From an uncultured Granulosicoccaceae bacterium (GTDB lineage Bacteria; Pseudomonadota; Gammaproteobacteria; Granulosicoccales; Granulosicoccaceae): a stretch of 64,000 bases of DNA. Location: positions 1 through 64,000 of the forward strand of contig CALFCF010000042.1 in the NCBI GenBank assembly GCA_937951345.1, in the 5' to 3' direction. The notes below the pieces were generated by a model that worked only from the letters and a program-made list of their open reading frames with translations, searched no databases and was not told the origin of the DNA. The position numbers and the translations under genes are program-made. Of the stretch, positions 1 to 64,000 are shown in pieces (position 1 is the first letter of the stretch; every line of letters starts with the position of its first letter).

Positions 1-141
1 GGAACCTCTGATTTATTACCTGCGTTGTCATAGCGGCGTTGAAATTTGACTCAAAATGCTCATGTATTTGCATATACACTGCGCTTTTTCGCCAAATTTC
101 GCCTTGCTCTGACTGCCTCGCTTAATAAATCAGAGGCTCCC
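1..141. repeat. Dispersed hairpin-ended repeat, copy 1
   Basis: This ~140-bp element aligns along its whole length with 5351-5490. Its ends form an inverted repeat: arm 1-17 (core CCTCTGATTTATT) pairs with 124-140 with one mismatch that would be G-U in RNA. The interior shares CCTGCGTT near the left and TTCGCCTTGCTCTG near the right with copy 2. No coding potential is seen. It resembles a non-autonomous MITE-like or structured intergenic repeat; the family was not identified. Confidence 0.75.
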
Positions 142-163
142 TAAAGATTGGAATTTTTAGAAA

Positions 164-220
164 ATCACATTGCCGGGACTGAAGCTGATCTGACGCAAAG
201 CGACGCAGTCTCTATGTGAT
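164..220. other. Nested inverted repeat downstream of the amidohydrolase
   Basis: Outer arms ATCACAT (164-170) and ATGTGAT (214-220) enclose inner arms GACTG (177-181) and CAGTC (206-210). It lies just 3' of the minus-strand amidohydrolase stop, so it could act as a terminator or 3'-end structure for that operon. There is no clear T-run. Weak call. Confidence 0.3.
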
Positions 221-272
221 AAAACACCGTCGGCGAGATTTGATTCGGCTTAACTATCGCCTTACTTACACT

Positions 273-1229
273 TCACTGATAATTCCAGTACAAACGCGAC
301 GGGTTATCAACCAGCACTGTTTTTAACAACGCATGGCCTGTTGATGACTTTGCAACACCTTGCTTGTTCTCTACCGACTGACAAAGGCTGACTATCCGGT
401 CAACCAGCAGTCCGTCATCGGGCATGTGCGACTTCATGTTCGGGTGTGGCCAGTCCGTTCCCCAAAGCACTCTGTCCGGCACTTGTTCAAGTAGCGCAGC
501 TGCAACCGGTTCTACGTCGGTGTACGGCGGTCCGGTTTTCGACAGTCGTTCAGGACAACTAATCTTTACCCAGTACTTATTATCTTCAAGTAATCGCGAC
601 AGCAGGTTGAAGGCAGGAGACGTTGTGCCCTGCTCTACGGGTACGCGCCCCATGTGGTCGATGACGACCGGTAAATCGATCGTGTCCAGAAACGGGGCGA
701 GGCTTTCAATATCTTCGCTGTCGAAATACACCACTACATGCCAGCCAAACGGACGAATAGCGTTGATAATACGTTGCTGGCGTTCATCCGGTGTTCGGCC
801 ACCCAGGCGTTTAACAAAGTTAAAACGTACACCCCGTACACCCTGCGTATGCATTGCTTCAATTTTCGCCTGCGTGATGTCATCCGACACTACCGCGACA
901 CCTCGATAGGTATCCGGCTTGGCCGCTATGGCATCGATCATGGCGCGATTATCCGTACCATGACAGCTGGCTTGAACAATCACTGCTCTTTCCAAACCTA
1001 AATGTTGATGACGCTGGAGCAGCACTTCGCACGGTGCATCAACCGGACGGTACGTACTGCTTGCAGCATAAGGGAATTTCGCCGCCGGCCCGAACACATG
1101 ACAATGTGCATCACAGGCACCGGCTGGCAGTTGCGTATCAGGTTTTTTCGGGTTTGAATGAAATGCGAGATAGTCGGGATCAACACCGCGTTGATCGGCT
1201 GAAGGGGCGGTATTATCAGAATCGATCAT
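273..1229 (-). CDS. Amidohydrolase family 2 protein (2-pyrone-4,6-dicarboxylate lactonase-like)
   Basis: A 318-residue TIM-barrel metal-dependent hydrolase. The first-strand metal motif is HCH at residues 42-44 inside DAHCHVFGP, a context typical of LigI/PDC-lactonase-like amidohydrolases. A later strand carries VVIDHMGR, and LWGTDWPHPN near residue 255 supplies the terminal-strand Asp. LigI-type enzymes open lactone rings in aromatic catabolism, but the subfamily contains many unassigned members and no protocatechuate pathway genes lie nearby, so the substrate is unknown. The start overlaps the upstream DCC gene by 14 bp, so the two are co-transcribed and probably translationally coupled. 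Confidence 0.85.
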   Translation of the reverse strand: MIDSDNTAPSADQRGVDPDYLAFHSNPKKPDTQLPAGACDAHCHVFGPAAKFPYAASSTYRPVDAPCEVLLQRHQHLGLERAVIVQASCHGTDNRAMIDAIAAKPDTYRGVAVVSDDITQAKIEAMHTQGVRGVRFNFVKRLGGRTPDERQQRIINAIRPFGWHVVVYFDSEDIESLAPFLDTIDLPVVIDHMGRVPVEQGTTSPAFNLLSRLLEDNKYWVKISCPERLSKTGPPYTDVEPVAAALLEQVPDRVLWGTDWPHPNMKSHMPDDGLLVDRIVSLCQSVENKQGVAKSSTGHALLKTVLVDNPSRLYWNYQ

Positions 1230-1710
1230 TGTCTGACTTCGCCAGATTGTTAATACGCGTGCGTCGCAGTAGCTTTAACAATAAAGCACGGCATGCAGCC
1301 AGAATGGGATAAAGAATTTTCGACGCACGCTTTGAGCTGAAGATGCGGTAGTTAAGTCGATTAAAAAAACCGGAACGTGTACTTAATAGTGACAACGCAT
1401 GGATCGCATCTGACCCGTAATAAAGTTTATCGTGCATTTTAAGCACCATGCCGTCATCAATATCCAGCCCTGCTTCGGTAATCTCCTGCATAACCGGCGA
1501 ATCATCGCGCGCATCAACCAGTGTCAGCTTCCCGACCGATTCCCTGATGCGCACCATCTGGCTGTAGTTCTCGCAGGCCGGGCACTGCTTGTCGTACACC
1601 AGCAGAAACTCGTCATCGGACTGTTTTTCAGTCGTCTGCGTTACCTGTTCATTGTGTGATTCAGACATGTCAGATCCGGGGGTGCGATTCATTCGACTAC
1701 TCTGACTCAT
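1216..1710 (-). CDS. DCC-family thiol-disulfide oxidoreductase-like protein (DUF393)
   Basis: This 164-residue protein has the DCC-family N-terminal signature FLLVYDKQCPAC, with a CxxC pair after the first strand and a thioredoxin-like alternation after it. The C-terminal third, with an ILYPILAACRALLLKLLRR stretch, is hydrophobic then basic and may contact the membrane. I chose the ATG at 1710 because it overlaps the upstream stop as TAATG; a longer reading from 1743 would lie inside the upstream gene. The DCC family is predicted to be redox active, but its cellular role is not defined. It is the middle gene of a three-gene operon. Confidence 0.75.
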   Translation of the reverse strand: MSQSSRMNRTPGSDMSESHNEQVTQTTEKQSDDEFLLVYDKQCPACENYSQMVRIRESVGKLTLVDARDDSPVMQEITEAGLDIDDGMVLKMHDKLYYGSDAIHALSLLSTRSGFFNRLNYRIFSSKRASKILYPILAACRALLLKLLRRTRINNLAKSDNDRF

Positions 1711-2321
1711 TATACGTTTGCGCCGCGCCCACCGATGATGCAATCGTGCAAAATCCCTGATAACCGCTGGTTGCCTATTTCACGTGCCTGTTTGATATTG
1801 CGCTCCGGAACACTGCGGGCAAATTCGCCATCACCTATGCTGCGGGTAATCGAATCTTCACGAAGAATATGCAGCATCGGATACGGCGAGCGATTGGTGT
1901 AGTTCGCGGCATCGTCAAACGATTCACCCGCGAAACAGTATTGCGGGTGAAAAGAGGCTATCTGCAGCACCCCTTCCAAACCCATAGCGCGCAGTTCATT
2001 ATCAGAGGTATCGACAAAATCGAGGAATTGGTCAAAAGATTCCAACCCAACGGGAACCACCAGTAACAGTGTCTCGGGTGAATCCTGCGTGGCTAGGGTT
2101 TTCAACCAGGTTCTGACAATTTCCAGCCGCGTCGTCGCATCGCCGGTACACGGTTGAATAGACAACCCGTCCGACTGATCAAGCACCGCAGCCGCCCACG
2201 GGCAAAACCCCAGTCCGACCACCACAGCGTCTATCCAGCGGCGGGTAATCAGGCTCGCACCCGCCCAGTCCTCGGGTAATTCCCGCAGTCGAACATCAGT
2301 TAAGGGGTCGTCGTCGGTCAT
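1710..2321 (-). CDS. DUF1415 family protein
   Basis: This 203-residue protein matches the DUF1415 pattern: an early RRWIDAVVVGLGFCPWA segment, a central ETLLLVVP strand, and the late IASFHPQYCFAG and NRSPYPMLHILRE blocks. Function is unknown in the family. The ATG at 2321 is preferred over upstream in-frame codons because the family similarity begins just downstream of it. It heads the minus-strand operon and is divergent from mltF across about 200 bp (2322-2521), which must contain both promoters. Confidence 0.8.
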   Translation of the reverse strand: MTDDDPLTDVRLRELPEDWAGASLITRRWIDAVVVGLGFCPWAAAVLDQSDGLSIQPCTGDATTRLEIVRTWLKTLATQDSPETLLLVVPVGLESFDQFLDFVDTSDNELRAMGLEGVLQIASFHPQYCFAGESFDDAANYTNRSPYPMLHILREDSITRSIGDGEFARSVPERNIKQAREIGNQRLSGILHDCIIGGRGANV

Positions 2322-2521
2322 GGAATAACAACCTGTCATGCGGTCCCGAAGCCGGAAACCTATTCGCACAGTATCAGTCAATCAGGTAATCACGACAATA
2401 CACATTTTCGGCGCCAGTGAACGTAAAATAGTGGCTTGGTGAGCACGCCTCATCGGTACTATCACTGCGATAACTGCGTCTGAAACCCGGTCGCCTGTCG
2501 CCTGTCATAACTGCGCCATCA

Positions 2522-4147
2522 ATGCCCGATTTGTTTATTCACAATCTGCTGGAAAACTCCAATGGTAGGCAGCGGCGCGCCATCGCCCTCTGCGCCGCAG
2601 TTTTGTGCGCACTCGTTCTGCTGGCCCTGGTACTGCGACCGGATGGTAATCACATTGATCGTACATCAGCCAAAGCGTCTGAAAAACTTCGCGTGGCGTT
2701 GTATGATCCGTTGTTTTCCCGCTTCGACACACCCGGTACACCCGGGTACCTGAATGTTCAACTGGTCTCTACACTGGCTGAGCACATTGGTCGTGAGTTG
2801 CATCTGATACCCACTGATAACTACGCAACCGCCATCCAGCATTTGCGTGAAGATCATATCGATCTGGTTTTATCAAATAACCTTGAAACTCGGGTAAACC
2901 CTTTCCCCACCGTGAAGTCAATCGCGACGACGGATTTTTCATTGCTACTCGTCGGCCTGCAGGGACCCTGGCCGGCACCTGCGCGCCTGTCCGATTTACA
3001 AAACAAAACAGTCGCCGTGGTTGCCGGTAGCGGAATTGATGCGGTGATGAAAGCGCATCAGCAACGTTGGCCGGATATTGAACTGCTCACCGTTCGTGAT
3101 CGCACATCGCCAGAGATAATGGATATGGTGATGTCAACGCAGGTGCAGTATGCCGTCGTGCAATCCAACGAGTTTCTAATGCTGCAGCACGTGTTTCCTG
3201 ATTTAATCAACCGCTATGAGTTGGATGGTCGCTTCTCGGCAGGTTGGCTGGCATCGACAGAGGATCCACTGTTTCTGCAAACCATCGAGCAGTTCGTACG
3301 CGATGTTAAAACATCAGGACGATTACACCAGCTGCAGGAATCCAATCATCGGCATTTGTGGGATTTCAACTTCTCCGAAGCCTCCCTCTTTCTGGAACGT
3401 GTGAATACGATTCTGCCACGCTATGAAACCGATTTTCGCGACGCAGCAGCAGCGACAAACACTGACTGGCGCTTGTTGGCAGCGATTGCTCATCAAGAAT
3501 CCCATTGGGATCCAAAAGCCATATCCCCAACCGGTGTTCGTGGCATCATGATGCTGACGCGTACCACCGCCAACGAGCTGGGAGTCACAGACCGTTTGTC
3601 TGCGACTGAAAGTATCCATGGTGGCGCCCGGTATTTCCGACAGCTGCTCAACAGATTACCGGGTGACATCGCAAACGCGGACCGCAACTGGATCGCGCTG
3701 GCAGCGTACAATCTGGGGCCGGGTCATGTGTTGCGAGCACAACAACTGGCAGCCAATGCCGGTGTTGATCCGTACAATTGGGAACAGCTGCGTGAATTTG
3801 TCAGACTGCTGGAAGAAGGGCCATCCACCGTGGAACCCGCAACACCGTACGCGACATCAGTACCGTTGACGAACCAGGCACCGGAGACTGACGCTGACGA
3901 TAAAGTGGTTGTCACTGCAACGGTAGAATCGCAATCACAGGCGTCGGCAGCGTTAGCAACAGTCGCGGCGACAAATTCGATAGCCGTCGAACCGCTGAAT
4001 GGACGTGCACTTGAGGCATTGCGATATGTTGATAACGTGCGGCGCTATTACGACATACTGATCTGGATCAGTGAGCATAATCGACAGGCGGATAACTTTC
4101 CGCCTGCGGCAACTCCGGATCGTGAAGCAGAATCTTTAAGCCAATAG
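2522..4147 (+). CDS. mltF: Membrane-bound lytic murein transglycosylase F
   Basis: A 541-residue protein with an N-terminal membrane anchor (about residues 19-40), a periplasmic solute-binding-type domain (about 50-280), and a C-terminal SLT lysozyme-like domain. The catalytic Glu is E326 in HQESHWDP, followed by the family motifs GVRGIMMLT and AAYNLGPGH. MltF cleaves peptidoglycan glycan strands to anhydro-muropeptides at the inner face of the outer membrane. A low-complexity Ala/Thr/Val segment near residues 440-490 splits the C-terminal part. The stop is 6 bp from dapC, so the two may be co-transcribed although unrelated in function. Its anchor is a TM helix rather than a clear cleavable signal. 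Confidence 0.9.
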   Translation: MPDLFIHNLLENSNGRQRRAIALCAAVLCALVLLALVLRPDGNHIDRTSAKASEKLRVALYDPLFSRFDTPGTPGYLNVQLVSTLAEHIGRELHLIPTDNYATAIQHLREDHIDLVLSNNLETRVNPFPTVKSIATTDFSLLLVGLQGPWPAPARLSDLQNKTVAVVAGSGIDAVMKAHQQRWPDIELLTVRDRTSPEIMDMVMSTQVQYAVVQSNEFLMLQHVFPDLINRYELDGRFSAGWLASTEDPLFLQTIEQFVRDVKTSGRLHQLQESNHRHLWDFNFSEASLFLERVNTILPRYETDFRDAAAATNTDWRLLAAIAHQESHWDPKAISPTGVRGIMMLTRTTANELGVTDRLSATESIHGGARYFRQLLNRLPGDIANADRNWIALAAYNLGPGHVLRAQQLAANAGVDPYNWEQLREFVRLLEEGPSTVEPATPYATSVPLTNQAPETDADDKVVVTATVESQSQASAALATVAATNSIAVEPLNGRALEALRYVDNVRRYYDILIWISEHNRQADNFPPAATPDREAESLSQ

Positions 4148-4153
4148 ATATAC

Positions 4154-5350
4154 ATGAACCCCGACCTGCAACTACTGCAACCCTACCCGTTCGAACGCCT
4201 TGCCAGTCTGCTCAAAGATGTTGTTGCTGCCGACGTTGATCGAATTTCACTGTCCGTCGGTGAGCCAATGCATAAAGCGCCGGAAGTTGCTTTGTCCGCA
4301 CTGATTGACAACCTGAGTGGTGTGGAAAATTACCCGCCAACACGGGGCAGCGATGCACTGCGCGAGAGCATGGCGACGTGGTTAACGAAGCGATACAAGT
4401 TATCAGATGACATCAACCCGCAGACTCAGGTGATACCGGTTAATGGTACACGCGAAGCGCTGTTCGCCATTGGCCAGTGCGTGCTTGACCGTCAATCGAA
4501 CCGGCGCCTGGTACTAATGCCGAACCCGTTTTACCAAATTTATGAAGGCGCAGCCTTTCTCGCTGGACTGCAACCTGAGTTCTACAACGCAACCGGCGCT
4601 CAGGGCGGCCCACCCGATCTGCACGCGATACCGGACAGTACCTGGCAATCGTGTCAGATGATTTACCTGTGTAATCCGGGTAACCCGACAGGAAGCACAC
4701 TATCGCAACAAGCGTTTGAAGCGTTGATCAATCTGGCTGACACACACAACATTGTCATTGTCAGTGATGAATGTTATTCAGAGATATACCGCGAAGCCGC
4801 AGGCGCGCCGATTGGGTTGCTGCAGGCAGCCAGCGCCATGGGCAATACCGCGTACCGCAATTGTCTGGCCTTCCACAGTTTATCCAAACGCTCCAATCTG
4901 CCGGGTCTGCGATCAGGACTGGTTGCCGGTGATGCAGAAATTATCCGGCGCTTCCTTACCTACCGGACCTATCACGGTTGTTCCATGGCGCCACCGACGC
5001 AATCCGCCAGCATTGCTGCGTGGTCTGACGAGACACATGTGGCCGAGAACCGTAAACTCTACGATAGGAAATACGCGACTGTCACAGAAACCCTGGCACC
5101 GGTGTTATCTCTCGACACACCTGACGCCGGTTTTTATTTATGGCCTGAGCTGCCGGTTGATGATGAAACATTTACACGCGATATGATCTCGCAACATAAT
5201 GTCGCGGTGGTGCCCGGTAGTTATCTGGCACGTGAAATCGACGGGAAAAACCCCGGCAAAGATCGCGCAAGACTGGCACTGGTTGCGCCGCTCGACGATT
5301 GCGTGGTCGCCGCCGAGCGCATCCGTGACTATTTGCAAGAACACACTTAA
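4154..5350 (+). CDS. dapC: Succinyldiaminopimelate transaminase (class I/II aminotransferase)
   Basis: A 398-residue PLP enzyme that transfers an amino group from glutamate to N-succinyl-2-amino-6-ketopimelate in the succinylase branch of lysine and peptidoglycan-precursor synthesis. Visible motifs are SVGEP near residue 36, YLCNPGNPTG, VSDECYSEIY, and the PLP lysine K245 in SLSKRSNLPGLRSG. Length matches DapC of the beta/gammaproteobacterial type, and the next gene is dapD, which supplies its substrate, so the assignment is strong. The ATG lies 6 bp after the mltF stop. The repeat at 5351-5490 begins immediately after the stop codon. Confidence 0.93.
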   Translation: MNPDLQLLQPYPFERLASLLKDVVAADVDRISLSVGEPMHKAPEVALSALIDNLSGVENYPPTRGSDALRESMATWLTKRYKLSDDINPQTQVIPVNGTREALFAIGQCVLDRQSNRRLVLMPNPFYQIYEGAAFLAGLQPEFYNATGAQGGPPDLHAIPDSTWQSCQMIYLCNPGNPTGSTLSQQAFEALINLADTHNIVIVSDECYSEIYREAAGAPIGLLQAASAMGNTAYRNCLAFHSLSKRSNLPGLRSGLVAGDAEIIRRFLTYRTYHGCSMAPPTQSASIAAWSDETHVAENRKLYDRKYATVTETLAPVLSLDTPDAGFYLWPELPVDDETFTRDMISQHNVAVVPGSYLAREIDGKNPGKDRARLALVAPLDDCVVAAERIRDYLQEHT

Positions 5351-5490
5351 AGGACTGCTTATTTAACACCTGCGTTGCCATAACAGCATTAAAATCCAGT
5401 CTGACTTGCTGATGTGTTCGTTTATACATTCTGCTTTGTCACCTGATTTCGCCTTGCTCTGGCAACCGCACTTAATAAATAAGCGGTCAC
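5351..5490. repeat. Dispersed hairpin-ended repeat, copy 2
   Basis: It aligns base for base with 1-141. The terminal arms are GACTGCTTATTTA (from 5353) and TAAATAAGCGGTC (ending 5488), complementary except for one G-T type position. The arm sequence differs from copy 1, yet self-complementarity is kept. It fills the dapC-dapD spacer, so it will be transcribed if these genes form one operon, where it could act as an RNA stem or partial terminator. Confidence 0.75.
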
Positions 5491-5532
5491 TTGAATACTT
5501 ACCTTAACTAACAACGACGAAACGACGCCGAC

Positions 5533-6363
5533 ATGTCAGAACTAGAATCCATAATTGAAACCGCATTTGATAATCGTGCCGATTTGTCACCGGACTCAGC
5601 GCCCGATGATGTGCGCAATGCAGTCAACGAAGCGATCAATCAACTCGATAGCGGCAAGCTTCGCGTCGCTGAACAACGCGGCACCGGTGACTGGGTCGTC
5701 AATGAGTGGGCGAAAAAAGCCGTTCTTCTGTCTTTCCGCTTGTACGACAATGTTCCGGTTGAAGCAGGAGGTTTCACACGTTTCTATGACAAGGTGGAAT
5801 CGAAATTTACCCAGTGGGATCAAAAACAATTTGCAGATTCCGGTGTGCGCGTCGTTCCACCAGCGGTTGCCAGACGTGGAAGCTACCTGGGCCCAAGCGT
5901 TGTCATGATGCCGTCTTACGTCAACATTGGTGCTTATGTTGACAGCGGCACCATGGTCGATACCTGGGCAACCGTTGGATCATGCGCCCAAATTGGTAAA
6001 AACGTGCATCTGTCGGGCGGCGTCGGTATTGGTGGTGTGCTGGAACCCCTGCAGGCATCACCAACGATCATCGAAGACAACTGTTTTATCGGTGCCCGCT
6101 CTGAAATAGTTGAAGGGGTGATTGTTGAAGAAGGTGCTGTTATTTCCATGGGTGTTTATATCGGACAAAGCACCCGTATATACGACCGCGAAGCCGACGA
6201 AGTACTCTACGGTCGGGTACCGGCAGGCTCGGTGGTTGTCTCAGGTAATCTACCGGCTGAGAACGGCAAATACAGTTTGTATTGTGCTGTCATTGTCAAA
6301 AAGGTTGATGAGAAAACACGCTCCAAAGTCGGCATCAATGAGTTGTTACGGGTAGTGGACTAA
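5533..6363 (+). CDS. dapD: 2,3,4,5-tetrahydropyridine-2,6-dicarboxylate N-succinyltransferase
   Basis: This 276-residue trimeric left-handed beta-helix acyltransferase uses succinyl-CoA to succinylate tetrahydrodipicolinate in lysine synthesis. The N-terminal helical domain is followed by hexapeptide repeats from about residue 110 to 235, including [22 protein letters not shown], a hallmark DapD segment (given here in part: residues about 131-152). The C-terminal lid ends with [12 protein letters not shown]. Length and motifs match canonical DapD. It is separated from dapC by the repeat element, an unusual insertion for genes that work together. Confidence 0.96.
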
Positions 6364-6420
6364 CAGAGCGCTAATTGACGATCTGTTTACCTGCAAAGCC
6401 AACGACTGAAGGAGACCGGC

Positions 6421-6771
6421 ATGACAACGGTTTATGGAATAAAAAACTGCGATACGATCAAAAAGACCTTGAAATGGCTGGATAAAGAAGAGATCGAGTA
6501 CACGTTTCATGACTACAAGAAAGCCGGCATCGACAGTAAATCACTGAAGCGCTGGTGCCGCGACATTAGTTGGGAAGAACTGATCAACCGGCGCGGCACA
6601 ACCTGGCGTAAACTGCCTGAATCCGATCGAGAAGGACTTAACCAGAGCAAAGCTATCCAACTGATGATAGACAATCCTTCACTGATCAAACGCCCCGTCA
6701 TTGAACATGATCAACAGGTGGTGGTTGGCTTCAACGAATCAGTCGTCAGCGACTTACTGACCAAGGCTTAA
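6421..6771 (+). CDS. yffB: ArsC/Spx-family reductase YffB
   Basis: This 116-residue thioredoxin-fold protein begins MTTVYGIKNCDTIKKTLKWL, with a single N-terminal Cys (C10) in the GIKNCDT motif, and carries LIKRPVIE near the C-terminus, as in ArsC-like/YffB proteins. The family is thought to use glutathione rather than act on arsenate; the true substrate is not settled. In many proteobacteria yffB sits between dapD and dapE, so its place here fits. dapE itself is absent, and a sugar-acid kinase follows after 4 bp. An AAGGAGA ribosome-binding site lies just ahead of the ATG. Confidence 0.88.
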   Translation: MTTVYGIKNCDTIKKTLKWLDKEEIEYTFHDYKKAGIDSKSLKRWCRDISWEELINRRGTTWRKLPESDREGLNQSKAIQLMIDNPSLIKRPVIEHDQQVVVGFNESVVSDLLTKA

Positions 6772-6775
6772 GTCA

Positions 6776-8050
6776 ATGAGCGGCACTGTACTTGGCTGTA
6801 TTGCCGACGATTTTACCGGTGCGACAGATCTCGCTGCACTGCTGGCGCGCAGCGGTGTGCGCGTGAAGCTACACATCAATGTGCCTGACATTGACCCGGG
6901 TGCTACTGACTCTGATGCAGCCATTGAAATCATTGCGCTTAAATGTCGCACGATTGACCCGAACCTTGCCGTTGAACAATGCCTGAACGCCTTTGACTGG
7001 CTCAAAGCACGTGGTGCAAAACATTTTTACTGGAAATATTGCTCCACTTTTGACAGTACGGCAGAAGGCAATATCGGACCGGTCGCCGATGCACTGCTAA
7101 CGCGCCTGAATGCTGAGCAAACCCTCTATTGCCCGGCATTTCCGGAAAACGGTCGAAGTATCTTTATGGGCAATCTGTTTGTCGGGCAAATACCGTTGTC
7201 TGAAAGCCCAATGCGTGATCACCCACTGACTCCAATGCGCGACAGTAATCTGATGCGTCTGCTTGAGCCACAAGTCAAAGGCAATGTCGGACTGGTGGAT
7301 CGCTTGACGGTAGCACGCGGCAGCGATGCGATAAAAAATCAATTACAGCAACTGCTGTCGGATGGTGTATCACATACCATTGTCGATGCAGTGGCAGACG
7401 ATGATCTTTATGCAATTGCAGAAGCAAGCTATCAGTTACCACTGCTAACCGGCGGTAGCGCACTGGCAATGCCATTGCCTGCGCTGTATGCAAAGGCCGG
7501 CTGGTTGTCGATCACTGATACATCACCGCATAAAGAAAGTGTTGATGCACCGGCCATTGTGTTATCCGGCAGCTGTTCAGATATGACACGCCAACAGGTT
7601 GCTCACTACCTGACATCGAACCCGGGTTTTCGACTCGACCCCATCAAGCTCGCCGGCGGCGGCCTGGATGAAGCAAAAAACTGGTTACTCGAGCAAACAC
7701 TCGACACCGCCCCAATGCTGTATGCCACGGCAGAACCTGAAGCGGTCGCTGATGCACAGGAAAAACTAGGCACTCAACAAGCGGGAGAACTGGTTGAAAA
7801 CGCACTGGCGCAACTCGCTGTCACAGCCCGGAATCAGGGACGCAGACGGTTTGTCGTTGCCGGTGGGGAAAGCTCCGGAGCGGTTACACAATCACTCGCC
7901 GTTTCTCAACTGGATATCGGTGCGGAAATATCGCCCGGCGTACCCTGGACGTACTGCTCAAGTGACGATTCACGCATAGCGCTTTCGTTAAAATCCGGCA
8001 ATTTCGGCGCTGTCACCTTCTTCGACGATGCCCTTTCGTCACTGGCGTAA
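6776..8050 (+). CDS. Four-carbon acid sugar kinase (OtnK/YgbK, DUF1537 family)
   Basis: A 424-residue kinase with the family start GCIADDFTGATDLAALLARSG and the C-terminal nucleotide-binding motif VAGGESSGAV near residue 360. Family members phosphorylate 3-oxo-tetronates, threonate or erythronate for later aldol cleavage. The partner genes usually beside it (otnC aldolase, otnI isomerase, a GntR or DeoR regulator, a dehydrogenase) are missing here, so the substrate cannot be fixed. The start is 4 bp after yffB, so it probably shares the dap transcript. The 3' side is a 367-bp gap. Confidence 0.87.
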   Translation: MSGTVLGCIADDFTGATDLAALLARSGVRVKLHINVPDIDPGATDSDAAIEIIALKCRTIDPNLAVEQCLNAFDWLKARGAKHFYWKYCSTFDSTAEGNIGPVADALLTRLNAEQTLYCPAFPENGRSIFMGNLFVGQIPLSESPMRDHPLTPMRDSNLMRLLEPQVKGNVGLVDRLTVARGSDAIKNQLQQLLSDGVSHTIVDAVADDDLYAIAEASYQLPLLTGGSALAMPLPALYAKAGWLSITDTSPHKESVDAPAIVLSGSCSDMTRQQVAHYLTSNPGFRLDPIKLAGGGLDEAKNWLLEQTLDTAPMLYATAEPEAVADAQEKLGTQQAGELVENALAQLAVTARNQGRRRFVVAGGESSGAVTQSLAVSQLDIGAEISPGVPWTYCSSDDSRIALSLKSGNFGAVTFFDDALSSLA

Positions 8051-8417
8051 TCTGTCAATTACCTGCTATTCAATCGGTTACCAAAAAGCCAAACCGCCAA
8101 CCGGGCAACACCCCAAACGACAACCTGGGGTACAACCTGAGCGTCAGTACCGGAGTCTTTTTGTTGCACTGTCCTGCTGAAGCTGCTCTATCTTTATCTG
8201 CAAAGCATACAAATAGTCGATTTTCTGACAGATAATTGAGTTATAACACCCGCAAGCAACCCGCCAGTTACATCTTGTTACAAACGGATGCAACAGTGAA
8301 AAGAACTATCGGCTTAACGTACCGATAATATATCTCGGACAGGGCAGAAACGCCCGCCGATAACTTTATCCAATAACTTTGCATCTTACGTTTACAAAAA
8401 TATAGGACAAACACAGC
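8051..8417. other. Intergenic region upstream of the Spy-like gene
   Basis: No gene is seen. The region holds the direct repeat at 8267-8281 described separately and must contain the promoter of the Spy-like gene. A stem CCCC-AAACGACAACC-TGGGG around 8111-8130 could help end transcription from the kinase gene. Confidence 0.4.
8267..8281 (-). promoter_or_regulatory. CpxR-type direct repeat box
   Basis: Two GTTAC units start exactly 10 bp apart (8267 and 8277). On the minus strand this reads GTAAC-N5-GTAAC, close to the CpxR box GTAAA-N5-GTAAA. It lies about 140 bp ahead of a Spy/CpxP-like gene, itself just upstream of a CpxRA-like pair, which makes it a sensible response-regulator site. Confidence 0.5.
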
Positions 8418-8873
8418 ATGAACAAACTTACCGTTATTATCACAGCTGCTACTCTGGTGCTTGGCACAACCGCTGGATCTATTGCTTACGCTCATAAGGA
8501 CAAAGGCAAGGGGGAAGGACGCATTGAGCGAATGGTTGAGCGTGTAACTGAAAAACTTGAACTCGATGTCACACAACAACAGGCGCTCGAGAATTTAAAG
8601 AATGAATTTATCGGCCAGCGCACACAAGTCAAAGAGCAGGTGAAAAATACCCGACAGGAAATGCTGCAAATGGTCACCGCCGAAGACTTTGATGAAGCCC
8701 GCGCTCTGGAGCTTGTCAACCAGCGGGCGCTGGCCATTCAAGCCGGTGCACCGGACGTCGTCAACGCGATGGGCCTGTTTTTAGATACACTGAACGCAGA
8801 GCAGAAAATGGAAGTTCAGCAAATGATCGAAAAATTTAAAGATCGTCGCAAGAACCGCCGTCAGGCGCAGTAG
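8418..8873 (+). CDS. Spy/CpxP-like periplasmic LTXXQ-family protein
   Basis: This 151-residue protein has a clear signal peptide (residues 1-26, ending AYA), then a highly charged all-helical body. Two LTxxQ-like motifs are visible, LDVTQQQ near residue 52 and LNAEQK near residue 125, the spacing expected of Spy, CpxP and ZraP relatives, which are small periplasmic chaperones or sensor inhibitors. It is followed by a terminator-like hairpin and then a CpxRA-like pair, so it is probably the feedback partner of that system, as CpxP is in enterics. The tail ends in RRKNRRQAQ. Confidence 0.75.
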   Translation: MNKLTVIITAATLVLGTTAGSIAYAHKDKGKGEGRIERMVERVTEKLELDVTQQQALENLKNEFIGQRTQVKEQVKNTRQEMLQMVTAEDFDEARALELVNQRALAIQAGAPDVVNAMGLFLDTLNAEQKMEVQQMIEKFKDRRKNRRQAQ

Positions 8874-8920
8874 TACAACATAAGTGTCCGGTAAATGTGT
8901 GGCACTTACATTATCAAAGA

Positions 8921-8948
8921 CAGCACCGGTGCTTGAGCATCGGTGCTG
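8921..8948 (+). terminator. Stem-loop between the Spy-like gene and the response regulator
   Basis: CAGCACCG (8921-8928) pairs with CGGTGCTG (8941-8948), with an inner TGC/GCA extension and a TTGA loop. A strong T-run is lacking, so it may be a partial terminator that sets the ratio between the chaperone-like gene and the two-component genes. Confidence 0.55.
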
Positions 8949-9034
8949 TTCGATACCCATAGTGAGATAGTGGCTATGCAAAGTCACGTATACTACAACT
9001 TATTCGCCAACGCTCCAGCGACTTTTAAGATGTC

Positions 9035-9757
9035 ATGATCCGTACGCTCCTCATTGATGATGATGAGAAACTCGCAACCCTGCTGATCGAATACACTGAG
9101 CGATACGGTATCTCGATTCAGTCCGAGCTCAACCCCCGGGATGCATTGAACCGCTTGAAGGCGGAGACATTCGACTGCGTCATCCTTGATGTCATGTTGC
9201 CGGATATGGATGGATTTGAAGTGCTTAAACACATCCGTAGTGATAGTGCCATTCCGGTGGTCATGCTAACGGCTCGCGGCGAAGTCACTGACCGGGTAGT
9301 CGGCCTTGAAATGGGCGCAGATGACTACCTGCCGAAACCGTTTGATCCCCGCGAACTGGTTGCACGGATCAGCGCAGTGGTAAAACGGCGACCACCATCC
9401 ACAGACAGAAACGCTACCAACGAAAAAACCAACACCTCAAATTTGTTGCAATCAGGCGATATACGCATTGATACCAATACCCGAACGGTAACCCATGCTG
9501 ACAACGAAGTTGGTTTAACCACAATGGAATACCAGCTGTTACTGCTGTTGGCTTCGTCACCGGGTAAAGATTTCAGCCGCGATGAAATATTGTCTGAATT
9601 AAAAGGCACCGACAATGAACTCTTCAGTCGCTCAGTTGACATCCTGATCAGTCGCCTGCGTGCCAAGCTGAAACCTGCAAAACCGATACAGACGGTGCAC
9701 GGCTACGGTTATTGCTGGCTACAGTCGGCACCGCCGACAGACACTGTGGACCGTTAG
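9035..9757 (+). CDS. OmpR/CpxR-family response regulator
   Basis: This 240-residue regulator has an N-terminal receiver domain with acidic pocket DDD at 8-10, phospho-acceptor D52 in VILDVMLPDMDGF, the MLTARG switch Thr, and the PKPFDPREL Lys. A linker rich in Thr/Asn (about 120-145) leads to an OmpR-type winged helix from about 145 to 235, ending in VHGYGYCWL. It would bind tandem direct repeats such as the site at 8267-8281. The kinase gene follows after 7 bp. The Spy-like gene upstream supports a CpxR or RstA-like envelope-stress role. Confidence 0.88.
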   Translation: MIRTLLIDDDEKLATLLIEYTERYGISIQSELNPRDALNRLKAETFDCVILDVMLPDMDGFEVLKHIRSDSAIPVVMLTARGEVTDRVVGLEMGADDYLPKPFDPRELVARISAVVKRRPPSTDRNATNEKTNTSNLLQSGDIRIDTNTRTVTHADNEVGLTTMEYQLLLLLASSPGKDFSRDEILSELKGTDNELFSRSVDILISRLRAKLKPAKPIQTVHGYGYCWLQSAPPTDTVDR

Positions 9758-9764
9758 CCTGCAC

Positions 9765-11180
9765 ATGTTCGCAAAATTCAGCCAATCACTTTCGACTCGT
9801 CTGATTCTTGTATTTGTACTCGCAGGGATAGTTCTGGCAGGTGCCGTGCTCGCGACTGTCTACCACGGGTTTGCAGCACAGTGGCGTAGCAACATGCGTC
9901 CGCACGTACGCCAGTATCTTGAGTACGTGAACCAGGATCTTGGCCATCCACCAGATACCCGACGCGCCTCGGAACTGGCTGCTCGTCTGCCCATCGACAT
10001 TTACATTACCGGTCCGGATATCGATTACTCAAGTAGCGGGAAACCGATAGACACTGACCGGCTGGAACTACGTCCGCCACGCCATCACCGCAAAGACTAC
10101 AAAAAGTTTGCACAGAAACCGGAATCAGATAAAGGAAAAGATAAACGTACAGACAAAGGTTACAGAATCGCACCCGACCAGCGCTTACGTCTGGCAGATC
10201 TAGACGACAGAACGTTTCTGGTCAACACAGTTGATGAGTACCAGATTGTCTACGAGCTGCGTCACCGACACCGACATCGTGATCGCAATCGTCTGACACC
10301 CTGGTTTTTATTGATACCACTGGGTCTGATCGCCGGCTTGTACTGGTTGATCAACCGGATGTTGAAACCGGTGCATCAAATCAAGGCAGGTGTTGAACGT
10401 ATGGGACAGGGCGAGTTATCTCATCGAGTATCTGTCAGAACAAAAAACGATCTGGGATCGCTGGCTGGCAGTATCAATACCATGGCCTCAGACATTGAAA
10501 ACATGCTTGATGCCAAGCGACAACTGCTGTTAGGTGCATCACACGAACTGCGCACCCCACTTACCCGCGCGCGGGTTGCTCTGGGTTTAATGGAAGCCAG
10601 CCCCTACCGAGACAGTATCGAAGGCGACATTGAAGAAATGGAACACCTGATTGCCAATCTGCTTGAGACCGAGCGTATAAAAGACGGCCATGCAGCACTG
10701 ACTCGTGAACCAGTGCTACTGCAGTCACTGGTCAGGCAAACACTGACAGATATGCAAGCAGAAGAAATTGTTGTTCACATGGATGACGCTGCCCTGCCCT
10801 TAATGCTCGACAACGCACGTATTGAACTGCTGTTGCGCAACTTGATCGGCAACGCTCGCACACATGCACACAACCTGGAAAAACCAGCCGAGCTATTTGT
10901 AACACATCAAACAGATACAGTGTCGATATCAATGCGCGACTATGGAGCAGGCATACCTGAGGATCTGATTACTAAAGTCACCGAACCGTTTTACCGCACC
11001 AATAGTTCACGCACACCGCAGCACGGACAAGGCGGTTCCGGTCTCGGGTTATATTTGATTAAGCTGATTGCTGAAGCACATGGCGGCAGTATAACGATTG
11101 ATTCCGTTACAGCAGCAAGCAATAGCGAACTTTCAGGTACAACATTTACGGTTAATTTACCTGTAGAAACCAAGACCTGA
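9765..11180 (+). CDS. CpxA-like sensor histidine kinase
   Basis: A 471-residue inner-membrane kinase with TM1 at about 10-32, a periplasmic loop of roughly 150 residues rich in basic residues and His (RHHRKDYKK, RHRHRHRDRNR), TM2 at about 178-196, a HAMP domain with HQIKAGVERMGQGELSHR, the H-box SHELRTPLTRARVALG, an N-box NLIGNARTHA, and G-boxes DYGAGIPED and GGSGLGLYLI. The H-box is CpxA/RstB-like. The His-rich membrane-proximal loop may sense metal or pH; this is inference. It is transcribed with the upstream regulator. Confidence 0.88.
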   Translation: MFAKFSQSLSTRLILVFVLAGIVLAGAVLATVYHGFAAQWRSNMRPHVRQYLEYVNQDLGHPPDTRRASELAARLPIDIYITGPDIDYSSSGKPIDTDRLELRPPRHHRKDYKKFAQKPESDKGKDKRTDKGYRIAPDQRLRLADLDDRTFLVNTVDEYQIVYELRHRHRHRDRNRLTPWFLLIPLGLIAGLYWLINRMLKPVHQIKAGVERMGQGELSHRVSVRTKNDLGSLAGSINTMASDIENMLDAKRQLLLGASHELRTPLTRARVALGLMEASPYRDSIEGDIEEMEHLIANLLETERIKDGHAALTREPVLLQSLVRQTLTDMQAEEIVVHMDDAALPLMLDNARIELLLRNLIGNARTHAHNLEKPAELFVTHQTDTVSISMRDYGAGIPEDLITKVTEPFYRTNSSRTPQHGQGGSGLGLYLIKLIAEAHGGSITIDSVTAASNSELSGTTFTVNLPVETKT

Positions 11181-11507
11181 TCTTACGGAAGGTTTCAGAA
11201 TTGTTCGATCTTAAATTATCTCAGTTCAACTCAAACCGAACAAAGCATCGTAGAGCTGAATTAGCCAACAGGCACACTAATCTTTCGTTTATTAGCACTA
11301 AATACGCTGATGATGTAAGTTATATCAAATATTTGTGAAACTTAAATGCGTAGATTTTTTAGAAATTCTACGGCATGCACACTTACAGGCTATTAGGTTG
11401 AAATTGATAGACCTATTTGTCTGATAATTCTTAATTTTGACTTTCGTTTGGAATCTAGAATGAGCTCAGCGCACTTGCAGTTGGTTAGTATATTGAATCT
11501 ACAGAGC

Positions 11508-12035
11508 ATGCGAATTAAAGCTCTAATTCTTGTAGTTTTCAGCTGTATTAGTGTAAACATCGTAGCTGAAGATTCTGCAATCTTGCTAGAAGGCAACGAC
11601 GCGCGAGAGCTGGTGGAAAAGCTCGGACTTCCAACAGAGATCGCTATCAAAAGGGAAACACTTGCCTTGACCGCTTGGCGTACATTTGAAAATAAATTAC
11701 AACCTTTGTCAGCGGATGAATCTTGCAAAATCACACGTCGAATCAATGACATCATGAAAAATGGTACGCCTAAAACGCGTAAAAGAATAATGGATCTGCA
11801 AATAAAACCGATACTATCTATTGAAAAATGTGAGGAGAATTATGCAAACCTCCATAATGAATGTATACGATTAATAAAAGAATTTTACATTCATCACTAT
11901 ATTCATGACACGATTAATCAATCGACAGTAATTGAGACCTTTGTAAGATACACAAGGTTTTGCCCGACATGGAAAATGTTAGGAATTGAAACTGATGCAT
12001 TTAAAATGCATGAAATTTTAACTAACGCCAAATAA
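11508..12035 (+). CDS. Hypothetical secreted protein (putative first gene cassette)
   Basis: A 175-residue protein of unknown function. Starting at ATG 11508 gives a signal peptide MRIKALILVVFSCISVNIVA followed by a mostly helical, Lys-rich mature part with four Cys. A longer reading from 11448 would put 20 residues ahead of the signal and is less likely. Its base composition is clearly AT-richer than the kinase gene before it. An attC-like site begins 49 bp after the stop, so it looks like the cargo of an integron cassette. Confidence 0.55.
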   Translation: MRIKALILVVFSCISVNIVAEDSAILLEGNDARELVEKLGLPTEIAIKRETLALTAWRTFENKLQPLSADESCKITRRINDIMKNGTPKTRKRIMDLQIKPILSIEKCEENYANLHNECIRLIKEFYIHHYIHDTINQSTVIETFVRYTRFCPTWKMLGIETDAFKMHEILTNAK

Positions 12036-12083
12036 AGCCTATTGAGGCTTAGAGGAATTATAATCAATGTTTCTCATGCTTAA

Positions 12084-12186
12084 ACCTAACAAGTGGCATC
12101 AGCCGGACAACTTGCACCAGCCCACTAACCTGGGCTTCGCCCAGATCCGCAGTCTGGCGCAATTGTCGCTGTGCTAAGCGTTATTC
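12084..12186 (+). other. attC-like recombination site (cassette site 1)
   Basis: The 103-bp site begins with ACCTAAC (12084-12090, exact fit to RYYYAAC) and ends with GCGTTATTC (R'-like, core GTT at 12180-12182). The arms are largely complementary: AAGTGGCATCAGC-GGACAACTTG against CAATTGTCGCTGTGCTAAGCG. The centre contains a perfect hairpin CTGGGC-TTC-GCCCAG (12130-12144). This is the architecture of an integron 59-base element folded on the bottom strand. Confidence 0.75.
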
Positions 12187-12248
12187 GCTTAAAAGCATGC
12201 CTTAGAACTGAACTATCTTGATGGATCGAATTTTTTAGAGATCTGAAC

Positions 12249-12371
12249 ATGGCAAAAGAACGTTCGCACATGACTGGGTCTGGCGCACAGTCGGATGAGG
12301 ACACAATGGTGCCCGCGTTATTCGCTCCATGGGCAGCTTTGCTTTTGAATCGTGCCCAAATAAAATCATGA
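12249..12371 (+). CDS. Possible 40-residue micro-ORF
   Basis: A 40-codon frame (begins MAKERSHMTG, ends LLLNRAQIKS) lies between the first attC-like site and the acetyltransferase. No family is recognised and no strong ribosome-binding site is seen. It covers a second GCGTTATTCGCT (12315-12326) identical to the one closing site 1, so this stretch may instead be a collapsed cassette remnant. Confidence 0.2.
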   Translation: MAKERSHMTGSGAQSDEDTMVPALFAPWAALLLNRAQIKS

Positions 12372-12381
12372 TAGGAAAAGT

Positions 12382-12843
12382 ATGGAAATTAAATACGACA
12401 GTGCTTCACCGGAGGACATAGCGCCTATCGTCGATATGAAAATCGAGATGTTGAGTGAATTTGGTTACGACCAATATCTTCACGAGAATGCTCGAGAAAT
12501 TATTTTTGAAGACTACAATCGACTGTATGAGGCAAATCTGGCGACTCATTTTCTAGCAAAAACAGATAACCGAATTATCGGAATAGTAGGCGCTTTCATT
12601 AAATCCGATATCCCTTTTCGTTACTTCTCCAAAGGCCACTACGGATTTATTGGTGACGTATATACAATCCCAACTTATAGAAATCACGGCATTTCGATGA
12701 AACTCAACAAAGAGGCGCTAAGTTGGTTAAGAGATTATGGAGTAGGTTTTGTTCGACTACTTGCGTCCGATGCGGGTCGACCAATTTATGAACGACTAGG
12801 ATTCTCTCCTGATGTCGACATGGTATTAAATTTTGATAAATAA
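12382..12843 (+). CDS. GNAT-family N-acetyltransferase (cassette gene)
   Basis: A 153-residue GNAT protein. The acetyl-CoA site is visible as VYTIPTYRNHGISMKLNKEAL (about residues 93-113, a variant of the Q/RxxGxG/A loop), followed by the beta-bulge and C-terminal IYERLGFSPDVDMVLNF typical of the family. Substrate unknown; cassette-borne GNATs include antibiotic-modifying and small-molecule enzymes, but nothing here points to one. The stop codon falls at the left edge of the next attC-like site, the compact arrangement usual for gene cassettes. A GGAAAAG sequence precedes the ATG. Confidence 0.8.
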   Translation: MEIKYDSASPEDIAPIVDMKIEMLSEFGYDQYLHENAREIIFEDYNRLYEANLATHFLAKTDNRIIGIVGAFIKSDIPFRYFSKGHYGFIGDVYTIPTYRNHGISMKLNKEALSWLRDYGVGFVRLLASDAGRPIYERLGFSPDVDMVLNFDK

Positions 12844-12896
12844 AAGGCGCATGCTGTCGGTCGCGACAGAGAAGCACCACTGATGCGAGCGTTATG
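12842..12896 (+). other. attC-like recombination site (cassette site 2)
   Basis: A ~55-bp site between the two acetyltransferase genes. The left arm (TAAAAGGCGCATGC) mirrors the right arm (GATGCGAGCGTTATG, ending 12896), and an internal GTCGGTCGCGAC stem sits between. The R' core AGCGTTATG is at 12888-12896. The left R'' is degenerate, so the site may be weak. Confidence 0.55.
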
Positions 12897-12930
12897 AGCC
12901 CGAGTTACCCATGATAAGTGGAGTACCAGT

Positions 12931-13395
12931 TTGGATTTGATAATTCGTTCAGTAACATCACAAGACTTCGAGTCTATTGATAGTTTGTTAAGACAATTCG
13001 CTCTTGAAGAAGGTTTGCATCCAGATACTATAAAATTGGATGAATCGTCATTTCTGAAATACGGATTTGGTCCAGACAAATGCTTCTACTGTGATCTCGG
13101 CTCAGTGAACGGCAATGCTATCTCATACACCATGTATTCAATTAGATTCTCTGGAGTAGCAGGAATGCCAATACTCTACCTTGAGGACATATTTGTTTCT
13201 GCTGAGTATAGAAACCACGGGTTTGGAAAAATGTTAATGGATCATACAGTAAGCTTTGCTATAAAACATGACTGTTCACGTCTAGAGTGGGTTGTAGAAA
13301 GTAGAAATATATCTGCTCAAATGTTTTATAAGAATTTAGGTGCAGAACTAAGAAAAGACCTAATTGTATCTCGATTTGATATTGCAAATTCTTAG
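12931..13395 (+). CDS. GNAT-family N-acetyltransferase (cassette gene)
   Basis: A 154-residue GNAT protein with the acetyl-CoA loop EYRNHGFGKMLMDHTV (about residues 91-106) and the C-terminal RNISAQMFYKNLGAEL segment, resembling spermidine/diamine acetyltransferase-like GNATs. The start is TTG at 12931, chosen because a GGAG ribosome-binding site lies 8 bp upstream and no earlier ATG fits. It is flanked by attC-like sequences on both sides and is AT-rich like its neighbours. Substrate not determined. Confidence 0.8.
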   Translation: MDLIIRSVTSQDFESIDSLLRQFALEEGLHPDTIKLDESSFLKYGFGPDKCFYCDLGSVNGNAISYTMYSIRFSGVAGMPILYLEDIFVSAEYRNHGFGKMLMDHTVSFAIKHDCSRLEWVVESRNISAQMFYKNLGAELRKDLIVSRFDIANS

Positions 13396-13479
13396 GTGAC
13401 GAATACTCCAAATAAAAAGCAACTGCAACGAACAAGTTTCACTTCGCTACAAAACGTGGGTGCGCCACAACCTGCTGCA

Positions 13480-13511
13480 AAATCAACCCGCTGTTAATTC
13501 AGACGTTATGC
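13480..13511 (+). other. attC-like right half-site (cassette site 3)
   Basis: CGCTGTTAATTCAGACGTTATGC, read here as CGCTGTTAATTC (from 13489) then AGACGTTATGC (13501-13511), has the L'-spacer-R' pattern of attC sites. I could not find a convincing complementary left arm between 13396 and 13480, so it is either degenerate or a half-site. Confidence 0.4.
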
Positions 13512-13532
13512 AACTGAATCACAAACCTAATT

Positions 13533-13898
13533 ATGCTGAAAGCTCAATGTCATTGTGGCGATGTTAAACTAAGTACGCCAGATCTTCCTTCTGACATCAC
13601 TCGCTGCAATTGCTCCATTTGTAACCGTATAGGTGCTGTATGGGCATACTATCCAGCAAATACAGTAACAATTGAGGCTAAAGCTCTCTCCACCTATGAG
13701 TGGGGCCAAAAGACAATGCAATTCCATCGTTGCAATAAGTGTGGTTGCACCACGCACTACACCTCAGTCGAAGACAATGGTTACAAACAAATCGCAATCA
13801 ATACCAAAATGTCGGAACCCGATCAGATCAAGTCTATCCTTATCAGAGATTTCGATGGGGCTGATACGTGGCAATATTTAGATAGTAAAAATGCATAA
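13533..13898 (+). CDS. GFA-family (glutathione-dependent formaldehyde-activating-like) protein
   Basis: This 121-residue zinc protein has the GFA/CENP-V fold signature: CHCG near residue 6, TRCNCSICNR near residue 23, and HRCNKCGCTTHY near residue 65, giving two zinc sites. The family name comes from Gfa, but most members have no proven formaldehyde chemistry. It follows an R'-like attC end by 22 bp, and its stop lies in GCATAACAAG, which is an attC left end. This supports cassette status. GFA proteins are common integron cargo. Confidence 0.85.
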   Translation: MLKAQCHCGDVKLSTPDLPSDITRCNCSICNRIGAVWAYYPANTVTIEAKALSTYEWGQKTMQFHRCNKCGCTTHYTSVEDNGYKQIAINTKMSEPDQIKSILIRDFDGADTWQYLDSKNA

Positions 13899-13902
13899 CA
13901 AG
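13892..13902 (+). other. attC-like left half-site (cassette site 4)
   Basis: TGCATAACAAG has the R'' form of an attC site and contains the GFA stop codon. The matching right arm (a GTTATG-type core) is absent in the next 180 bp, so the array seems truncated here. Confidence 0.4.
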
Positions 13903-14076
13903 GTGTAGCGATTGCTCCCGTTGTTGCAGGCGTCAAACGTGATAAATAGCCTATGAGCTTTAAGCTCCAAGAAATGGCTTCTAAACAATTGAAGTCATAC
14001 CATGGACTGTGACAAGTAAGCAGAAAACAAGGTAAAAACGGGAAGTATTTTAGCTTCGACTTTGGTAGGAGTAACC

Positions 14077-14307
14077 ATGGCTTTTATGGTCTTAGGTAAG
14101 TTGTTCCAATCACATGGTTACATTTTTTTATGTAGTTCCTTCAGAATTATTGGTTGTTTGTCTTTGATGGTCATGTATGCAGACACTACGCTTTATCAAA
14201 GGAATACAGGTGAGGCATTTCCGCTGACTGAAGATGCGAGAATGTTCCATTTTTTAGCTAGCATAGACATCGGTTCGTTTATCTATGGAGAAAATGAGGT
14301 TAAATGA
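14077..14307 (+). CDS. Hypothetical small protein
   Basis: A 76-residue product with no recognised family. The ATG at 14077 is preferred because AGGAG (14067-14071) sits 5 bp ahead of it. Residues 15-35 are moderately hydrophobic (YIFLCSSFRIIGCLSLMVMY) and could be one membrane helix. It is AT-rich and lies at the right end of the cassette-like region. The 283 bp after it, up to 14590, show nothing recognisable. Confidence 0.4.
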   Translation: MAFMVLGKLFQSHGYIFLCSSFRIIGCLSLMVMYADTTLYQRNTGEAFPLTEDARMFHFLASIDIGSFIYGENEVK

Positions 14308-14590
14308 TTCGGCACTAGTTTGTGCGTTTTCTTTGATCCGGAGCAAAAAAAACTATTGACTACATTTGAGTAGACCTATTCGAGATTACGAATCTAATTG
14401 AACAACGTATGTCCGCTTTCTGTGATTTGCTAGCAAACTCGCAACTAGCCGGAAAATAAGACAGATTGTTGACAAATAAGGGGCTTTCTCGTCTTCTCTT
14501 AGTCTACTAGTCAGTGCCCACAAAGAGATATAATTTGCTAGGCACCTGTATAACTCACTTGTATACATAACCGCTGGGTATCACACCGTC

Positions 14591-16132
14591 ATGACCCGCC
14601 CCAAAAGAGGCAACGCCCGCAAAGACAAGCACACAGTACGGCTGGCAGCTTCTAGCGGTACTCGCCTCGCTCGTGACACAACACTTAAATCCCCTTTTAA
14701 ACCGCTTTCAGAAAACGAACAGCTGGCGATTCACCGAGCATCACTTAGTATTCTGGAAACAACAGGTATGGCGAATGCCACACCACAAATCCTGGATGTC
14801 GCTCTAGCCAGCGGGTGTTGCATCAATGCAGACAATCGTCTTTGCTTCCCGGCGTCGCTGGTTGAAGATATCCTGACCAAAGCATGCAAGTCGTTTGTGG
14901 TGCATGCACGCAACGCTGATTACGACTTTGAAGCGAAAAGCGGACAAATCAATCTGTGTACTGGTGGTGCAGCGGTGTCGATGCTTGACCATACAACGCA
15001 AACCTACCGACCCAGTGCATTAACAGATCTATACGATCTGTCACGTCTTGCTGACACACTGGAGAACATTCAATGGTTTGCGCGCCCTGTAGTGGCGACT
15101 GATATTGCTGATATGTTTGCACTGGATGCAAACACAATAATAGCGAGCGCTGCCGGCACACAAAAACATATCGCTACCAGCATCTGCAACGGGGATTCTG
15201 CTGAAAAACTGTTACCACTACTCGATCTACTTGCCGGCGGAGACGGAAATTTCCGTAAACGGCCGTTTTGTACCGTACATGCAACGACGGTTGTATCACC
15301 GTTAACGTTTGCGCCAGATACATTGGATGTCGTTTGTCATGCCGTTAACATGGGCATGCCAATTCACAGCCAAACCGGGCCACAGGCAGGTGCAACCGCA
15401 CCCGCCGCACTAGCTGGCACACTGGTGCAATGTTGCGCTGAAGGTCTGGCGTCACTTTGCATCATTAATATGCTGCAACCCGGATACCCGGTTGTAATTG
15501 GCAACTGGGCATTTGTGTCAGATCTTCGTACCGGGGCATTCAGCGGCGGTGGGGGTGAACAGGCATTACTGGGAGCGGCATCTGGCCAGATGTCAAACTT
15601 CTACGGTATACCCGGCGGCATGGGTGCCGGTATGACAGACTCGAAATTGCCGGATATCCAGGCGGGTTTTGAAAAAGCCTATACGATGTTGCTGGCATCA
15701 CTTTCCGGTGGTGGGTTTATCTTTGAGTCTGCCGGTATGCTTGCCAGCTTATTGGGTTGTTCACTGCAGACAATGGTTATCGATAACGATATGCTGTCTT
15801 CCATCCGCCGTATAGCACGCGGCATTGAAGTCAACGACGACACCCTGTCGATTGATCTGATCAAAGAGACAGCAACCGGAGCCGGACACTATCTGGCTGC
15901 AGAGCAAACCATGGCGTTAATGGAAACCGAATTTCATTACCCGGAACTTGCAGACCGTGCCAGCCCGCAGGACTGGATGGATACCGGTTGCGTTACTATG
16001 TGGGATAAAGCCACGCTAAAAGTCGAACAGGTTTTGGCAGAACACCAACCCTGGTATATCGACAAGAAAACAGACCGACAACTGCGTGACTCTTTCCCTG
16101 TCTATCTTAAACAACCGAATAGCAGACCATGA
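14591..16132 (+). CDS. MttB-superfamily trimethylamine/glycine-betaine-type methyltransferase (non-pyrrolysine)
   Basis: A 513-residue TIM-barrel protein of the trimethylamine methyltransferase superfamily. Recognisable blocks are the N-terminal HRASLSILETTGM helix, CTGGAAVSMLD, PFCTVHATTVVSPLTF, and GIPGGMGAGMTDSKLPDIQAG. There is no internal amber codon, so it is a non-Pyl member like MtgB (glycine betaine) and related enzymes that pass a methyl group to a corrinoid protein. A basic 30-residue N-terminal extension precedes the domain. It overlaps the next FAD oxidoreductase by 4 bp (ATGA). No corrinoid protein gene is adjacent, so the methyl acceptor is unclear. Confidence 0.85.
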   Translation: MTRPKRGNARKDKHTVRLAASSGTRLARDTTLKSPFKPLSENEQLAIHRASLSILETTGMANATPQILDVALASGCCINADNRLCFPASLVEDILTKACKSFVVHARNADYDFEAKSGQINLCTGGAAVSMLDHTTQTYRPSALTDLYDLSRLADTLENIQWFARPVVATDIADMFALDANTIIASAAGTQKHIATSICNGDSAEKLLPLLDLLAGGDGNFRKRPFCTVHATTVVSPLTFAPDTLDVVCHAVNMGMPIHSQTGPQAGATAPAALAGTLVQCCAEGLASLCIINMLQPGYPVVIGNWAFVSDLRTGAFSGGGGEQALLGAASGQMSNFYGIPGGMGAGMTDSKLPDIQAGFEKAYTMLLASLSGGGFIFESAGMLASLLGCSLQTMVIDNDMLSSIRRIARGIEVNDDTLSIDLIKETATGAGHYLAAEQTMALMETEFHYPELADRASPQDWMDTGCVTMWDKATLKVEQVLAEHQPWYIDKKTDRQLRDSFPVYLKQPNSRP

Positions 16133-17358
16133 AAACTGATGTGCAGGTAGCCGTTATAGGTGGTGGCATTGTAGGCGCTTCCGTACTTTACTGGTTAGCC
16201 AGACTGGGGTTGACTGACACATTGCTGATTGAACGGCGTGAACTGACCTCGGGTTCCACCTGGCATGCCGCCGGCAATACCACCTACTTCGGCCCTTATG
16301 CACAGATGACGCGTCTGTTTGCAGGATCAATTGCAACCTATTTGCAGGCTGAAACCGACAGTGGACAGTCAGTGGGTTTTCATCAAACCGGTTCACTCAG
16401 AGTTGCGACAACACCTCGCGAGCGGGAGTTATACCAGCAGTATGCAGAAACTTATAAAGCACTTGATATTCCTTACCATGTGGTAGAAAACGAAGACATT
16501 GAAAGACTGAATCCCTGTGTCAACACAAGCGGTCTGTTCGGTGCAGCCCAGACACCAACCGACGGACATGTTGACCCGGTCGGTGCAACTAACGCATGTG
16601 CTGCCGCAGCCCGACAACTAGGCGCGACGGTTATGCGCCACACCCCGGTGCAAGCACTTAAACAGGAAAGCGGTAGCTGGTTGCTCGACACGGAACAAGG
16701 TCAGATACGCGCACAGCAAGTCGTCGTCGCAGCATCATTCTGGACGCGTGAATTACTGGCGCCACTGGGTATCAATACCCCTCTCTATGCCACCGAGCAT
16801 CATGAATTCATCACAGGCGGCGTTGACACGATTGCCGCTCTACCGAACGAGGTACCGGCAATCCGCGATTCTTTCGTTTCATGCAGCGTAAGACAGGAAG
16901 CCAACGGATTTCTATTCGGCATCTACGAAACAGAACCCGAGTTCTGGTCGCTTGACGGGGTGCCGAAGGAATTTTCAGAAGAATTACTGCCGCCCAACAC
17001 TGACCGACTGACACCACACCTTGAACGGCTGATGGAGCGCATGCCAGCTATCGCAGATGCCGGTATAAAAACCATCAACAACGGTCCGATGTGCTGGACA
17101 CCTGATGGCCTACCCCTGCTCGGCCCACTGCCCGACTACGACGGACTCTGGTTGGCATCCGGATTTAATGTTGGCATCGGTACCGGCGGCGGTTCAGCAG
17201 AATTCCTGGCCAAATGGATGGTCGAAGGTCAACCGCCTTACGCGTTGCCATCAGTGCATGCTGACAGGTTTGGTAATGACATGACTCAGGAAGCTGCGGT
17301 TGAATCCATCAAAGCCTGTTACCGCAGAGGCTATACATTGCCAGACAAAATTCACTAG
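16129..17358 (+). CDS. FAD-dependent amine oxidoreductase (DAO family, dimethylglycine/sarcosine dehydrogenase-like)
   Basis: A 409-residue flavoprotein with an N-terminal Rossmann motif VAVIGGGIVGASVLYWLARLG and the TSGSTWHAAG segment characteristic of the FAD domain of dimethylglycine and sarcosine dehydrogenases, plus a C-terminal DGLPLLGPLPDYDGLWLASGFN. It lacks the C-terminal GcvT folate-binding domain of full-length DMGDH, so it probably releases formaldehyde or passes the methyl elsewhere. Translational coupling with the MttB-like gene suggests both act on one N-methylated compound. The exact amine is not determinable here. Confidence 0.83.
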   Translation: MKTDVQVAVIGGGIVGASVLYWLARLGLTDTLLIERRELTSGSTWHAAGNTTYFGPYAQMTRLFAGSIATYLQAETDSGQSVGFHQTGSLRVATTPRERELYQQYAETYKALDIPYHVVENEDIERLNPCVNTSGLFGAAQTPTDGHVDPVGATNACAAAARQLGATVMRHTPVQALKQESGSWLLDTEQGQIRAQQVVVAASFWTRELLAPLGINTPLYATEHHEFITGGVDTIAALPNEVPAIRDSFVSCSVRQEANGFLFGIYETEPEFWSLDGVPKEFSEELLPPNTDRLTPHLERLMERMPAIADAGIKTINNGPMCWTPDGLPLLGPLPDYDGLWLASGFNVGIGTGGGSAEFLAKWMVEGQPPYALPSVHADRFGNDMTQEAAVESIKACYRRGYTLPDKIH

Positions 17359-17406
17359 GGGTACCACTTACCTCATTGCACGTTATTTGTCCCGGACACT
17401 ACTTTG

Positions 17407-17607
17407 CTAATCCGGCGGATCGCCCTGTTCGCATTTCCTGCATTCCAGCAAACGCCCACGTTTGGACGCACGACCTTCTTCTGAAACAACCCACGGTCGA
17501 TTAGTCCAGGGAGGGTTATGTCGCACGTGCTGAAAATGCCCGCATTCGAGTTCGGCAACCCAGTCCCGGTTTTCGTCCTGATGGAATCCTGTAATGGGTT
17601 TTTTCAT
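17407..17607 (-). CDS. DUF3565 family protein
   Basis: A 66-residue protein beginning MKKPITGFHQDENRDWVAELECGH, with the family core HVRHNPPWTNRPWV and a closing CRKC. Cys/His pairs (ECGHFQH and CRKC) suggest a small zinc-binding fold. Function unknown. ATG 17607 is chosen because family similarity begins there; an extension from 17628 would add only seven unmatched residues. It is convergent with the FAD oxidoreductase and divergent from the GST gene. Confidence 0.8.
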   Translation of the reverse strand: MKKPITGFHQDENRDWVAELECGHFQHVRHNPPWTNRPWVVSEEGRASKRGRLLECRKCEQGDPPD

Positions 17608-17715
17608 ACAAACATTTCGTTTAAACAAACTTGATTCTCCGGCTTAACGGCTGTGCCATTGTCTCATTTTTCTATTAGAATAGCCGTCCTAATAATCTCG
17701 AAGAAGAATAGCCGA

Positions 17716-18402
17716 ATGTCCAGAATTCATTACGAACTTGCCAACGTTGAAAGCCCGTTTGCCTGGCGGAGCAAATTTGCGCTTGCCCACAAGGGTCTGG
17801 CATATGAATCCCGTCGAACTGCTTTCACCGATATTCCAACCATCTGTGAAGGTCGCCACAAGACAGTACCTGTGCTCGTTGATGAGGACGGTACGGAAAC
17901 CTGTGACAGCATGGCTATTGCAACTTATCTGGACGAAAAATATGAGAGCGCTACGCCTTTGCTTGACGATGAGCGAAAGGCGCGTACAGAAGAAATAGAA
18001 GGTTTATTGGGGCCGCACGGTTTCAAGGCATTTTTCCCGCTCTATATTCTTGATATTTACAACGGCTTGCCGGAAAAGGATGCTCCATATTTTCGAGAGT
18101 CACGGGAAAAACGTTTTGGCGCCACACTGGAAGAACTAGGCGTCAATCGTGACGAACGATTACTGGCGGCTCGTGAAGGCTTGCAACCACTGCGTGATGC
18201 ACTGGGTGATAAGCACTGGTACAACGGTGATAACCCGGGTTATAGCGATTATGTTGTTCTTGCATTCTTTGCCTGGCTGAAAGGCTGTGCAAAGACACCA
18301 CCACTGGCAGCAGGTGACCCTATCCTCGACTACATTGAACGCGGCTTCGCACTGTACGACGGTTTGGGCAACACTATTCAAGGCGGCCCCCTGGCTGCAT
18401 AA
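17716..18402 (+). CDS. Glutathione S-transferase family protein (LigE/LigF-like)
   Basis: A 228-residue protein with an N-terminal thioredoxin-like domain (MSRIHYELANVESPFAWRSKFALAHKG, shown in part at residues 1-15 and 16-26) containing VPVLVDEDGTETCDSMAIATYLDEKY, the cis-Pro and glutathione gamma-Glu-binding motif, then an all-helical domain with NPGYSDYVVLAFFAW. The form resembles beta-etherase-like and related GSTs, but no lignin-type genes are nearby. ATG 17716 begins the domain; an extension from 17653 has no similarity. A tandem repeat follows about 50 bp after the stop. Confidence 0.82.
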   Translation: MSRIHYELANVESPFAWRSKFALAHKGLAYESRRTAFTDIPTICEGRHKTVPVLVDEDGTETCDSMAIATYLDEKYESATPLLDDERKARTEEIEGLLGPHGFKAFFPLYILDIYNGLPEKDAPYFRESREKRFGATLEELGVNRDERLLAAREGLQPLRDALGDKHWYNGDNPGYSDYVVLAFFAWLKGCAKTPPLAAGDPILDYIERGFALYDGLGNTIQGGPLAA

Positions 18403-18450
18403 ACAGCTGTTAAGCCCTGAATATTAGTTACAAATTACACAGACCCGAAT

Positions 18451-18490
18451 TCGCTTGCATGCGCTAGAGTTCGCTTGCATGCGCTAGACT
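18451..18490. repeat. Tandem 20-bp duplication
   Basis: Two adjacent 20-bp units beginning TCGCTTGCATGCGC at 18451 and 18471 differ at one base. Each contains the palindrome GCATGC. It lies about 100 bp ahead of the next gene, in its likely promoter region. Confidence 0.8.
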
Positions 18491-18590
18491 TCGAAAAGCG
18501 GGTTCGGGTTCTGTGAAGCAGCAATGACGAAAGGCAAACATTGAAAAACGATAACGTGAGAGTGACGAGATAAATGTTACTGTTCTCCTC

Positions 18591-20294
18591 ATGGACAAAC
18601 CTTCGTTTGCGGTATTCTCCGGATATACTGCGTTAGCTGTCTCTGCCGGTGTTATGCTTGGACTGGCGCTCCCTATAGCGATCCCGGTCATATTACCGGA
18701 CGCGTACCATAACCTGATATCACGAAATAAAGTACCAGTCGAGTCGCCCAGAACTCCGGTAGCGAACAGCACGCACGCTAAAGAAACCCCGACACAGAAC
18801 AATCCATTTGCACCAGCCGCAGATCGGAACAATGACAAAGTTCTCGCTGATATAAAACCGTCTGCCGGCAACACAGATATATCAAATACAGAAACGTCAG
18901 TCGGACACAATTTAAGTGACCAACCTGCCCGATCGCCTGTCACCGACACCTCACGCATCACTCATTACCGTGATCTCGCATCATCATTGCTCTGGCTAGA
19001 CAGTGCATCCCCCGAAGAAATACAAGTCGTCGTTGACGATACGTTAAATAAATCGGCTGAAGCGCTGTTCTCTCGTGAATCAAACAGCTCTTATACTTAC
19101 GTTTGGATTCAGTCATTGATAAACCGATGGTTGGAGCTGGATTCCGAAAACGCACTAAGGTTTTTATTGAAAAACGATGGAGCCAAGAACCGAAACGAAA
19201 CCCACTACATGCTTCAGAGTGTGGTTCAAGAACAATTGCAGACACTCGTAAACACTGATCCCAGGAAACTCAGCCATTTACTCGCACAACTCGATCCGAA
19301 CGAATTCTCAGACCCTCATCTACTTTTGCAGCTACAGATGCAGATAGATCCGGAAGCTACACTGGCTAAATTCAAAGATGTTGAAAACCTTGAATTGAAG
19401 TTCAGCGCTATAAACGGGTATCTGCAGCAACTAGCTGTGACTCAACCACAGCAAGCGCTTGAGTGGATGGAGAGCAATTCCGAGCTTTCAGCCGAGCTTG
19501 AGCATTCGATGAAGTCGAGTATTTTTTTCCAATGGGCTGAAACAGACCCGCAAGGCATGCTGAATTTCATCGAGACTGCACCAGCGGAGCAAGTGCCGTC
19601 CGGTGTATTGTTTGGCGCCTATCTGGCACTTGGTCGTACCCACCCTGAGGGCGCGCTGTCGCTGGTCAAAGATCTTTCACCCCAGGAAGCGCAGTCGGCA
19701 AAAATGTCGATCCTTTCAGACTGGAGTCAGAGTGATTCAAATGCCGCTGCTAGCTGGCTTTTGCAAGCAGTAAACAACGGCGACATCAATACCGCTGAAA
19801 TCGAGCCCTATGTTCTGTCGAATATGCCAGTCGAATCGACACTATCCATTATTGACCAAATGCCGAACGAACAAAGTGATATGGCACTCTTTGCAATATC
19901 GCAGCAATTACAGGCAAACGGACCGGAAGCGTTTGCACTGTCCGTGGATTCGTTACCGACGAATTATGCAACCAGAATACGTTCAATGCTTGAAATAAAC
20001 ACGCTGGCGGAAACAGACCCGGTAAACGCGCTCGATCAATTAGCGACTTTTTCCACGCAACTGCAAGGTATGTTTTTACCGTACGTTGTCGTTCAAGCCG
20101 AACGAAATAGCCCGGGAGCTGTAGCTGACTGGGTATCAGTTAACAATGTCGACGACTCTCTAAAGAGTCAGATTGATTACATGCTGAAACAAAACTCCAC
20201 AGACCCCACCTTTTTGCCGCCGTACTACGAATCTTTTCTAATTCAAGGTATAAATCGCGCTGGTTATAGTCGTGAGACTTTCCAGAATCGTTGA
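18591..20294 (+). CDS. Membrane-anchored helical-repeat protein of unknown function
   Basis: A 567-residue protein with an N-terminal membrane helix (about 10-32), a disordered Pro/Asn/Thr linker (about 45-130), and a long helical-repeat region from about 140 onward. Repeats are built around a Trp and a DP-A motif, for example WLELDSENALRFL, QPQQALEWMES, WAETDPQGMLNFIE, THPEGALSLVK and WSQSDSNAAASWLLQ, spaced about 33-40 residues. Similar DP-A-W helical-repeat proteins exist in Verrucomicrobia and other groups without assigned function. The repeats should form an alpha-solenoid in the periplasm. It is a single gene with its own upstream region. Confidence 0.65.
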   Translation: MDKPSFAVFSGYTALAVSAGVMLGLALPIAIPVILPDAYHNLISRNKVPVESPRTPVANSTHAKETPTQNNPFAPAADRNNDKVLADIKPSAGNTDISNTETSVGHNLSDQPARSPVTDTSRITHYRDLASSLLWLDSASPEEIQVVVDDTLNKSAEALFSRESNSSYTYVWIQSLINRWLELDSENALRFLLKNDGAKNRNETHYMLQSVVQEQLQTLVNTDPRKLSHLLAQLDPNEFSDPHLLLQLQMQIDPEATLAKFKDVENLELKFSAINGYLQQLAVTQPQQALEWMESNSELSAELEHSMKSSIFFQWAETDPQGMLNFIETAPAEQVPSGVLFGAYLALGRTHPEGALSLVKDLSPQEAQSAKMSILSDWSQSDSNAAASWLLQAVNNGDINTAEIEPYVLSNMPVESTLSIIDQMPNEQSDMALFAISQQLQANGPEAFALSVDSLPTNYATRIRSMLEINTLAETDPVNALDQLATFSTQLQGMFLPYVVVQAERNSPGAVADWVSVNNVDDSLKSQIDYMLKQNSTDPTFLPPYYESFLIQGINRAGYSRETFQNR

Positions 20295-20636
20295 GTTTGG
20301 TGAATACCCTTTACTAGAAAATGATTTGAGATTAACTGAGAGGAATACTATGTGGGTTAGCCGGCATTTTAACTCACATACAATGCCCGATTTTCCTACC
20401 CCGCCGCCCAAAGCGGAACTAGCCTTATTTCCCACAAACGTCCAATTTGGAGGATTGCTGTTTTCAGAAAATTGCAGTGCTCACACTAATTCGTTCAAAC
20501 TCACATGCGTTAACGCCTCGTTTTTTATCACAAATTTACACGGATAATTTGTCGGTGATTCGTAGCGAAAAACGTCGCCATATCGCTAACAATATGTCAA
20601 TATATATAAAAGATATAGCGATATTTGAGGCGTTTC
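20295..20636. other. Intergenic region ahead of the MarR-like regulator
   Basis: No convincing gene. It is AT-rich toward its right end and contains the inverted repeat at 20580-20624 described separately. Confidence 0.4.
20580..20624. promoter_or_regulatory. Inverted repeat, candidate autoregulatory operator
   Basis: ATATCGCTA (20580-20588) and TAGCGATAT (20616-20624) are perfect inverted copies with 27 bp between, ending 12 bp ahead of the regulator ATG. The AT-rich spacer (TATATATAAA) could hold the -10 element. MarR-type proteins often bind such sites in their own promoters. Confidence 0.5.
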
Positions 20637-21176
20637 ATGACCAACAAAAAAACTAATAAAGAGACCCATACCGTTAAAAGAAAGATCGTTTCCTCACGAC
20701 ATCTAGCCGATTCTGAAGGTTGGCAATTATCAGAATTTGAGTTCGGGTTGATCATCGCATTTCATGGGTTCGGACGCTGGATGAATAAATGCATGGCTGC
20801 CGCTGGGAATTCCGAGCTGAGTTCTCTCGAAATTTTAATCGTTCATCACGTGAATCACCGTAAAAAACAAAAAAGACTCTCTGACGTAACATTTCTATTG
20901 AACATAGAAGATACGCATACCGTTAATTACGCATTGAAAAAACTGGTTGGATTTGAACTGATAGAAGGTGAAAAACGAGGCAAGGAATTATTCTATAAAA
21001 CAACTCAAAAAGGTGTTGATTTGTGCGAAAAATATCGAGAAGTGCGTGAGCAATGCTTATTGGATAGCCTAAAACATATGGATATGAGCCACGACGAGTT
21101 AAGTGAATTAGCTGCCTCTCTTCGTTCTTTATCGGGTTTGTACGATCAGGCCTCTCGCGCAGCCAGCTCGCTTTAG
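20637..21176 (+). CDS. MarR-like winged-helix transcriptional regulator
   Basis: A 179-residue protein with an N-terminal basic tail, a central winged-helix domain (about residues 50-135: SSLEILIVHHVNHRKKQKRLSDV, then VNYALKKLVGFELIEGEKRGKELFYKTTQKG, quoted in parts) and a C-terminal helix for dimerisation. The wing and recognition-helix arrangement is MarR-like. ATG 20637 is used, with TGAGG 6 bp ahead. It sits beside a TRAP transporter and a hydantoinase/oxoprolinase gene, so it most likely controls them in response to their substrate. Confidence 0.75.
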   Translation: MTNKKTNKETHTVKRKIVSSRHLADSEGWQLSEFEFGLIIAFHGFGRWMNKCMAAAGNSELSSLEILIVHHVNHRKKQKRLSDVTFLLNIEDTHTVNYALKKLVGFELIEGEKRGKELFYKTTQKGVDLCEKYREVREQCLLDSLKHMDMSHDELSELAASLRSLSGLYDQASRAASSL

Positions 21177-21206
21177 TCAGCTGCAACAATTGCATATGTT
21201 AGAAGT

Positions 21207-22511
21207 TTAGTTTCTTGTCATAAGATCCGGTAGAAAGGTAACGATCGCTGGAAACATAACAATAACGATCACTGCCAATAAAAGTAGCAGAAAAAACGGA
21301 AGCGCATACTTCGCAACTTTCAGAATATCGATACCAGTCAATCCCTGTATCACAAATAAATTAAAGCCAACAGGCGGTGTTATTTGCGACATTTCCACTA
21401 CGATAACGAGATAAATTCCGAACCAAAGTGGATCTATTCCATTTTGTTCAACCATAGGCATGATGATCGAAGTCGTTAATACCACAACCGAAATTCCATC
21501 AAGAAAACAGCCGAGAATAATAAAAAAGACTGTAAGTGCCGCTAGTAGTGCAAAACTTGATAGGTTGAATGATCCAATCCAAGATGCCAGATCTCTGGGA
21601 ATACCGGTAAACCCCATTGAAACAGAAAGAAAGGCAGCTCCTGCCAGTATAAATGCGATCATGCATGATGTGATGGTCGCACCCAATAGACTCTCTTTTA
21701 ACATTGCAACAGACAGCGACTTGTTCCACCATGCCAGAACCACGGAGAACACAACACCCACAGCGGCTGCGTCCGTTGGAGACGCTATGCCCATATAGAT
21801 TGAACCAATCACTCCAGCTATTAATAGAAAAATCGGGATAAGTCGTTTTGATGCAGAGAGCTTCTGCCAGAATGTGAACCGTTCAGTTTCTTGCGGTATC
21901 AACTTGGGTCGGCTAAGGGAGACAATCGCCACATAGCCCACAAAGAACAACACCAGCATGGCGCCTGGAATTACACCAGCTATGAACAGGCGAGCGATGG
22001 ATTGTTCTGTTGCTACTCCATAAACAATAAGAATAATTGAAGGTGGAATGAGCAATCCCAACGTCGCCGACCCTGCCAGAGTACCGATGATCTGACTTTC
22101 CGGATAACCTCTTTTTGTCAGCTCTGGAATCGACATTTTACCGATAGTCGCAGCGGTTGCCGCTGATGATCCCGATACGGCGGCAAATATCGCGCAGCCG
22201 AAAATGTTCACATGCAGCAGTTTTCCCGGCAGGCGTCCGGCCCAGGGTGCCAAACCTCTGAACATGTCATCAGAGAGTCTTGATCTGAGTAATATTTCTC
22301 CCATTAATATGAACATAGGAAGCGCAGCCAATGCCCAAGAATGACTATGACCCCAGATAGTGGTTGCGAGTATGGGTCCTATTGGTGCATTTGACAGCAA
22401 CATCATTCCTGCAATTCCCGTAATCAACAACGCAAACGCAACCCATACACCGGCTGCAAGCATCGCAATCATCGCAAGAAGCAATAAGGCAGTTACGGCT
22501 ATTTCGGTCAT
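21207..22511 (-). CDS. TRAP transporter large permease subunit (DctM family)
   Basis: A 434-residue integral membrane protein with about 12 hydrophobic segments, including the family motifs SNAPIGPILATTIWG, LPMFILMGE and GSSAATAATIGKMSIPE. DctM subunits form the sodium-driven channel of tripartite ATP-independent periplasmic transporters. It overlaps dctQ by 4 bp and ends 31 bp from the convergent regulator gene. The substrate is set by the DctP protein and is unknown. Confidence 0.93.
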   Translation of the reverse strand: MTEIAVTALLLLAMIAMLAAGVWVAFALLITGIAGMMLLSNAPIGPILATTIWGHSHSWALAALPMFILMGEILLRSRLSDDMFRGLAPWAGRLPGKLLHVNIFGCAIFAAVSGSSAATAATIGKMSIPELTKRGYPESQIIGTLAGSATLGLLIPPSIILIVYGVATEQSIARLFIAGVIPGAMLVLFFVGYVAIVSLSRPKLIPQETERFTFWQKLSASKRLIPIFLLIAGVIGSIYMGIASPTDAAAVGVVFSVVLAWWNKSLSVAMLKESLLGATITSCMIAFILAGAAFLSVSMGFTGIPRDLASWIGSFNLSSFALLAALTVFFIILGCFLDGISVVVLTTSIIMPMVEQNGIDPLWFGIYLVIVVEMSQITPPVGFNLFVIQGLTGIDILKVAKYALPFFLLLLLAVIVIVMFPAIVTFLPDLMTRN

Positions 22512-23050
22512 TCCGCAGCTTCCTTTCTCAATTCAATCGCATCAAAAACAGATGTTCCCGAAATGATTGTGCGTTGCAAACAATCTATTAATGCCACCGT
22601 AAATATAATCATTCCCACCAGTACAAAACATTGAGGAATCCAAATTGGTATTGCAACAATACCAGGCGATAGATCACCGAATTTGTAAGACTCCAAACAG
22701 AGCCTGCCCATATAAAACGTCACGTATCCAGAAACAAATGCGCACGCGCAAAATGAAAATATTTCTGAAATCCATTTAGCACGTGTCGGTAACCTCGTAA
22801 GAAGTAGATTGACCCTGATGTGCCCGCCTTGCGTCAGAGTGTAGGCGAGCGCTAGAAATGATGCTGCCGCTAACATATAGCCAGCAAAATCAGCGTAAGA
22901 AGGAATAGTTAGATTTATTGAAAGTCCGCCAAATCGTGTAATCAAATTAGAGAGCACTTGCGTGCACACTAGTAAGCAGATACCAGCTATAAGTAGCGAC
23001 GCTATAGCGCCGCTACTTATATACAAGCTATCGAGAGCTTTTCTTATCAT
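22508..23050 (-). CDS. TRAP transporter small permease subunit (DctQ family)
   Basis: A 180-residue membrane protein with four TM helices and the DctQ features FLALAYTLTQGGHIRVNLL and the C-terminal IPQCFVLVGMIIFTVALI. ATG 23050 is preferred over an upstream TTG at 23092 because GAGAAGAG precedes it at good spacing and the resulting N-terminus runs straight into TM1. Its stop overlaps the dctM start (ATGA). Confidence 0.88.
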   Translation of the reverse strand: MIRKALDSLYISSGAIASLLIAGICLLVCTQVLSNLITRFGGLSINLTIPSYADFAGYMLAAASFLALAYTLTQGGHIRVNLLLTRLPTRAKWISEIFSFCACAFVSGYVTFYMGRLCLESYKFGDLSPGIVAIPIWIPQCFVLVGMIIFTVALIDCLQRTIISGTSVFDAIELRKEAAE

Positions 23051-23095
23051 TACTGCTCTTCTCTTTCTTGCATTCAGGATCTGAAAATTCAAATA

Positions 23096-24058
23096 CTACT
23101 GGTTGAACGCGTCGATGATCGCTTTTGCATCATCTGAAGCCGATTCCTGCCATGCATTCTGCATGTCGACACCAATAGATTTGAGTCCGCTTAGTAGCTC
23201 GTCACTCGGGTCTTGAACTATCATCCCGTTATCGGTTAGCTCGGCTGTTTTTACTGATGTTTCCTGCTTACTCATTTTCCATCCGCGAACTTCGGCTGTC
23301 GCTGCCGCCTCTAAAACGATAGATTTTATATTGTCGTCAAGTGCGTCGAATGCAGCTTTATTAACAACAACGATATTCTTCGGAACCCATGCATTAATCG
23401 GCGAATAATGAGAAACAAAATCCCATGCCTTTGTATTAGCACCCGTTGATGGAGACGTTATCATGGCCTCTACTTGCCCAGTAGAAAATGCTTGAGGTAT
23501 ATCCGAAGCCTCAACTTGCGTAGGCGCTGCACCTGCGAGTGCTGCAAACTTTTCAAGAGCTGCGTTATAGGCTCTAAACTTTAGTCCTTTTAGATCGCCA
23601 ACTGATTTGACTTCGTTTTCGGTATAAAGACCTTGTGGCGGCCACGGTACAGAAAACAACGGTATCAAATTTTGCTTCGCAAACAATTCAGTTATGACCG
23701 GCTTTTGTGCCGCCCAAAGTTTTTCTGCATCGTCGTAGCTGGTCGCAACGAAAGGTTGAGAATCCACCCCATAGGCTGCGTCTTCGTTGGAAAGACGAGA
23801 TAGAAAAAACTCTCCTATTTGAACCTGTTGTCCACGCACTGCATTTTTAATTTCAGCGTGTTTTATTAGTGAACCTGCTGAGTGCACAGTAATATTAAGC
23901 TCACCATTACTGGCCTCGCTCACTTCTTTTGCAAACTCAACGATGTTTGCAGTGTGAAATGTTTTATCACCATAGGGCGTCGGCATATCCCAGTCTTCTG
24001 CTACAGCAGTGCTGCTTGCGAAAATCGCAGCACAAGCCAGTGAGAAAATGTGTTTCAT
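23096..24058 (-). CDS. TRAP transporter substrate-binding protein (DctP family)
   Basis: A 320-residue periplasmic protein. The signal peptide MKHIFSLACAAIFASSTAVA is followed by the DctP fold, with VGDLKGLKFRAYNAALEKF (about 145-163), which holds the ligand-carboxylate Arg in the conserved LKGLKFR strand, and QAFSTGQVEAMITSPSTG. ATG 24058 has AGGA upstream and begins the signal; codons upstream to 24088 lie outside it. The divergent gene encodes a hydantoinase/oxoprolinase, so the ligand may be a hydantoin, 5-oxoproline or related carboxylate (inference). Confidence 0.92.
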   Translation of the reverse strand: MKHIFSLACAAIFASSTAVAEDWDMPTPYGDKTFHTANIVEFAKEVSEASNGELNITVHSAGSLIKHAEIKNAVRGQQVQIGEFFLSRLSNEDAAYGVDSQPFVATSYDDAEKLWAAQKPVITELFAKQNLIPLFSVPWPPQGLYTENEVKSVGDLKGLKFRAYNAALEKFAALAGAAPTQVEASDIPQAFSTGQVEAMITSPSTGANTKAWDFVSHYSPINAWVPKNIVVVNKAAFDALDDNIKSIVLEAAATAEVRGWKMSKQETSVKTAELTDNGMIVQDPSDELLSGLKSIGVDMQNAWQESASDDAKAIIDAFNQ

Positions 24059-24120
24059 TCGTGTATTCCTCGTGGTTAATTTAGGCATTCGGTAAATCCC
24101 CCCCGAACACTTGCATCACG

Positions 24121-24151
24121 TTGACATATTATTAACATAATGTAAATATGT
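24121..24151 (+). promoter_or_regulatory. Promoter -35 and overlapping inverted repeat in the dctP/hydantoinase divergent region
   Basis: A consensus TTGACA (24121-24126) stands 70 bp ahead of the hydantoinase ATG. Overlapping it, ACATATT (24124-24130) and AATATGT (24145-24151) form an inverted repeat around an AT-rich core. A bound repressor here would block the rightward promoter and could also control the leftward dctPQM transcript. The -10 element is a weak AAATAT/TAAATA. Confidence 0.5.
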
Positions 24152-24191
24152 TTTGCTCAGTTTTATTCATTACTTTTGGAACCGCTGAATC

Positions 24192-27100
24192 ATGAGCAAG
24201 TGGGATTTTTGGATAGATCGCGGTGGCACTTTCACCGATATCGTGACTGGAAGCCCGTCTGGGTCTGTACATTCATTGAAATTACTCTCTGAGAACCCCG
24301 AGCAATACGTGGATGCTGCCGTGCACGGAATTCGGCATCTAATGGGGTTAAACGCTTCAGACCCGATCCCACAAGGCAGCATCAATGCGGTCAAAATGGG
24401 TACTACGGTGGCAACCAACGCTCTGTTAGAGCGTAAAGGCGATGCGACGCTGCTTATGATCACGGAAGGGTTTTCAGATCTACTTCGTATTGGCTATCAG
24501 AACCGACCAGCCCTGTTTGATTTGAACATCGTGCTGCCTGAACAGCTCTATCAACAGGTGTCTACTGTGTCGCAACGCATGGATGCAGACGGCAATGTGA
24601 TAAAGAAACTAGATACCGACTCTGCACTTAAGTCTTTGAAGGCTGCGTACGCGAACGGTATTCGTAGTGTGGCGATCGCATTTATGCACGGATATTTGAA
24701 TCCATCACATGAAGTCGCTGTCGCCAAGTTGGCACATGAAGTTGGTTTTACTCAAGTATCAGTGAGCCATGAGACATCCAAACTAATCAAGTTAGTCGGC
24801 CGTGGAGATACCACTGTTGTTGATGCCTACTTGTCGCCAATATTACGCCGATACGTTGAACAGGTTAGCAGCGCTTTGGATATGAGCAACGGTGCTTGCA
24901 GCAGACTGTTCTTTATGCAATCGAATGGCGGACTGACCGACGCCAAACTGTTTCAAGGACGTGATTCGATTTTGTCTGGACCGGCAGGTGGCGTTGTAGG
25001 CATGGTGAAGACCGCTGAGGATGCAGGATTTACGAGCTTGATTGGATTTGATATGGGTGGCACTTCAACGGATGTGTGCCACTATGCAGGAACACTTGAA
25101 CGGACCTTCGATACGGAAGTTGCAGGTGTGCGTATGCGCGCACCCATGATGCACATAAACACAGTCGCTGCTGGTGGTGGGTCGATCTTGAGCTTCCGAG
25201 ATGGTCGTTATCAGGTTGGTCCCGATAGCGCCGGTGCAAATCCAGGGCCAGCATGTTACCGACGAGATGGACCACTAACGGTCACTGATTGTAATGTCGT
25301 TCTCGGTAAATTGAATCCGACACATTTTCCTGCTGTATTCGGCCCAAATGCTAACGAACCACTGGATGCGGAAGTCGTTAGGAATAAATTTAATGATTTA
25401 GCGCTTGTTATCGAAAAAGAAAGTGGTACAAAAGCGCTTACGGCAGAGGAAACTGCAGAAGGTTTTCTGCGCATAGCTGTTGAAAACATGGCCAATGCCA
25501 TTAAGAAAATATCTGTTCAACGTGGCTATGATGTTACCCGATATACGCTGAATTGTTTTGGTGGTGCTGGTGGTCAGCATGCATGCCTAGTTGCCGATGC
25601 GCTGGGAATGCAGCGCGTGTTTCTACATCCGCATGCCGGTGTGTTATCCGCATTCGGTATGGGATTAGCTGACATTCGCTCTATGCGTGAGGAGCAATTT
25701 GATTACCCCCTTACTGAATCACAGAAAGCGATTGACGTTATGGAACGCCTGACAAAAGCTAGTTGCGATTCCGTGATAAACCAAGGCGTAGACCCGAAAC
25801 GCATTTCAGTTATAAAACGTGCCTATTTAAAATACAAAGGTTCTCATCAAGCATTAGAGGTCATTTATGGCTCCGAGGAGGAATTGCGATCTCGATTCGA
25901 TGCGTCCCATCTTGCACGATTCGGGTTTATCTCAAAAGGGCGCGATTTGATGTTTGAAATGCTCAGTGCAGAAGCGATCGAAGAAGGTGACAATCTATCC
26001 TACCCAAAACCTGATTTGAACACCGAGCCTGCTATACCAAAAGATAACATTAACTTTTATTCGCAGGGAAATTGGCAAAAGGCACGACTCTACGAAAGAG
26101 ATAATCTTTCCAGTGGCGTCGTTATCGAAGGCCCGGCGATTATCACAGAAAAAACGGGTACGAACGTCATTGAAGCCGGCTGGCAAGGCACGATCGATCG
26201 ACTTGGTAATCTGATACTCAATCGATACGAGAAAAAGCACAGAGAAGCTGCCATCGGTACTGAAGTTGATCCGGTCATGCTTGAAGTGTTCAACAATTTG
26301 TTTATGTCTATCGCTGAACAAATGGGTGCAACGCTTGCTAATACGGCGTACTCGGTAAATATTAAAGAGAGATTGGATTTTTCGTGTGCGCTATTTGATG
26401 CGACAGGTAATTTAGTAGCAAACGCGCCTCATGTTCCTGTGCACCTGGGTTCAATGAGTGAAAGCATTCGGACCATTGCTCGCTTGAATCAGCACACGAT
26501 GAAACCAGGCGACAGCTACATGCTAAACGCTCCATTCAACGGTGGCACTCATTTACCGGATGTAACAGTGATCACCCCTGTTTTCGATGCACAGGGAACA
26601 ACTATTCTTTTTTTTGTGGGGTCTCGGGGGCACCATGCAGATATAGGAGGCCGCACCCCAGGATCTGCGCCTCCAGACAGTCAGCATATTGAAGAAGAAG
26701 GCGTTGTTATCGACAATTTCAAACTGGTTGAGGAAGGTGTCTTACGTGAAAATGAGACTCGCGCATTGCTTGGTTCAGGTCGTTACCCTTGTCGAAATAT
26801 CGATGAGAATATGGCAGATTTAGAAGCCCAAGTAGCTGCGAATTCGACCGGAATCAGTGAAGTTTATCGAATGATTGACTCATTCGGGCTTGACGTTGTA
26901 CAGGCTTATATGGGGCACGTCCAATCCAATGCGGAAGCGTCGGTTCGGCGCGTCATAGGGAATTTGAAAAATGGCCAATGCGTGTATCCACTTGATGACG
27001 GTTCAGAGATTCATGTAAAAATACTGGTCGACAACGCAAATTCTGAAGCTACGATCGACTTTACAGGAACATCTAAACAGGCTAGCGGAAACTACAACGC

Positions 27101-27794
27101 ACCTCTCTCCATTTGCAATGCTGTTGTGTTGTATGTATTTCGAACGCTGGTTGGCAGCAATATCCCGTTAAATGAAGGCTGCTTGAAACCTTTAAATATC
27201 ATTGCGCCAGCAGGAACAATGATAAACCCGAAATATCCAGCAGCTGTGATCTCCGGTAACACCGAGGTAAGCCAGGCTATTGCAGATTGCCTATACGGCG
27301 CATTGGATGTCGTTGCCGGCTCACAGGGCACGATGAACAATTTTGTCTGGGGAAATGAACGTTTTCAAAATTACGAAACAATCGCTGGTGGAACAGGCGC
27401 AGGACCGGGGTTCGACGGAGCAAGCGCTGTTCATTCTCACATGACTAACACACGTATGACTGATCCAGAAGTATTAGAGAAACGATTTCCAGTGCTGGTT
27501 GAGAAGTTCGGAATACGTGCGGACTCCGGCGGACCAGGCCAATTTGTCGGAGGGAACGGCATTGAACGACGAATTCAATTCTTAGAACCGGTTACCGTAA
27601 CTACACTTTCTTCTCATCGTATTGTTTCACCATCTGGCAGACAAGGCGGAGGAGATGGCGTGGTTGGCGTAAATACGGTTATTCGCAAGGAAGGCGCCCG
27701 ACAAATCCTTAATGGAAATGACGAATGTGACTTATCGGTTGGTGATAGTTTCGAGATGCTGACACCTGGCGGCGGCGGTTGGGGTTATGAATGA
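24192..27794 (+). CDS. Fused hydantoinase/5-oxoprolinase (HyuA-HyuB)
   Basis: A 1200-residue single-chain enzyme. Residues 1 to about 690 are the HyuA ATP-dependent half, with DRGGTFTDIV near the start, TTVATNALLERKG, LSGPAGGVVGMV and GFDMGGTSTDV. Residues from about 691 (DPVMLEVFNNLFMSIAEQMG) are the HyuB half, with HVPVHLGSM and SRGHHADIGGRTPGSAP. Fused forms occur in 5-oxoprolinases (OplAH), which open 5-oxoproline to glutamate with ATP; relatives act on N-methylhydantoin or other cyclic amides. The divergent TRAP transporter probably brings in the substrate. The exact ring substrate is not readable from sequence. Confidence 0.93.
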   Translation: MSKWDFWIDRGGTFTDIVTGSPSGSVHSLKLLSENPEQYVDAAVHGIRHLMGLNASDPIPQGSINAVKMGTTVATNALLERKGDATLLMITEGFSDLLRIGYQNRPALFDLNIVLPEQLYQQVSTVSQRMDADGNVIKKLDTDSALKSLKAAYANGIRSVAIAFMHGYLNPSHEVAVAKLAHEVGFTQVSVSHETSKLIKLVGRGDTTVVDAYLSPILRRYVEQVSSALDMSNGACSRLFFMQSNGGLTDAKLFQGRDSILSGPAGGVVGMVKTAEDAGFTSLIGFDMGGTSTDVCHYAGTLERTFDTEVAGVRMRAPMMHINTVAAGGGSILSFRDGRYQVGPDSAGANPGPACYRRDGPLTVTDCNVVLGKLNPTHFPAVFGPNANEPLDAEVVRNKFNDLALVIEKESGTKALTAEETAEGFLRIAVENMANAIKKISVQRGYDVTRYTLNCFGGAGGQHACLVADALGMQRVFLHPHAGVLSAFGMGLADIRSMREEQFDYPLTESQKAIDVMERLTKASCDSVINQGVDPKRISVIKRAYLKYKGSHQALEVIYGSEEELRSRFDASHLARFGFISKGRDLMFEMLSAEAIEEGDNLSYPKPDLNTEPAIPKDNINFYSQGNWQKARLYERDNLSSGVVIEGPAIITEKTGTNVIEAGWQGTIDRLGNLILNRYEKKHREAAIGTEVDPVMLEVFNNLFMSIAEQMGATLANTAYSVNIKERLDFSCALFDATGNLVANAPHVPVHLGSMSESIRTIARLNQHTMKPGDSYMLNAPFNGGTHLPDVTVITPVFDAQGTTILFFVGSRGHHADIGGRTPGSAPPDSQHIEEEGVVIDNFKLVEEGVLRENETRALLGSGRYPCRNIDENMADLEAQVAANSTGISEVYRMIDSFGLDVVQAYMGHVQSNAEASVRRVIGNLKNGQCVYPLDDGSEIHVKILVDNANSEATIDFTGTSKQASGNYNAPLSICNAVVLYVFRTLVGSNIPLNEGCLKPLNIIAPAGTMINPKYPAAVISGNTEVSQAIADCLYGALDVVAGSQGTMNNFVWGNERFQNYETIAGGTGAGPGFDGASAVHSHMTNTRMTDPEVLEKRFPVLVEKFGIRADSGGPGQFVGGNGIERRIQFLEPVTVTTLSSHRIVSPSGRQGGGDGVVGVNTVIRKEGARQILNGNDECDLSVGDSFEMLTPGGGGWGYE

Positions 27795-28174
27795 TTTGGC
27801 TCAAATTCTGGGGCTATCGCGGCCCTTTATAAATACTGTCAGTTCCGCTTTTGGACCAAACCAAAGTACCAAAACCCGTAGAAGTAGCATTAGTACAGAT
27901 TTATTGTGACACCTAGATACGCTAGCACAGACTTGACCTTGCAATACATGTCAGATTTGGTCGATATACAACGGCAGTTATGCGTGAATCGGTCGGTCAT
28001 AGAGGTCAGCGTAGAAGACGCAACACATTCCGAAAATGAATACAAGCCAGAAATAAAAGACGGTAAGGAAAATCGAAGCTCTACTTTTAGACAAAAAGCG
28101 TACTAATGTACTCAAGTAAAAGTAGTGATCTAAATCTACTAAAACACTGCAAACTAAATAACATTGGGATTGTT
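27795..28174. other. Intergenic region, no supported gene
   Basis: A GTG-initiated 66-codon frame (27906-28106) is open but matches nothing I know, has no clear ribosome-binding site, and is highly charged in a way that does not suggest a fold. No repeat or RNA is recognised. Confidence 0.35.
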
Positions 28175-28657
28175 TTAAGGAATGGAAGAAACCTGATTAG
28201 CTGATGATGGCAAGACCTGTTGATCCAGCACTTCTTTTTTGATAGCGGTAGAGGATGTACGAGGGTTGTATAGAACCTGGATAATCTCCTTACCTTGGCT
28301 TTGTAAATACGTCTCTACATCAATGTTATGCGGTTTGCGTCCCCAATCTTCTCCTACTACAAAGATATCAATGTTTAACTCCTTACACGCCGATACATAT
28401 TCAAGAGTGTAGTACGGACGCACGCGGTCAACGCAGCGCAATGCTTCGAGCATTTCCAGTCGTTGAGCCAGTGGTATGATAGGTTCATTGGGTTTGTAGG
28501 ATGCAACCACGGCATCGGATGCTACTCCGACCACCACGATGTCAGCCAGCTTTCGGCATTGTTCTAACAAGGCTAAATGCCCCACATGCAGTAAGTCGAA
28601 TGTACCAACGGTAAAAACTGTCGTCTTATTTGTTCCGGCTCTTATTACTTTTTTCAA
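28175..28657 (-). CDS. Cytidylyltransferase-like nucleotidyltransferase (TagD/RfaE-C type)
   Basis: A 160-residue protein with the nucleotidyltransferase motifs TVGTFDLLHVGHLALLEQ (HxGH) near residue 17 and NPRTSSTAIKK near residue 140 (RTxxISTT-like). It should activate an alcohol phosphate to a CDP-alcohol, as TagD does for glycerol 3-phosphate. The start is TTG 28657 with AGGA about 9 bp ahead. It lies 29 bp downstream of a CDP-alcohol phosphotransferase gene on the same strand, so the two probably make one phospholipid or head-group product; the alcohol is unknown. Confidence 0.82.
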   Translation of the reverse strand: MKKVIRAGTNKTTVFTVGTFDLLHVGHLALLEQCRKLADIVVVGVASDAVVASYKPNEPIIPLAQRLEMLEALRCVDRVRPYYTLEYVSACKELNIDIFVVGEDWGRKPHNIDVETYLQSQGKEIIQVLYNPRTSSTAIKKEVLDQQVLPSSANQVSSIP

Positions 28658-28686
28658 TTCAATAATTCCTAGTTAACCTGTAGCGT

Positions 28687-29343
28687 TTATAAAAAAAGCT
28701 TCCAGCCATATATGCCAGATATTGCCAATGTATAAACGGCTAACAACCAGACGTTTCTCGGGTTGCCAGATAGTTTGGGAGTTTGTATTTTAGACACATT
28801 AAGAACAGCGAGGCTAATACAACTGACGTAGAGCAGGATGGTGAAAACCCCTTGGCTTAATGCGTTTTCCAATAGAAAAACAAAAACCAGAATTAGACTA
28901 TTATTGTCTATCGCTAAGCCCGTGTATTTTTTACCATCTGCAAGGCCGTATGTTGCAAAGTAACTCAACCTTAGTACACCGGCTGCAAGCATAATAAAAG
29001 CGCCAACAAGGTATATCGGCGCAAACTGCCCGTAACTCATTAGCAGTATTGCCGGTGTCACACCATAGCTCACAATATCGATAAGCACATCGAGTTGTCC
29101 ACCAAAGTCCATATCGTTTTGACTACGGCCTTTGAGTCTTCTAGCTATTAGTCCATCAGCCCAATCAAACGCGACTGCCCACACCATGCCGATCATAGCG
29201 GCGTAAAAAAGACCAATGATACTGAAGTAAATAGCAGATAAGGTGCACGCTAAGCCTGCTAGTGAACAAAGATTGGGTACATCTTTTAAATAAGAAAGAA
29301 TAGCGGGCGCTGGGTCTTGGAGCGCTGCTTTATCAGTAACCAT
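28687..29343 (-). CDS. CDP-alcohol phosphatidyltransferase family protein
   Basis: A 218-residue membrane enzyme with the full CDP-alcohol signature DGLIARRL...FGGQLDVLID (DGxxAR-x8-GxxxD-xxxD) near residues 68-92, and about six TM helices. Members move a phospho-alcohol from a CDP-alcohol or CDP-diacylglycerol to an acceptor. With the following cytidylyltransferase it forms a two-gene unit of the type that makes a dedicated head group. The length and topology resemble PssA/Pcs-like members, but I cannot choose between them. Confidence 0.85.
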   Translation of the reverse strand: MVTDKAALQDPAPAILSYLKDVPNLCSLAGLACTLSAIYFSIIGLFYAAMIGMVWAVAFDWADGLIARRLKGRSQNDMDFGGQLDVLIDIVSYGVTPAILLMSYGQFAPIYLVGAFIMLAAGVLRLSYFATYGLADGKKYTGLAIDNNSLILVFVFLLENALSQGVFTILLYVSCISLAVLNVSKIQTPKLSGNPRNVWLLAVYTLAISGIYGWKLFL

Positions 29344-29759
29344 GCTTTGAGTCTCTTGAAATTACGCACTCTTTTGATGTTCGCGAGCACGAACGTAAAT
29401 GAGCAGGCCACTCATTGTTCCAGACGTATTAAAATTGAGTATTAAAAACTGCCGAGGGATTTAGGCTCGAGAGAGGAACGGATTCGGGCAACAATTGCCA
29501 TTACCTTACGCCTTTATCATGCATATAGCGAGGGATACCTTGAATGACGTTGTTTTAGTCCCGGATGGCACGAATGTGCTTAAGGTGTCAGTTGGTCTCG
29601 TACAATGATAATTCTCGTTTGTTTGAAACGTAGAAACACACAATTGGCTGAAGTAACTAAGCGCTGATAGGCTTTCATCAATACTGCATCCATACCAAAG
29701 TGTTCCACTACATTGCAAACATCTTTCCCATGTCCGCAATGGGCCGAATCCAGAATATT
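29344..29759. other. Intergenic region with a dispersed short motif
   Basis: No supported gene. Near the right end GTCCGCAATGGG (29732-29743) followed by CCGA is the inverted form of a motif that recurs at 49833, 50579 and 50651. The rest shows nothing recognised. Confidence 0.4.
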
Positions 29760-30161
29760 TTAGAGCTTCTCTAACAATACTGATTCAGGCAAACGAGCGG
29801 CTTTTCGGTCAAAAGTTACAAGAGGTATTCGATCATTAGCATAAGCAGTAGCGTTATGCAGGCAGTCGGCAAAATCAGTATTGCTATCCGAGTACAAGCT
29901 CAGACTGACTTCAATACTAGATTCATCTTGAAATTCAATTTCACGTGCTTCAAGAAGCTGATTAAATATTGTTATGACTGTGGGTTTGTCTAGCTCGTAA
30001 ACTGTCCGCAGCACCCATTCCAGCTCTAGAGAAACAGAAAATGGAATAAAAAGTGGGTCATCCGGTGTTACATTATTGATGTACGCTTTTGCGATTTCGA
30101 ATTGGTTTCGGTCATCAGCAACCAAATAACGAACAAGCACATTGGTGTCCAATGCAGGCAT
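29760..30161 (-). CDS. vapC: VapC-type PIN-domain toxin (ribonuclease)
   Basis: A 133-residue PIN-domain protein. Acidic active-site residues are visible as D5 (ALDTNVLVRYL), a Glu in SLELEWVL (E46/E48) and Asp in NTDFADCLHNATAY, followed by LVTFDRKAARL. VapC toxins are Mg-dependent RNases that cut tRNA or rRNA and are held inactive by VapB. It starts 1 bp after the antitoxin stop (TGATATG), so translation is coupled. The full set of PIN motifs suggests an intact toxin. Confidence 0.88.
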   Translation of the reverse strand: MPALDTNVLVRYLVADDRNQFEIAKAYINNVTPDDPLFIPFSVSLELEWVLRTVYELDKPTVITIFNQLLEAREIEFQDESSIEVSLSLYSDSNTDFADCLHNATAYANDRIPLVTFDRKAARLPESVLLEKL

Positions 30162-30162
30162 A

Positions 30163-30378
30163 TCAGCGCATTTTCATATCTTTAAGCGGTACTCGCTTCT
30201 TTTTCGATCTAACCGAGTCTGCCAACGAAGAAATAGATCGATTCTTAGCACGCATGACTGTGGTGCCGTTCGGAAGGAGCGTGAACACAACTCTGTCGTG
30301 TGGGCCAAGATTCATCTGCCGCCGGATCTCTGCTGGAATCGTGATTTGACCTTTGCTTGTTACCGCCGCTTCTGCCAT
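30163..30378 (-). CDS. vapB: VapB/AbrB-type antitoxin
   Basis: A 71-residue protein with an N-terminal SpoVT/AbrB swapped-hairpin DNA-binding domain (AAVTSKGQITIPAEIRRQMNL, quoted in part: VTSKGQITIPAEIR) and a basic C-terminal tail (RSKKKRVPLKDMKMR) that would occupy the toxin active site. It is the first gene of the toxin-antitoxin operon, with AGGAG 6 bp ahead of the ATG and an inverted repeat in its promoter. Confidence 0.9.
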   Translation of the reverse strand: MAEAAVTSKGQITIPAEIRRQMNLGPHDRVVFTLLPNGTTVMRAKNRSISSLADSVRSKKKRVPLKDMKMR

Positions 30379-30386
30379 GCTGAACT

Positions 30387-30411
30387 CCTTACATTTATGT
30401 ATATAGTAAGG
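30387..30411. promoter_or_regulatory. vapBC operator candidate
   Basis: CCTTAC (30387-30392) and GTAAGG (30406-30411) form a perfect inverted repeat around ATTTATGTATATA. It sits directly ahead of the antitoxin and overlaps its ribosome-binding site region, as expected for VapBC autoregulation. Confidence 0.6.
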
Positions 30412-30608
30412 ATTATGGGGTGAATTTTCAAGTAGATAATGGCAAAGTGAATGGCTACTGTATCGCTAAAGCAAGAATTTCGTAGCAGTTTCGACAAGTA
30501 TGTTTGGGCTGTTTGTTGCCTTCTTTACCAGTCGGCGCTTGTCAGCCGCCGGCAGCGTTAATAGCTCATCCGATTGCAAGCCACATCAATGGCCGTTATT
30601 CACACAAT

Positions 30609-30911
30609 CTACCGCAACGGCGCTCGCCAGCCCGCGGCCAAGGCCTCGGCTTCGGTACAAAACCATCGCTCACCTTTGTGGGTATTGATCTTGGTGCGGT
30701 TATAGGATCGCGACCAGGGCGCGTGATAAATGCGCTCACCCTTACGGTTGATATTCCCCTTGATCGGACAACCGGGTTTCTCGGCGGTGCTGATCGATGC
30801 TTGCCACTTGCTGTCTCGAAACTCAGACGGTCGCTCAAACGTCCCGGCCCACATTCCCTGTTTTGCCGCTTGCCTTGCTTGCCAATTCTGTAGCAGACAA
30901 ATGCAAATCAC
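30609..30911 (-). pseudogene. Truncated nuclease remnant (SNase C-terminal helix plus sunset-type domain)
   Basis: The 100-codon open stretch encodes NWQARQAAKQGMWAGTF and ERPSEFR, the C-terminal helix of staphylococcal-nuclease-like proteins, then CPIKGNINRKGERIYHAPWSR and GERWFCTEAEALAAGW (both quoted in parts), a sunset-type domain often attached to such nucleases. The catalytic SNase barrel is absent; an in-frame TAA stands 6 codons before the only start (GTG 30911), so this is most likely a decayed 3' end. A free-standing small protein is possible but less likely. Confidence 0.6.
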
Positions 30912-30929
30912 TCCAAATGTATTTTGAAT

Positions 30930-31496
30930 TTAGCCGCTAGACGGCGTACTCCTTAATTTACTTCGGTTCATGAACATCACACCTAATAGGTTTGTTACTA
31001 TAGCAACCACTGACGTCGCAATAAACGTCAAAACTATTGCTCTACCGGGTTCGCCACTATCTAGTTTGCCTCAAACGTTCGTGAAGTGGTTGTAAAATAG
31101 TAAAGATAAAAATCCATAAAGAAACAGCGACTGCCTAAGATGTTCTAAAACTGGATTGAGAAACCGAGAATCTAGCTTAAGGGAAGATCGCGTAAGCCAT
31201 AGATAGGTTGGTACCGTAACAAGCAACAGAGACAACCCGGCCTCATACTCGCCAGTGGCACCACAACATCAATTGTATCCCGAAAAATAACCTAAAAGCA
31301 CAGCTGTTAGTCCAACAGCTGTAGCTGTTGGCGTAAGAAGGATCACGTGAAGTAGTGCTGCCAAGAATGGTATCTTGTCGACAATCTGCTGATGGGGATC
31401 ATTCACTTGTTCACGTTTGCCTACTGCTACTGCAAACCACAGAGGGACAAGCAAGCACAAGAGCAATCCGGAGCCAATTACTAATAATTCAACCAA
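30930..31496 (-). pseudogene. Membrane-protein gene interrupted by two in-frame TGA codons
   Basis: One frame of 189 codons from TTG 31496 to TAA 30930 encodes three hydrophobic segments: 75 residues (two TM helices), TGA at 31271-31269, 65 residues (LSLLLVTVPTYLWL, then LFLYGFLSLLFY), TGA at 31073-31071, and 46 residues (IVLTFIATSVVAIVTNLLGV). Each segment continues in the same frame and is membrane-like, which suggests one four-to-five-helix protein with TGG-to-TGA changes. No family was recognised and the TTG start is weak. Alternatives are three separate small peptides. Confidence 0.45.
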
Positions 31497-31525
31497 TAAA
31501 TAAAGAAAACGACCAACAACATCAT

Positions 31526-32515
31526 TCAGGCCGTTCCGGTGAACACGATATTTTCAGGCTGCTGCCCTTTTTCGATATTCGCGATATTGCCCGCTATAAA
31601 CTGCCAGCGTCGACGCACCTGGTTTTTTGTCCAACCACATTCGTGTGCACTCATGATGAGGTTATCGAGCTTATCGAACGGTTTGTTGAAAGGTGATACT
31701 TCGGGCTTGTCTTTCTGGTTGTAGTTATACCAGGTGTCTATCACTGCGCCGCCAATCTTCTTGCTTTCCAGCGCATCATAAAGAGCCTCTTCATCGACAA
31801 TCCCGCCTCGCGACACATTAATTAGCACACCTGTCGGCTTCATTTGCGCGAAGGTGTCTTTGTTCAACAGATTTTTGGTAGCCGGGTTCAGATCACAGGC
31901 AATAACAACATAGTCACAGCTGCCGAGTAGTTCATGAAGTTGCGATGTGTTGCCCAGCCAATCCAGCTCAGGTGATTTATTTGCGGTATTACGCCGTACC
32001 GCCTTGATTTTCATGTCGAAGGCTTTAGCTCTTACAGCCACCGCCTGAGCGATATGACCGTAGCCGATTAATCCCAGGGTTTTGCCCGCCACTTCGCCGT
32101 GAAAGCTGCCACTCATTCCGGTTATGCGCCCTGCCCAACCGTTATCGCGCATGCTTCTGTCCATTTCGCTCAGGCGTATTTCCCATTCCAGTATCGCAAG
32201 CAGCACGTACTCCGCAATGCTTGACTCATGTTCGAAACAATTGCACACAGGTACACCCGCAGGAATTCTCTCAGGGCCTGTGTGGTTGTACCCTGCCCAC
32301 GGTATTTGAAACAAAGCAAGATCAGGTACAGATGGCCAGACATCTGACGGGATGTTGCCACCAATTATCACGTTAGCTGCGGTGGCCAATTGGTTGAATT
32401 CATCAACAGAGGCAGATTCGGGTGTCCAGGTATTGATTTGCCAGTGTGATTCGGCGATCTCGCGTAGACAGGATTCGCCGGATACAGCGATATGACCTTG
32501 CAGCAGAATGTTCAT
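31526..32515 (-). CDS. D-isomer-specific 2-hydroxyacid dehydrogenase
   Basis: A 329-residue NAD(P)-dependent dehydrogenase. The nucleotide-binding motif is LGLIGYGHIAQAVAVRAKAF near residue 145, followed by the family segment MKPTGVLINVSRGGIVDEEAL with the catalytic Arg, and a late MSAHECGWT with the catalytic His. It would reduce a 2-ketoacid or oxidise a D-2-hydroxyacid; the subfamily resembles phosphoglycerate-dehydrogenase-like and NAD-binding glyoxylate/hydroxypyruvate enzymes. ATG 32515 is used; the TTG two codons earlier is unlikely. It stands alone on the minus strand. Confidence 0.87.
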   Translation of the reverse strand: MNILLQGHIAVSGESCLREIAESHWQINTWTPESASVDEFNQLATAANVIIGGNIPSDVWPSVPDLALFQIPWAGYNHTGPERIPAGVPVCNCFEHESSIAEYVLLAILEWEIRLSEMDRSMRDNGWAGRITGMSGSFHGEVAGKTLGLIGYGHIAQAVAVRAKAFDMKIKAVRRNTANKSPELDWLGNTSQLHELLGSCDYVVIACDLNPATKNLLNKDTFAQMKPTGVLINVSRGGIVDEEALYDALESKKIGGAVIDTWYNYNQKDKPEVSPFNKPFDKLDNLIMSAHECGWTKNQVRRRWQFIAGNIANIEKGQQPENIVFTGTA

Positions 32516-32761
32516 TAGCAATAACGATACGTCAGTTGAGTGGATATTCTATCGATTGTATACCGCAGTGTAAGCTGACGTGCCGCGGTTTTGTGTCGCC
32601 TGCAACCGCGAATAATACTAAAATATATTGTGGTCGGACCGTCTGAGCTGCTAACTGTGCTACCGAGAAAGACAACCAACGGCAACCGTACAAGCAGACT
32701 GCTTTAAGCAGGTCTCCTCGTTTCCCATTAATACACATTATCCAATCCATTCATCTTAATC

Positions 32762-33151
32762 ATGAACTGTCCCAATTGCGAAATTCCCCTGATGATGGCC
32801 GAACGCAAAGGTATCGAAATAGACTTTTGCACCCAATGCCGGGGTATTTGGCTGGATCGCGGCGAGTTGGACAAGATAATTGAGGTAACAGCAGAAGAGC
32901 GTGCAGTTTCGCCAAAACCTAAACCTGAACGCGAGGCCGGGGATATTAAACGTGAAACCCATACGAAGGAGCGGAAGCCTCAAGAGGACGCTCGCACAGG
33001 GGATCTTCGGGACGAATACCGGCAGTCAACAAGTAACCGCTCTCGACAATACGTTGAAGAGCGTGACCGGGAAAAGTATAAGGACAAGGAGCGTTATCGA
33101 TCAAAGCGTAAAAAATCCACCCTCGCCCGACTTATTGATTTTCTTGATTGA
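32762..33151 (+). CDS. Zf-TFIIB domain protein
   Basis: A 129-residue protein. The first 45 residues are the zinc ribbon MNCPNCEIPLMMAERKG, then CTQCRGIWLDRGELDKI, with four Cys ligands. The rest (about 45-129) is a highly charged Arg/Lys/Glu/Asp tail without clear fold, probably disordered and able to bind nucleic acid or acidic partners. The family is widespread in proteobacteria with no defined role. ATG 32762 immediately precedes the zinc motif. Confidence 0.82.
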   Translation: MNCPNCEIPLMMAERKGIEIDFCTQCRGIWLDRGELDKIIEVTAEERAVSPKPKPEREAGDIKRETHTKERKPQEDARTGDLRDEYRQSTSNRSRQYVEERDREKYKDKERYRSKRKKSTLARLIDFLD

Positions 33152-33210
33152 AGAAAAAACCGCAACTCAATCGGTATTCAGTTTATCTAACCGTCTTTTT
33201 CATGTATGCC

Positions 33211-35046
33211 TTAGTCCTGAGGGCGCATGAATAGACGCCCGGCTTCACGCAGGTTGAAATGCCGGTCAACAAACCCGTGCCGTGGCGAATAACCCCTGTC
33301 CATATCAGCAAACGTATCAAACTGCAGTGAAACCGACGGGCAGGCATCGGCAAGTTGTAGAACCTGTCGCACCCGGTTTGCAATAGCTGCATCATCAGCA
33401 TTTTCTTTGGCAGGATTTGTCGGCGCAATTCGTATCACTAGCTGCACATGCAACGGCGGTTGATTATTTGCAAACCGGGAATTGATTTCCTCACAATTTT
33501 CCTGCAATCGATTTATCGCAATGTCAGATTCATCCTCCCATGGCAACTGGAAAACCACACCCGCGATGAATGGCGATTCAGCCTGCTGATTCATATCAGC
33601 AGCTATAGCCAGAATCGACTCACTGTCATCGACGGCAAAACCACTCGATACAGTATGGGCATAGACCTTATCTGCCTGATCAACAGTAGACGATGAGCTT
33701 TTAGCGACACCTAACCAGATGGGCACTGGATTCAATTGATCAGCAATCTTTTTAAGGTCATCAGCATATTCAATCAAACCGGATGCGTCAGTTGTGTATA
33801 CCGGCAGAACGTACTCAAACGAACGAGCAACGGCTGAGTCTTTCAATTGCTGAATAAATCTGTCTGGCGGATTGGCCAGACTAAACGCGTGAAAGTGAAT
33901 TCCGGAATGAAAGTAATTTTGAATATTCTGTCGTAGCGCAGAATCACATAAATCCTGTAACGGCACCCGTACATTCGAAAGTCCCAACTGCATCAGACGT
34001 AACAACGTGTAGTCGTTACGGGCCCGCTTACGTGAAAACTCTTCCATCGGACCGTTGTAAGGTAAATCTATTGACTCATACCAGGCATGGCGCAGATGCA
34101 CCGTGCAATCTGCAGGCCGGTTAAAATTCAGTGCGGTTGGCTGCGTGCCTTCCGACTTGCCGTCGGTAGGTATCAAATTCAGGCGATAACCCTCCTGATA
34201 GACATCAACTACAGCGACATGCATCTTGCCCGTGTCATCGCGGCCAAATTCTGCTGCGGGTTCGATACGAAAAATCTCTGCAAAATCCTGACGCGTAAAA
34301 CTGGTTGCCGGCAGGCAGTACAGATCGGTATTTTTATAGCGGTTTCTGAAGAAGTGGTGAACATGCCCGGAAAACACAGCCTCTACACTGTACTTTTCCA
34401 GCAGGTCCAGCAGCCACTGCCTGCCCGGCTGAGCATAGTTGTCGTAATGCTCCGGTTCATCACTGTCATGAATGAACGGAGGATAGTGTGAGAACAGAAA
34501 GATGCGTCGATCGGCGTTAGTTAAGTCCGCTAATTCATGTTCCAGCCACTGACGTTGTGCGTGTTCATCTGCAGACCCTGTGTTGACTAATGATGAATTG
34601 ATCACGAGCAGAGCAAGTGACTGGTAATCCATCCGGTACCAAGGCTTACCAAAGTGAGATTCGTACTTCGTTGTGCCATTGGCATCAACCCCGGAGGCAG
34701 GGGACGCCGGCATGGGTTTATCTCCTATATCGTGATTACCCGCGACGAAATACAGTGATGAGGTTTCAGTACCAACTGCCCCACCCTCTCCACTTTCATA
34801 CAATGGGGCAAACAACTGTTTTGCTTCTTTGCACGCGGCGTCATAAGCCCCCATATGGGGTAGTGGGTGCACCATGTCACCCAGGTGAACCGTGAACGCC
34901 GGTTCGTGGGCCGCCAATAATGATGCTGCGTAAGCCGCACGGCTATTGGCCTTTTCATTGACTGGGAACGGGGACGATAGATCACCACCCGGCGCACGCA
35001 CGTGTGTGTCACTGATAATGCCAAACCGGAATAGCCGCGACGTCAT
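33211..35046 (-). CDS. Calcineurin-like metallophosphoesterase with a C-terminal unknown domain
   Basis: A 611-residue protein. Residues 1 to about 270 are a dinuclear metallophosphoesterase with GIISDTHVR (DxH), HLGDMVH (GDxxH), VAGNHDIGD (GNHD), LFSHYPPF and FSGHVHHFF. The remaining ~330 residues form a second domain with alternating strand/helix pattern (QLGLSNVRVPL, FHAFSLANPPDRF, VQLVIRIAP) like a TIM-barrel-type fold, not recognised. No signal peptide is seen, so it should be cytoplasmic. It begins 6 bp after tctA, so it is expressed with the TTT permease genes, which suggests action on the imported phospho- or sulfo-ester compound. Confidence 0.83.
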   Translation of the reverse strand: MTSRLFRFGIISDTHVRAPGGDLSSPFPVNEKANSRAAYAASLLAAHEPAFTVHLGDMVHPLPHMGAYDAACKEAKQLFAPLYESGEGGAVGTETSSLYFVAGNHDIGDKPMPASPASGVDANGTTKYESHFGKPWYRMDYQSLALLVINSSLVNTGSADEHAQRQWLEHELADLTNADRRIFLFSHYPPFIHDSDEPEHYDNYAQPGRQWLLDLLEKYSVEAVFSGHVHHFFRNRYKNTDLYCLPATSFTRQDFAEIFRIEPAAEFGRDDTGKMHVAVVDVYQEGYRLNLIPTDGKSEGTQPTALNFNRPADCTVHLRHAWYESIDLPYNGPMEEFSRKRARNDYTLLRLMQLGLSNVRVPLQDLCDSALRQNIQNYFHSGIHFHAFSLANPPDRFIQQLKDSAVARSFEYVLPVYTTDASGLIEYADDLKKIADQLNPVPIWLGVAKSSSSTVDQADKVYAHTVSSGFAVDDSESILAIAADMNQQAESPFIAGVVFQLPWEDESDIAINRLQENCEEINSRFANNQPPLHVQLVIRIAPTNPAKENADDAAIANRVRQVLQLADACPSVSLQFDTFADMDRGYSPRHGFVDRHFNLREAGRLFMRPQD

Positions 35047-35052
35047 AACTGA

Positions 35053-36543
35053 CTACCTCGAATCCACTTCAACGCGCCGGCGCTTGAACTGTTGCCAGCC
35101 GATGATAAAAACAGAAAGCGCGGTGAGTGCCCAGAAGAACAGGCAAATACCGCTGGAGAAGAAAATGGTGTAGTCGCCTTTGGATATCAGCAATGCCTGC
35201 CGGAAGTTATCTTCAAACAACGGACCGAGAATAAACGCGATGAGAAAAGGTGCTGCCGGAATCTTGAGTCGCAACATTACAAATCCCAGGGCACCCATCA
35301 AAAACATGACACCGACATCGAATATCGTGTTATTGATGGCATAAGCACCAAACACACATAAAACCAGCACCACAGGAAAAAGAATACGGTGAGGCACATC
35401 GGCTATTTTACTGATCAGTCGGATAGACAGTTTGCCCACCAACAATAAGTAGAACGAGCTCAGCATAATTCCGATAAAGAGCGCGTAGATCAAACTGATA
35501 TTATCCTGAAACATCAACGGACCGGGGCGCAGGCCATGAATCATAAAGGCGCCAAGGATAATCGCGGTCGTAATGTCCCCCGGTATGCCGAGCGATAATA
35601 AAGGAATCATCGTCGCACCGGCTGTACCGTTGTTACCGGATTCTGCTGCTGCAACCCCTTCTATTTTTCCTTTACCAAATTCATCCGGTTCCTTGGACGC
35701 TCGTCGGGCTTCGCTATAGCTCATAAAAGCTGCAGGCGCACCACCGATACCCGGGATAGCACCGAGAATCACACCGATAACACTGCCGCGCAAAATGGTG
35801 GGCAAACAGCTACGGAAATCCTTAAAGGTTGCGCCACCACCTGCCAGCTGGCTTTTTTCCTTGCGTGTTTCACCGGTTACAAAAAAGTTAATGATTTCGG
35901 GCAAAGCGAACAATCCAATCAAAACCGGAATAAACGTTAGGCCACTCATCAGGTTGACCTGTCCGAATACAAAACGATTGGTGCCATAGATAAGGTCAAG
36001 GCCGATGGTAGCCAATATCAAACCGAGACAGGCTGCACCGAACCCTTTCAATAGCTGATTACCGGACACACCGGCAATGATTGTCAGTGAGAAAACAATC
36101 AGTGTGAACAATTCCTGTGAACCGAAGCTCAGTGCAAATGTAGCTAACACACCGGCAAACATAATCAGCGACAGGTTAGAGATCATGTCGGCAACGCAGG
36201 ATGAATAAAGGGCGATATCAAGCGCACGTCGCGCTTCACCACGGCGTGCCAGCGGATAGCCATCCAGAACGGTACAGGATGCAGCCGGTGTACCGGGTGC
36301 ATTTATCAGTATCGCGGTTATCGAACCGCCATAGATACCACCTTTGTAAACACCCAGTAGCAACAGAATGCCGGTAACCGGGCCGAGCGAAAACGTGAAT
36401 GGCAGCGCCAGTGCGACTGCCATCGGTGTGGTCATACCCGGTATGGCACCGACCAAGGTACCGACAACAACACCAATCAGTAATGCCAGTACATTATCCA
36501 GAGTGGCGAACAGCGCAAAGGCTGATTGCAGTGCATCAAGCAT
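35053..36543 (-). CDS. tctA: Tripartite tricarboxylate transporter permease, TctA family
   Basis: A 496-residue membrane protein with about 12 TM helices and the TctA hallmark GALPGMTTP-like motif (here GAIPGMTTPMAVALALPFTF), YKGGIYGGSITAILINAPGTP, and GIPGIGGAPAAFMSY-type repeats. TctA carries the proton- or sodium-coupled transport step for ligands captured by a TctC protein. It lies between tctB (2 bp spacing) and the phosphoesterase gene (6 bp), one minus-strand operon. Confidence 0.93.
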   Translation of the reverse strand: MLDALQSAFALFATLDNVLALLIGVVVGTLVGAIPGMTTPMAVALALPFTFSLGPVTGILLLLGVYKGGIYGGSITAILINAPGTPAASCTVLDGYPLARRGEARRALDIALYSSCVADMISNLSLIMFAGVLATFALSFGSQELFTLIVFSLTIIAGVSGNQLLKGFGAACLGLILATIGLDLIYGTNRFVFGQVNLMSGLTFIPVLIGLFALPEIINFFVTGETRKEKSQLAGGGATFKDFRSCLPTILRGSVIGVILGAIPGIGGAPAAFMSYSEARRASKEPDEFGKGKIEGVAAAESGNNGTAGATMIPLLSLGIPGDITTAIILGAFMIHGLRPGPLMFQDNISLIYALFIGIMLSSFYLLLVGKLSIRLISKIADVPHRILFPVVLVLCVFGAYAINNTIFDVGVMFLMGALGFVMLRLKIPAAPFLIAFILGPLFEDNFRQALLISKGDYTIFFSSGICLFFWALTALSVFIIGWQQFKRRRVEVDSR

Positions 36544-36545
36544 GA

Positions 36546-37154
36546 TCAGATTTTCAAAAGCCAGGGATCAAGAACGCCACCCGGTATCGGGATATTGGCA
36601 ACCTGCGTAAAAAACAAATACAGCAACAACGGCAGCAGCACAGCTATGGGTAAAATCAGATGCCAGCGACGTTCGCCGGCTAACGGCATTAGCAATACCA
36701 GTGCTATCGCTGTACTTAACGGAAAGCCCAAGTAAGGCAACGCAAAAAACAACACCACGAACAACAGTGCCAGTGGCAGTAACCGGAAAAACCGCTCACC
36801 CTTCTCTGACTGGTCATCACTTCTAGCAGACGTCGCAACACTGTTTGCCTGCAACGACTGTCTGCTGAAAAACAGCTGACGCATACCACCCAACAACACC
36901 AAAAAGCCAAATATCAACAGACAATAAGTGACCAGTTGCGGGTAGTACGCAGGATGCAACGCAGCAAATTTGACTTTGCGCGGCGCGTCGACACCATAAG
37001 GGATAAATACAAATAACAGCAGAAAAGAAACAGCCAGAAACAACACACCCGACAACACGTTCAGCGTAGCCTGGCTGTTGCGGCTACCCTCAGCCTGTCG
37101 TGACGGTTGTTCACCGCCAGATTCTGTTTTGTTGGCTATTTCGGGATCACGCAT
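36546..37154 (-). CDS. tctB: Tripartite tricarboxylate transporter small subunit, TctB family
   Basis: A 202-residue protein with a hydrophilic N-terminal 25 residues and four TM helices, the topology of the poorly conserved TctB subunit. Identity rests on topology, length and its place directly ahead of tctA. A charged loop (SVATSARSDDQSEKGER) separates helix pairs. It starts 195 bp from the divergent tctC gene, so a shared regulatory region drives both. Confidence 0.82.
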   Translation of the reverse strand: MRDPEIANKTESGGEQPSRQAEGSRNSQATLNVLSGVLFLAVSFLLLFVFIPYGVDAPRKVKFAALHPAYYPQLVTYCLLIFGFLVLLGGMRQLFFSRQSLQANSVATSARSDDQSEKGERFFRLLPLALLFVVLFFALPYLGFPLSTAIALVLLMPLAGERRWHLILPIAVLLPLLLYLFFTQVANIPIPGGVLDPWLLKI

Positions 37155-37308
37155 AGCACAAAGTCATCCACACACAGTCTCATAGGTTACTGAAAAATCG
37201 CAGATTCCTTGATAAATACACCTGTTTTGGACAGGTACCGCCACCAGATACCCCATATCATTATCAGATCATTGAATAAAACGCTCGTATCAGTCAAGCT
37301 AATCGACG

Positions 37309-37327
37309 GCACACACCCACGGTGTGC
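37309..37327. promoter_or_regulatory. Inverted repeat in the tctB/tctC divergent region
   Basis: GCACAC (37309-37314) and GTGTGC (37322-37327) flank a 7-bp spacer, 8 bp ahead of the GAGGAG ribosome-binding site (37335-37340) of tctC. It could be an operator or a leader hairpin. Confidence 0.35.
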
Positions 37328-37348
37328 TGAAACAGAGGAGAGAAAAAT

Positions 37349-38365
37349 ATGTTGAATCCGAATAAACACACCCTGTTTACATTCGGGCGCAAATTTTTGA
37401 CACTGGTATTCGCCGCCTTACTTGGTGTCTTTACAGGTATAAGTGCTGCCACTGCAGCAGACTATCCTGAACGCCCCATCACAGTGGTGGTTCCGTATGG
37501 GCCGGGTGGTGCTGCTGATCTTTCAGCCAGACTGATCGCGGGCTCTGCACCGAGTTATCTGGGACAACCGATTCTGGCAGTTAACAAAGCAGGAGCTGCC
37601 GGTGTTACCGGTTCCAATTTTGTATTGAACGCAAAACCGGATGGTTACACATTGTTGTCGGCGCGCGTTGGCTCACAAATGGGCGTACCCGCGATGAACA
37701 AAACCATTCCCTACGAATGGGATGATTTCACTGTGCTGGGTATGCTTGAACTCAACCCGTTTGTGTTGATCGTCAATCCCGATTCCCCTTACAAAACGTT
37801 TGCTGATATCGAGCAGGCAGTTAAAGACGGTGCGGAACTCACCTACTCTTCGGCAGGTGTCGGCACACTGCTACATATAGCGACTGCCGTAATGATTGAT
37901 GCGATGGGCGCTGATCCGGATAAATTTACCCACGTACCTTTCAAAGGCGGTGGTAAAGCACGCACAGCCGTTGTCAGTGGTGCGGTTGATTTTTCCTGGG
38001 GCAACCTTTCTGCATCAATCGGTGCAATGGAATCCGGTCAGGTAACTGCACTGGCAGTCACAACACCCGAACGCTTTCCTGCTATTCCCGATATTCCGAC
38101 AGTGGCTGAATCCGGCTATCCGACACTCGAGAAAATTATCGGCTGGAGTGCCATGTACGGGCCGCCTGACCTGCCCGAAGATATTGTTAACGCATGGGTT
38201 GGCACGCTCGAGAAGCTCAAAGAAGACAAAGCCTGGCTACGTCTTACCAAAGGCCTCGGCAACATTGTTCAGATAATGGATCCTGATGCAACCAAGGCAT
38301 TCGTTGAAGACCAATACAACGTGTTTAATGATGCAATTGCCAAGCTCGGCATGACAATCGAGTAG
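37349..38365 (+). CDS. tctC: Tripartite tricarboxylate transporter substrate-binding protein, TctC family
   Basis: A 338-residue periplasmic binding protein. An N-terminal signal (hydrophobic 20-36, cut near ATAA) precedes the Bug/TctC fold: YPERPITVVVPYGPGGAADLSAR, quoted in part, with the ligand-contacting GPGGAAD loop, then VNKAGAAG and FKGGGKARTAVVSGAVDFSWGNL. The ligand class in such proteins is often a carboxylate. It is divergent from tctBA. Two strong stem-loops follow its stop, and a choline-sulfatase-like gene comes next. Confidence 0.92.
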   Translation: MLNPNKHTLFTFGRKFLTLVFAALLGVFTGISAATAADYPERPITVVVPYGPGGAADLSARLIAGSAPSYLGQPILAVNKAGAAGVTGSNFVLNAKPDGYTLLSARVGSQMGVPAMNKTIPYEWDDFTVLGMLELNPFVLIVNPDSPYKTFADIEQAVKDGAELTYSSAGVGTLLHIATAVMIDAMGADPDKFTHVPFKGGGKARTAVVSGAVDFSWGNLSASIGAMESGQVTALAVTTPERFPAIPDIPTVAESGYPTLEKIIGWSAMYGPPDLPEDIVNAWVGTLEKLKEDKAWLRLTKGLGNIVQIMDPDATKAFVEDQYNVFNDAIAKLGMTIE

Positions 38366-38373
38366 ACGCGACA

Positions 38374-38412
38374 GCCTCGAGTCGTTACACGCAGGTATTG
38401 TAACCTCGAGGC
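38374..38412. other. Strong two-part stem-loop after tctC
   Basis: GCCTCGAG (38374-38381) pairs with CTCGAGGC (38405-38412), and an inner stem GTTACA (38384-38389) pairs with TGTAAC (38399-38404), leaving a 9-nt loop. It begins 9 bp after the tctC stop. No U-run follows, so it is more likely an mRNA 3'-end stabiliser than a factor-independent terminator. Confidence 0.6.
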
Positions 38413-38467
38413 CTTATCACTCTTTGTCGTTGCAGTCTGCGATTATCATTAATCTGTAACACTCAGA

Positions 38468-38495
38468 CAGGGCTACTCTATACAGGGTAGCCCTG
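38468..38495 (+). terminator. Stem-loop between tctC and the sulfatase gene
   Basis: CAGGGCTAC (38468-38476) and GTAGCCCTG (38487-38495) are perfect inverted copies around a 10-nt loop. It is GC-rich with no T-run, so termination is plausible but unproven. Confidence 0.55.
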
Positions 38496-38572
38496 CATTG
38501 ACTGCCCGCGGCTGATTCTCGCAAAGTCTATCCAATAAATTTTCCAGAACAATATCCGTTTGAATTAACGCC

Positions 38573-40129
38573 ATGGCTATAAGTCAACCGAATATTCTTT
38601 TCATCATGGCTGACCAGATGGCAGCCAATGCATTGCCGGTCTACGGCAACAACAAAGTCATTGCCCCGCACCTTGAAGCCCTGGCAGCTGACGGTGTGGT
38701 GTTCGACAACTGTTATTGCAATTTACCGATGTGCGGCCCGTCACGCGCGTCACTGCACAGTGGCATGATGCCCTTCAGTATGGGTATGTACGACAACGCC
38801 AGCGAATTTTCAGCATCCACTCCGGCACTACCGCATTACCTGCGTAAACAGGGTTACAAAGCCGAACTGACTGGCAAGATGCATTTCGTCGGCCCGGATC
38901 AATACCACGGCTACCAGATCAGGCATACAACTGAAATTTATCCATCCAACTATGCCTGGACGGTCGACTGGACAAAGGGTCGTGAGTACCGGCCCACCAA
39001 TCTGACCATGGCGCCGGTAATAGAATCAGGGCCATGCATACGGTCACTGCAAATGGACTATGACGATGAAGTTGAATACCAGGCGGTACAAGCAATCTAT
39101 GATCTGGCCCGGCAACAAGATCCGCAACCGTTTTTTCTGACTGTCTCGTTTACCAGCCCACACTCACCGTTCGTAATTGGTGAAGACTATTGGAATTTGT
39201 ACAACCACGATGACATTGAACTACCCGCCGTTGCAGAAATACCGTTAGACGAGAAAGACCATTTAAGTCGTAACCTGCACTACTGCCAGGCGCGTCATCT
39301 GTTTACGGTCACAGACGAACATCGGCGCTCAGCAAGGCACGGCTATTACGGCATGATTTCATATATAGATGAAAAGGTCGGACGCCTCGTTGACACATTG
39401 CAGCGCACAGGACAGCTTGATAATACTGTTATCGTTTTTACCTCAGACCACGGTGACATGATGGGTGAGCGAGGCATGTGGTACAAACAGCACTTCTTTG
39501 AATGGGCAGCAAAAGTACCGCTGATAATTCGTAATCCAGAACGTTTTAACCCCGGCCGTATTCGGGAAAATGTTTCACTGATCGACCTGATGCCAACGTT
39601 AATGGAGACAGCGTCCGACACTGCATTGAATACTCTGGTTGATACACTGGATGGTAAATCACTGTATCAGTCGCTAACCGCATCCAATGGTCATCGCGGT
39701 GACACACTCGACGATATAGCCTTATCAGAGTTTGCAGCAGATGGCTCCACCGGTCCCAGCAAAATGGTTAAAAAAGGCGACTGGAAGTATATGTATCTGG
39801 AGGGTGAGGACGAACTGCTATACAACACCACGGACGATCCGAACGAAATAAACAATCGGCTGACTGACCCGGATGCGGCCAGTACGCTCGCTGAACTGCG
39901 AGACATTTGTTTTAACAACTGGGATCCGGATTACTGGCGCGCGACAATCGCTAGCGATCAACAAAGACGGTTACTGATACACAACGTCACTGATGGTGAG
40001 CCATCGTACGTTCCGTTAATCCGGCAGTTTGATGAACGTCGGTACATCCGCAACGCTGGTGCTGCAGATACCAAGGCGCGCGCACGACTGCCGTATGTGC
40101 CACCGGCAGAGGCCGACAAAAAGGCGTAG
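38573..40129 (+). CDS. Choline-sulfatase-like arylsulfatase
   Basis: A 518-residue type I sulfatase. C54 in the motif CGPSRAS is the residue converted to formylglycine; metal-binding residues are visible in FIMADQM and FTSDHGDMMGERGMW. BetC-like features are YDNASEF, GKMHFVGPDQYHGY and the C-terminal WDPDYWRATIASDQQRRLL. BetC hydrolyses choline-O-sulfate to choline and sulfate. No signal peptide is seen, which also fits cytoplasmic BetC. The betIBA genes are not nearby, and the neighbouring TTT transporter may import the sulfate ester (inference). Confidence 0.85.
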   Translation: MAISQPNILFIMADQMAANALPVYGNNKVIAPHLEALAADGVVFDNCYCNLPMCGPSRASLHSGMMPFSMGMYDNASEFSASTPALPHYLRKQGYKAELTGKMHFVGPDQYHGYQIRHTTEIYPSNYAWTVDWTKGREYRPTNLTMAPVIESGPCIRSLQMDYDDEVEYQAVQAIYDLARQQDPQPFFLTVSFTSPHSPFVIGEDYWNLYNHDDIELPAVAEIPLDEKDHLSRNLHYCQARHLFTVTDEHRRSARHGYYGMISYIDEKVGRLVDTLQRTGQLDNTVIVFTSDHGDMMGERGMWYKQHFFEWAAKVPLIIRNPERFNPGRIRENVSLIDLMPTLMETASDTALNTLVDTLDGKSLYQSLTASNGHRGDTLDDIALSEFAADGSTGPSKMVKKGDWKYMYLEGEDELLYNTTDDPNEINNRLTDPDAASTLAELRDICFNNWDPDYWRATIASDQQRRLLIHNVTDGEPSYVPLIRQFDERRYIRNAGAADTKARARLPYVPPAEADKKA

Positions 40130-40244
40130 TGTTTCAGAGTTTCAACGGAGATAATCCCGTTTAGCGTCTACTGTTCATCGCATGAACGCTGACAGCGGAA
40201 CTGCGAGCGTTTATTTTTAAACCCGGGCAAAGGTGTTCGGGTAA

Positions 40245-40622
40245 CTATCCCGGATTGTTAACGCTACGTGCCAGCGAAAGCAATATCGACGGCAGTTCCG
40301 GATGAGTACCTAGATAAGGCAGAATTTCTATATCCACATCTGCCAGTTCTGCTTTGCCTTTATCGACTTCAGACGGGATGTCGCTGGCGACATGCGTACC
40401 GGCTGCCAGAAAATATGGCAGCACGCGAATGCTTTTAGCCCCTTTGCCGGCGAGCGATTTCAAACCGGCCGGTATCAACGGGTCTGCCAGCTCCAGGAAG
40501 GCACATTCGACCAGATCAAAGTCCTCGCCGGCCTCCTCCGCAATGCGTTGTGTCAGCGCCTGTATTTCAGTGTTGCTTTGCGAACGGCGGCTACCGTGCG
40601 CAACGACCAGAAGTGCTTTCAT
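40245..40622 (-). CDS. CbiX-type sirohydrochlorin chelatase (short form)
   Basis: A 125-residue single-domain CbiX. It begins MKALLVVAHGSRRSQSN with the active-site His in AHGSR and has VLPYFLAAGTHVASDIPSE containing the second His. Short CbiX proteins insert Co or Fe into sirohydrochlorin. ATG 40622 is used because the family start is there. It is divergent from cysG (40911), and together they cover siroheme synthesis; see the note on the degenerate CysG N-terminus, for which a separate chelatase would be useful. Confidence 0.85.
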   Translation of the reverse strand: MKALLVVAHGSRRSQSNTEIQALTQRIAEEAGEDFDLVECAFLELADPLIPAGLKSLAGKGAKSIRVLPYFLAAGTHVASDIPSEVDKGKAELADVDIEILPYLGTHPELPSILLSLARSVNNPG

Positions 40623-40910
40623 AGTGCGTAATTTATCACGTATCGTGTGTGGATTGATGGCGAGCAATTCGGAGATTCAATCGCGACAATCAGTCACGAC
40701 AGACACATCGTCGGCTCCTGTATGTACGGTTTACAGAGCCAAGTCGCTCACTCGACCCCTGGCGTTTCTTCAAGTTTTTACCGCAGACGCGTACTGCCGG
40801 CTATACACACTGCCAGTTCGATAAAATTCTGTTCAATAGACGGTTGATATACGGGCTGCAATTCTGCAGGATTAACAATCACGGTCTCAAGAACTTTTGT
40901 TATTTCACCT

Positions 40911-42308
40911 GTGAACCACTACCCGGCTTTTTTAACACTCACTGACAAACCCTGTTTGATCATCGGTTACAGTCACCGGTTGTCGCGCCAGGCCGAGCAC
41001 TTGTCAGAGGCGCGCGCGCAGGTGACCTGGATTTCGCCAACACAGCCGTCACGGAACCTGGAATCTGTCAACGTTATCGTCTGTAAACAGCCGATCGACG
41101 AGCTGCCCGCCAACCTTGATGACTTCTGGTTGGTTGTTGCAGAAACCGGGAGCACTGAAATGGACAAAAAAATCGCAGATTATTGTTACAGCCATAAGAT
41201 ATTCTGCAATTTAAGTGGCTCGGCGACTGACAGCACCTTCCAGACACCTGCCATTGTTGATCGCTCGCCGCTAATGCTTGCGGTATCAACCGGCGGTTCT
41301 GCACCAACGCTTAGTCGCGTAATCAAAAACCGACTGGAAGCCTACTTGCCATCAGCCTATTCAGAGGTTGCACAATTTATCGAATCGAATACGCAACGCG
41401 TTGCCGAAAAATTTACCAGCCGGACGGAGCGTTCACGACTTTGGCACCGTTTGCTGCTGGATAACATTTCTCAGCTTAACCACGCAAACGGAGTGCAGGT
41501 ACTCGAAGAAAAGCTGCTTGCAGCACTAGACGCCACGACTGATGAAAAAGACGACGCTCAAAAGCAGTCACAAATCGGTCAGGTCGCATTAGTCGGAGCC
41601 GGACCAGGGGCACCCGATCTGTTGACATTTCGCGCGTTAAATCTCATTCAACAAGCCGACGCTATTGTCTACGATCGATTAGTCAGCCCGGAAATTCTTG
41701 ATCTGTGTAAACCCGACGCTGAACGTATCTATGCTGGCAAGGCCAAAGCTAACCATGCCATTCCTCAACCCGAGATAAACGAACTATTGGCTAACCTCGC
41801 ACGAGAGGGTAAACATGTCGTGCGTCTTAAAGGTGGCGATCCTTTTATATTCGGTCGTGGTGGCGAAGAAATCGAGACACTCGCAGCACAAGGCATCAAC
41901 TTTCAGGTAGTTCCGGGAATAACAGCAGCCTCTGGTTGCGCTGCTTTCTCTGGTATCCCGCTAACGCACCGCGATCACGCGCAATCCTGTATATTTGTGA
42001 CGGGACATCTCAAAGACGGCAGCATCAATCTGAACTGGCGGGAACTGACTGACCCGACACAAACCATTGTTGTCTATATGGGACTCACGGGGCTTGAGTC
42101 TATCTGCACAGAATTGATCAATGCCGGTAGAAGCAAGGAAACGCCTATCGCTCTAATTGAACGGGGCACAACCCGACATCATCAAGTACACACCGGTACT
42201 TTGCATACTTTTGCAGCTGACATCCGGAAGAAGTCGATTACAGCCCCTACCCTACTTATTATCGGTTCAGTGGTTACGCTGCGTCAGTCATTGAACTGGT
42301 ATGACTGA
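40911..42308 (+). CDS. cysG: Siroheme synthase with atypical precorrin-2 dehydrogenase domain
   Basis: A 465-residue two-domain protein. The C-terminal uroporphyrinogen-III methyltransferase (about 222-465) is canonical: VALVGAGPGAPDLLT, VRLKGGDPFIFGRGGEE, VVPGITAASGCAAFSGIPLTHRD (quoted in part). The N-terminal dehydrogenase/chelatase part keeps IVDRSPLMLAVSTGGSAPTLSR, but the usual GGGxVAxRK NAD loop reads LIIGYSHRLSRQAEHL and the usual ATDD catalytic strand reads AETGS, so both the glycine-rich loop and the catalytic Asp are missing. The methyltransferase is probably active; the other activity is doubtful. Confidence 0.9.
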   Translation: MNHYPAFLTLTDKPCLIIGYSHRLSRQAEHLSEARAQVTWISPTQPSRNLESVNVIVCKQPIDELPANLDDFWLVVAETGSTEMDKKIADYCYSHKIFCNLSGSATDSTFQTPAIVDRSPLMLAVSTGGSAPTLSRVIKNRLEAYLPSAYSEVAQFIESNTQRVAEKFTSRTERSRLWHRLLLDNISQLNHANGVQVLEEKLLAALDATTDEKDDAQKQSQIGQVALVGAGPGAPDLLTFRALNLIQQADAIVYDRLVSPEILDLCKPDAERIYAGKAKANHAIPQPEINELLANLAREGKHVVRLKGGDPFIFGRGGEEIETLAAQGINFQVVPGITAASGCAAFSGIPLTHRDHAQSCIFVTGHLKDGSINLNWRELTDPTQTIVVYMGLTGLESICTELINAGRSKETPIALIERGTTRHHQVHTGTLHTFAADIRKKSITAPTLLIIGSVVTLRQSLNWYD

Positions 42309-42377
42309 CCGACTTCCAGCACTCGAGTTACATTAAAATACGTGCCGTATGACTATTGACCCCGGTAAAAAAATATT

Positions 42378-43592
42378 ATGAGTCGCAACAACAAAACTTG
42401 CGACACTTCAACGACAGATGTTCAGGCAGAGTCAGCCGTTATCCGTTCGGCTATTCAACGCGTCGCCGCAGGCCCGGAACTAAGTAAATCAATCTCCAGA
42501 GACGAAACCCGTCAGGTATGCGGTGCCATGCTTGATGGCCGAATGGATCCGGTACAAAGCGCAGCGTTCCTTATCGGTCTGCGCATGAAACGCGAAACCA
42601 ATGACGAGTTCAGAGGTGCAATGGATGCACTACTGGAACGAACCAGTTCTATCTCAGTGAATAGTCCCCGCTGCGTTGGGTTGGCAGATCCATACAATGG
42701 TTTCAATCGCACGGTTCAGGCGTCCCTTGCCATTCTGCCGGTACTGGCAGCCTGTGGTGTTCCGGCTTACTCACACGGTGTGGAAGCCTGCAGTCCAAAG
42801 TACGGTGTGACACACAGTACAACACTGCAAGCACTGGGTGGACGCGACGATCTGCCACTTGCAGAAGCCGGGGCGCGTCTGGATGATCCTGCGATCGGTT
42901 GGGCTTATATCGACCAGCAGGTATTCTGTCCGGCGTTATACGGTTTAAACGATTTTCGCCGTTTACTGATTAAACGTCCGGCTTACAGTACAGCAGAAGT
43001 CATGTTGACACCCATAAAGGGCAAGGATAAAACCCATCTGATAACCGGTTACGTGCATAACCCGTACAGAGACATCTACATCATGCTGGCCGAACACTGT
43101 GGGCTCGATTCGATGCTGTTGGTCAAAGGAACAGAAGGCGGCGTGATACCGTCATTGCGCGCCAATGTTCGTGTTGAGCGGTATTTGAACACGTACATCG
43201 AAAGCAACAAGAATAGCGAGAATAACGAGAGCGAAGAGAGTAACGAACATTCTTCACGGCAGACGCATGAGTTTGATTTATCGTCATTGAATATGCAACG
43301 AACCTATCGCGCAGAGGACATCCCCGACACCATTCCAGCAGCCAAATTTGATGAAAAGCGTCCCGGTGCTAAATGGGATATCGATGCGCTTTCCCAATAT
43401 TGTGCTCAGAAATGCACAAATACCCTGGCCGGTGAACACGGACCCACTCGTGACGCCGTCGTCCTTGGTGGTGCATTGGCGTTATGGCATGTCGGAGAAT
43501 CGAAAATCATGAGTGATGCGATATCGATGGCCGAAAACGCGATAGATTCGGGCGCGGCTAAAAAACACTTCGACGCCGGGCTACGTGCCTGA
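42378..43592 (+). CDS. ybiB: TrpD2/YbiB family protein (anthranilate phosphoribosyltransferase-like)
   Basis: A 404-residue protein with the class-III phosphoribosyltransferase N-terminal helical domain (AMLDGRMDPVQSAAFLIGLRMK) and the beta-rich domain with LADPYNGFNRTVQASLAILP and HGVEACSPKYGVTHS, both quoted in part. YbiB/TrpD2 proteins resemble TrpD but lack its activity and bind nucleic acid; E. coli YbiB is linked to SOS response. A Ser/Asn/Glu-rich insert (about residues 275-300) is unusual. It follows cysG by about 70 bp on the same strand. The end of its frame is also the left border of a duplicated intergenic segment. Confidence 0.85.
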   Translation: MSRNNKTCDTSTTDVQAESAVIRSAIQRVAAGPELSKSISRDETRQVCGAMLDGRMDPVQSAAFLIGLRMKRETNDEFRGAMDALLERTSSISVNSPRCVGLADPYNGFNRTVQASLAILPVLAACGVPAYSHGVEACSPKYGVTHSTTLQALGGRDDLPLAEAGARLDDPAIGWAYIDQQVFCPALYGLNDFRRLLIKRPAYSTAEVMLTPIKGKDKTHLITGYVHNPYRDIYIMLAEHCGLDSMLLVKGTEGGVIPSLRANVRVERYLNTYIESNKNSENNESEESNEHSSRQTHEFDLSSLNMQRTYRAEDIPDTIPAAKFDEKRPGAKWDIDALSQYCAQKCTNTLAGEHGPTRDAVVLGGALALWHVGESKIMSDAISMAENAIDSGAAKKHFDAGLRA

Positions 43593-43697
43593 GCACAATA
43601 TCGAGGCTGATTGAAAAACGCCTTCCCGGGATTGTTACCATCACCGAAAATTTAAATTTATACTGCGATACACTCCGATACGCTGCATGCCAGTTGA
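43582..43697. repeat. Duplicated intergenic segment, copy A
   Basis: This segment spans the last codons of ybiB and the following spacer. It aligns with 45727-45890: both contain GCCTGAGCACAATA, GCTGATTGAAAAACGCC, TTTATACT-CGATA and GATGCCAGT-GAG blocks in the same order. Copy B has about 45 extra bases in the middle. The two copies bracket the LuxR-type regulator and the peroxidase gene. Confidence 0.75.
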
Positions 43698-43731
43698 GCG
43701 TGATTCTTCGTAGTCAGTTTGAAGATTGAGC

Positions 43732-44256
43732 TTATACTCGTTGAGGATCCAACAGATCTTCAAAGAACCAACCCGCCAATTCATGGCGACCGGTCAGTTC
43801 GGCCTTGCGATACACAGCAGCTGCTTGCTGTCTGACCGTTTTCTCACGGGTGTTTCGCAACTCCGCCACTTCCCTGAACGAGAGGCCCTTTATTAAAGCG
43901 CGCGCAATATCCTGCTCGCTGGTTGTCAATTGCCATTGTTCAAACTGCTTCTGCATTACCGCACGAAACTGCGTGGTGATAAACCGGCTTTCGGTATCTA
44001 TGCTCTCGAGCCTGCCGCGCATGGCATCCAGTTGAGAACGTAACTCGCCAAGGGCGCGCCGCTGCTGGAAGTAGTCGTAACAGAACAGCGTTAGTATCCC
44101 GCTGCTCACCAGAAACATCAGGACATCATCAGACATTTCCACAAGACTCTGACCTTCGCCAAACTCCAATGCAACTTCTATCAGGCTGCTGATAAAAACC
44201 AGTGCGGTGAAACCGGCAAACAGCAAACTGCGTTGTGGAAGTGACTTTATCGACAT
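43732..44256 (-). CDS. Membrane-anchored LuxR-type transcriptional regulator
   Basis: A 174-residue protein with two N-terminal TM helices (about 9-28 and 40-60), a coiled-coil linker (QQRRALGELRSQLDAMRGRLES), and a C-terminal HTH domain: LTTSEQDIARALIKGLSFREVAELRNTREKTVRQQAAAVYRKAEL, quoted in part, with the LuxR turn GLSFREVAELRN. No receiver domain is present, so it likely senses at the membrane. ATG 44256 has AGAGA ahead at suitable spacing. It is divergent from a di-haem peroxidase gene, which it may control. Confidence 0.8.
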   Translation of the reverse strand: MSIKSLPQRSLLFAGFTALVFISSLIEVALEFGEGQSLVEMSDDVLMFLVSSGILTLFCYDYFQQRRALGELRSQLDAMRGRLESIDTESRFITTQFRAVMQKQFEQWQLTTSEQDIARALIKGLSFREVAELRNTREKTVRQQAAAVYRKAELTGRHELAGWFFEDLLDPQRV

Positions 44257-44447
44257 CGAATATCTCTGGTTCATCGTCAATTGAATCAATTATTTAGAGT
44301 ATCGCACAATTGCTAGTCAGCCCTTTTCGGACATCTGCCCGATGGTGGACCCGGGGTTTCGCGCGAATGCCTTCTGTACTCATGTCGCAACACGTTCGAT
44401 AGTTCTAACCAGACTTTCTTTACTGACCAACAGAATTGAACGCAACT

Positions 44448-45650
44448 ATGAACGCTTGCCATCGATATAACCCGAAAACCACCTTTACTCTCTGGCTCCC
44501 GATAGTTTTGGTATTAGTTGGCTGTGAGAATTTTACACCCGCACCAGTCGAATTCGACAATGAAGACGTAATAAATGTGGGTGATATCAGTACGCTGGAA
44601 ATTGCAGAGACAGTTGTCGCCTCGCTACCACTATCCCCACCCAGCGTCGACCCCATGCGCCGTGAACTTGGAAGATCACTGTTCTGGGACCCGGTGTTGT
44701 CCGGTGATCGCGACGTTGCCTGCGCAACCTGCCATTTGCCTGAAACCGGCTACAGTGATGGACGGACCCGTTCAATCGGCGTTGGTGGCGTCGGGCGTGG
44801 AAAAGACAGGGTACCTGGCACAGTCGAGCCGGTGAAACGAAATTCCCAGTCACTTCTGAACGTTGCCTGGAACGGCATTAATGAGCTCGGGCTCTTCAGT
44901 CAGGATGAGGCACCCATGTTTTGGGACAATCGCGTGCAGAGTCTCAAGAAGCAGGCACTGGAACCCTTGATTTCACGAGAAGAAATGCGGGGTGATAATT
45001 TCTCGGAGGAAACCATTCTGTCAGAGGTTCTTAGTCGGCTTAACGATAATTCCGAATACGTCGCCTTATTCAAAGAGGCCTACGGAGTTGACGCAATCAG
45101 CGCGGAGCAACTCGTTGACGCTCTATCAAGTTTCCAGACAACACTGATAGCGAACAATAGCCGCTTCGATCAATGGATGCGCGGGGATGCCACGGCAATG
45201 ACCGAGCGCGAAATATCGGGTATGCAGGAATTCGTGCTTGCCGGCTGCGCGGCTTGTCACTCTGGTCCAATGTTTTCTGATTTTGAATTGCATGTTCTAG
45301 GGACCCCCGAGGGTGAGAACCTGGCCGAACCGGATTCGGGAAATGGGGAGTTCGCGTTTCGCACACCCGCATTACGGCAGCTCGCATTTACCGCACCTTA
45401 CTTCCACGCCGGGCAGTTCGGAACTCTCAGCCAGGCAATAAACTTTTATGACGAACCTAATGGATCATCAAATGCTTCTGTAGCCAAATCAGAACTTGAC
45501 CCGGATTTTCTTGCATTGCCAGAAATGGATGATGGTCGCGGCAGTATTATTCAAAGTTTTCTTGAAGCCTTAAACGATTCGGAATTTGATCGCGGGATTC
45601 CGGAACGTGTACCCAGTGGTTTAAGCCCTGGTGGCAGTCTGGACAACTAA
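44448..45650 (+). CDS. Di-haem cytochrome c peroxidase/MauG family protein
   Basis: A 400-residue exported protein. The N-terminal LPIVLVLVGCEN segment is a lipobox, so it should be an outer-membrane or periplasmic lipoprotein. Two c-haem sites are present: CATCH (near residue 90) and CAACH (near residue 265), with FWDPVLSGDRDVACATCHLPETGYSDG and RTPALRQLAFTAPYFHAGQF typical of CCP/MauG (quoted in part). Members reduce H2O2 in the periplasm or oxidise protein substrates. The ATG at 44448 follows an in-frame TTG, which is less likely. It is divergent from the LuxR-type gene. Confidence 0.9.
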   Translation: MNACHRYNPKTTFTLWLPIVLVLVGCENFTPAPVEFDNEDVINVGDISTLEIAETVVASLPLSPPSVDPMRRELGRSLFWDPVLSGDRDVACATCHLPETGYSDGRTRSIGVGGVGRGKDRVPGTVEPVKRNSQSLLNVAWNGINELGLFSQDEAPMFWDNRVQSLKKQALEPLISREEMRGDNFSEETILSEVLSRLNDNSEYVALFKEAYGVDAISAEQLVDALSSFQTTLIANNSRFDQWMRGDATAMTEREISGMQEFVLAGCAACHSGPMFSDFELHVLGTPEGENLAEPDSGNGEFAFRTPALRQLAFTAPYFHAGQFGTLSQAINFYDEPNGSSNASVAKSELDPDFLALPEMDDGRGSIIQSFLEALNDSEFDRGIPERVPSGLSPGGSLDN

Positions 45651-45726
45651 CCAACTCTGGTAAGTGGCCCGACACCCCATCTATCCTGAATCAATCCAGG
45701 CAGTTAAAAACGATTTGACGCTGGCA

Positions 45727-45890
45727 TACGCGCCTGAGCACAATACCGAAGCTGATTGAAAAACGCCGTACCTGACAAGCTACTATCTAACACCTTACTG
45801 AGACAAACACCTGCCCAGGATAGTTACAATCACAGAAATTATAATTTTATACTACGATAAACCCCGGTACGCTGGATGCCAGTAGAGTAA
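45727..45890. repeat. Duplicated intergenic segment, copy B
   Basis: It corresponds to 43582-43697 with an internal insertion of about 45 bp (45769-45813). Sequence divergence between the copies is high enough that the duplication is old. It is not part of a coding frame here, whereas the left end of copy A is the ybiB terminus. Confidence 0.75.
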
Positions 45891-45926
45891 AATCCAATTC
45901 ATACGCAATCTGGTATCAGAAGGCAG

Positions 45927-45959
45927 ATAACCTGATGTCCGCCTGTTTAATCAGGTTAT
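45927..45959. promoter_or_regulatory. Perfect 10-bp inverted repeat ahead of the Tat-exported gene
   Basis: ATAACCTGAT (45927-45936) and ATCAGGTTAT (45950-45959) are exact inverted copies with a 13-bp spacer, about 47 bp before the next ATG. It may be an operator or leader hairpin. Confidence 0.5.
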
Positions 45960-46006
45960 AAGTTTGTGTCGAAACGGAACAACCTGTCTACTCAGGAGCA
46001 CTCTGC

Positions 46007-46495
46007 ATGAATTCTTTCAAAACCAACCGACGAACATTCCTGACCTCAACCGGTGTAATGGCAGTGACCGGCTTATCTGGTATAGCACTGCCGGCGATCG
46101 CTGATAATTTAAAACCCACCAAATCGATGCGCGGCGGATCTAACAACTACCTGCCGGATGCACCGATTGTTGATCGCATCGGCGGTGGTGGTTTCCTAAT
46201 GACGGGCACCGTACGTCGTGCAGGCGATGGCGTGCCGTTAGCCGGACAGCGTATTCAAATCTGGGCGCATACCACCGAAGGCCACGAACGTGATCCGCAC
46301 AGTCACGGCGCGACACTAACCGACGAGAACGGTGAGTTTCAACTTGAGATGCCGCAGATCGTACCGGCCTTCGGTCAGGCCCATGGTCACCTGGCTTACG
46401 ACAGTGGTGATTTTAAAACTGTCTTCCTACGACCCGTGATGGCAAGTGCAAAAGACACGACCCTGGCTGCTCACTTTGTTCTTCAGCCTGCCTGA
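46007..46495 (+). CDS. Tat-exported intradiol-dioxygenase-like protein
   Basis: A 162-residue protein with a twin-arginine signal (NRRTFLTSTGVMAVTGLSGIALPAIA, quoted in part as NRRTFLTSTGVMAV). The mature part has the intradiol dioxygenase beta-sandwich motif GTVRRAGDGVPLAGQRIQIW, then TLTDENGEFQLEMP and GQAHGHLAYD, where the HGH pair matches the two His iron ligands. The Tyr ligands of true intradiol enzymes are not evident, and the protein is shorter than catalytic subunits, so activity on catechols is uncertain. It is the first gene of a three-gene run with a ferric-reductase-like protein and an SDR. Confidence 0.75.
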   Translation: MNSFKTNRRTFLTSTGVMAVTGLSGIALPAIADNLKPTKSMRGGSNNYLPDAPIVDRIGGGGFLMTGTVRRAGDGVPLAGQRIQIWAHTTEGHERDPHSHGATLTDENGEFQLEMPQIVPAFGQAHGHLAYDSGDFKTVFLRPVMASAKDTTLAAHFVLQPA

Positions 46496-46523
46496 TTAAA
46501 CACACAGATCAAAAATTACTCGG

Positions 46524-47132
46524 TTGAAAATTATCCGTAACACGCTGCAATGGGTGTCTCTGATACTCGGCGTGATTGTCGCACTGGTTGCAATCGGCGC
46601 TGCCGCGTTAAGTCCGTTACTCGCCTGGCGTGAACCCGTGTACATCGCTGCAGGCTTTGCCGGTATCGCAGCGTTAGTATTGTTACTGTTCCAACCATTA
46701 CTGGTGCGTGGTTTTCTGCCCGCACTCTCGTTACCAACCGGGCGCCAACTGCATCGTTATGTCGGCGTATCAATACTGGTCGCTGTTATTCTTCATGTTG
46801 CCGGACTATGGATAACCAGTCCGCCGGATGTTATTGACGCGCTGCTGTTCGTTTCTGCAACACCATTTTCCGTCTGGGGTGTGATTGCCATGTGGGCGGT
46901 AATTGCCACCGCTACTCTTGCCATGCTGAGACTAAAAATACGTGCCTTGCGCAAGCGACCGCAAATCTGGAGAATCGGGCATAAGTTGCTTGCCGTGATT
47001 ATTGTGGCTGGCAGCGTCACACATGCGCTGATGATTCAGGGTACGATGGAAACCATTTCTAAGATACTGCTGTGCCTGTTGGTGGTGGTGGCCACAGCCA
47101 GTGCCCTGTTCATTCTGGATAAACGTTTCTGA
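46524..47132 (+). CDS. Ferric-reductase-like transmembrane protein
   Basis: A 202-residue membrane protein with six TM helices. Paired His residues in helices (RQLHRYVGVSILVAVILHVAG and WRIGHKLLAVIIVAGSVTHALM, quoted in part) fit b-type haem ligation as in ferric reductase/YedZ-like domains. The start is TTG 46524, 28 bp after the previous stop. It has no cytoplasmic flavin/NAD domain, so it would need a redox partner. The exported dioxygenase-like neighbour may receive electrons from it, as MsrP does from MsrQ (inference by analogy). Confidence 0.8.
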   Translation: MKIIRNTLQWVSLILGVIVALVAIGAAALSPLLAWREPVYIAAGFAGIAALVLLLFQPLLVRGFLPALSLPTGRQLHRYVGVSILVAVILHVAGLWITSPPDVIDALLFVSATPFSVWGVIAMWAVIATATLAMLRLKIRALRKRPQIWRIGHKLLAVIIVAGSVTHALMIQGTMETISKILLCLLVVVATASALFILDKRF

Positions 47133-47146
47133 CCATCAGGACTGAT

Positions 47147-47896
47147 ATGTCGCACCTCAAAGATAAGAACGTCGTTATTACCGGTGGCACCAAAGGCATC
47201 GGTTTGGCAACAGCGCTTCATTTTTCACGAGCTGGTGCAAACGTTTTAATTACCGGTTCCAGTGAGGCGTCGTTGCAATCGGCACTCAAGCAACTCCCCA
47301 ACGCCGAAGGACTGGTATGTGATCTGACCGATATGGCGCAGGTCATGTCGCTCGGTAACGCCACACAAAAAACTATGCCGCAGGTGGACGTACTGTTTGC
47401 AAACGCCGGCATCGCGCATTTCAGGCCATTGCAGGAAATGACCGAAGCTCTGTTTGATGAAATGATGCAGGTAAATGTCAAAGGCCTTTACTTTAGTATC
47501 CAGCAGATTGAACCATTGATGCCATCCGGCAGCGCGATTGTTGTAACTGCATCCATCGCACCGCGCAAAGGGCAAATTGGTTTGTCTGCCTACGGAGCCA
47601 GCAAAGGCGCCGCACGCGCAATGGTACGTAATCTTGCAGCAGAACTGACGCAGAAGAACATCCGCATTAACTGCATCAGCCCGGGACCGGTTGTAACGGA
47701 TATATTCTCGCGTATGGTCGATGGTGACGAAGTCGAGGCAAAGAAAATTCTTGACCGGATTGCTTCAACCGTCCCTCAGGGACGCGTCGCAACAGCAGAT
47801 GAAATTGCACACAGTGTTGAATTCCTGTGCGGACCCGGATCAGAATTTATGCTGGGTACAGAAATAACAATGGATGGTGGCAAAGCGGAGCTTTGA
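47147..47896 (+). CDS. Short-chain dehydrogenase/reductase
   Basis: A 249-residue classical SDR with the cofactor motif TGGTKGIGLATALHF (TGxxxGIG), the NAG strand LFANAGIAH, and the catalytic Ser/Tyr/Lys set in ASIAPRKGQIGLSAYGASKG. The C-terminal GPGSEFMLGTEITMDGG is typical. Substrate unknown. It starts 14 bp after the ferric-reductase-like gene, so the three genes form an operon; whether the SDR works in the same pathway is unclear. Confidence 0.88.
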   Translation: MSHLKDKNVVITGGTKGIGLATALHFSRAGANVLITGSSEASLQSALKQLPNAEGLVCDLTDMAQVMSLGNATQKTMPQVDVLFANAGIAHFRPLQEMTEALFDEMMQVNVKGLYFSIQQIEPLMPSGSAIVVTASIAPRKGQIGLSAYGASKGAARAMVRNLAAELTQKNIRINCISPGPVVTDIFSRMVDGDEVEAKKILDRIASTVPQGRVATADEIAHSVEFLCGPGSEFMLGTEITMDGGKAEL

Positions 47897-48255
47897 TCGG
47901 CATATTTCGTCAAAACCTTTTAGAGTTGCTCCAGACCTGGCGCAAGTCGGACCATATACCGAACGGACTATATACCGAACATAAGCCAAACGAAAAAAGA
48001 GCCTCTGATGCTTTGATCAACTACTTCATTTGTAGCTGAAATCAAAGGCAATATTTTCACATTTCGCTAAGTCACACACATTATTTTCCCTTGGATACAG
48101 CGCCCCGCCAACGCTATAATGTGGTTAGAGTTTGGAGCGATGGCGTCGCTTCGTTATCAGCAATAGCTGTGAATAACTCTTCACATCCTGAACGCCCGGA
48201 TTGTTATCGGGTCGCTTAGCACACTCAGTTGACCCGGATTTTTCTGGAGATACGC
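47897..48255. other. Intergenic region ahead of creatinase
   Basis: No gene. It contains the promoter at 48091-48120 and a leader with small stems (AGCGA-TGGCG-TCGCT near 48137; CCCGGATTGTTATCGGG near 48198). The last part has TGGAG as the ribosome-binding site for the creatinase ATG. Confidence 0.4.
48091..48120 (+). promoter_or_regulatory. Sigma-70-type promoter of the creatinase gene
   Basis: TTGGAT (48091-48096) and a consensus TATAAT (48115-48120) are 18 bp apart. The predicted leader is about 130 nt long. Confidence 0.5.
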
Positions 48256-49476
48256 ATGAGTACAAACACCGCTCAACGCCCTGAGTATTTTAAATTCCCC
48301 AACGGGGAGAAAGCTGCACTACCCTTCCCTGACACCGAATACCAACGAAGATTATCCAACCTTCGATCCCATATGAATTCAAACGGGATTGATGCTGTAG
48401 TGCTGTCTTCGATGCATAACATTGCCTACTACACCGGTTTTCTGTATTGCGCATTCGGACGGCCTTATGCAGCAGTGATCACACAGAATGACTGTACGAC
48501 TCTGTCAGCGAATATCGATGCCGGACAGCCCTGGAGACGATGCTATGGAGACAATCTGATTTATACCGATTGGCAACGCACTAATTTCTGGAAAGCCTTA
48601 AAAAAACTGGCAGGAAAACCCAAATCACTGGCAATCGAATACGATCACATCACTGTCGACCATCATCAGAAAATTTCAGCAACATTTTCAGATGCCAAGT
48701 TGGTCAATATCTCCGATTTTACAATGCAGAGCCGAATGATAAAGTCGGACGAAGAGATTTCACTGATTACAAAAGCAGCTGCGATTGCAGATATCGGTGG
48801 TGAAGCAATTCACAACGCGATTGCCCCCGGAATACGGGAAATCGATGTTGCAATGGCTGGTCGTGACGCGATGGAACTCGCTATTGCGGAAGCGTTTCCT
48901 GATGCAGAGTATCGTGATACCTGGGTTTGGTTTCAGTCCGGGTTGAATACCGACGGTGCTCATAACCCGGTTACGGCAAGAAAACTTGAGCACGGCGATA
49001 TCCTGAGTCTGAATACCTTTCCAATGATTTCAGGCTATTACACCGCATTAGAGCGCACCTTGTTCGTTGGTGAAGCAACAGACGAAGAGCTTGCTATTTG
49101 GCAGGCCAATGTTGACGCACATGAGCTCGGAATTTCACTGATTAAACCCGGCGTTAAGTGCTCAGAGATTTGCAGCGAGATCAATGCATTTTTCGAAGAG
49201 AAGGACTTGTTGCAATACCGAACCTTCGGATACGGGCATTCTTTTGGCGTTTTATCTCACTATTACGGGCGCGAAGCCGGTCTCGAAATCAGAGAAGACA
49301 TTGATACCGTACTGGAAGCGAATATGGTTGTTTCAATTGAACCGATGCTGACACTGCCCGAAGGTCATCAGGCAGCTGGCGGTTACCGCGAGCACGACAT
49401 CCTGGTGGTGAACGAAACCGGTTCAACAAATATAACGGGCTTTCCCTATGGGCCTGATCACAATATCGTTAAGTAG
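48256..49476 (+). CDS. Creatinase (creatine amidinohydrolase)
   Basis: A 406-residue member of the M24 pita-bread family that hydrolyses creatine to sarcosine and urea. The match to known creatinases is close throughout: YYTGFLYCAFGRPYA, ANIDAGQPWRR, TWVWFQSGLNTDGAHNPVT with the catalytic His, LNTFPMISGYYTALERTLF, YRTFGYGHSFGVLSHYYGREAGLE (quoted in part) and GGYREHDILVVNE. Unlike metal-dependent M24 peptidases, creatinase uses no metal. ATG 48256 is used with TGGAG ahead. Sarcosine oxidase and urease genes are not in the window, although a DAO-family amine oxidase lies at 16129-17358. Confidence 0.93.
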   Translation: MSTNTAQRPEYFKFPNGEKAALPFPDTEYQRRLSNLRSHMNSNGIDAVVLSSMHNIAYYTGFLYCAFGRPYAAVITQNDCTTLSANIDAGQPWRRCYGDNLIYTDWQRTNFWKALKKLAGKPKSLAIEYDHITVDHHQKISATFSDAKLVNISDFTMQSRMIKSDEEISLITKAAAIADIGGEAIHNAIAPGIREIDVAMAGRDAMELAIAEAFPDAEYRDTWVWFQSGLNTDGAHNPVTARKLEHGDILSLNTFPMISGYYTALERTLFVGEATDEELAIWQANVDAHELGISLIKPGVKCSEICSEINAFFEEKDLLQYRTFGYGHSFGVLSHYYGREAGLEIREDIDTVLEANMVVSIEPMLTLPEGHQAAGGYREHDILVVNETGSTNITGFPYGPDHNIVK

Positions 49477-49493
49477 CGATCCATAGTATAAGC

Positions 49494-49521
49494 GAAGGGT
49501 CAATCAACACGGTTGACCTTC
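49494..49521 (+). terminator. Stem-loop after creatinase
   Basis: GAAGGGTCAA (49494-49503) pairs with TTGACCTTC (49513-49521) with a one-base bulge. There is no T-run. It begins 17 bp after the creatinase stop. Confidence 0.5.
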
Positions 49522-49530
49522 TGCTTCAGC

Positions 49531-49618
49531 TAACGCTGATGCGCTTACATAGAAACGCTGATGCGTTTAGAGAGAAACACTGAAGCATTTGGGAAGCAAT
49601 CCTTATGCATTAGGGAAA
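49531..49618. repeat. Four degenerate 22-bp tandem repeats
   Basis: Units start at 49531, 49553, 49575 and 49597. The second is the best formed: AAACGC-TGAT-GCGTTT, a perfect 6-bp palindrome with a 4-bp centre. The others keep the layout with changes (TAACGC-TGAT-GCGCTTA; AAACACTGAAGCATTT). They decay from left to right. Confidence 0.7.
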
Positions 49619-49867
49619 ATCAAATGATATTGCTCGCCGGGTATTCTTAATTTTTAAAAAGTGTCATTACCAAGGGAAAGTGTCGGTTTAATTACCGAGC
49701 GACTTTGTCGTTACACCGTATCAGCCTAAGTTTTCTCTTGCAATAGTGCGCTGGTGTAGCAAGTTCGTTTTGTATCTCCAGAGCGGACATTGCTTGCAGC
49801 TTATTATAATTACTTGAGAATGCGTGCTATGTCCCCATTGCGGACCTTGGCATTTGATCTGTTAGAA

Positions 49868-49901
49868 GCAACCCACCTATAAGGTGGGCTGCTCCTTTTT
49901 T
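49868..49901 (+). terminator. Intrinsic terminator between creatinase and the acetyltransferase
   Basis: GCAACCCACCT (49868-49878) pairs with AGGTGGGCTGC (49882-49892), followed by TCC and six T residues. It lies between convergent genes and is the clearest Rho-independent terminator in the window. Confidence 0.75.
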
Positions 49902-49906
49902 ACGGC

Positions 49907-50395
49907 TTATAGATACTTGTGAAAAACAATTTTGTCGTCGCCGACACCATAGTATTCGCGTATCTGCGCTTCTGCGTTATAACCTAGCTTCGAATAGAAG
50001 GCCCTGGTTCTATTGAAATCCTCGGTACCAGATGTTTCAACTAGCAATACACGAACACCATCTGTTGATAGTTTATCTTCTACATAAGACATAATTTGAG
50101 CACCGATGCCTTCACTCTGGCGATCGGGGTGCACGGCAATTAATAACAAATTCCACGTACCATCGGCCATAGCTTCAGGAGCACAGTAGGCGATTGCCAC
50201 AGGTGAGCCATCGTCAAAAGTGAGCCAGAAGTCACTTTGTTCTGGGTCATTTGAGTCGCCGCAGAACATGTCGTCCAACATCTCAGATGGAAATAACTGC
50301 ACAGCATCGATAATTCCCTTCGCAGCTGATAAGTCGCCAGGGATAGAAGATCTAATATTAGTTTTAGTCACTGTTTTTACTCGAAATTTAGACAA
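49907..50395 (-). CDS. GNAT-family N-acetyltransferase
   Basis: A 162-residue GNAT protein with the acetyl-CoA motif AVHPDRQSEGIGAQIMSYVEDKL near residue 90 (quoted in part, RQSEGIG loop) and the later NRTRAFYSKLGYNAEAQIREYY. The substrate-binding N-terminus with VQLFPSEMLDDMFCG resembles GNATs that act on small amines or peptides, but no specific assignment is possible. It is followed by a bidirectional-looking terminator and lies near copies of a short recurring motif. Confidence 0.82.
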   Translation of the reverse strand: MSKFRVKTVTKTNIRSSIPGDLSAAKGIIDAVQLFPSEMLDDMFCGDSNDPEQSDFWLTFDDGSPVAIAYCAPEAMADGTWNLLLIAVHPDRQSEGIGAQIMSYVEDKLSTDGVRVLLVETSGTEDFNRTRAFYSKLGYNAEAQIREYYGVGDDKIVFHKYL

Positions 50396-50510
50396 TAGAA
50401 TGCTGATGGCCTGAATTTAGAATTTCAGACTCAACCGCTGTTCGGGGTGTTCCCTCTCGGAAACCCGTCAGCAGGTGGTGCAATACCTCAACATTAAAAC
50501 TCCGAATAAT

Positions 50511-50534
50511 TAAGTGCCGGGGTTCCAGCACTTA
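50511..50534. other. Inverted repeat between the two acetyltransferase genes
   Basis: TAAGTGC (50511-50517) and GCACTTA (50528-50534) are perfect inverted copies with partial pairing of GG/CC inside. It could terminate transcription from the gene at 50674-51120. Confidence 0.4.
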
Positions 50535-50673
50535 GAGATATTATAACTGAGTGAATGCGGGTGCGGCAGAGTGAATTTCTGCATTGGGCCGAGGTCTGCT
50601 CTGGGCCGGTTCTTACCCTTTCTATTGAATTTAGAAGTAGGCAGCATGGTCCCCATTGCAGACAATTACTGAT

Positions 50674-51120
50674 TCAATCTTGATACCACCGAGTAACGAA
50701 CGCCGTTTTACTTCCACTGTACATTCCGCACGCTTGGTAAAACTCTTGTACTTCCTTATCTCTCCCTGTTAACAACATTGCCTTGTAACAATCTCGACTC
50801 CTCGCATAGTTCAGCGCATGATTGATGAGAGCTTGCCCTACACCTTGTCGTCGAAAATCTAGATGTGTGACGACATTTTCAATCAAGCAATATGGCGCTA
50901 CGTCCCTTGTGAGGTTGGGAATTATATTTATGTAACAAGATCCGACAACACTATTGCTTTTTTCAGCAACAGTAATAACAAAATAGTCAGATTCCAATAT
51001 CTCAATGAACTTAGCTAGGCTTACTGAACGAGATACCTTTGAGTCATTCGGATGTAAATATTGCATAAGAATCAGAATAGCATCATGATCCTCTTTAGTC
51101 GCTTCACGTATCAACATCAT
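50674..51120 (-). CDS. GNAT-family N-acetyltransferase
   Basis: A 148-residue GNAT protein: MMLIREATKEDHDAILILM at the start, NVVTHLDFRRQGVGQALINHAL (about 84-105) holding the RRQGVG acetyl-CoA loop, and a final VQEFYQACGMYSGSKTAFVTRW. AAGGAG lies ahead of the ATG at 51120. It belongs with the preceding GNAT to a small accessory patch between creatinase and the enolase-superfamily gene. Substrate unknown. Confidence 0.82.
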   Translation of the reverse strand: MMLIREATKEDHDAILILMQYLHPNDSKVSRSVSLAKFIEILESDYFVITVAEKSNSVVGSCYINIIPNLTRDVAPYCLIENVVTHLDFRRQGVGQALINHALNYARSRDCYKAMLLTGRDKEVQEFYQACGMYSGSKTAFVTRWYQD

Positions 51121-51240
51121 AACTCCTTAATTCAGTTCTACGTCCGCTGAGGGGATACCGGAACTACAGCTCTCGACCTGATCGTAGAGTGAAAGTCAGA
51201 TCAAGTGCCGACTTTCACACCTAATTACTTTCACACCTAA

Positions 51241-52392
51241 TTACTGTAAATGCGGATATAACTTGTCCCAATCGAAATTAACCCCGGTTCCCGGTACATC
51301 AGGTGCAACAGCCAGACTGTTTTCGACCACCAAAGGTCGATCAGTGTAAGTATCGATAGGAAATGAATGCACTTCCAACCAACCGACATTAGGGTAGTCG
51401 GCCGGGTCTGCAGGGCTTGTCATCTGCACTGATGCGTCACTGCCGCGCGCTGCAACCAGGCTGACATGTAATTCCTGCATACCGTGACTGCACACCGTAA
51501 CGCCCGCTGCTTCACCCAATGCAGCGGCTCGCAACCAGCCGGTGACACCGCCGCAGTTCGATGCATCCGGTTGTACAAAGGAAAGGGCCGACTGCGCCAT
51601 AGCCATTTCAAACTCATGAATGGTGTGCAGGTTTTCGCCCATTGCAAGTGGTACACCACCGGCATCACCGATCTCAGCGTAGCCTGCGTAGTCGTCAGGT
51701 ATGGTTGGCTCCTCGAACCACAACAGGTTGTAGGGTTTGAAGGCTGTTGACCAACGAATAGCCTGCTTTCTGTCGAGTGCATAATTCGCATCCACCATAA
51801 AAGCCCGTTCATCACCGAGCCGTTCACGCACCGCTGCAACTCGTTCTACGTCGTAGTCCAGCTCGGGCTGGCCGACTTTTATTTTTACAGCGTTAAACCC
51901 GTCAGCAAGATAACCATCAATATTCTGCAGTAACCGTTCAGTCGTGAAATTCAGATCAATCCCACCGCAGTAGGCATGACAACGGCGGTTAACCCCCTGC
52001 CCGTCTTTAGCCGCCATCTGGTGTAGCGGCTTACCATCACGCTTGCCGCGTAAATCCCAGAGGGCAATATCAATAGCAGAGATTGCAAACGAAGCCACAC
52101 CACCACGGGCGACGTAATGCATGTGCCATTGCATGTCGTCATAGAGCGTATCTACAGCAGTCGCATCACGCCCGGTTATGTAGGGCCCCAGATCGTGCAG
52201 TAGCATAGCTAGAATTGCATGCCCCCCTCGCCCACCGGTATACGTATAACCCGTACCCTGTAAACCATCCGCTGTTGTGATGGTGGTTGTTACCAATTCA
52301 AAATGCGTATGGTCACCGTGTTTGGCATCAGTAAGAACTTCTGCAAGCGGGATCTTGTAAAGACGGGATTCAACCGAGTCTATAGTCGACAT
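51241..52392 (-). CDS. Mandelate racemase/muconate lactonizing enzyme family protein (enolase superfamily)
   Basis: A 383-residue enolase-superfamily enzyme. The KxK base is in NAVKIKVGQ (about residue 170), metal ligands are the Asp in [12 protein letters not shown], Glu in [11 protein letters not shown] and Glu in MGENLH, and a second acid/base region is [10 protein letters not shown], then SHGMQELH with a His. Such enzymes abstract a proton alpha to a carboxylate, often in sugar-acid dehydration or racemisation. The substrate is unassigned. It lies 36 bp downstream of the TPR gene on the same strand. Confidence 0.88.
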
Positions 52393-52428
52393 AATTAACT
52401 ACTTGGTGGGTTCAATACTTAAAGCGAT

Positions 52429-53784
52429 TCAGTGCGCCTGCACATTATAGCCAACGCGTGTAGCGGGCTGAAAGAAACCAATATGCTCGATCTCGTGCAA
52501 TAACTGTGTGGCATCGGCCTGCCCGCTCGATTTAATCGTTGCATCAAATAACATCTGAAACAGTAAGTCCTGTTGTGCATGACTGCCACCCAGCGACTCA
52601 AACTGCTGCCTGACACTGCCGAGTAAAGCGGAAGCGGCTTTAAAATCTTTCTGTCTATGCGCAACAACCCCCTTGACCACCGGCAATACCACCTCTTTGA
52701 AACAGCGTTGTAGTGTATGTGACTCACTTTGCGCTGAACCGATGTAATCCTCGATGTTCTTAACCATGGTTTGACAACTATCGAAATCGCCACTGGCGGC
52801 CAGAGCAACAGCGAAGTGTGGCGTCGTAAACGGACTGTTGAAATCGTCCAGCCGTTGGCGCGCAAGTTCAGCCATTTCCTGCCAACGCTCACCCACGTCC
52901 ACACCGGCTTGTTCAAGACGCCACAACATCGATGCGCCATTTTGAATATCGATATACAGATCAGGCATGGCCTGCATTAATGGATGATCGAGGTTACGCA
53001 CCTGGTTGTCATAGTCGTGCAAAACCGCATCACTCTCACCCATATCGAGCCTGAATAAACACTGATGCCACCAGACATGAAACTTGATCTGATTGCAGTC
53101 ACTCCAGTGTTGCTGCTGCGGTTCTATCCATAACTTACCTTCGTCAAATCTACCCTGCATATAGAGCACATGGGCAACTGCATGCGTCGCCCAAATCGCG
53201 GCCGGATCAATCTCGAGTGCGCGACGACCACAACGCTCAGCTTCCTCATATTGGCCGGCCTCTTCAAGATCAAAGGCGCGACAGCTTAGAAAGCCTGCAA
53301 ATCCGGGGATTTCCTCATGCCAGTGTTGTTCAATATCGTTGCTGACTTGCAGGGACTTCGGGAGTTGCCCTATCCAGAATAATTCGCTTTGCAGAACAGA
53401 CAAAGCGAACACATCATCCGGATGTTGCCTGACGATAGATTCCAGATGACCAACCATTCCAGACAAATCACTTTGATACGCCAAAACCAGCGCCTGCAGG
53501 TAATGGTTTTCCCGGTCAGTGAGCGTGACATCCTGAGCAACTAATCTAGCGGAGTCGAGCATTTTACCGATCTTACCGCGCATGCCTTTATGTCGTGCAC
53601 CGTGCAACATTAAACCCAGCAAGGTTGGCGCAAGTGCACAGCTCGCATCAGCCGCAATTGCCTGCTGCAAATGATCAACAACATCCTTACGCCGGGCAAC
53701 ATACGACTGCATCGCCTGGCGACAATGCTCCGCCGCCTGATCGTCAGAACAGGTAATAGACAAATCCGTTAAATGAGTTGGCAT
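52429..53784 (-). CDS. Tetratricopeptide-repeat protein (TTC38-like)
   Basis: A 451-residue soluble protein made of helical hairpins. Residues such as LTDRENHYLQALVLAYQSDLSGMVGHLESIVRQHPDDVFAL (about 92-132, quoted in part as LTDRENHYLQAL) and GQYEEAERCGRRALEIDPAAIWATHAVAHVLYMQGRFDEG (part) match TTC38-type repeats, known in bacteria and eukaryotes but without a defined role. No signal or membrane helix is seen. It sits between MurQ and the enolase-superfamily gene on one strand, possibly one transcript. Confidence 0.8.
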   Translation of the reverse strand: MPTHLTDLSITCSDDQAAEHCRQAMQSYVARRKDVVDHLQQAIAADASCALAPTLLGLMLHGARHKGMRGKIGKMLDSARLVAQDVTLTDRENHYLQALVLAYQSDLSGMVGHLESIVRQHPDDVFALSVLQSELFWIGQLPKSLQVSNDIEQHWHEEIPGFAGFLSCRAFDLEEAGQYEEAERCGRRALEIDPAAIWATHAVAHVLYMQGRFDEGKLWIEPQQQHWSDCNQIKFHVWWHQCLFRLDMGESDAVLHDYDNQVRNLDHPLMQAMPDLYIDIQNGASMLWRLEQAGVDVGERWQEMAELARQRLDDFNSPFTTPHFAVALAASGDFDSCQTMVKNIEDYIGSAQSESHTLQRCFKEVVLPVVKGVVAHRQKDFKAASALLGSVRQQFESLGGSHAQQDLLFQMLFDATIKSSGQADATQLLHEIEHIGFFQPATRVGYNVQAH

Positions 53785-53905
53785 CGTTAGTTATCCTTGC
53801 ATTTTTATCTATTTATTTTCCGTGAATACAGCGCTTCCTGTTTACATAGTTACGCCGTAGTTGCAGTTACGCAATAACATCTAAAAAGGTACATAAACCG
53901 ACTGC

Positions 53906-54796
53906 CTATGCTGTCAGCCGTTCGAGTGCGCTACGCAACGATCCGTTGACTTCAGCGAGTAACGCGTTCGCTTCTTCAGCAGATAGCCCTCGTGCGATCA
54001 GTGCTGCCAGTTTGACATGGCCGTTAGCGGTTTCAAGCGCTGTGGTTGCGTCAGCTTCTTTGAGTTCAGGAACAATTTGCTGCAACATTTGCTTACGCCG
54101 CGATTGCAACTTGACATTATTAGCTGCCATATCGACCATCAGGTTACCGTAGGTACGATTGAGCCTCACCATTAATGCAGTTGAAAATACATTCAATGCA
54201 ATTTTTTGAGTGGTTCCAGCAGCCATACGGGTAGATCCGGCCAGCACTTCAGCGCCGCTGTCCAGGCAAATCGCATACTCAGCCAATGACAACAACGGCG
54301 CCTGTTCATTGTTCGCAAAAGCAATCGTCAGCGCACCCCGTTGACGTGATTCTTTTATCCAGGCACATGTCCACGGCGTTCTACCGCTAGCCGCCAGGCC
54401 GATAACCATATCGTTACTATCGATTGACTCAGCGGTCACATCGTCAACGGCTGCCTGAACATCATCTTCAGCGCCTTCGACCGCTTTCAACAAGGCGTCA
54501 GCACCGCCTGCAATCTTGAGTCGTAAACGCTTATCCGGCCAGCCAAAGGTTGGCCATAACTCGGCGCCGTCCTGTACCGCTATGCGCCCGGATGTACCGG
54601 CACCCGCAACAACGAGACGGCCATCGCCCTGTTGCAATCGTTGTGTTGCCGCGTCAACGCAGGCTGTTAATGACTTCTCTAGTTGACGTAATTTAGCCAC
54701 AGCATCCAGCTGACTGGCAGTTAACGCGTTAACTAATGCATCTGTCGAAAAACAATCAAGATTGCTAAAGCGGTCATCAACCGTTTCGGTGGACAT
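53906..54796 (-). CDS. murQ: N-acetylmuramic acid 6-phosphate etherase
   Basis: A ~296-residue SIS-domain enzyme that cleaves the lactyl ether of MurNAc-6-phosphate in cell-wall recycling. Motifs present: VVAGAGTSGRIAVQDGAELWPTFGW (quoted in part, GAGTSGR is the sugar-phosphate loop), AVEGAEDD, GLAASGRTPW, and TRMAAGTTQKIALNVFSTALMVRL (part), then the C-terminal UBA-like helical domain AAL IARGLSAEEANALL. ATG 54796 is given; a GTG at 54802 that overlaps the ridA stop (TAGTG) is an equally possible coupled start. anmK, its common partner, is absent. Confidence 0.85.
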   Translation of the reverse strand: MSTETVDDRFSNLDCFSTDALVNALTASQLDAVAKLRQLEKSLTACVDAATQRLQQGDGRLVVAGAGTSGRIAVQDGAELWPTFGWPDKRLRLKIAGGADALLKAVEGAEDDVQAAVDDVTAESIDSNDMVIGLAASGRTPWTCAWIKESRQRGALTIAFANNEQAPLLSLAEYAICLDSGAEVLAGSTRMAAGTTQKIALNVFSTALMVRLNRTYGNLMVDMAANNVKLQSRRKQMLQQIVPELKEADATTALETANGHVKLAALIARGLSAEEANALLAEVNGSLRSALERLTA

Positions 54797-54801
54797 GGGC
54801 A

Positions 54802-55203
54802 CTAAGGAGTGTCATCCAGCTCATCTTCGAGGGTAGCGGTCACTTCAATCTCGATTTTCATTCGCGGATCAGCAAGACCGGCAACAAACATTGTGGCAGC
54901 AGGTCTGTTGTCACCAAAATAGTGCTGGAACACATCTGCACATTTCGGGAAATCAGCCGCATCAGGAAAAATATAATGAACACGTAGTGCGTACTGCAGC
55001 GAACTACCAACGCGCTTGAGCGCTTCATCGATGTTCTTCAGACATTGGTCTGCCTGCTCAGCGACATCATCGGAAATTGTCATCGCGGTGTAATCAAAAC
55101 CTGTGGTTCCAGCGACGTAAATCAAGTTGCCGTGTCTGACAACCCGGCTATAAGCAAACTTTTCTTCGAACTCGGAACCGCCGGAATGTCGCTGGATTTT
55201 CAC
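54802..55203 (-). CDS. RidA family protein (YjgF/UK114)
   Basis: A 133-residue trimeric enzyme-like protein: GNLIYVAGTTGFD near the start and the C-terminal MKIEIEVTATLE. RidA proteins remove reactive enamine/imine intermediates. The canonical Arg of active RidA (R105-equivalent, in a GxLPxxxxVE... strand) is not clearly present, and the sequence belongs to a divergent subgroup (Rid family, perhaps Rid4-7). Its stop touches the murQ start, indicating coupled translation. Confidence 0.83.
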   Translation of the reverse strand: MKIQRHSGGSEFEEKFAYSRVVRHGNLIYVAGTTGFDYTAMTISDDVAEQADQCLKNIDEALKRVGSSLQYALRVHYIFPDAADFPKCADVFQHYFGDNRPAATMFVAGLADPRMKIEIEVTATLEDELDDTP

Positions 55204-55218
55204 TGAGATCTCCTGGAG

Positions 55219-55318
55219 CCTGAGTTGTTAAATGCTATACCTACAATGCCAACCTGAATACCAATGTCAAAGCCAACGTCAACATCCACGTCAACATCAA
55301 CATCAATTGCAACTCAGG
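55219..55318. repeat. Hexamer-rich tract enclosed by a 9-bp inverted repeat
   Basis: CCTGAGTTG (55219-55227) and CAACTCAGG (55310-55318) are exact inverted copies. Between them, 55263-55308 is a run of related hexamers (GTCAAC, ATCAAC, ATCCAC). The right arm includes the stop codon of the PaaI gene. It fills the spacer between paaI and ridA. Confidence 0.7.
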
Positions 55319-55757
55319 TTTCAATGTGCATGCCCGCGACAGTACGTGAGCGACCACGGAATTCAGCCACTGTATCGCCTGAACGGTTAACGACAGTTAC
55401 ATCATAAATACCACTGCGACCCTGACGCCAGCGTTCGGTAGCAACGGCTTCCAGCACATCACCTGCGACAACAGGAGATACAAAGCTAACATCGCAATGT
55501 TGGGCAACACATTTTTGATTACGTGTGTTACAAGCGACCGCAAAAGCGGTATCAGCTAGCGAAAACATCATGCCACCGTGACAGCTGCCGTGACCGTTAA
55601 GCATATCTTCGCGCACCGGCATGCGAACTTTAGCGTAACCGGGAGACACCTCAACCAGCGCCATGCCATGCGCCATCGAACACTGATCGTCACGCAACAT
55701 GATTTCAGCACACTTTTCAGCCAGATGTTGTGCCTGCGCGTCGTCAGTATCGGTCAT
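55314..55757 (-). CDS. paaI: PaaI-type hydroxyphenylacetyl-CoA thioesterase
   Basis: A 147-residue hot-dog thioesterase. PaaI motifs are GHGSCHGGMMFSLADTAFAVACN (quoted in part), with the HGG loop and catalytic Asp, then AQHCDVSFVSPVVAGDVLEAVA. PaaI releases CoA from phenylacetate-pathway dead-end products. The rest of the paa cluster is not here, so it may serve as a general aryl-CoA thioesterase. The stop lies within the inverted repeat that follows. Confidence 0.85.
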   Translation of the reverse strand: MTDTDDAQAQHLAEKCAEIMLRDDQCSMAHGMALVEVSPGYAKVRMPVREDMLNGHGSCHGGMMFSLADTAFAVACNTRNQKCVAQHCDVSFVSPVVAGDVLEAVATERWRQGRSGIYDVTVVNRSGDTVAEFRGRSRTVAGMHIET

Positions 55758-55793
55758 TGGTCATCAGCTAGAAAATGTTCAAGACAACAAGCG

Positions 55794-57434
55794 TTATCGA
55801 GCCGCTTCCCATTGTCCGGGATTGGCTTGCTGCCATATATCAGTCCAATGCTCCGGAATACTATTGTCAGTCAATAGGCATCCGGGTTCAATCGTCGGAT
55901 AGAGATCAGCATAGGTTTTAACTTCGGTACCCTGCACACGACGATTTATATGTTTCGGTTGAAGCTCTTCAAGACTATGCAAGCCTGCAGCGCCCAGCAA
56001 CTCCACCAACTGTTGCATAGTCTCCATATGGTAGTTGGCAACGCGTTGTGACTTATCAGTAACAACCAGTGCTTTATTGCGGCTGGGATTCTGCGTCGCT
56101 ATACCGGTGGGGCAATGATCTGAGTTACAGGTACGGCTCTGGATACAACCGAGCGCCAACATCATGCCACGGGCAGAGTTTACGATATCAGCACCCAGTG
56201 CCATGGAGCGCAACATATGAAAAGCCGAAAACATTTTCCCGGATGCAATCAAGCGAATGTCATCGCGCAGACCGCTGCCAATTAATGCGCGATTAATAAA
56301 AATCAATGCATCCCGCAGCGGTGTTCCGACTGAATTTGTCATTTCTACCGGTGCGGCTCCCGTACCACCTTCGGCACCATCGATGGTTATAAAATCTGGT
56401 TTTATCCCAGTCTCAAGCATGGCTTTGACGATTGAAAGAAACTGATCACGTCGCCCGAGACACAGCTTGAAGCCAATCGGTTTGCCGCCACTGAGTTCAC
56501 GCAACGACTGCATAAAATCCAGCATTTCAATCGGTGTACTAAACGCAGAATGCCCTGCCGGCGAGATGACATCCTGCCCCATGGGTACTTCACGTATCTG
56601 AGCAATTTCTTCAGTCAGCTTAGCGGCTGGCAATATGCCGCCATGACCGGGCTTTGCACCCTGCGATAGTTTGATCTCGATCATCTTCACTTCGTCGAGC
56701 GTGGCTTTTTTTACAAAACGCTCCGGGTTGAATTCACCGTGCTCGTCACGACAACCAAAATATCCGGTACCGATTTGCCAGACAATGTCACCGCCATTCT
56801 CCAGATGATAAGGACTGAGACCACCCTCTCCCGTGTTGTGCGAGAAGTTACCGATTTTTGCGCCTTTGTTAAGTGCCCGGATAGCGTTCTGACTCAAAGA
56901 GCCAAAACTCATCGCTGAAATATTCAGCGGTGACGAAGAATACGGTTGCTTGCAATCGGGACCACCCACTTTCACACGCGGCGTTTCGCCATGCAGCTCA
57001 ACCGGTGCCAGTGAATGATTTACCCATTCATAACCGGAGCGCTGCACATCGAATATCGTACCGAACGGACGGGTGTCGCGAACACCTTTTGCTCGTTGAT
57101 AAACCATTGAGCGGAATTCACGCGGTATGGGTGTGCCGCTGGTTTCGGACTCGACAAAGTATTGCTGAATTTCCGGTCTTACCGACTCCAGCATGTAACG
57201 GAAGCGCCCAAGAAACGGGTACAAACGCCTGACACTGTGACTCGTTTGCATCATGTCCTGTATACCCAAAGCGATAACCGGTATCACCACAATGAACAGA
57301 CAGTAAGCAGCTGGCCAGATAGCACCAAGCACGAGGGTTAATAGAACTGCTACTACGGCCGCAATGACAAAGTAATGTCGCATAGTCATGGTCAGCAGGT
57401 CTCCGAGGTCAAAATCAATGAATCTATCAGGCAA
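55794..57434 (-). CDS. FMN-binding glutamate synthase-like protein
   Basis: A 546-residue protein with two N-terminal TM helices (about 18-60), then the FMN/3Fe-4S synthase domain of GltB: PLNISAMSFGSLSQNAIRALN, GEGGLSPYH, GAKPGHGGILPAAKL, DFITIDGAEGGTGAAP, and the cluster cysteines in CIQSRTCNSDHCPTG. The glutaminase and GXGXG domains of full GltB are missing, so it cannot use glutamine directly. This stand-alone form is common in proteobacteria with unproven substrate. It lies 36 bp upstream of paaI. Confidence 0.88.
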   Translation of the reverse strand: MPDRFIDFDLGDLLTMTMRHYFVIAAVVAVLLTLVLGAIWPAAYCLFIVVIPVIALGIQDMMQTSHSVRRLYPFLGRFRYMLESVRPEIQQYFVESETSGTPIPREFRSMVYQRAKGVRDTRPFGTIFDVQRSGYEWVNHSLAPVELHGETPRVKVGGPDCKQPYSSSPLNISAMSFGSLSQNAIRALNKGAKIGNFSHNTGEGGLSPYHLENGGDIVWQIGTGYFGCRDEHGEFNPERFVKKATLDEVKMIEIKLSQGAKPGHGGILPAAKLTEEIAQIREVPMGQDVISPAGHSAFSTPIEMLDFMQSLRELSGGKPIGFKLCLGRRDQFLSIVKAMLETGIKPDFITIDGAEGGTGAAPVEMTNSVGTPLRDALIFINRALIGSGLRDDIRLIASGKMFSAFHMLRSMALGADIVNSARGMMLALGCIQSRTCNSDHCPTGIATQNPSRNKALVVTDKSQRVANYHMETMQQLVELLGAAGLHSLEELQPKHINRRVQGTEVKTYADLYPTIEPGCLLTDNSIPEHWTDIWQQANPGQWEAAR

Positions 57435-57447
57435 TGAATCTATCAGT

Positions 57448-58179
57448 TTACGGTTTCACCGTACCGGCGTCTCGCTTGGCTGCTCTTTCCTGCTCAGTCA
57501 GTGCGACCTTGTTGCGCAGGTAAACCGGTCGTGCTTCTTCAGCAGGTTGTGCTTCACCCCGCTCAAACACCGGTAATGCAAGTGCCAGTGTATCCAACGC
57601 CTCCGGTAAAACACCAGCATCGACAACCACAGATCGCTGATCGGATCCTGTTAAATGTAACAGCATATCGCTGCCGCTACCGGCAAGCGCAACGTCACTG
57701 CTATTGTTGTCGTCAATAACGTCAGGCCAGAGCACTGTGTCAGGGGCGGCAACGGCTTCTTCTGCAATGAGTTGAGTACTACCGGCTTGCAACGTTTGAT
57801 AAACACCCCAATAAACTTCTGACATACGCGCATCCAGTGCCGCGATACACAGGTGAATATTCCGGGTTCGGAACTGCTGATGCGCAACTGCGGCGAGTGT
57901 CGAAACACCGACGACCGGCACATCCAACGCCAGAGCTATCCCCTGAGTTGCAGCAGCAGCCACGCGCAAACCCGTGAACGAACCCGGCCCGCACCCGAAA
58001 GCCACACCATCGAGTTGCGATTTCGATAAACCGGTATCGGCTAGCAGGCGGTCAATGGTTGGCAGTAACACCTGCGACTGAGCGCGCGGCTCGCAACTGT
58101 TTTCCATGCGCCAGTCATTGCCCGCAGCAACGGCGACCGAGCAATTGTCTGTTGCAGTTTCAAGCGCGAGGATATTCAT
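57448..58179 (-). CDS. tsaB: tRNA N6-threonylcarbamoyladenosine biosynthesis protein TsaB
   Basis: A 243-residue ASKHA-fold protein beginning MNILALETATDNCSVAV, followed by GVAFGCGPGSFTGLRVAAAATQGIALAL (quoted in part, the TsaB hallmark GPGSFTGLR). TsaB pairs with TsaD and TsaE to place t6A37 on tRNAs reading ANN codons. The C-terminus continues through a VYLRNKVAL motif seen in gammaproteobacterial TsaB. It is 12 bp upstream of the glutamate-synthase-like gene and about 100 bp downstream of the helicase gene. Confidence 0.93.
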   Translation of the reverse strand: MNILALETATDNCSVAVAAGNDWRMENSCEPRAQSQVLLPTIDRLLADTGLSKSQLDGVAFGCGPGSFTGLRVAAAATQGIALALDVPVVGVSTLAAVAHQQFRTRNIHLCIAALDARMSEVYWGVYQTLQAGSTQLIAEEAVAAPDTVLWPDVIDDNNSSDVALAGSGSDMLLHLTGSDQRSVVVDAGVLPEALDTLALALPVFERGEAQPAEEARPVYLRNKVALTEQERAAKRDAGTVKP

Positions 58180-58278
58180 GGTGAATTTGCACCGGTTTAT
58201 CTGATAAACCTATAGTATCTGATCGAAATAAATCCAAGTGACCACGCTAAGTTAAGTGGTCTTGCGGTAAACCGCTTT

Positions 58279-60288
58279 CTAAGTCAGTTCGGGTTCCTGA
58301 CTTATAAAGTCTTCCACCTCTGACAATTCTCGGGTAATGGGCATCGGCGGCAGACTTTCGACAAACACGCGGCCATAGTTACGACTTTGAATACGTGGAT
58401 CGCACAAGACCAACACACCTCTGTCTGACACATCGCGAATCAATCGCCCTACACCCTGCTTCAAAGTGATAGCAGCCTGAGGTACCTGGAATTCAAAAAA
58501 AGGATTGCCACCATCTTCCCTCATACGCGCTATACGTGCACTCATCAACGGATCTGCCGGTGATCCGAACGGTAGCTTGTCAATAATGACGCACGACAGG
58601 GCACTGCCTCGAACATCGACACCTTCCCAGAAACTGCTGGTACCCAGTAGCAGTGCATTCGTTGCAGATTGAAATGCCTCTACCAGCTCACGCTTCGGTG
58701 CACTGCCCTGGCAATACAACACAAAGTCCGTGTGTTCCTGAAGATAACGTTCGGCCAGGTTCAGTGCGCGATAGCTGGTGAAAAGAATAAATGCGCGCCC
58801 GCGGCTTGCCCTTAAAACCGGCAGACAGGATTGCAACAAGCGCTCAGTGTATTCAGGTGCAGCAGGCTCAGGCAAATTTTCAGGTAAATACAGCAACGCA
58901 TTGTTGGCATAATCGAAGGGGCTATCAACTAACACTTCAGCCGACTCTTCGATACCCAGGCGTGCTTTGAAATGACTGAAGTCCCCACCGACTGCCAGTG
59001 TTGCCGATGTAAACACCCAGGTGGCCGGCAGTGACTGCATAGCCTGGCGGAACTGCTTGGCTACATTCAGCGGCGTCATGTTCAGCGAAAAGCCGCGATC
59101 AGTCGTTTCAAACCAGTAAACGTACTGATCAGTCGCGCGTTCTGAATCACCGTCGTTATCATCACCTTCGACTGACTTCAAATTCAGGGTTTTAAGCTGA
59201 CCCACCAGTTGACTGGCGCGACGGTGGCATTGATCAAGACCTTTATCACGCTGTACCACTTCGTACAGTTGCGCTGTCAGAGTCTCCAGTAGCCTGATCA
59301 GACGATCCAGCTCTGCCGCAACGCGAGTCTCTTGTTTTAAGGCAGCCCAGGCATCGCGACGTGGCTGCACGCCAAACGCCAGGCGAAAATGGCGAATCGC
59401 ATCTTGGACCAGGTCTGCCGCCTCGCGTATCTCACGCATGTCCGGAACCGCCAGCTGCTGCGTTGCGATGGTATCGCGTACCAGATCATTCAATTGGCGG
59501 CTGGTAATTTTCTGACCGAAAAATTCTGCTGCAATATCAGGCAACTGGTGTGCTTCATCGATAATAAAACCATGTGCACTCGGTAAAAGTTCTCCATGAC
59601 CTTCGTCTTTTAAAGCAAGGTCGGCACACAACAGATGATGATTCACAACAACCACATCTGCTTGTTGTGCTAATTGGCGTGCTTTATGAACAAAGCAGTC
59701 GGATAGCTCGTCTGCTTCGTGTTCACTGCAGAAATCATTTTGCGAAGTTATGTATCCCCAGATACTTGCGTCATCCGGTATTCCGATCACCTCAGAGATA
59801 TCACCAGATTCGGTTCGCCGCGACCAGTCGTTCAGGATTTGCAGGTATTGCTTGTTTTTCTGATCGCGCAAGTTAGCGTTCATGGCTGCACGTACCAGAC
59901 GATGCCGGCAAAGATAGTTGGCGCGACCTTTTAGCAAGCGAACGGTCGGCTCGCGGGTGGTACTAAAACGTGATAGTGCTCCTGCGACGACCGGCAGATC
60001 ATTAAGAAACAATTGATCCTGAAGATGCTTGGTGCCCGTGGATATGATTACGCGCTGCCCGCTTTGTAATGCAGGCACCAGGTAGGCGAAAGTTTTGCCC
60101 GTGCCAGTTCCGGCCTCGCCGATCAAAACGCTTTGATCTTCAAAGGCTTCAGCGATGGCCTTGGCAAGATGCACTTGCTGAGGGCGCGGAGAAAAACGAG
60201 GCACAGCCGATGCAAGCACACCGTCTGTATCAAAACACGCGTCAATACCGGGCTGATCTATCAAAATGATGGGATAACCGGCCAACAT
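58279..60288 (-). CDS. YoaA/DinG-type XPD-family helicase with altered Fe-S motif
   Basis: A 669-residue superfamily 2 helicase. Walker A is GEAGTGTGKTFAYLVP, the DEAH box is FIIDEAHQLPDIAAEF, and late motifs include TSSFWEGVDVRG and GVGRLIRDVSDRG. The Fe-S region has YLCRHR, then FCSEHEADELSDCF, where relatives have a four-Cys set; the third Cys position reads Ala. Members unwind damaged or R-loop DNA; in E. coli YoaA works with HolC. Neighbouring tsaB is the usual partner. Loss of one cluster ligand is the odd point. Confidence 0.9.
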   Translation of the reverse strand: MLAGYPIILIDQPGIDACFDTDGVLASAVPRFSPRPQQVHLAKAIAEAFEDQSVLIGEAGTGTGKTFAYLVPALQSGQRVIISTGTKHLQDQLFLNDLPVVAGALSRFSTTREPTVRLLKGRANYLCRHRLVRAAMNANLRDQKNKQYLQILNDWSRRTESGDISEVIGIPDDASIWGYITSQNDFCSEHEADELSDCFVHKARQLAQQADVVVVNHHLLCADLALKDEGHGELLPSAHGFIIDEAHQLPDIAAEFFGQKITSRQLNDLVRDTIATQQLAVPDMREIREAADLVQDAIRHFRLAFGVQPRRDAWAALKQETRVAAELDRLIRLLETLTAQLYEVVQRDKGLDQCHRRASQLVGQLKTLNLKSVEGDDNDGDSERATDQYVYWFETTDRGFSLNMTPLNVAKQFRQAMQSLPATWVFTSATLAVGGDFSHFKARLGIEESAEVLVDSPFDYANNALLYLPENLPEPAAPEYTERLLQSCLPVLRASRGRAFILFTSYRALNLAERYLQEHTDFVLYCQGSAPKRELVEAFQSATNALLLGTSSFWEGVDVRGSALSCVIIDKLPFGSPADPLMSARIARMREDGGNPFFEFQVPQAAITLKQGVGRLIRDVSDRGVLVLCDPRIQSRNYGRVFVESLPPMPITRELSEVEDFISQEPELT

Positions 60289-60446
60289 CCATTACAGAGG
60301 TCGACCCAAAAACCGGTAAAAGAAACGGGAAGTTTAACGCAACCGGTAAGAACTGTCTGGATCAGAGCGTCAGTCGATGACGTAGCTCGACTGCTTGTTG
60401 ACGGGCAAGTGAAACCAAGCCTCAAAACACGACGATCGGGCTTTTC

Positions 60447-60971
60447 CTAGTACTGGAACTGCTGCACCTTCTGGTGTGCCGTGCGAACCCCGAGAAGGTC
60501 ACCACGCATCTCTCTTGCGTGCTCAATAATCAGCCAGTTACGCAGCAACATCGTCCGGTTGGTCTCTGACAGCGCATTGGATTTCACCGCATAACTTTCA
60601 GCCAGAACCGGCTCGTTAAGTTGTAACTGCAGCTCCGCCGCCCGACTCAGCAAAACTCCATCTGTAGGTTGTAACTCTATTGCACGAAGTACCAGTTCTG
60701 AGGCCAGCTTGTGGTTGCCCTGGAGTCGCGCCTGTTCTGCACTGCCCCAAAGGCTCGCAACCTGAACGTCAATCGTATCGTGCCTGATTGATCCGTCGGT
60801 TAACAACGTGCCGTCATCGCTAATGGGCTGCGAATATTTTTGCTGCTGGGTCGCCGGTGTTTCGTCAGGCGGTGTTGACAACGATGTGCAGCCGATAAGC
60901 AACGACACCAGACAAGCAGGTGCAATGTAGTGCCGGCAAATGGTCGTTGTATGTGTAAGCTTGATTCGCAT
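60447..60971 (-). CDS. TPR-containing lipoprotein
   Basis: A 174-residue exported protein. ATG 60971 gives a signal ending in the lipobox LLIGC, followed by a Thr/Pro/Gln linker and one to two TPR-like helix pairs: AEQARLQGNHKLASELVLRAIELQP and RAAELQLQLNEPVLAESYAVKS (quoted in parts). Such proteins often scaffold envelope enzymes. It lies downstream of the helicase-divergent region and close to two OmpA-family genes, so an envelope role is likely. Confidence 0.72.
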   Translation of the reverse strand: MRIKLTHTTTICRHYIAPACLVSLLIGCTSLSTPPDETPATQQQKYSQPISDDGTLLTDGSIRHDTIDVQVASLWGSAEQARLQGNHKLASELVLRAIELQPTDGVLLSRAAELQLQLNEPVLAESYAVKSNALSETNRTMLLRNWLIIEHAREMRGDLLGVRTAHQKVQQFQY

Positions 60972-61161
60972 GGATCGATTCACTAAGGGTACAGACAACC
61001 TGTAGCTCCGTACGTTCAGCTCCAGGAAAGACTACCTTTAAATAAGATAGTCCAATTTAGCGTACTCGATACGGATTTGCGCAGATAAATGTGCCTGTAA
61101 AGACGATTCTTTCTTAATCGTAGTCGTCTTACACCTTGATGCAGCAAGAAAAAGAACAGTT

Positions 61162-61761
61162 TTACTCGAGATGTACCAACTCGATACGACGGTTCTTTTC
61201 CCGGCCGGCCGACGTGGCATTGCTAACCAGCGGCCTGCTCTCACCATAGGCGTAGGGTCTAAGTTGTCGCGCAGGGATACCTTGATTAACCAAATACTCG
61301 ACCACGCTCATGACCCGGAGTTTTGATAAATCAAGATTAAGGCTTGCTCGTCCACGATTATCAGTGTGTGCGTGAACGCCGATTACGGTTTCAGGATTCT
61401 GCAGCAACCCTACAACCAGTTCATCAAGGGCCGCACGCGCGCGCTCATCAAGGTCGGTACTGTTACGTTCAAACCGGACATCCGACAGAACGCCATCGAA
61501 CAAAAAACATCCCTCGCTGTTAACGACTTGCCCGGTGAATGAATCAGGGCAGCTATCCAGATCATTACCAATACCATCGCCATCGCGATCGAACCATTTT
61601 TTCTGTTCAGGTGTCACAGAACACCCTTGCATCGCAGTGGCAACGCAGATCAGCGTGATAACGACGAAATGTCTGATAGGCCAGTTACAGATGTATTGCT
61701 GCGGACGAGCAAGCACGCGTAAACCGGGGAGCTGCTTTGAGATCAGATGCGATTGGTTCAT
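61162..61761 (-). CDS. OmpA-family peptidoglycan-binding lipoprotein
   Basis: A 199-residue protein. A lipobox TAMQGC near residue 46 follows a hydrophobic helix, leaving an unusually long 30-residue segment ahead of the signal. Next come a calcium-type repeat DRDGDGIGNDLDSCPD and an OmpA C-terminal domain: VRFERNSTDLDERARAALDEL, VIGVHAHTDNRGRASLN, LRPYAYGESRPL and REKNRRIEL. The domain binds peptidoglycan diaminopimelate. It shares architecture with the next gene, so one probably arose by duplication. Confidence 0.85.
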   Translation of the reverse strand: MNQSHLISKQLPGLRVLARPQQYICNWPIRHFVVITLICVATAMQGCSVTPEQKKWFDRDGDGIGNDLDSCPDSFTGQVVNSEGCFLFDGVLSDVRFERNSTDLDERARAALDELVVGLLQNPETVIGVHAHTDNRGRASLNLDLSKLRVMSVVEYLVNQGIPARQLRPYAYGESRPLVSNATSAGREKNRRIELVHLE

Positions 61762-61878
61762 TGCGAAAAGACCTGCAAAGGCAGGTACACAGGCAGCTTA
61801 AGAGAAAGGACTATAGGTTCGTTAAACGTGCCTCCAGATTAACAGATGCACAGATTTAACGCTTGCCCCGCATCGACA

Positions 61879-61898
61879 GGCTATCCGGCCGGATAGCC
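61879..61898. terminator. Perfect 20-bp palindrome
   Basis: GGCTATCCGG (61879-61888) is directly followed by its exact inverse. As RNA it would fold with a small loop. It lies between the two OmpA-family genes and may end or attenuate the upstream transcript. Confidence 0.5.
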
Positions 61899-62016
61899 CG
61901 CATACAGATACGCCTTGGCGTAACTGGCACGCGATAGCGCACCTGCTACATCCCCGATCGGGCTGATCGCCCTTAACTATTGCAATCCTTGTACTACCGG
62001 GAGCCGTATCGGCGTT

Positions 62017-63267
62017 TTAAGGGAGTGTGCGCAGCTCAATTCGACGATTAAGTTGGCGACCACCCGGTGTTCCGTTATCAGCAATCGGTCGACTCTCACC
62101 ATAAGCCTCAGGGCGGATTCGTGCTCGTTCGACACCGCGCTGTATCAGATAATTGGATACTGACAGCGCACGTTGTTTCGACAGTGCAAGATTCTTTTCG
62201 GCTTGACCACTGTTGTCGGTGTGCGCCATCACCGCCACATTGACATGAGGATGAATCATCAATTGGTTGGCTAGATCGTCAAGCAGTGATCTCGACGTTG
62301 ATTCAAGCGCCGCACTACTCGATTGAAACAACAAACCGGAAATGGGTCCGTCAAACAACGTACAGCCTGCAGCATTTACCGGCTTACCTGAATGGCTGCC
62401 CGGGCATCGATCGCTACTGTCCGCCACACCATCCAGATCACTGTCCGGCACACTGCTATAAACGCTTGAGGACACCACCGATGATTCGACCGGTGTCACT
62501 GTACTGACAGCACTAACAGGGGCTGTCGGTGTTACTCTCGCCGTTTGGACATCCGGAACGGGGACAGGGGTTTGTTCGACATAATCAACCTGTCGTACGT
62601 TAGGTTGACCGGAATCGCCAAAGCGGTAAATAACACCCAATTGTGCGGTAACCGCATCCGTGTCATAGGCGTTCAGTTGTGCACGTGCGGCCAGACCATT
62701 ACGAAAACCCAGCTCAGCGCCGAACGTCAGTAACATGAACGTATCTTCGAGCTGCACGGTAGGCACATCACTTTCCGGTCGCAACTGCCCTGCACCCAAA
62801 CCGGCGAACAATGACAAACCATGACGACCGATTAATCCCCGTGCGCCACCACGGTTGTAAAAGTAAGAGAGGATTGACGCACCTGCAGCAGTGTACTCGA
62901 CACCTGCAGTCGTGGGACTACCTACCTGCTGTACGGTTGCCTCACCAAGATCCGCGACAAAAGCTTCAATAGAAAAGCGTGCCGAGAAGTCCCAGCCAAG
63001 ACGAAAGTCAGCGCCGGCACTTTGATCTTGAGTTAATTGAAAACCGGTGTTTTCAGTTTCAGGTTGTAACATCGAGTTGCCGGCAGATAAACCCGCATAA
63101 ACCCGCCGTTCAAATGCCATGGCCGGCATCGCTAGCGCAAACATTAGCAAAAGAACCAACAAACAGATCGCCCAGCGTTCAAGGCGTCGCACACGGATGC
63201 GTGCAGAAACACAGTTGTTCACGAATTCAATTATTTGATTAAGCGGTGATGTGTCGGTACTGGTCAT
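62017..63267 (-). CDS. OmpA-family outer-membrane protein with thrombospondin-3 repeat
   Basis: A 416-residue protein. An extended N-terminus of about 30 residues precedes the hydrophobic signal (LLVLLLMFALAMPAMA). Then a beta-barrel of about 190 residues (VYAGLSAGNSML onward), a Pro/Val/Thr/Ser linker, a calcium repeat DSDLDGVADSSDRCPGS, and the OmpA domain (VAVMAHTDNSGQAEKNLALSKQRA, quoted in part). GGAGGT lies ahead of the ATG, inside the upstream gene, which ends only 2 bp before. It should tie the outer membrane to peptidoglycan. Confidence 0.88.
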   Translation of the reverse strand: MTSTDTSPLNQIIEFVNNCVSARIRVRRLERWAICLLVLLLMFALAMPAMAFERRVYAGLSAGNSMLQPETENTGFQLTQDQSAGADFRLGWDFSARFSIEAFVADLGEATVQQVGSPTTAGVEYTAAGASILSYFYNRGGARGLIGRHGLSLFAGLGAGQLRPESDVPTVQLEDTFMLLTFGAELGFRNGLAARAQLNAYDTDAVTAQLGVIYRFGDSGQPNVRQVDYVEQTPVPVPDVQTARVTPTAPVSAVSTVTPVESSVVSSSVYSSVPDSDLDGVADSSDRCPGSHSGKPVNAAGCTLFDGPISGLLFQSSSAALESTSRSLLDDLANQLMIHPHVNVAVMAHTDNSGQAEKNLALSKQRALSVSNYLIQRGVERARIRPEAYGESRPIADNGTPGGRQLNRRIELRTLP

Positions 63268-63269
63268 TG

Positions 63270-64000
63270 TCAGACACCTCCACGAGCAAAGATCGGATTG
63301 TCATTTGCGTTCGTCGTGGCTATCAGCAGGGTCACGCGCCGACGACTCAGGTAGACAACTGACACGAGTAGCAGTATGACCAGACCGGCATCGCGTGCAC
63401 CGTTTTTCGGTGAACCGATTACACAACCTACGCCACCACTCAAGCCGGTTTGAATCGGATTGACTGCCGCTGGCGTGACATCATCCAGGACAACTGCATC
63501 TTCAGTTTCGATCGGCTCAAGCGGCAACTCATCCGTGCTGTCCGCATCCTCATCAGGCGATGCATCTTCGAGAATAACCGGTGTTTCTTCAGGCGGCTCT
63601 ACCGGGGGCGGCACAGTCACAATCACGGGTTCAGGGACAGGCACAATGTCCGGCAAAATTGCAAAGCCGCTATCGATGTAATCCGGCACACCGTTACCGT
63701 CAGTATCGGGAGGATTGAGCGGGATAATGAAAATTTCGTCGTCGACGCCGTCCGGCTGTGTAGCGTCATCGAAAAAGCTGTCGATACGCCCATCCTGATC
63801 GAGGTCCCTGCCTCCGGCTTCTATCAGATCGTTGACACCATCGTTGTCACTGTCGAGATCCTGAAAATCGGGCAGATCACCGCCATCCGTGTTTCGCGGT
63901 ATTTGATCCTGTATACCGTCGAGGTCCAGATCGCAGCAATTCAAATCGTTGTTTAATTGCAGATCATCGAGAATGCCGTCATTGCCGACGGTGTCAGGCG
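63270..64000 (-). CDS. C-terminal part of a large calcium-repeat surface protein (incomplete at the right edge)
   Basis: The frame is open to the window edge, so the start lies outside. About 243 residues are seen: repeats with DSDNDGVNDLIEAGGRDLDQDG (quoted in part) and DTDGNGVPDYIDSG, thrombospondin-3-like calcium motifs, a Pro/Glu/Val linker, and a C-terminal tail with SGGVGCVIGSPKN, a TM stretch LVILLLVSVVYL and RRR. That GC-TM-Arg tail resembles protein-sorting signals of the JDVT/MYXO-CTERM kind. It would be the first gene of the operon with the OmpA barrel protein. Confidence 0.7.
   Translation of the reverse strand, partial: PDTVGNDGILDDLQLNNDLNCCDLDLDGIQDQIPRNTDGGDLPDFQDLDSDNDGVNDLIEAGGRDLDQDGRIDSFFDDATQPDGVDDEIFIIPLNPPDTDGNGVPDYIDSGFAILPDIVPVPEPVIVTVPPPVEPPEETPVILEDASPDEDADSTDELPLEPIETEDAVVLDDVTPAAVNPIQTGLSGGVGCVIGSPKNGARDAGLVILLLVSVVYLSRRRVTLLIATTNANDNPIFARGGV

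Follow-up and report, generated by a model that had tools for sequence, protein, structure and literature searches.

An attI-headed gene-cassette array without its own integrase points to a probable multi-platform integron in an uncultured Granulosicoccaceae bacterium

The window analysed here comprises bases 1-64000 of contig C42 (108 kb), from a 4.49-Mb draft genome of an uncultured Granulosicoccaceae bacterium (115 contigs, 95.5% complete) whose fragmentation means that an intact intI could be absent from the assembly. At 11.4-13.9 kb the window carries an AT-rich cassette array in a single orientation, without an integrase and flanked by conserved genes; G+C content is 38-42% at 11.0-14.6 kb, compared with 50-53% in the flanking genes. 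The features of the locus are as follows.

11256-11395, + strand: attI-like copy (orphan attI), 140 bp, ending at the cassette crossover between 11392 and 11393
11275-11291, + strand: left core of the attI copy, CACTAATCTTTCGTTTA, simple-site-like, 105 bp from the right core
11380-11395, + strand: right core and crossover site of the attI copy, CACTTACAGGCTATTA, with two substitutions including crossover G to A
11393-12180, + strand: cassette 1; its start, TTAGGT, pairs with its own R'' ACCTAAC at 12084-12090
11508-12035, + strand: cassette 1 gene, 175 aa, family not found; a TTG start at 11448 is also possible
12084-12186, + strand: attC 1, well formed (R'' 12084-12090, R' 12180-12186); R1 40.3 bits
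12181-12891, + strand: cassette 2, starting at the attC 1 junction
12382-12843, + strand: cassette 2 gene, GNAT acetyltransferase, 153 aa (PF00583, E=3.4e-13)
12838-12897, + strand: attC 2, short and decayed, R'' AAC changed to AAA; R1 12.2 bits
12892-13505, + strand: cassette 3, bounded by GCG/TTATGAG and GACG/TTATGC
12931-13395, + strand: cassette 3 gene, GNAT acetyltransferase, 154 aa (PF00583, E=1.2e-14)
13410-13511, + strand: attC 3, decayed; R3 18.7 bits, R1 5.5 bits
13506-13899, + strand: cassette 4, right end lost; R'' GCATAAC at 13893-13899
13533-13898, + strand: cassette 4 gene, GFA/aldehyde-activating family, 121 aa (PF04828, E=2.2e-9)
13893-13903, + strand: attC 4, truncated, left half (R'' end), read directly from the sequence
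14062-14307, + strand: fifth predicted open reading frame, 81 aa

A sequence-only reading of this stretch had proposed an integrase-less cassette array (CALIN) of five small AT-rich genes on one strand. The five open reading frames, their base composition and their common orientation were confirmed, but the fifth has neither a Pfam or NCBIfam family nor an attC downstream, and therefore nothing shows it to be a cassette. An attC site follows each of genes 1-3, and behind gene 4 lies a half site. Cassettes typically carry genes of the GNAT and GFA kinds. The product of cassette 1 matched nothing in Pfam or NCBIfam and no plasmid homologues of it were found; those of the other cassette genes, where present, are all less than 60% identical. 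No close relative of the GFA gene was confirmed in GTDB. Within cassette 2, GCGTTATTCGCT at 12317-12328 is a direct repeat of the attC 1/cassette 2 junction (12178-12189) and may, from its sequence, be a relict junction marking the end of a lost small cassette. An Rfam search gave no match in the array. The same database placed an above-threshold PYLIS_3 element (the pyrrolysine insertion element of mttB) at 15632-15731, inside an MttB-family gene (14591-16132) whose 513-aa frame is open, without internal stop; this gene is probably a non-pyrrolysine MttB homologue.

The attC sites were scored with two covariance models, R1, built from 24 sites that all belong to contig C6 or to integrons of related genomes, with no window sequence among them, and R3, built from 49 hits, all outside the window. 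The models replaced a simple R''/R' pairing scan whose first version gave no sites, because extrahelical bases occur in attC stems and R' belongs to the following cassette. Under R1 the well-formed site reached E=6e-8 in the window and E=4.2e-6 across the 4.49-Mb genome; under R3 it was the best in 64 kb (48.4 bits), and a DNA search of the same genome found it 84% identical over 80 bp to an attC at C14:57030-57110. The shorter site that the sequence-only reading had placed at 12842-12896 corresponds to attC 2 (E=0.048 under R1, 4 kb searched with filters off), and its proposed half-site at 13480-13511 falls within a longer, decayed site, attC 3, which ranks second in the 64-kb window under R3 (E=0.048; the R1 score comes from 4 kb searched with filters off). 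Both are decayed yet correctly placed, the C of AAC being gone from their R'' boxes. At attC 4 a full-length model match is absent (R1, 4 kb, filters off). The array thus holds one strong site (E=4e-6), two weak ones (E about 0.05) and one half site, against a CALIN rule of at least two attC sites (IntegronFinder 2 default; scores here are from R1 and R3).

The R'' box of a cassette complements the first bases of that same cassette, both deriving from one attC in the circular form. Cassette 1 follows this rule with a sole mismatch, the mutated crossover base, and at the other end of the array the R'' of cassette 4 exactly complements its start GTTATGC, which bears out the half-site that had been noticed at 13892-13902. 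The R'' of attC 4 also contains the stop codon of the cassette 4 gene; the claim that stop codons merge with the left ends of sites holds for genes 2 and 4 and not for the others. The array is real and partly decayed.

Neither is the gene order that of a fixed operon, the circumstance that would have spoken against cassettes. The sibling genome G002 aligns through the sensor kinase (89% identity) to 11172, short of the kinase stop codon, and past the kinase carries an unrelated glucanase-like gene; a profile search found no attI copy in it. The cassette 3 gene is missing from 71 relatives except for one 30% homologue. The CALIN interpretation was therefore supported, by the genome-wide score of attC 1 and by this non-operon order, although it was incomplete, as the attI copy spanning 11256-11395 had gone unnoticed.

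This copy begins 75 bp after the kinase stop codon. In a DNA search of the same genome, 138 bp of it (11258-11395) recur at C6:148-285 (80% identity) and C19:22591-22728 (77%), and an attI profile, which the window copy matches at E=2.6e-34, finds exactly four copies in the genome, on C6, C19, C42 and C14, and none in 39 other genomes. The exact attI pattern had zero matches in 84,980 GTDB genomes and viral contigs. The C6 copy lies directly upstream of an intI pseudogene, has a GTT crossover core and is joined to its cassettes exactly at the crossover, whereas the copies on C42, C19 and C14 have no integrase nearby. The window copy, away from intI, has the crossover G changed to A. Left and right cores have a common layout, CACTAAN6GTT. 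CTAATCTTTCGTTTA of the left core is identical in the C6, window and C14 copies, and the right core reads CACTAACAGGCTGTTA in C6, C19 and C14 and CACTTACAGGCTATTA in the window. We take the repeat to be attI because the C6 copy is directly upstream of intI and because the right core, GCATGCACACTAACAGGCTGTT, is similar to that of the attI published for Shewanella, GCATGCGCACTAATAAAATGTT (PMC9892861). Upstream of the other attI copies there are open reading frames without an established cassette boundary.

The integrase itself is broken. The absence of an integrase gene claimed for the window extends to the whole 108-kb contig (TIGR02249 search); elsewhere in the genome this model finds a broken intI on C108, XerC/D-like recombinases on C34 and C80 and a fragment on C103. 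The first 141 bases of C6 and of C108 are exact reverse complements of each other, which we infer to be an assembler k-mer overlap. The integron integrase gene starts at the beginning of C108 and reads away from this join; this integron's attI and cassettes therefore lie on C6. In an alignment with intact relatives, the gene keeps its frame up to YGSGLRISECLRL, then loses about 75 aa and resumes in a different frame at GWAFLFPAS, with the RHSFATHL and YTHV motifs kept. In this family the lost stretch matches the part that holds the catalytic lysine and the insertion specific to integron integrases. No intI remnant lies beside the window, C19 or C14 copies, and at the window locus no functional intI adjoins attI, as it does in a complete integron.

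A genome-wide search for the attC family, as the earlier reading had suggested along with that for intI, gave 13 R3 sites distributed over five contigs. They cluster at C6, C14 (57 kb and 70 kb), C42, C19 and C37, and the genome has at least five cassette clusters besides the window array. In two of them, on C37 (L101 652-710 and 1162-1278) and at the end of C14 (L100 8027-8147, equal to C14:70027-70147), the upstream ends are lost at contig ends.

attI copies without an integrase also occur in several related genomes. The intI-attI intergenic sequences of 17 intI-bearing genomes were searched, each within its own genome. Copies away from intI were found inside contigs C7 and C32 of G016 (88-90% identity, each followed by a verified cassette), at G061:C10:164821 (84-87%, 198 kb from its own intI and followed by a verified cassette), at G029:C91 (91%, 68 bp), at G027:C137 (72%, with a downstream attC of 83 bits) and at G026:C132 (84%). 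Several of these copies stop precisely at the crossover. Where a copy matches the intI-linked attI at 88-94% identity, its left flank is unrelated and its left end sharp, which at such identity marks a real breakpoint, beyond mere divergence; the idea that these left ends are GTT crossovers fits only G016. At G068:C60 (L112 1396-1506) a truncated intI N-terminus adjoins an attI copy at a contig end. Judged by its sequence, this is a second, decayed integron of G068, and simple intI loss explains the extra copy there. The sharp-ended copies in several relatives suggest that such attI copies recur in this family and class.

Several other matches were set aside. The one at G038:C109 is a shared first cassette. 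Those at G030:C47, G030:C1, G029:C6 and G026:C176 were not counted, since each sits at the end of a contig and could represent an assembly overlap or an allelic copy. At G062:C40 (L148 about 1501-1708), 64 bp of the region upstream of intI recur at 94% identity and stop at the crossover, and the direct repeat GGAATGCTTATGGACAC has several further copies nearby in both orientations; with this recurrence and no attC downstream, the match is doubtful as an attI copy. In about ten relatives the contig bearing intI stops 30-330 bp upstream of the gene, which is expected if repeated attI regions break short-read assemblies.

Behind each attI copy the first cassette starts at the crossover. Over seven positions, the start of the first cassette fails to pair with its own R'' at none in C6 and C19 and at one in C14 and the window. 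Adding the first cassettes of G016 C7, G016 C32 and G061 C10 brings the sum to 3 mismatches, whereas permuted partners average 13.0, and 2 of 5040 permutations do as well. The cores have also been conserved while the rest drifted. Between the C6 and C14 copies the cores are identical at 31/31 positions and the other columns at 52/110 (47%; Fisher 4e-9); between the window and C14 copies the figures are 29/31 and 46/110. The left core in these counts was picked post hoc, after alignment, whereas the right core is the crossover site expected in advance from integron logic. With cores conserved amid drift, the copies look as if kept for use in trans, and the simplest reading of the alignments is that they diverged while an integrase still used them in this way. 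The window platform itself is probably dead now, given the mutations in its crossover base and in the R'' boxes of two of its attC sites.

We therefore considered what could place an attI copy and four cassettes at a locus without an integrase. A plain AT-rich island of small genes whose palindromes arose by chance, next to an unrelated 140-bp intergenic repeat, would fit sites 2-4, which are weak one by one. It is refuted by the genome-wide score of attC 1, by the presence of exactly four repeats, all at the heads of cassette arrays and one beside intI, and by the complementarity of cassette starts and R''. Single insertions at non-classical attG sites, with attI uninvolved, would be a second origin, such insertion being experimentally established and a source of scattered CALINs (Loot et al. 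2024, as cited in PMC12444791 and PMC12901181). An attG insertion, however, joins a cassette to ordinary genomic DNA without attI, while here the 140-bp attI copy exactly heads the array and cassette 1 starts at its crossover, as do the first cassettes on C19 and C14, and we regard this origin as very improbable.

Decay deserves more weight. Four complete integrons of one lineage could have lost intI at three loci, leaving attI and cassettes behind as plain CALINs. CALINs are commonly regarded as degraded integrons (PMC9024848), the intI of this genome is itself broken, and G068:C60, with its intI remnant, demonstrates that this route occurs. Against it, the window, C19 and C14 copies retain no such remnant, the left ends of the window and C19 copies are alike (CTGAATTA/CAGAATTA), which would suit copying in one piece, and the highly similar copies in relatives have unrelated left flanks; on balance we consider decay unlikely, though well short of negligible. 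We favour, with a probability of roughly 0.7, an orphan integron platform, in which the attI copy and four cassettes, with no integrase of their own, would form part of a multi-platform integron loaded in trans. The data suggest that a single integrase once supplied several distinct sites of gene capture. A single gene, now the pseudogene on C108, would have loaded cassettes at the four scattered attI copies, the same IntI lineage acting on all of them in trans.

How attI itself would move may be indicated by the deltaattI-type cassettes of class 1 and 2 integrons, whose attI pieces differ in length but stop precisely at the crossover, and which IntI1 recombines (PMC12901181). The copies described here have the same anatomy, a fixed right end and a variable left end, so that by analogy such cassettes are a possible vehicle for moving attI. 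There is a difference: in deltaattI-type cassettes the attI piece takes the place of the attC that would follow a gene within a mobile integron, whereas here it heads a separate chromosomal array. An attI could travel inside a mobile cassette-like circle of this type, which on insertion at an attG site would plant a new attI, or it could be displaced by breakage of a once complete integron.

The locus shares much with known systems. Like other CALINs it is a small, partly decayed chromosomal set of cassettes and attC sites in one orientation with no intI nearby, and several CALIN clusters per genome are known from Shewanella (PMC9229058) and Xanthomonas (PMC12444791), as here; it differs from the arrays of the CALIN surveys in the attI copy at its head and in having only one strong attC. 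An attI copy heading a CALIN was not found reported in the IntegronFinder, Shewanella and Xanthomonas surveys. The closest case is the Shewanella prophage M16-3, with the attI core compared above, for which an integron plus one attI-headed CALIN is recorded (PMC9892861). That system has two sites in one prophage and an intact IntI, in contrast to four scattered chromosomal sites and a broken intI; diverged copies with conserved cores are a feature of the present genome. The C108/C6 locus resembles a sedentary chromosomal integron in its attI, attC family, GNAT and GFA cassettes and divergent intI, whereas the window locus has no intI, and one integrase gene stands for four platforms. Our search of the open-licence literature turned up neither multiple attI-headed arrays on one chromosome nor such core conservation. 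CALINs, several per genome, are thus known (PMC9024848, PMC9229058, PMC12444791), and what we did not find reported in that literature is attI-headed CALINs forming a multi-platform integron.

A textbook integron has one integrase and one attI. IntegronFinder does not search for attI outside class 1 (PMC9024848), and software of this kind would systematically miss attI-headed arrays. We tentatively propose that attI sites may disperse through chromosomes as mobile docking sites, one IntI serving several platforms, and that many CALINs filed as decayed or attG-born could be attI-headed satellites, overlooked as attI goes unannotated outside class 1. If attI copies seed separate arrays, several first positions can be open at once within a genome, and the origin of a CALIN becomes directly testable by looking for an attI copy where its array starts.
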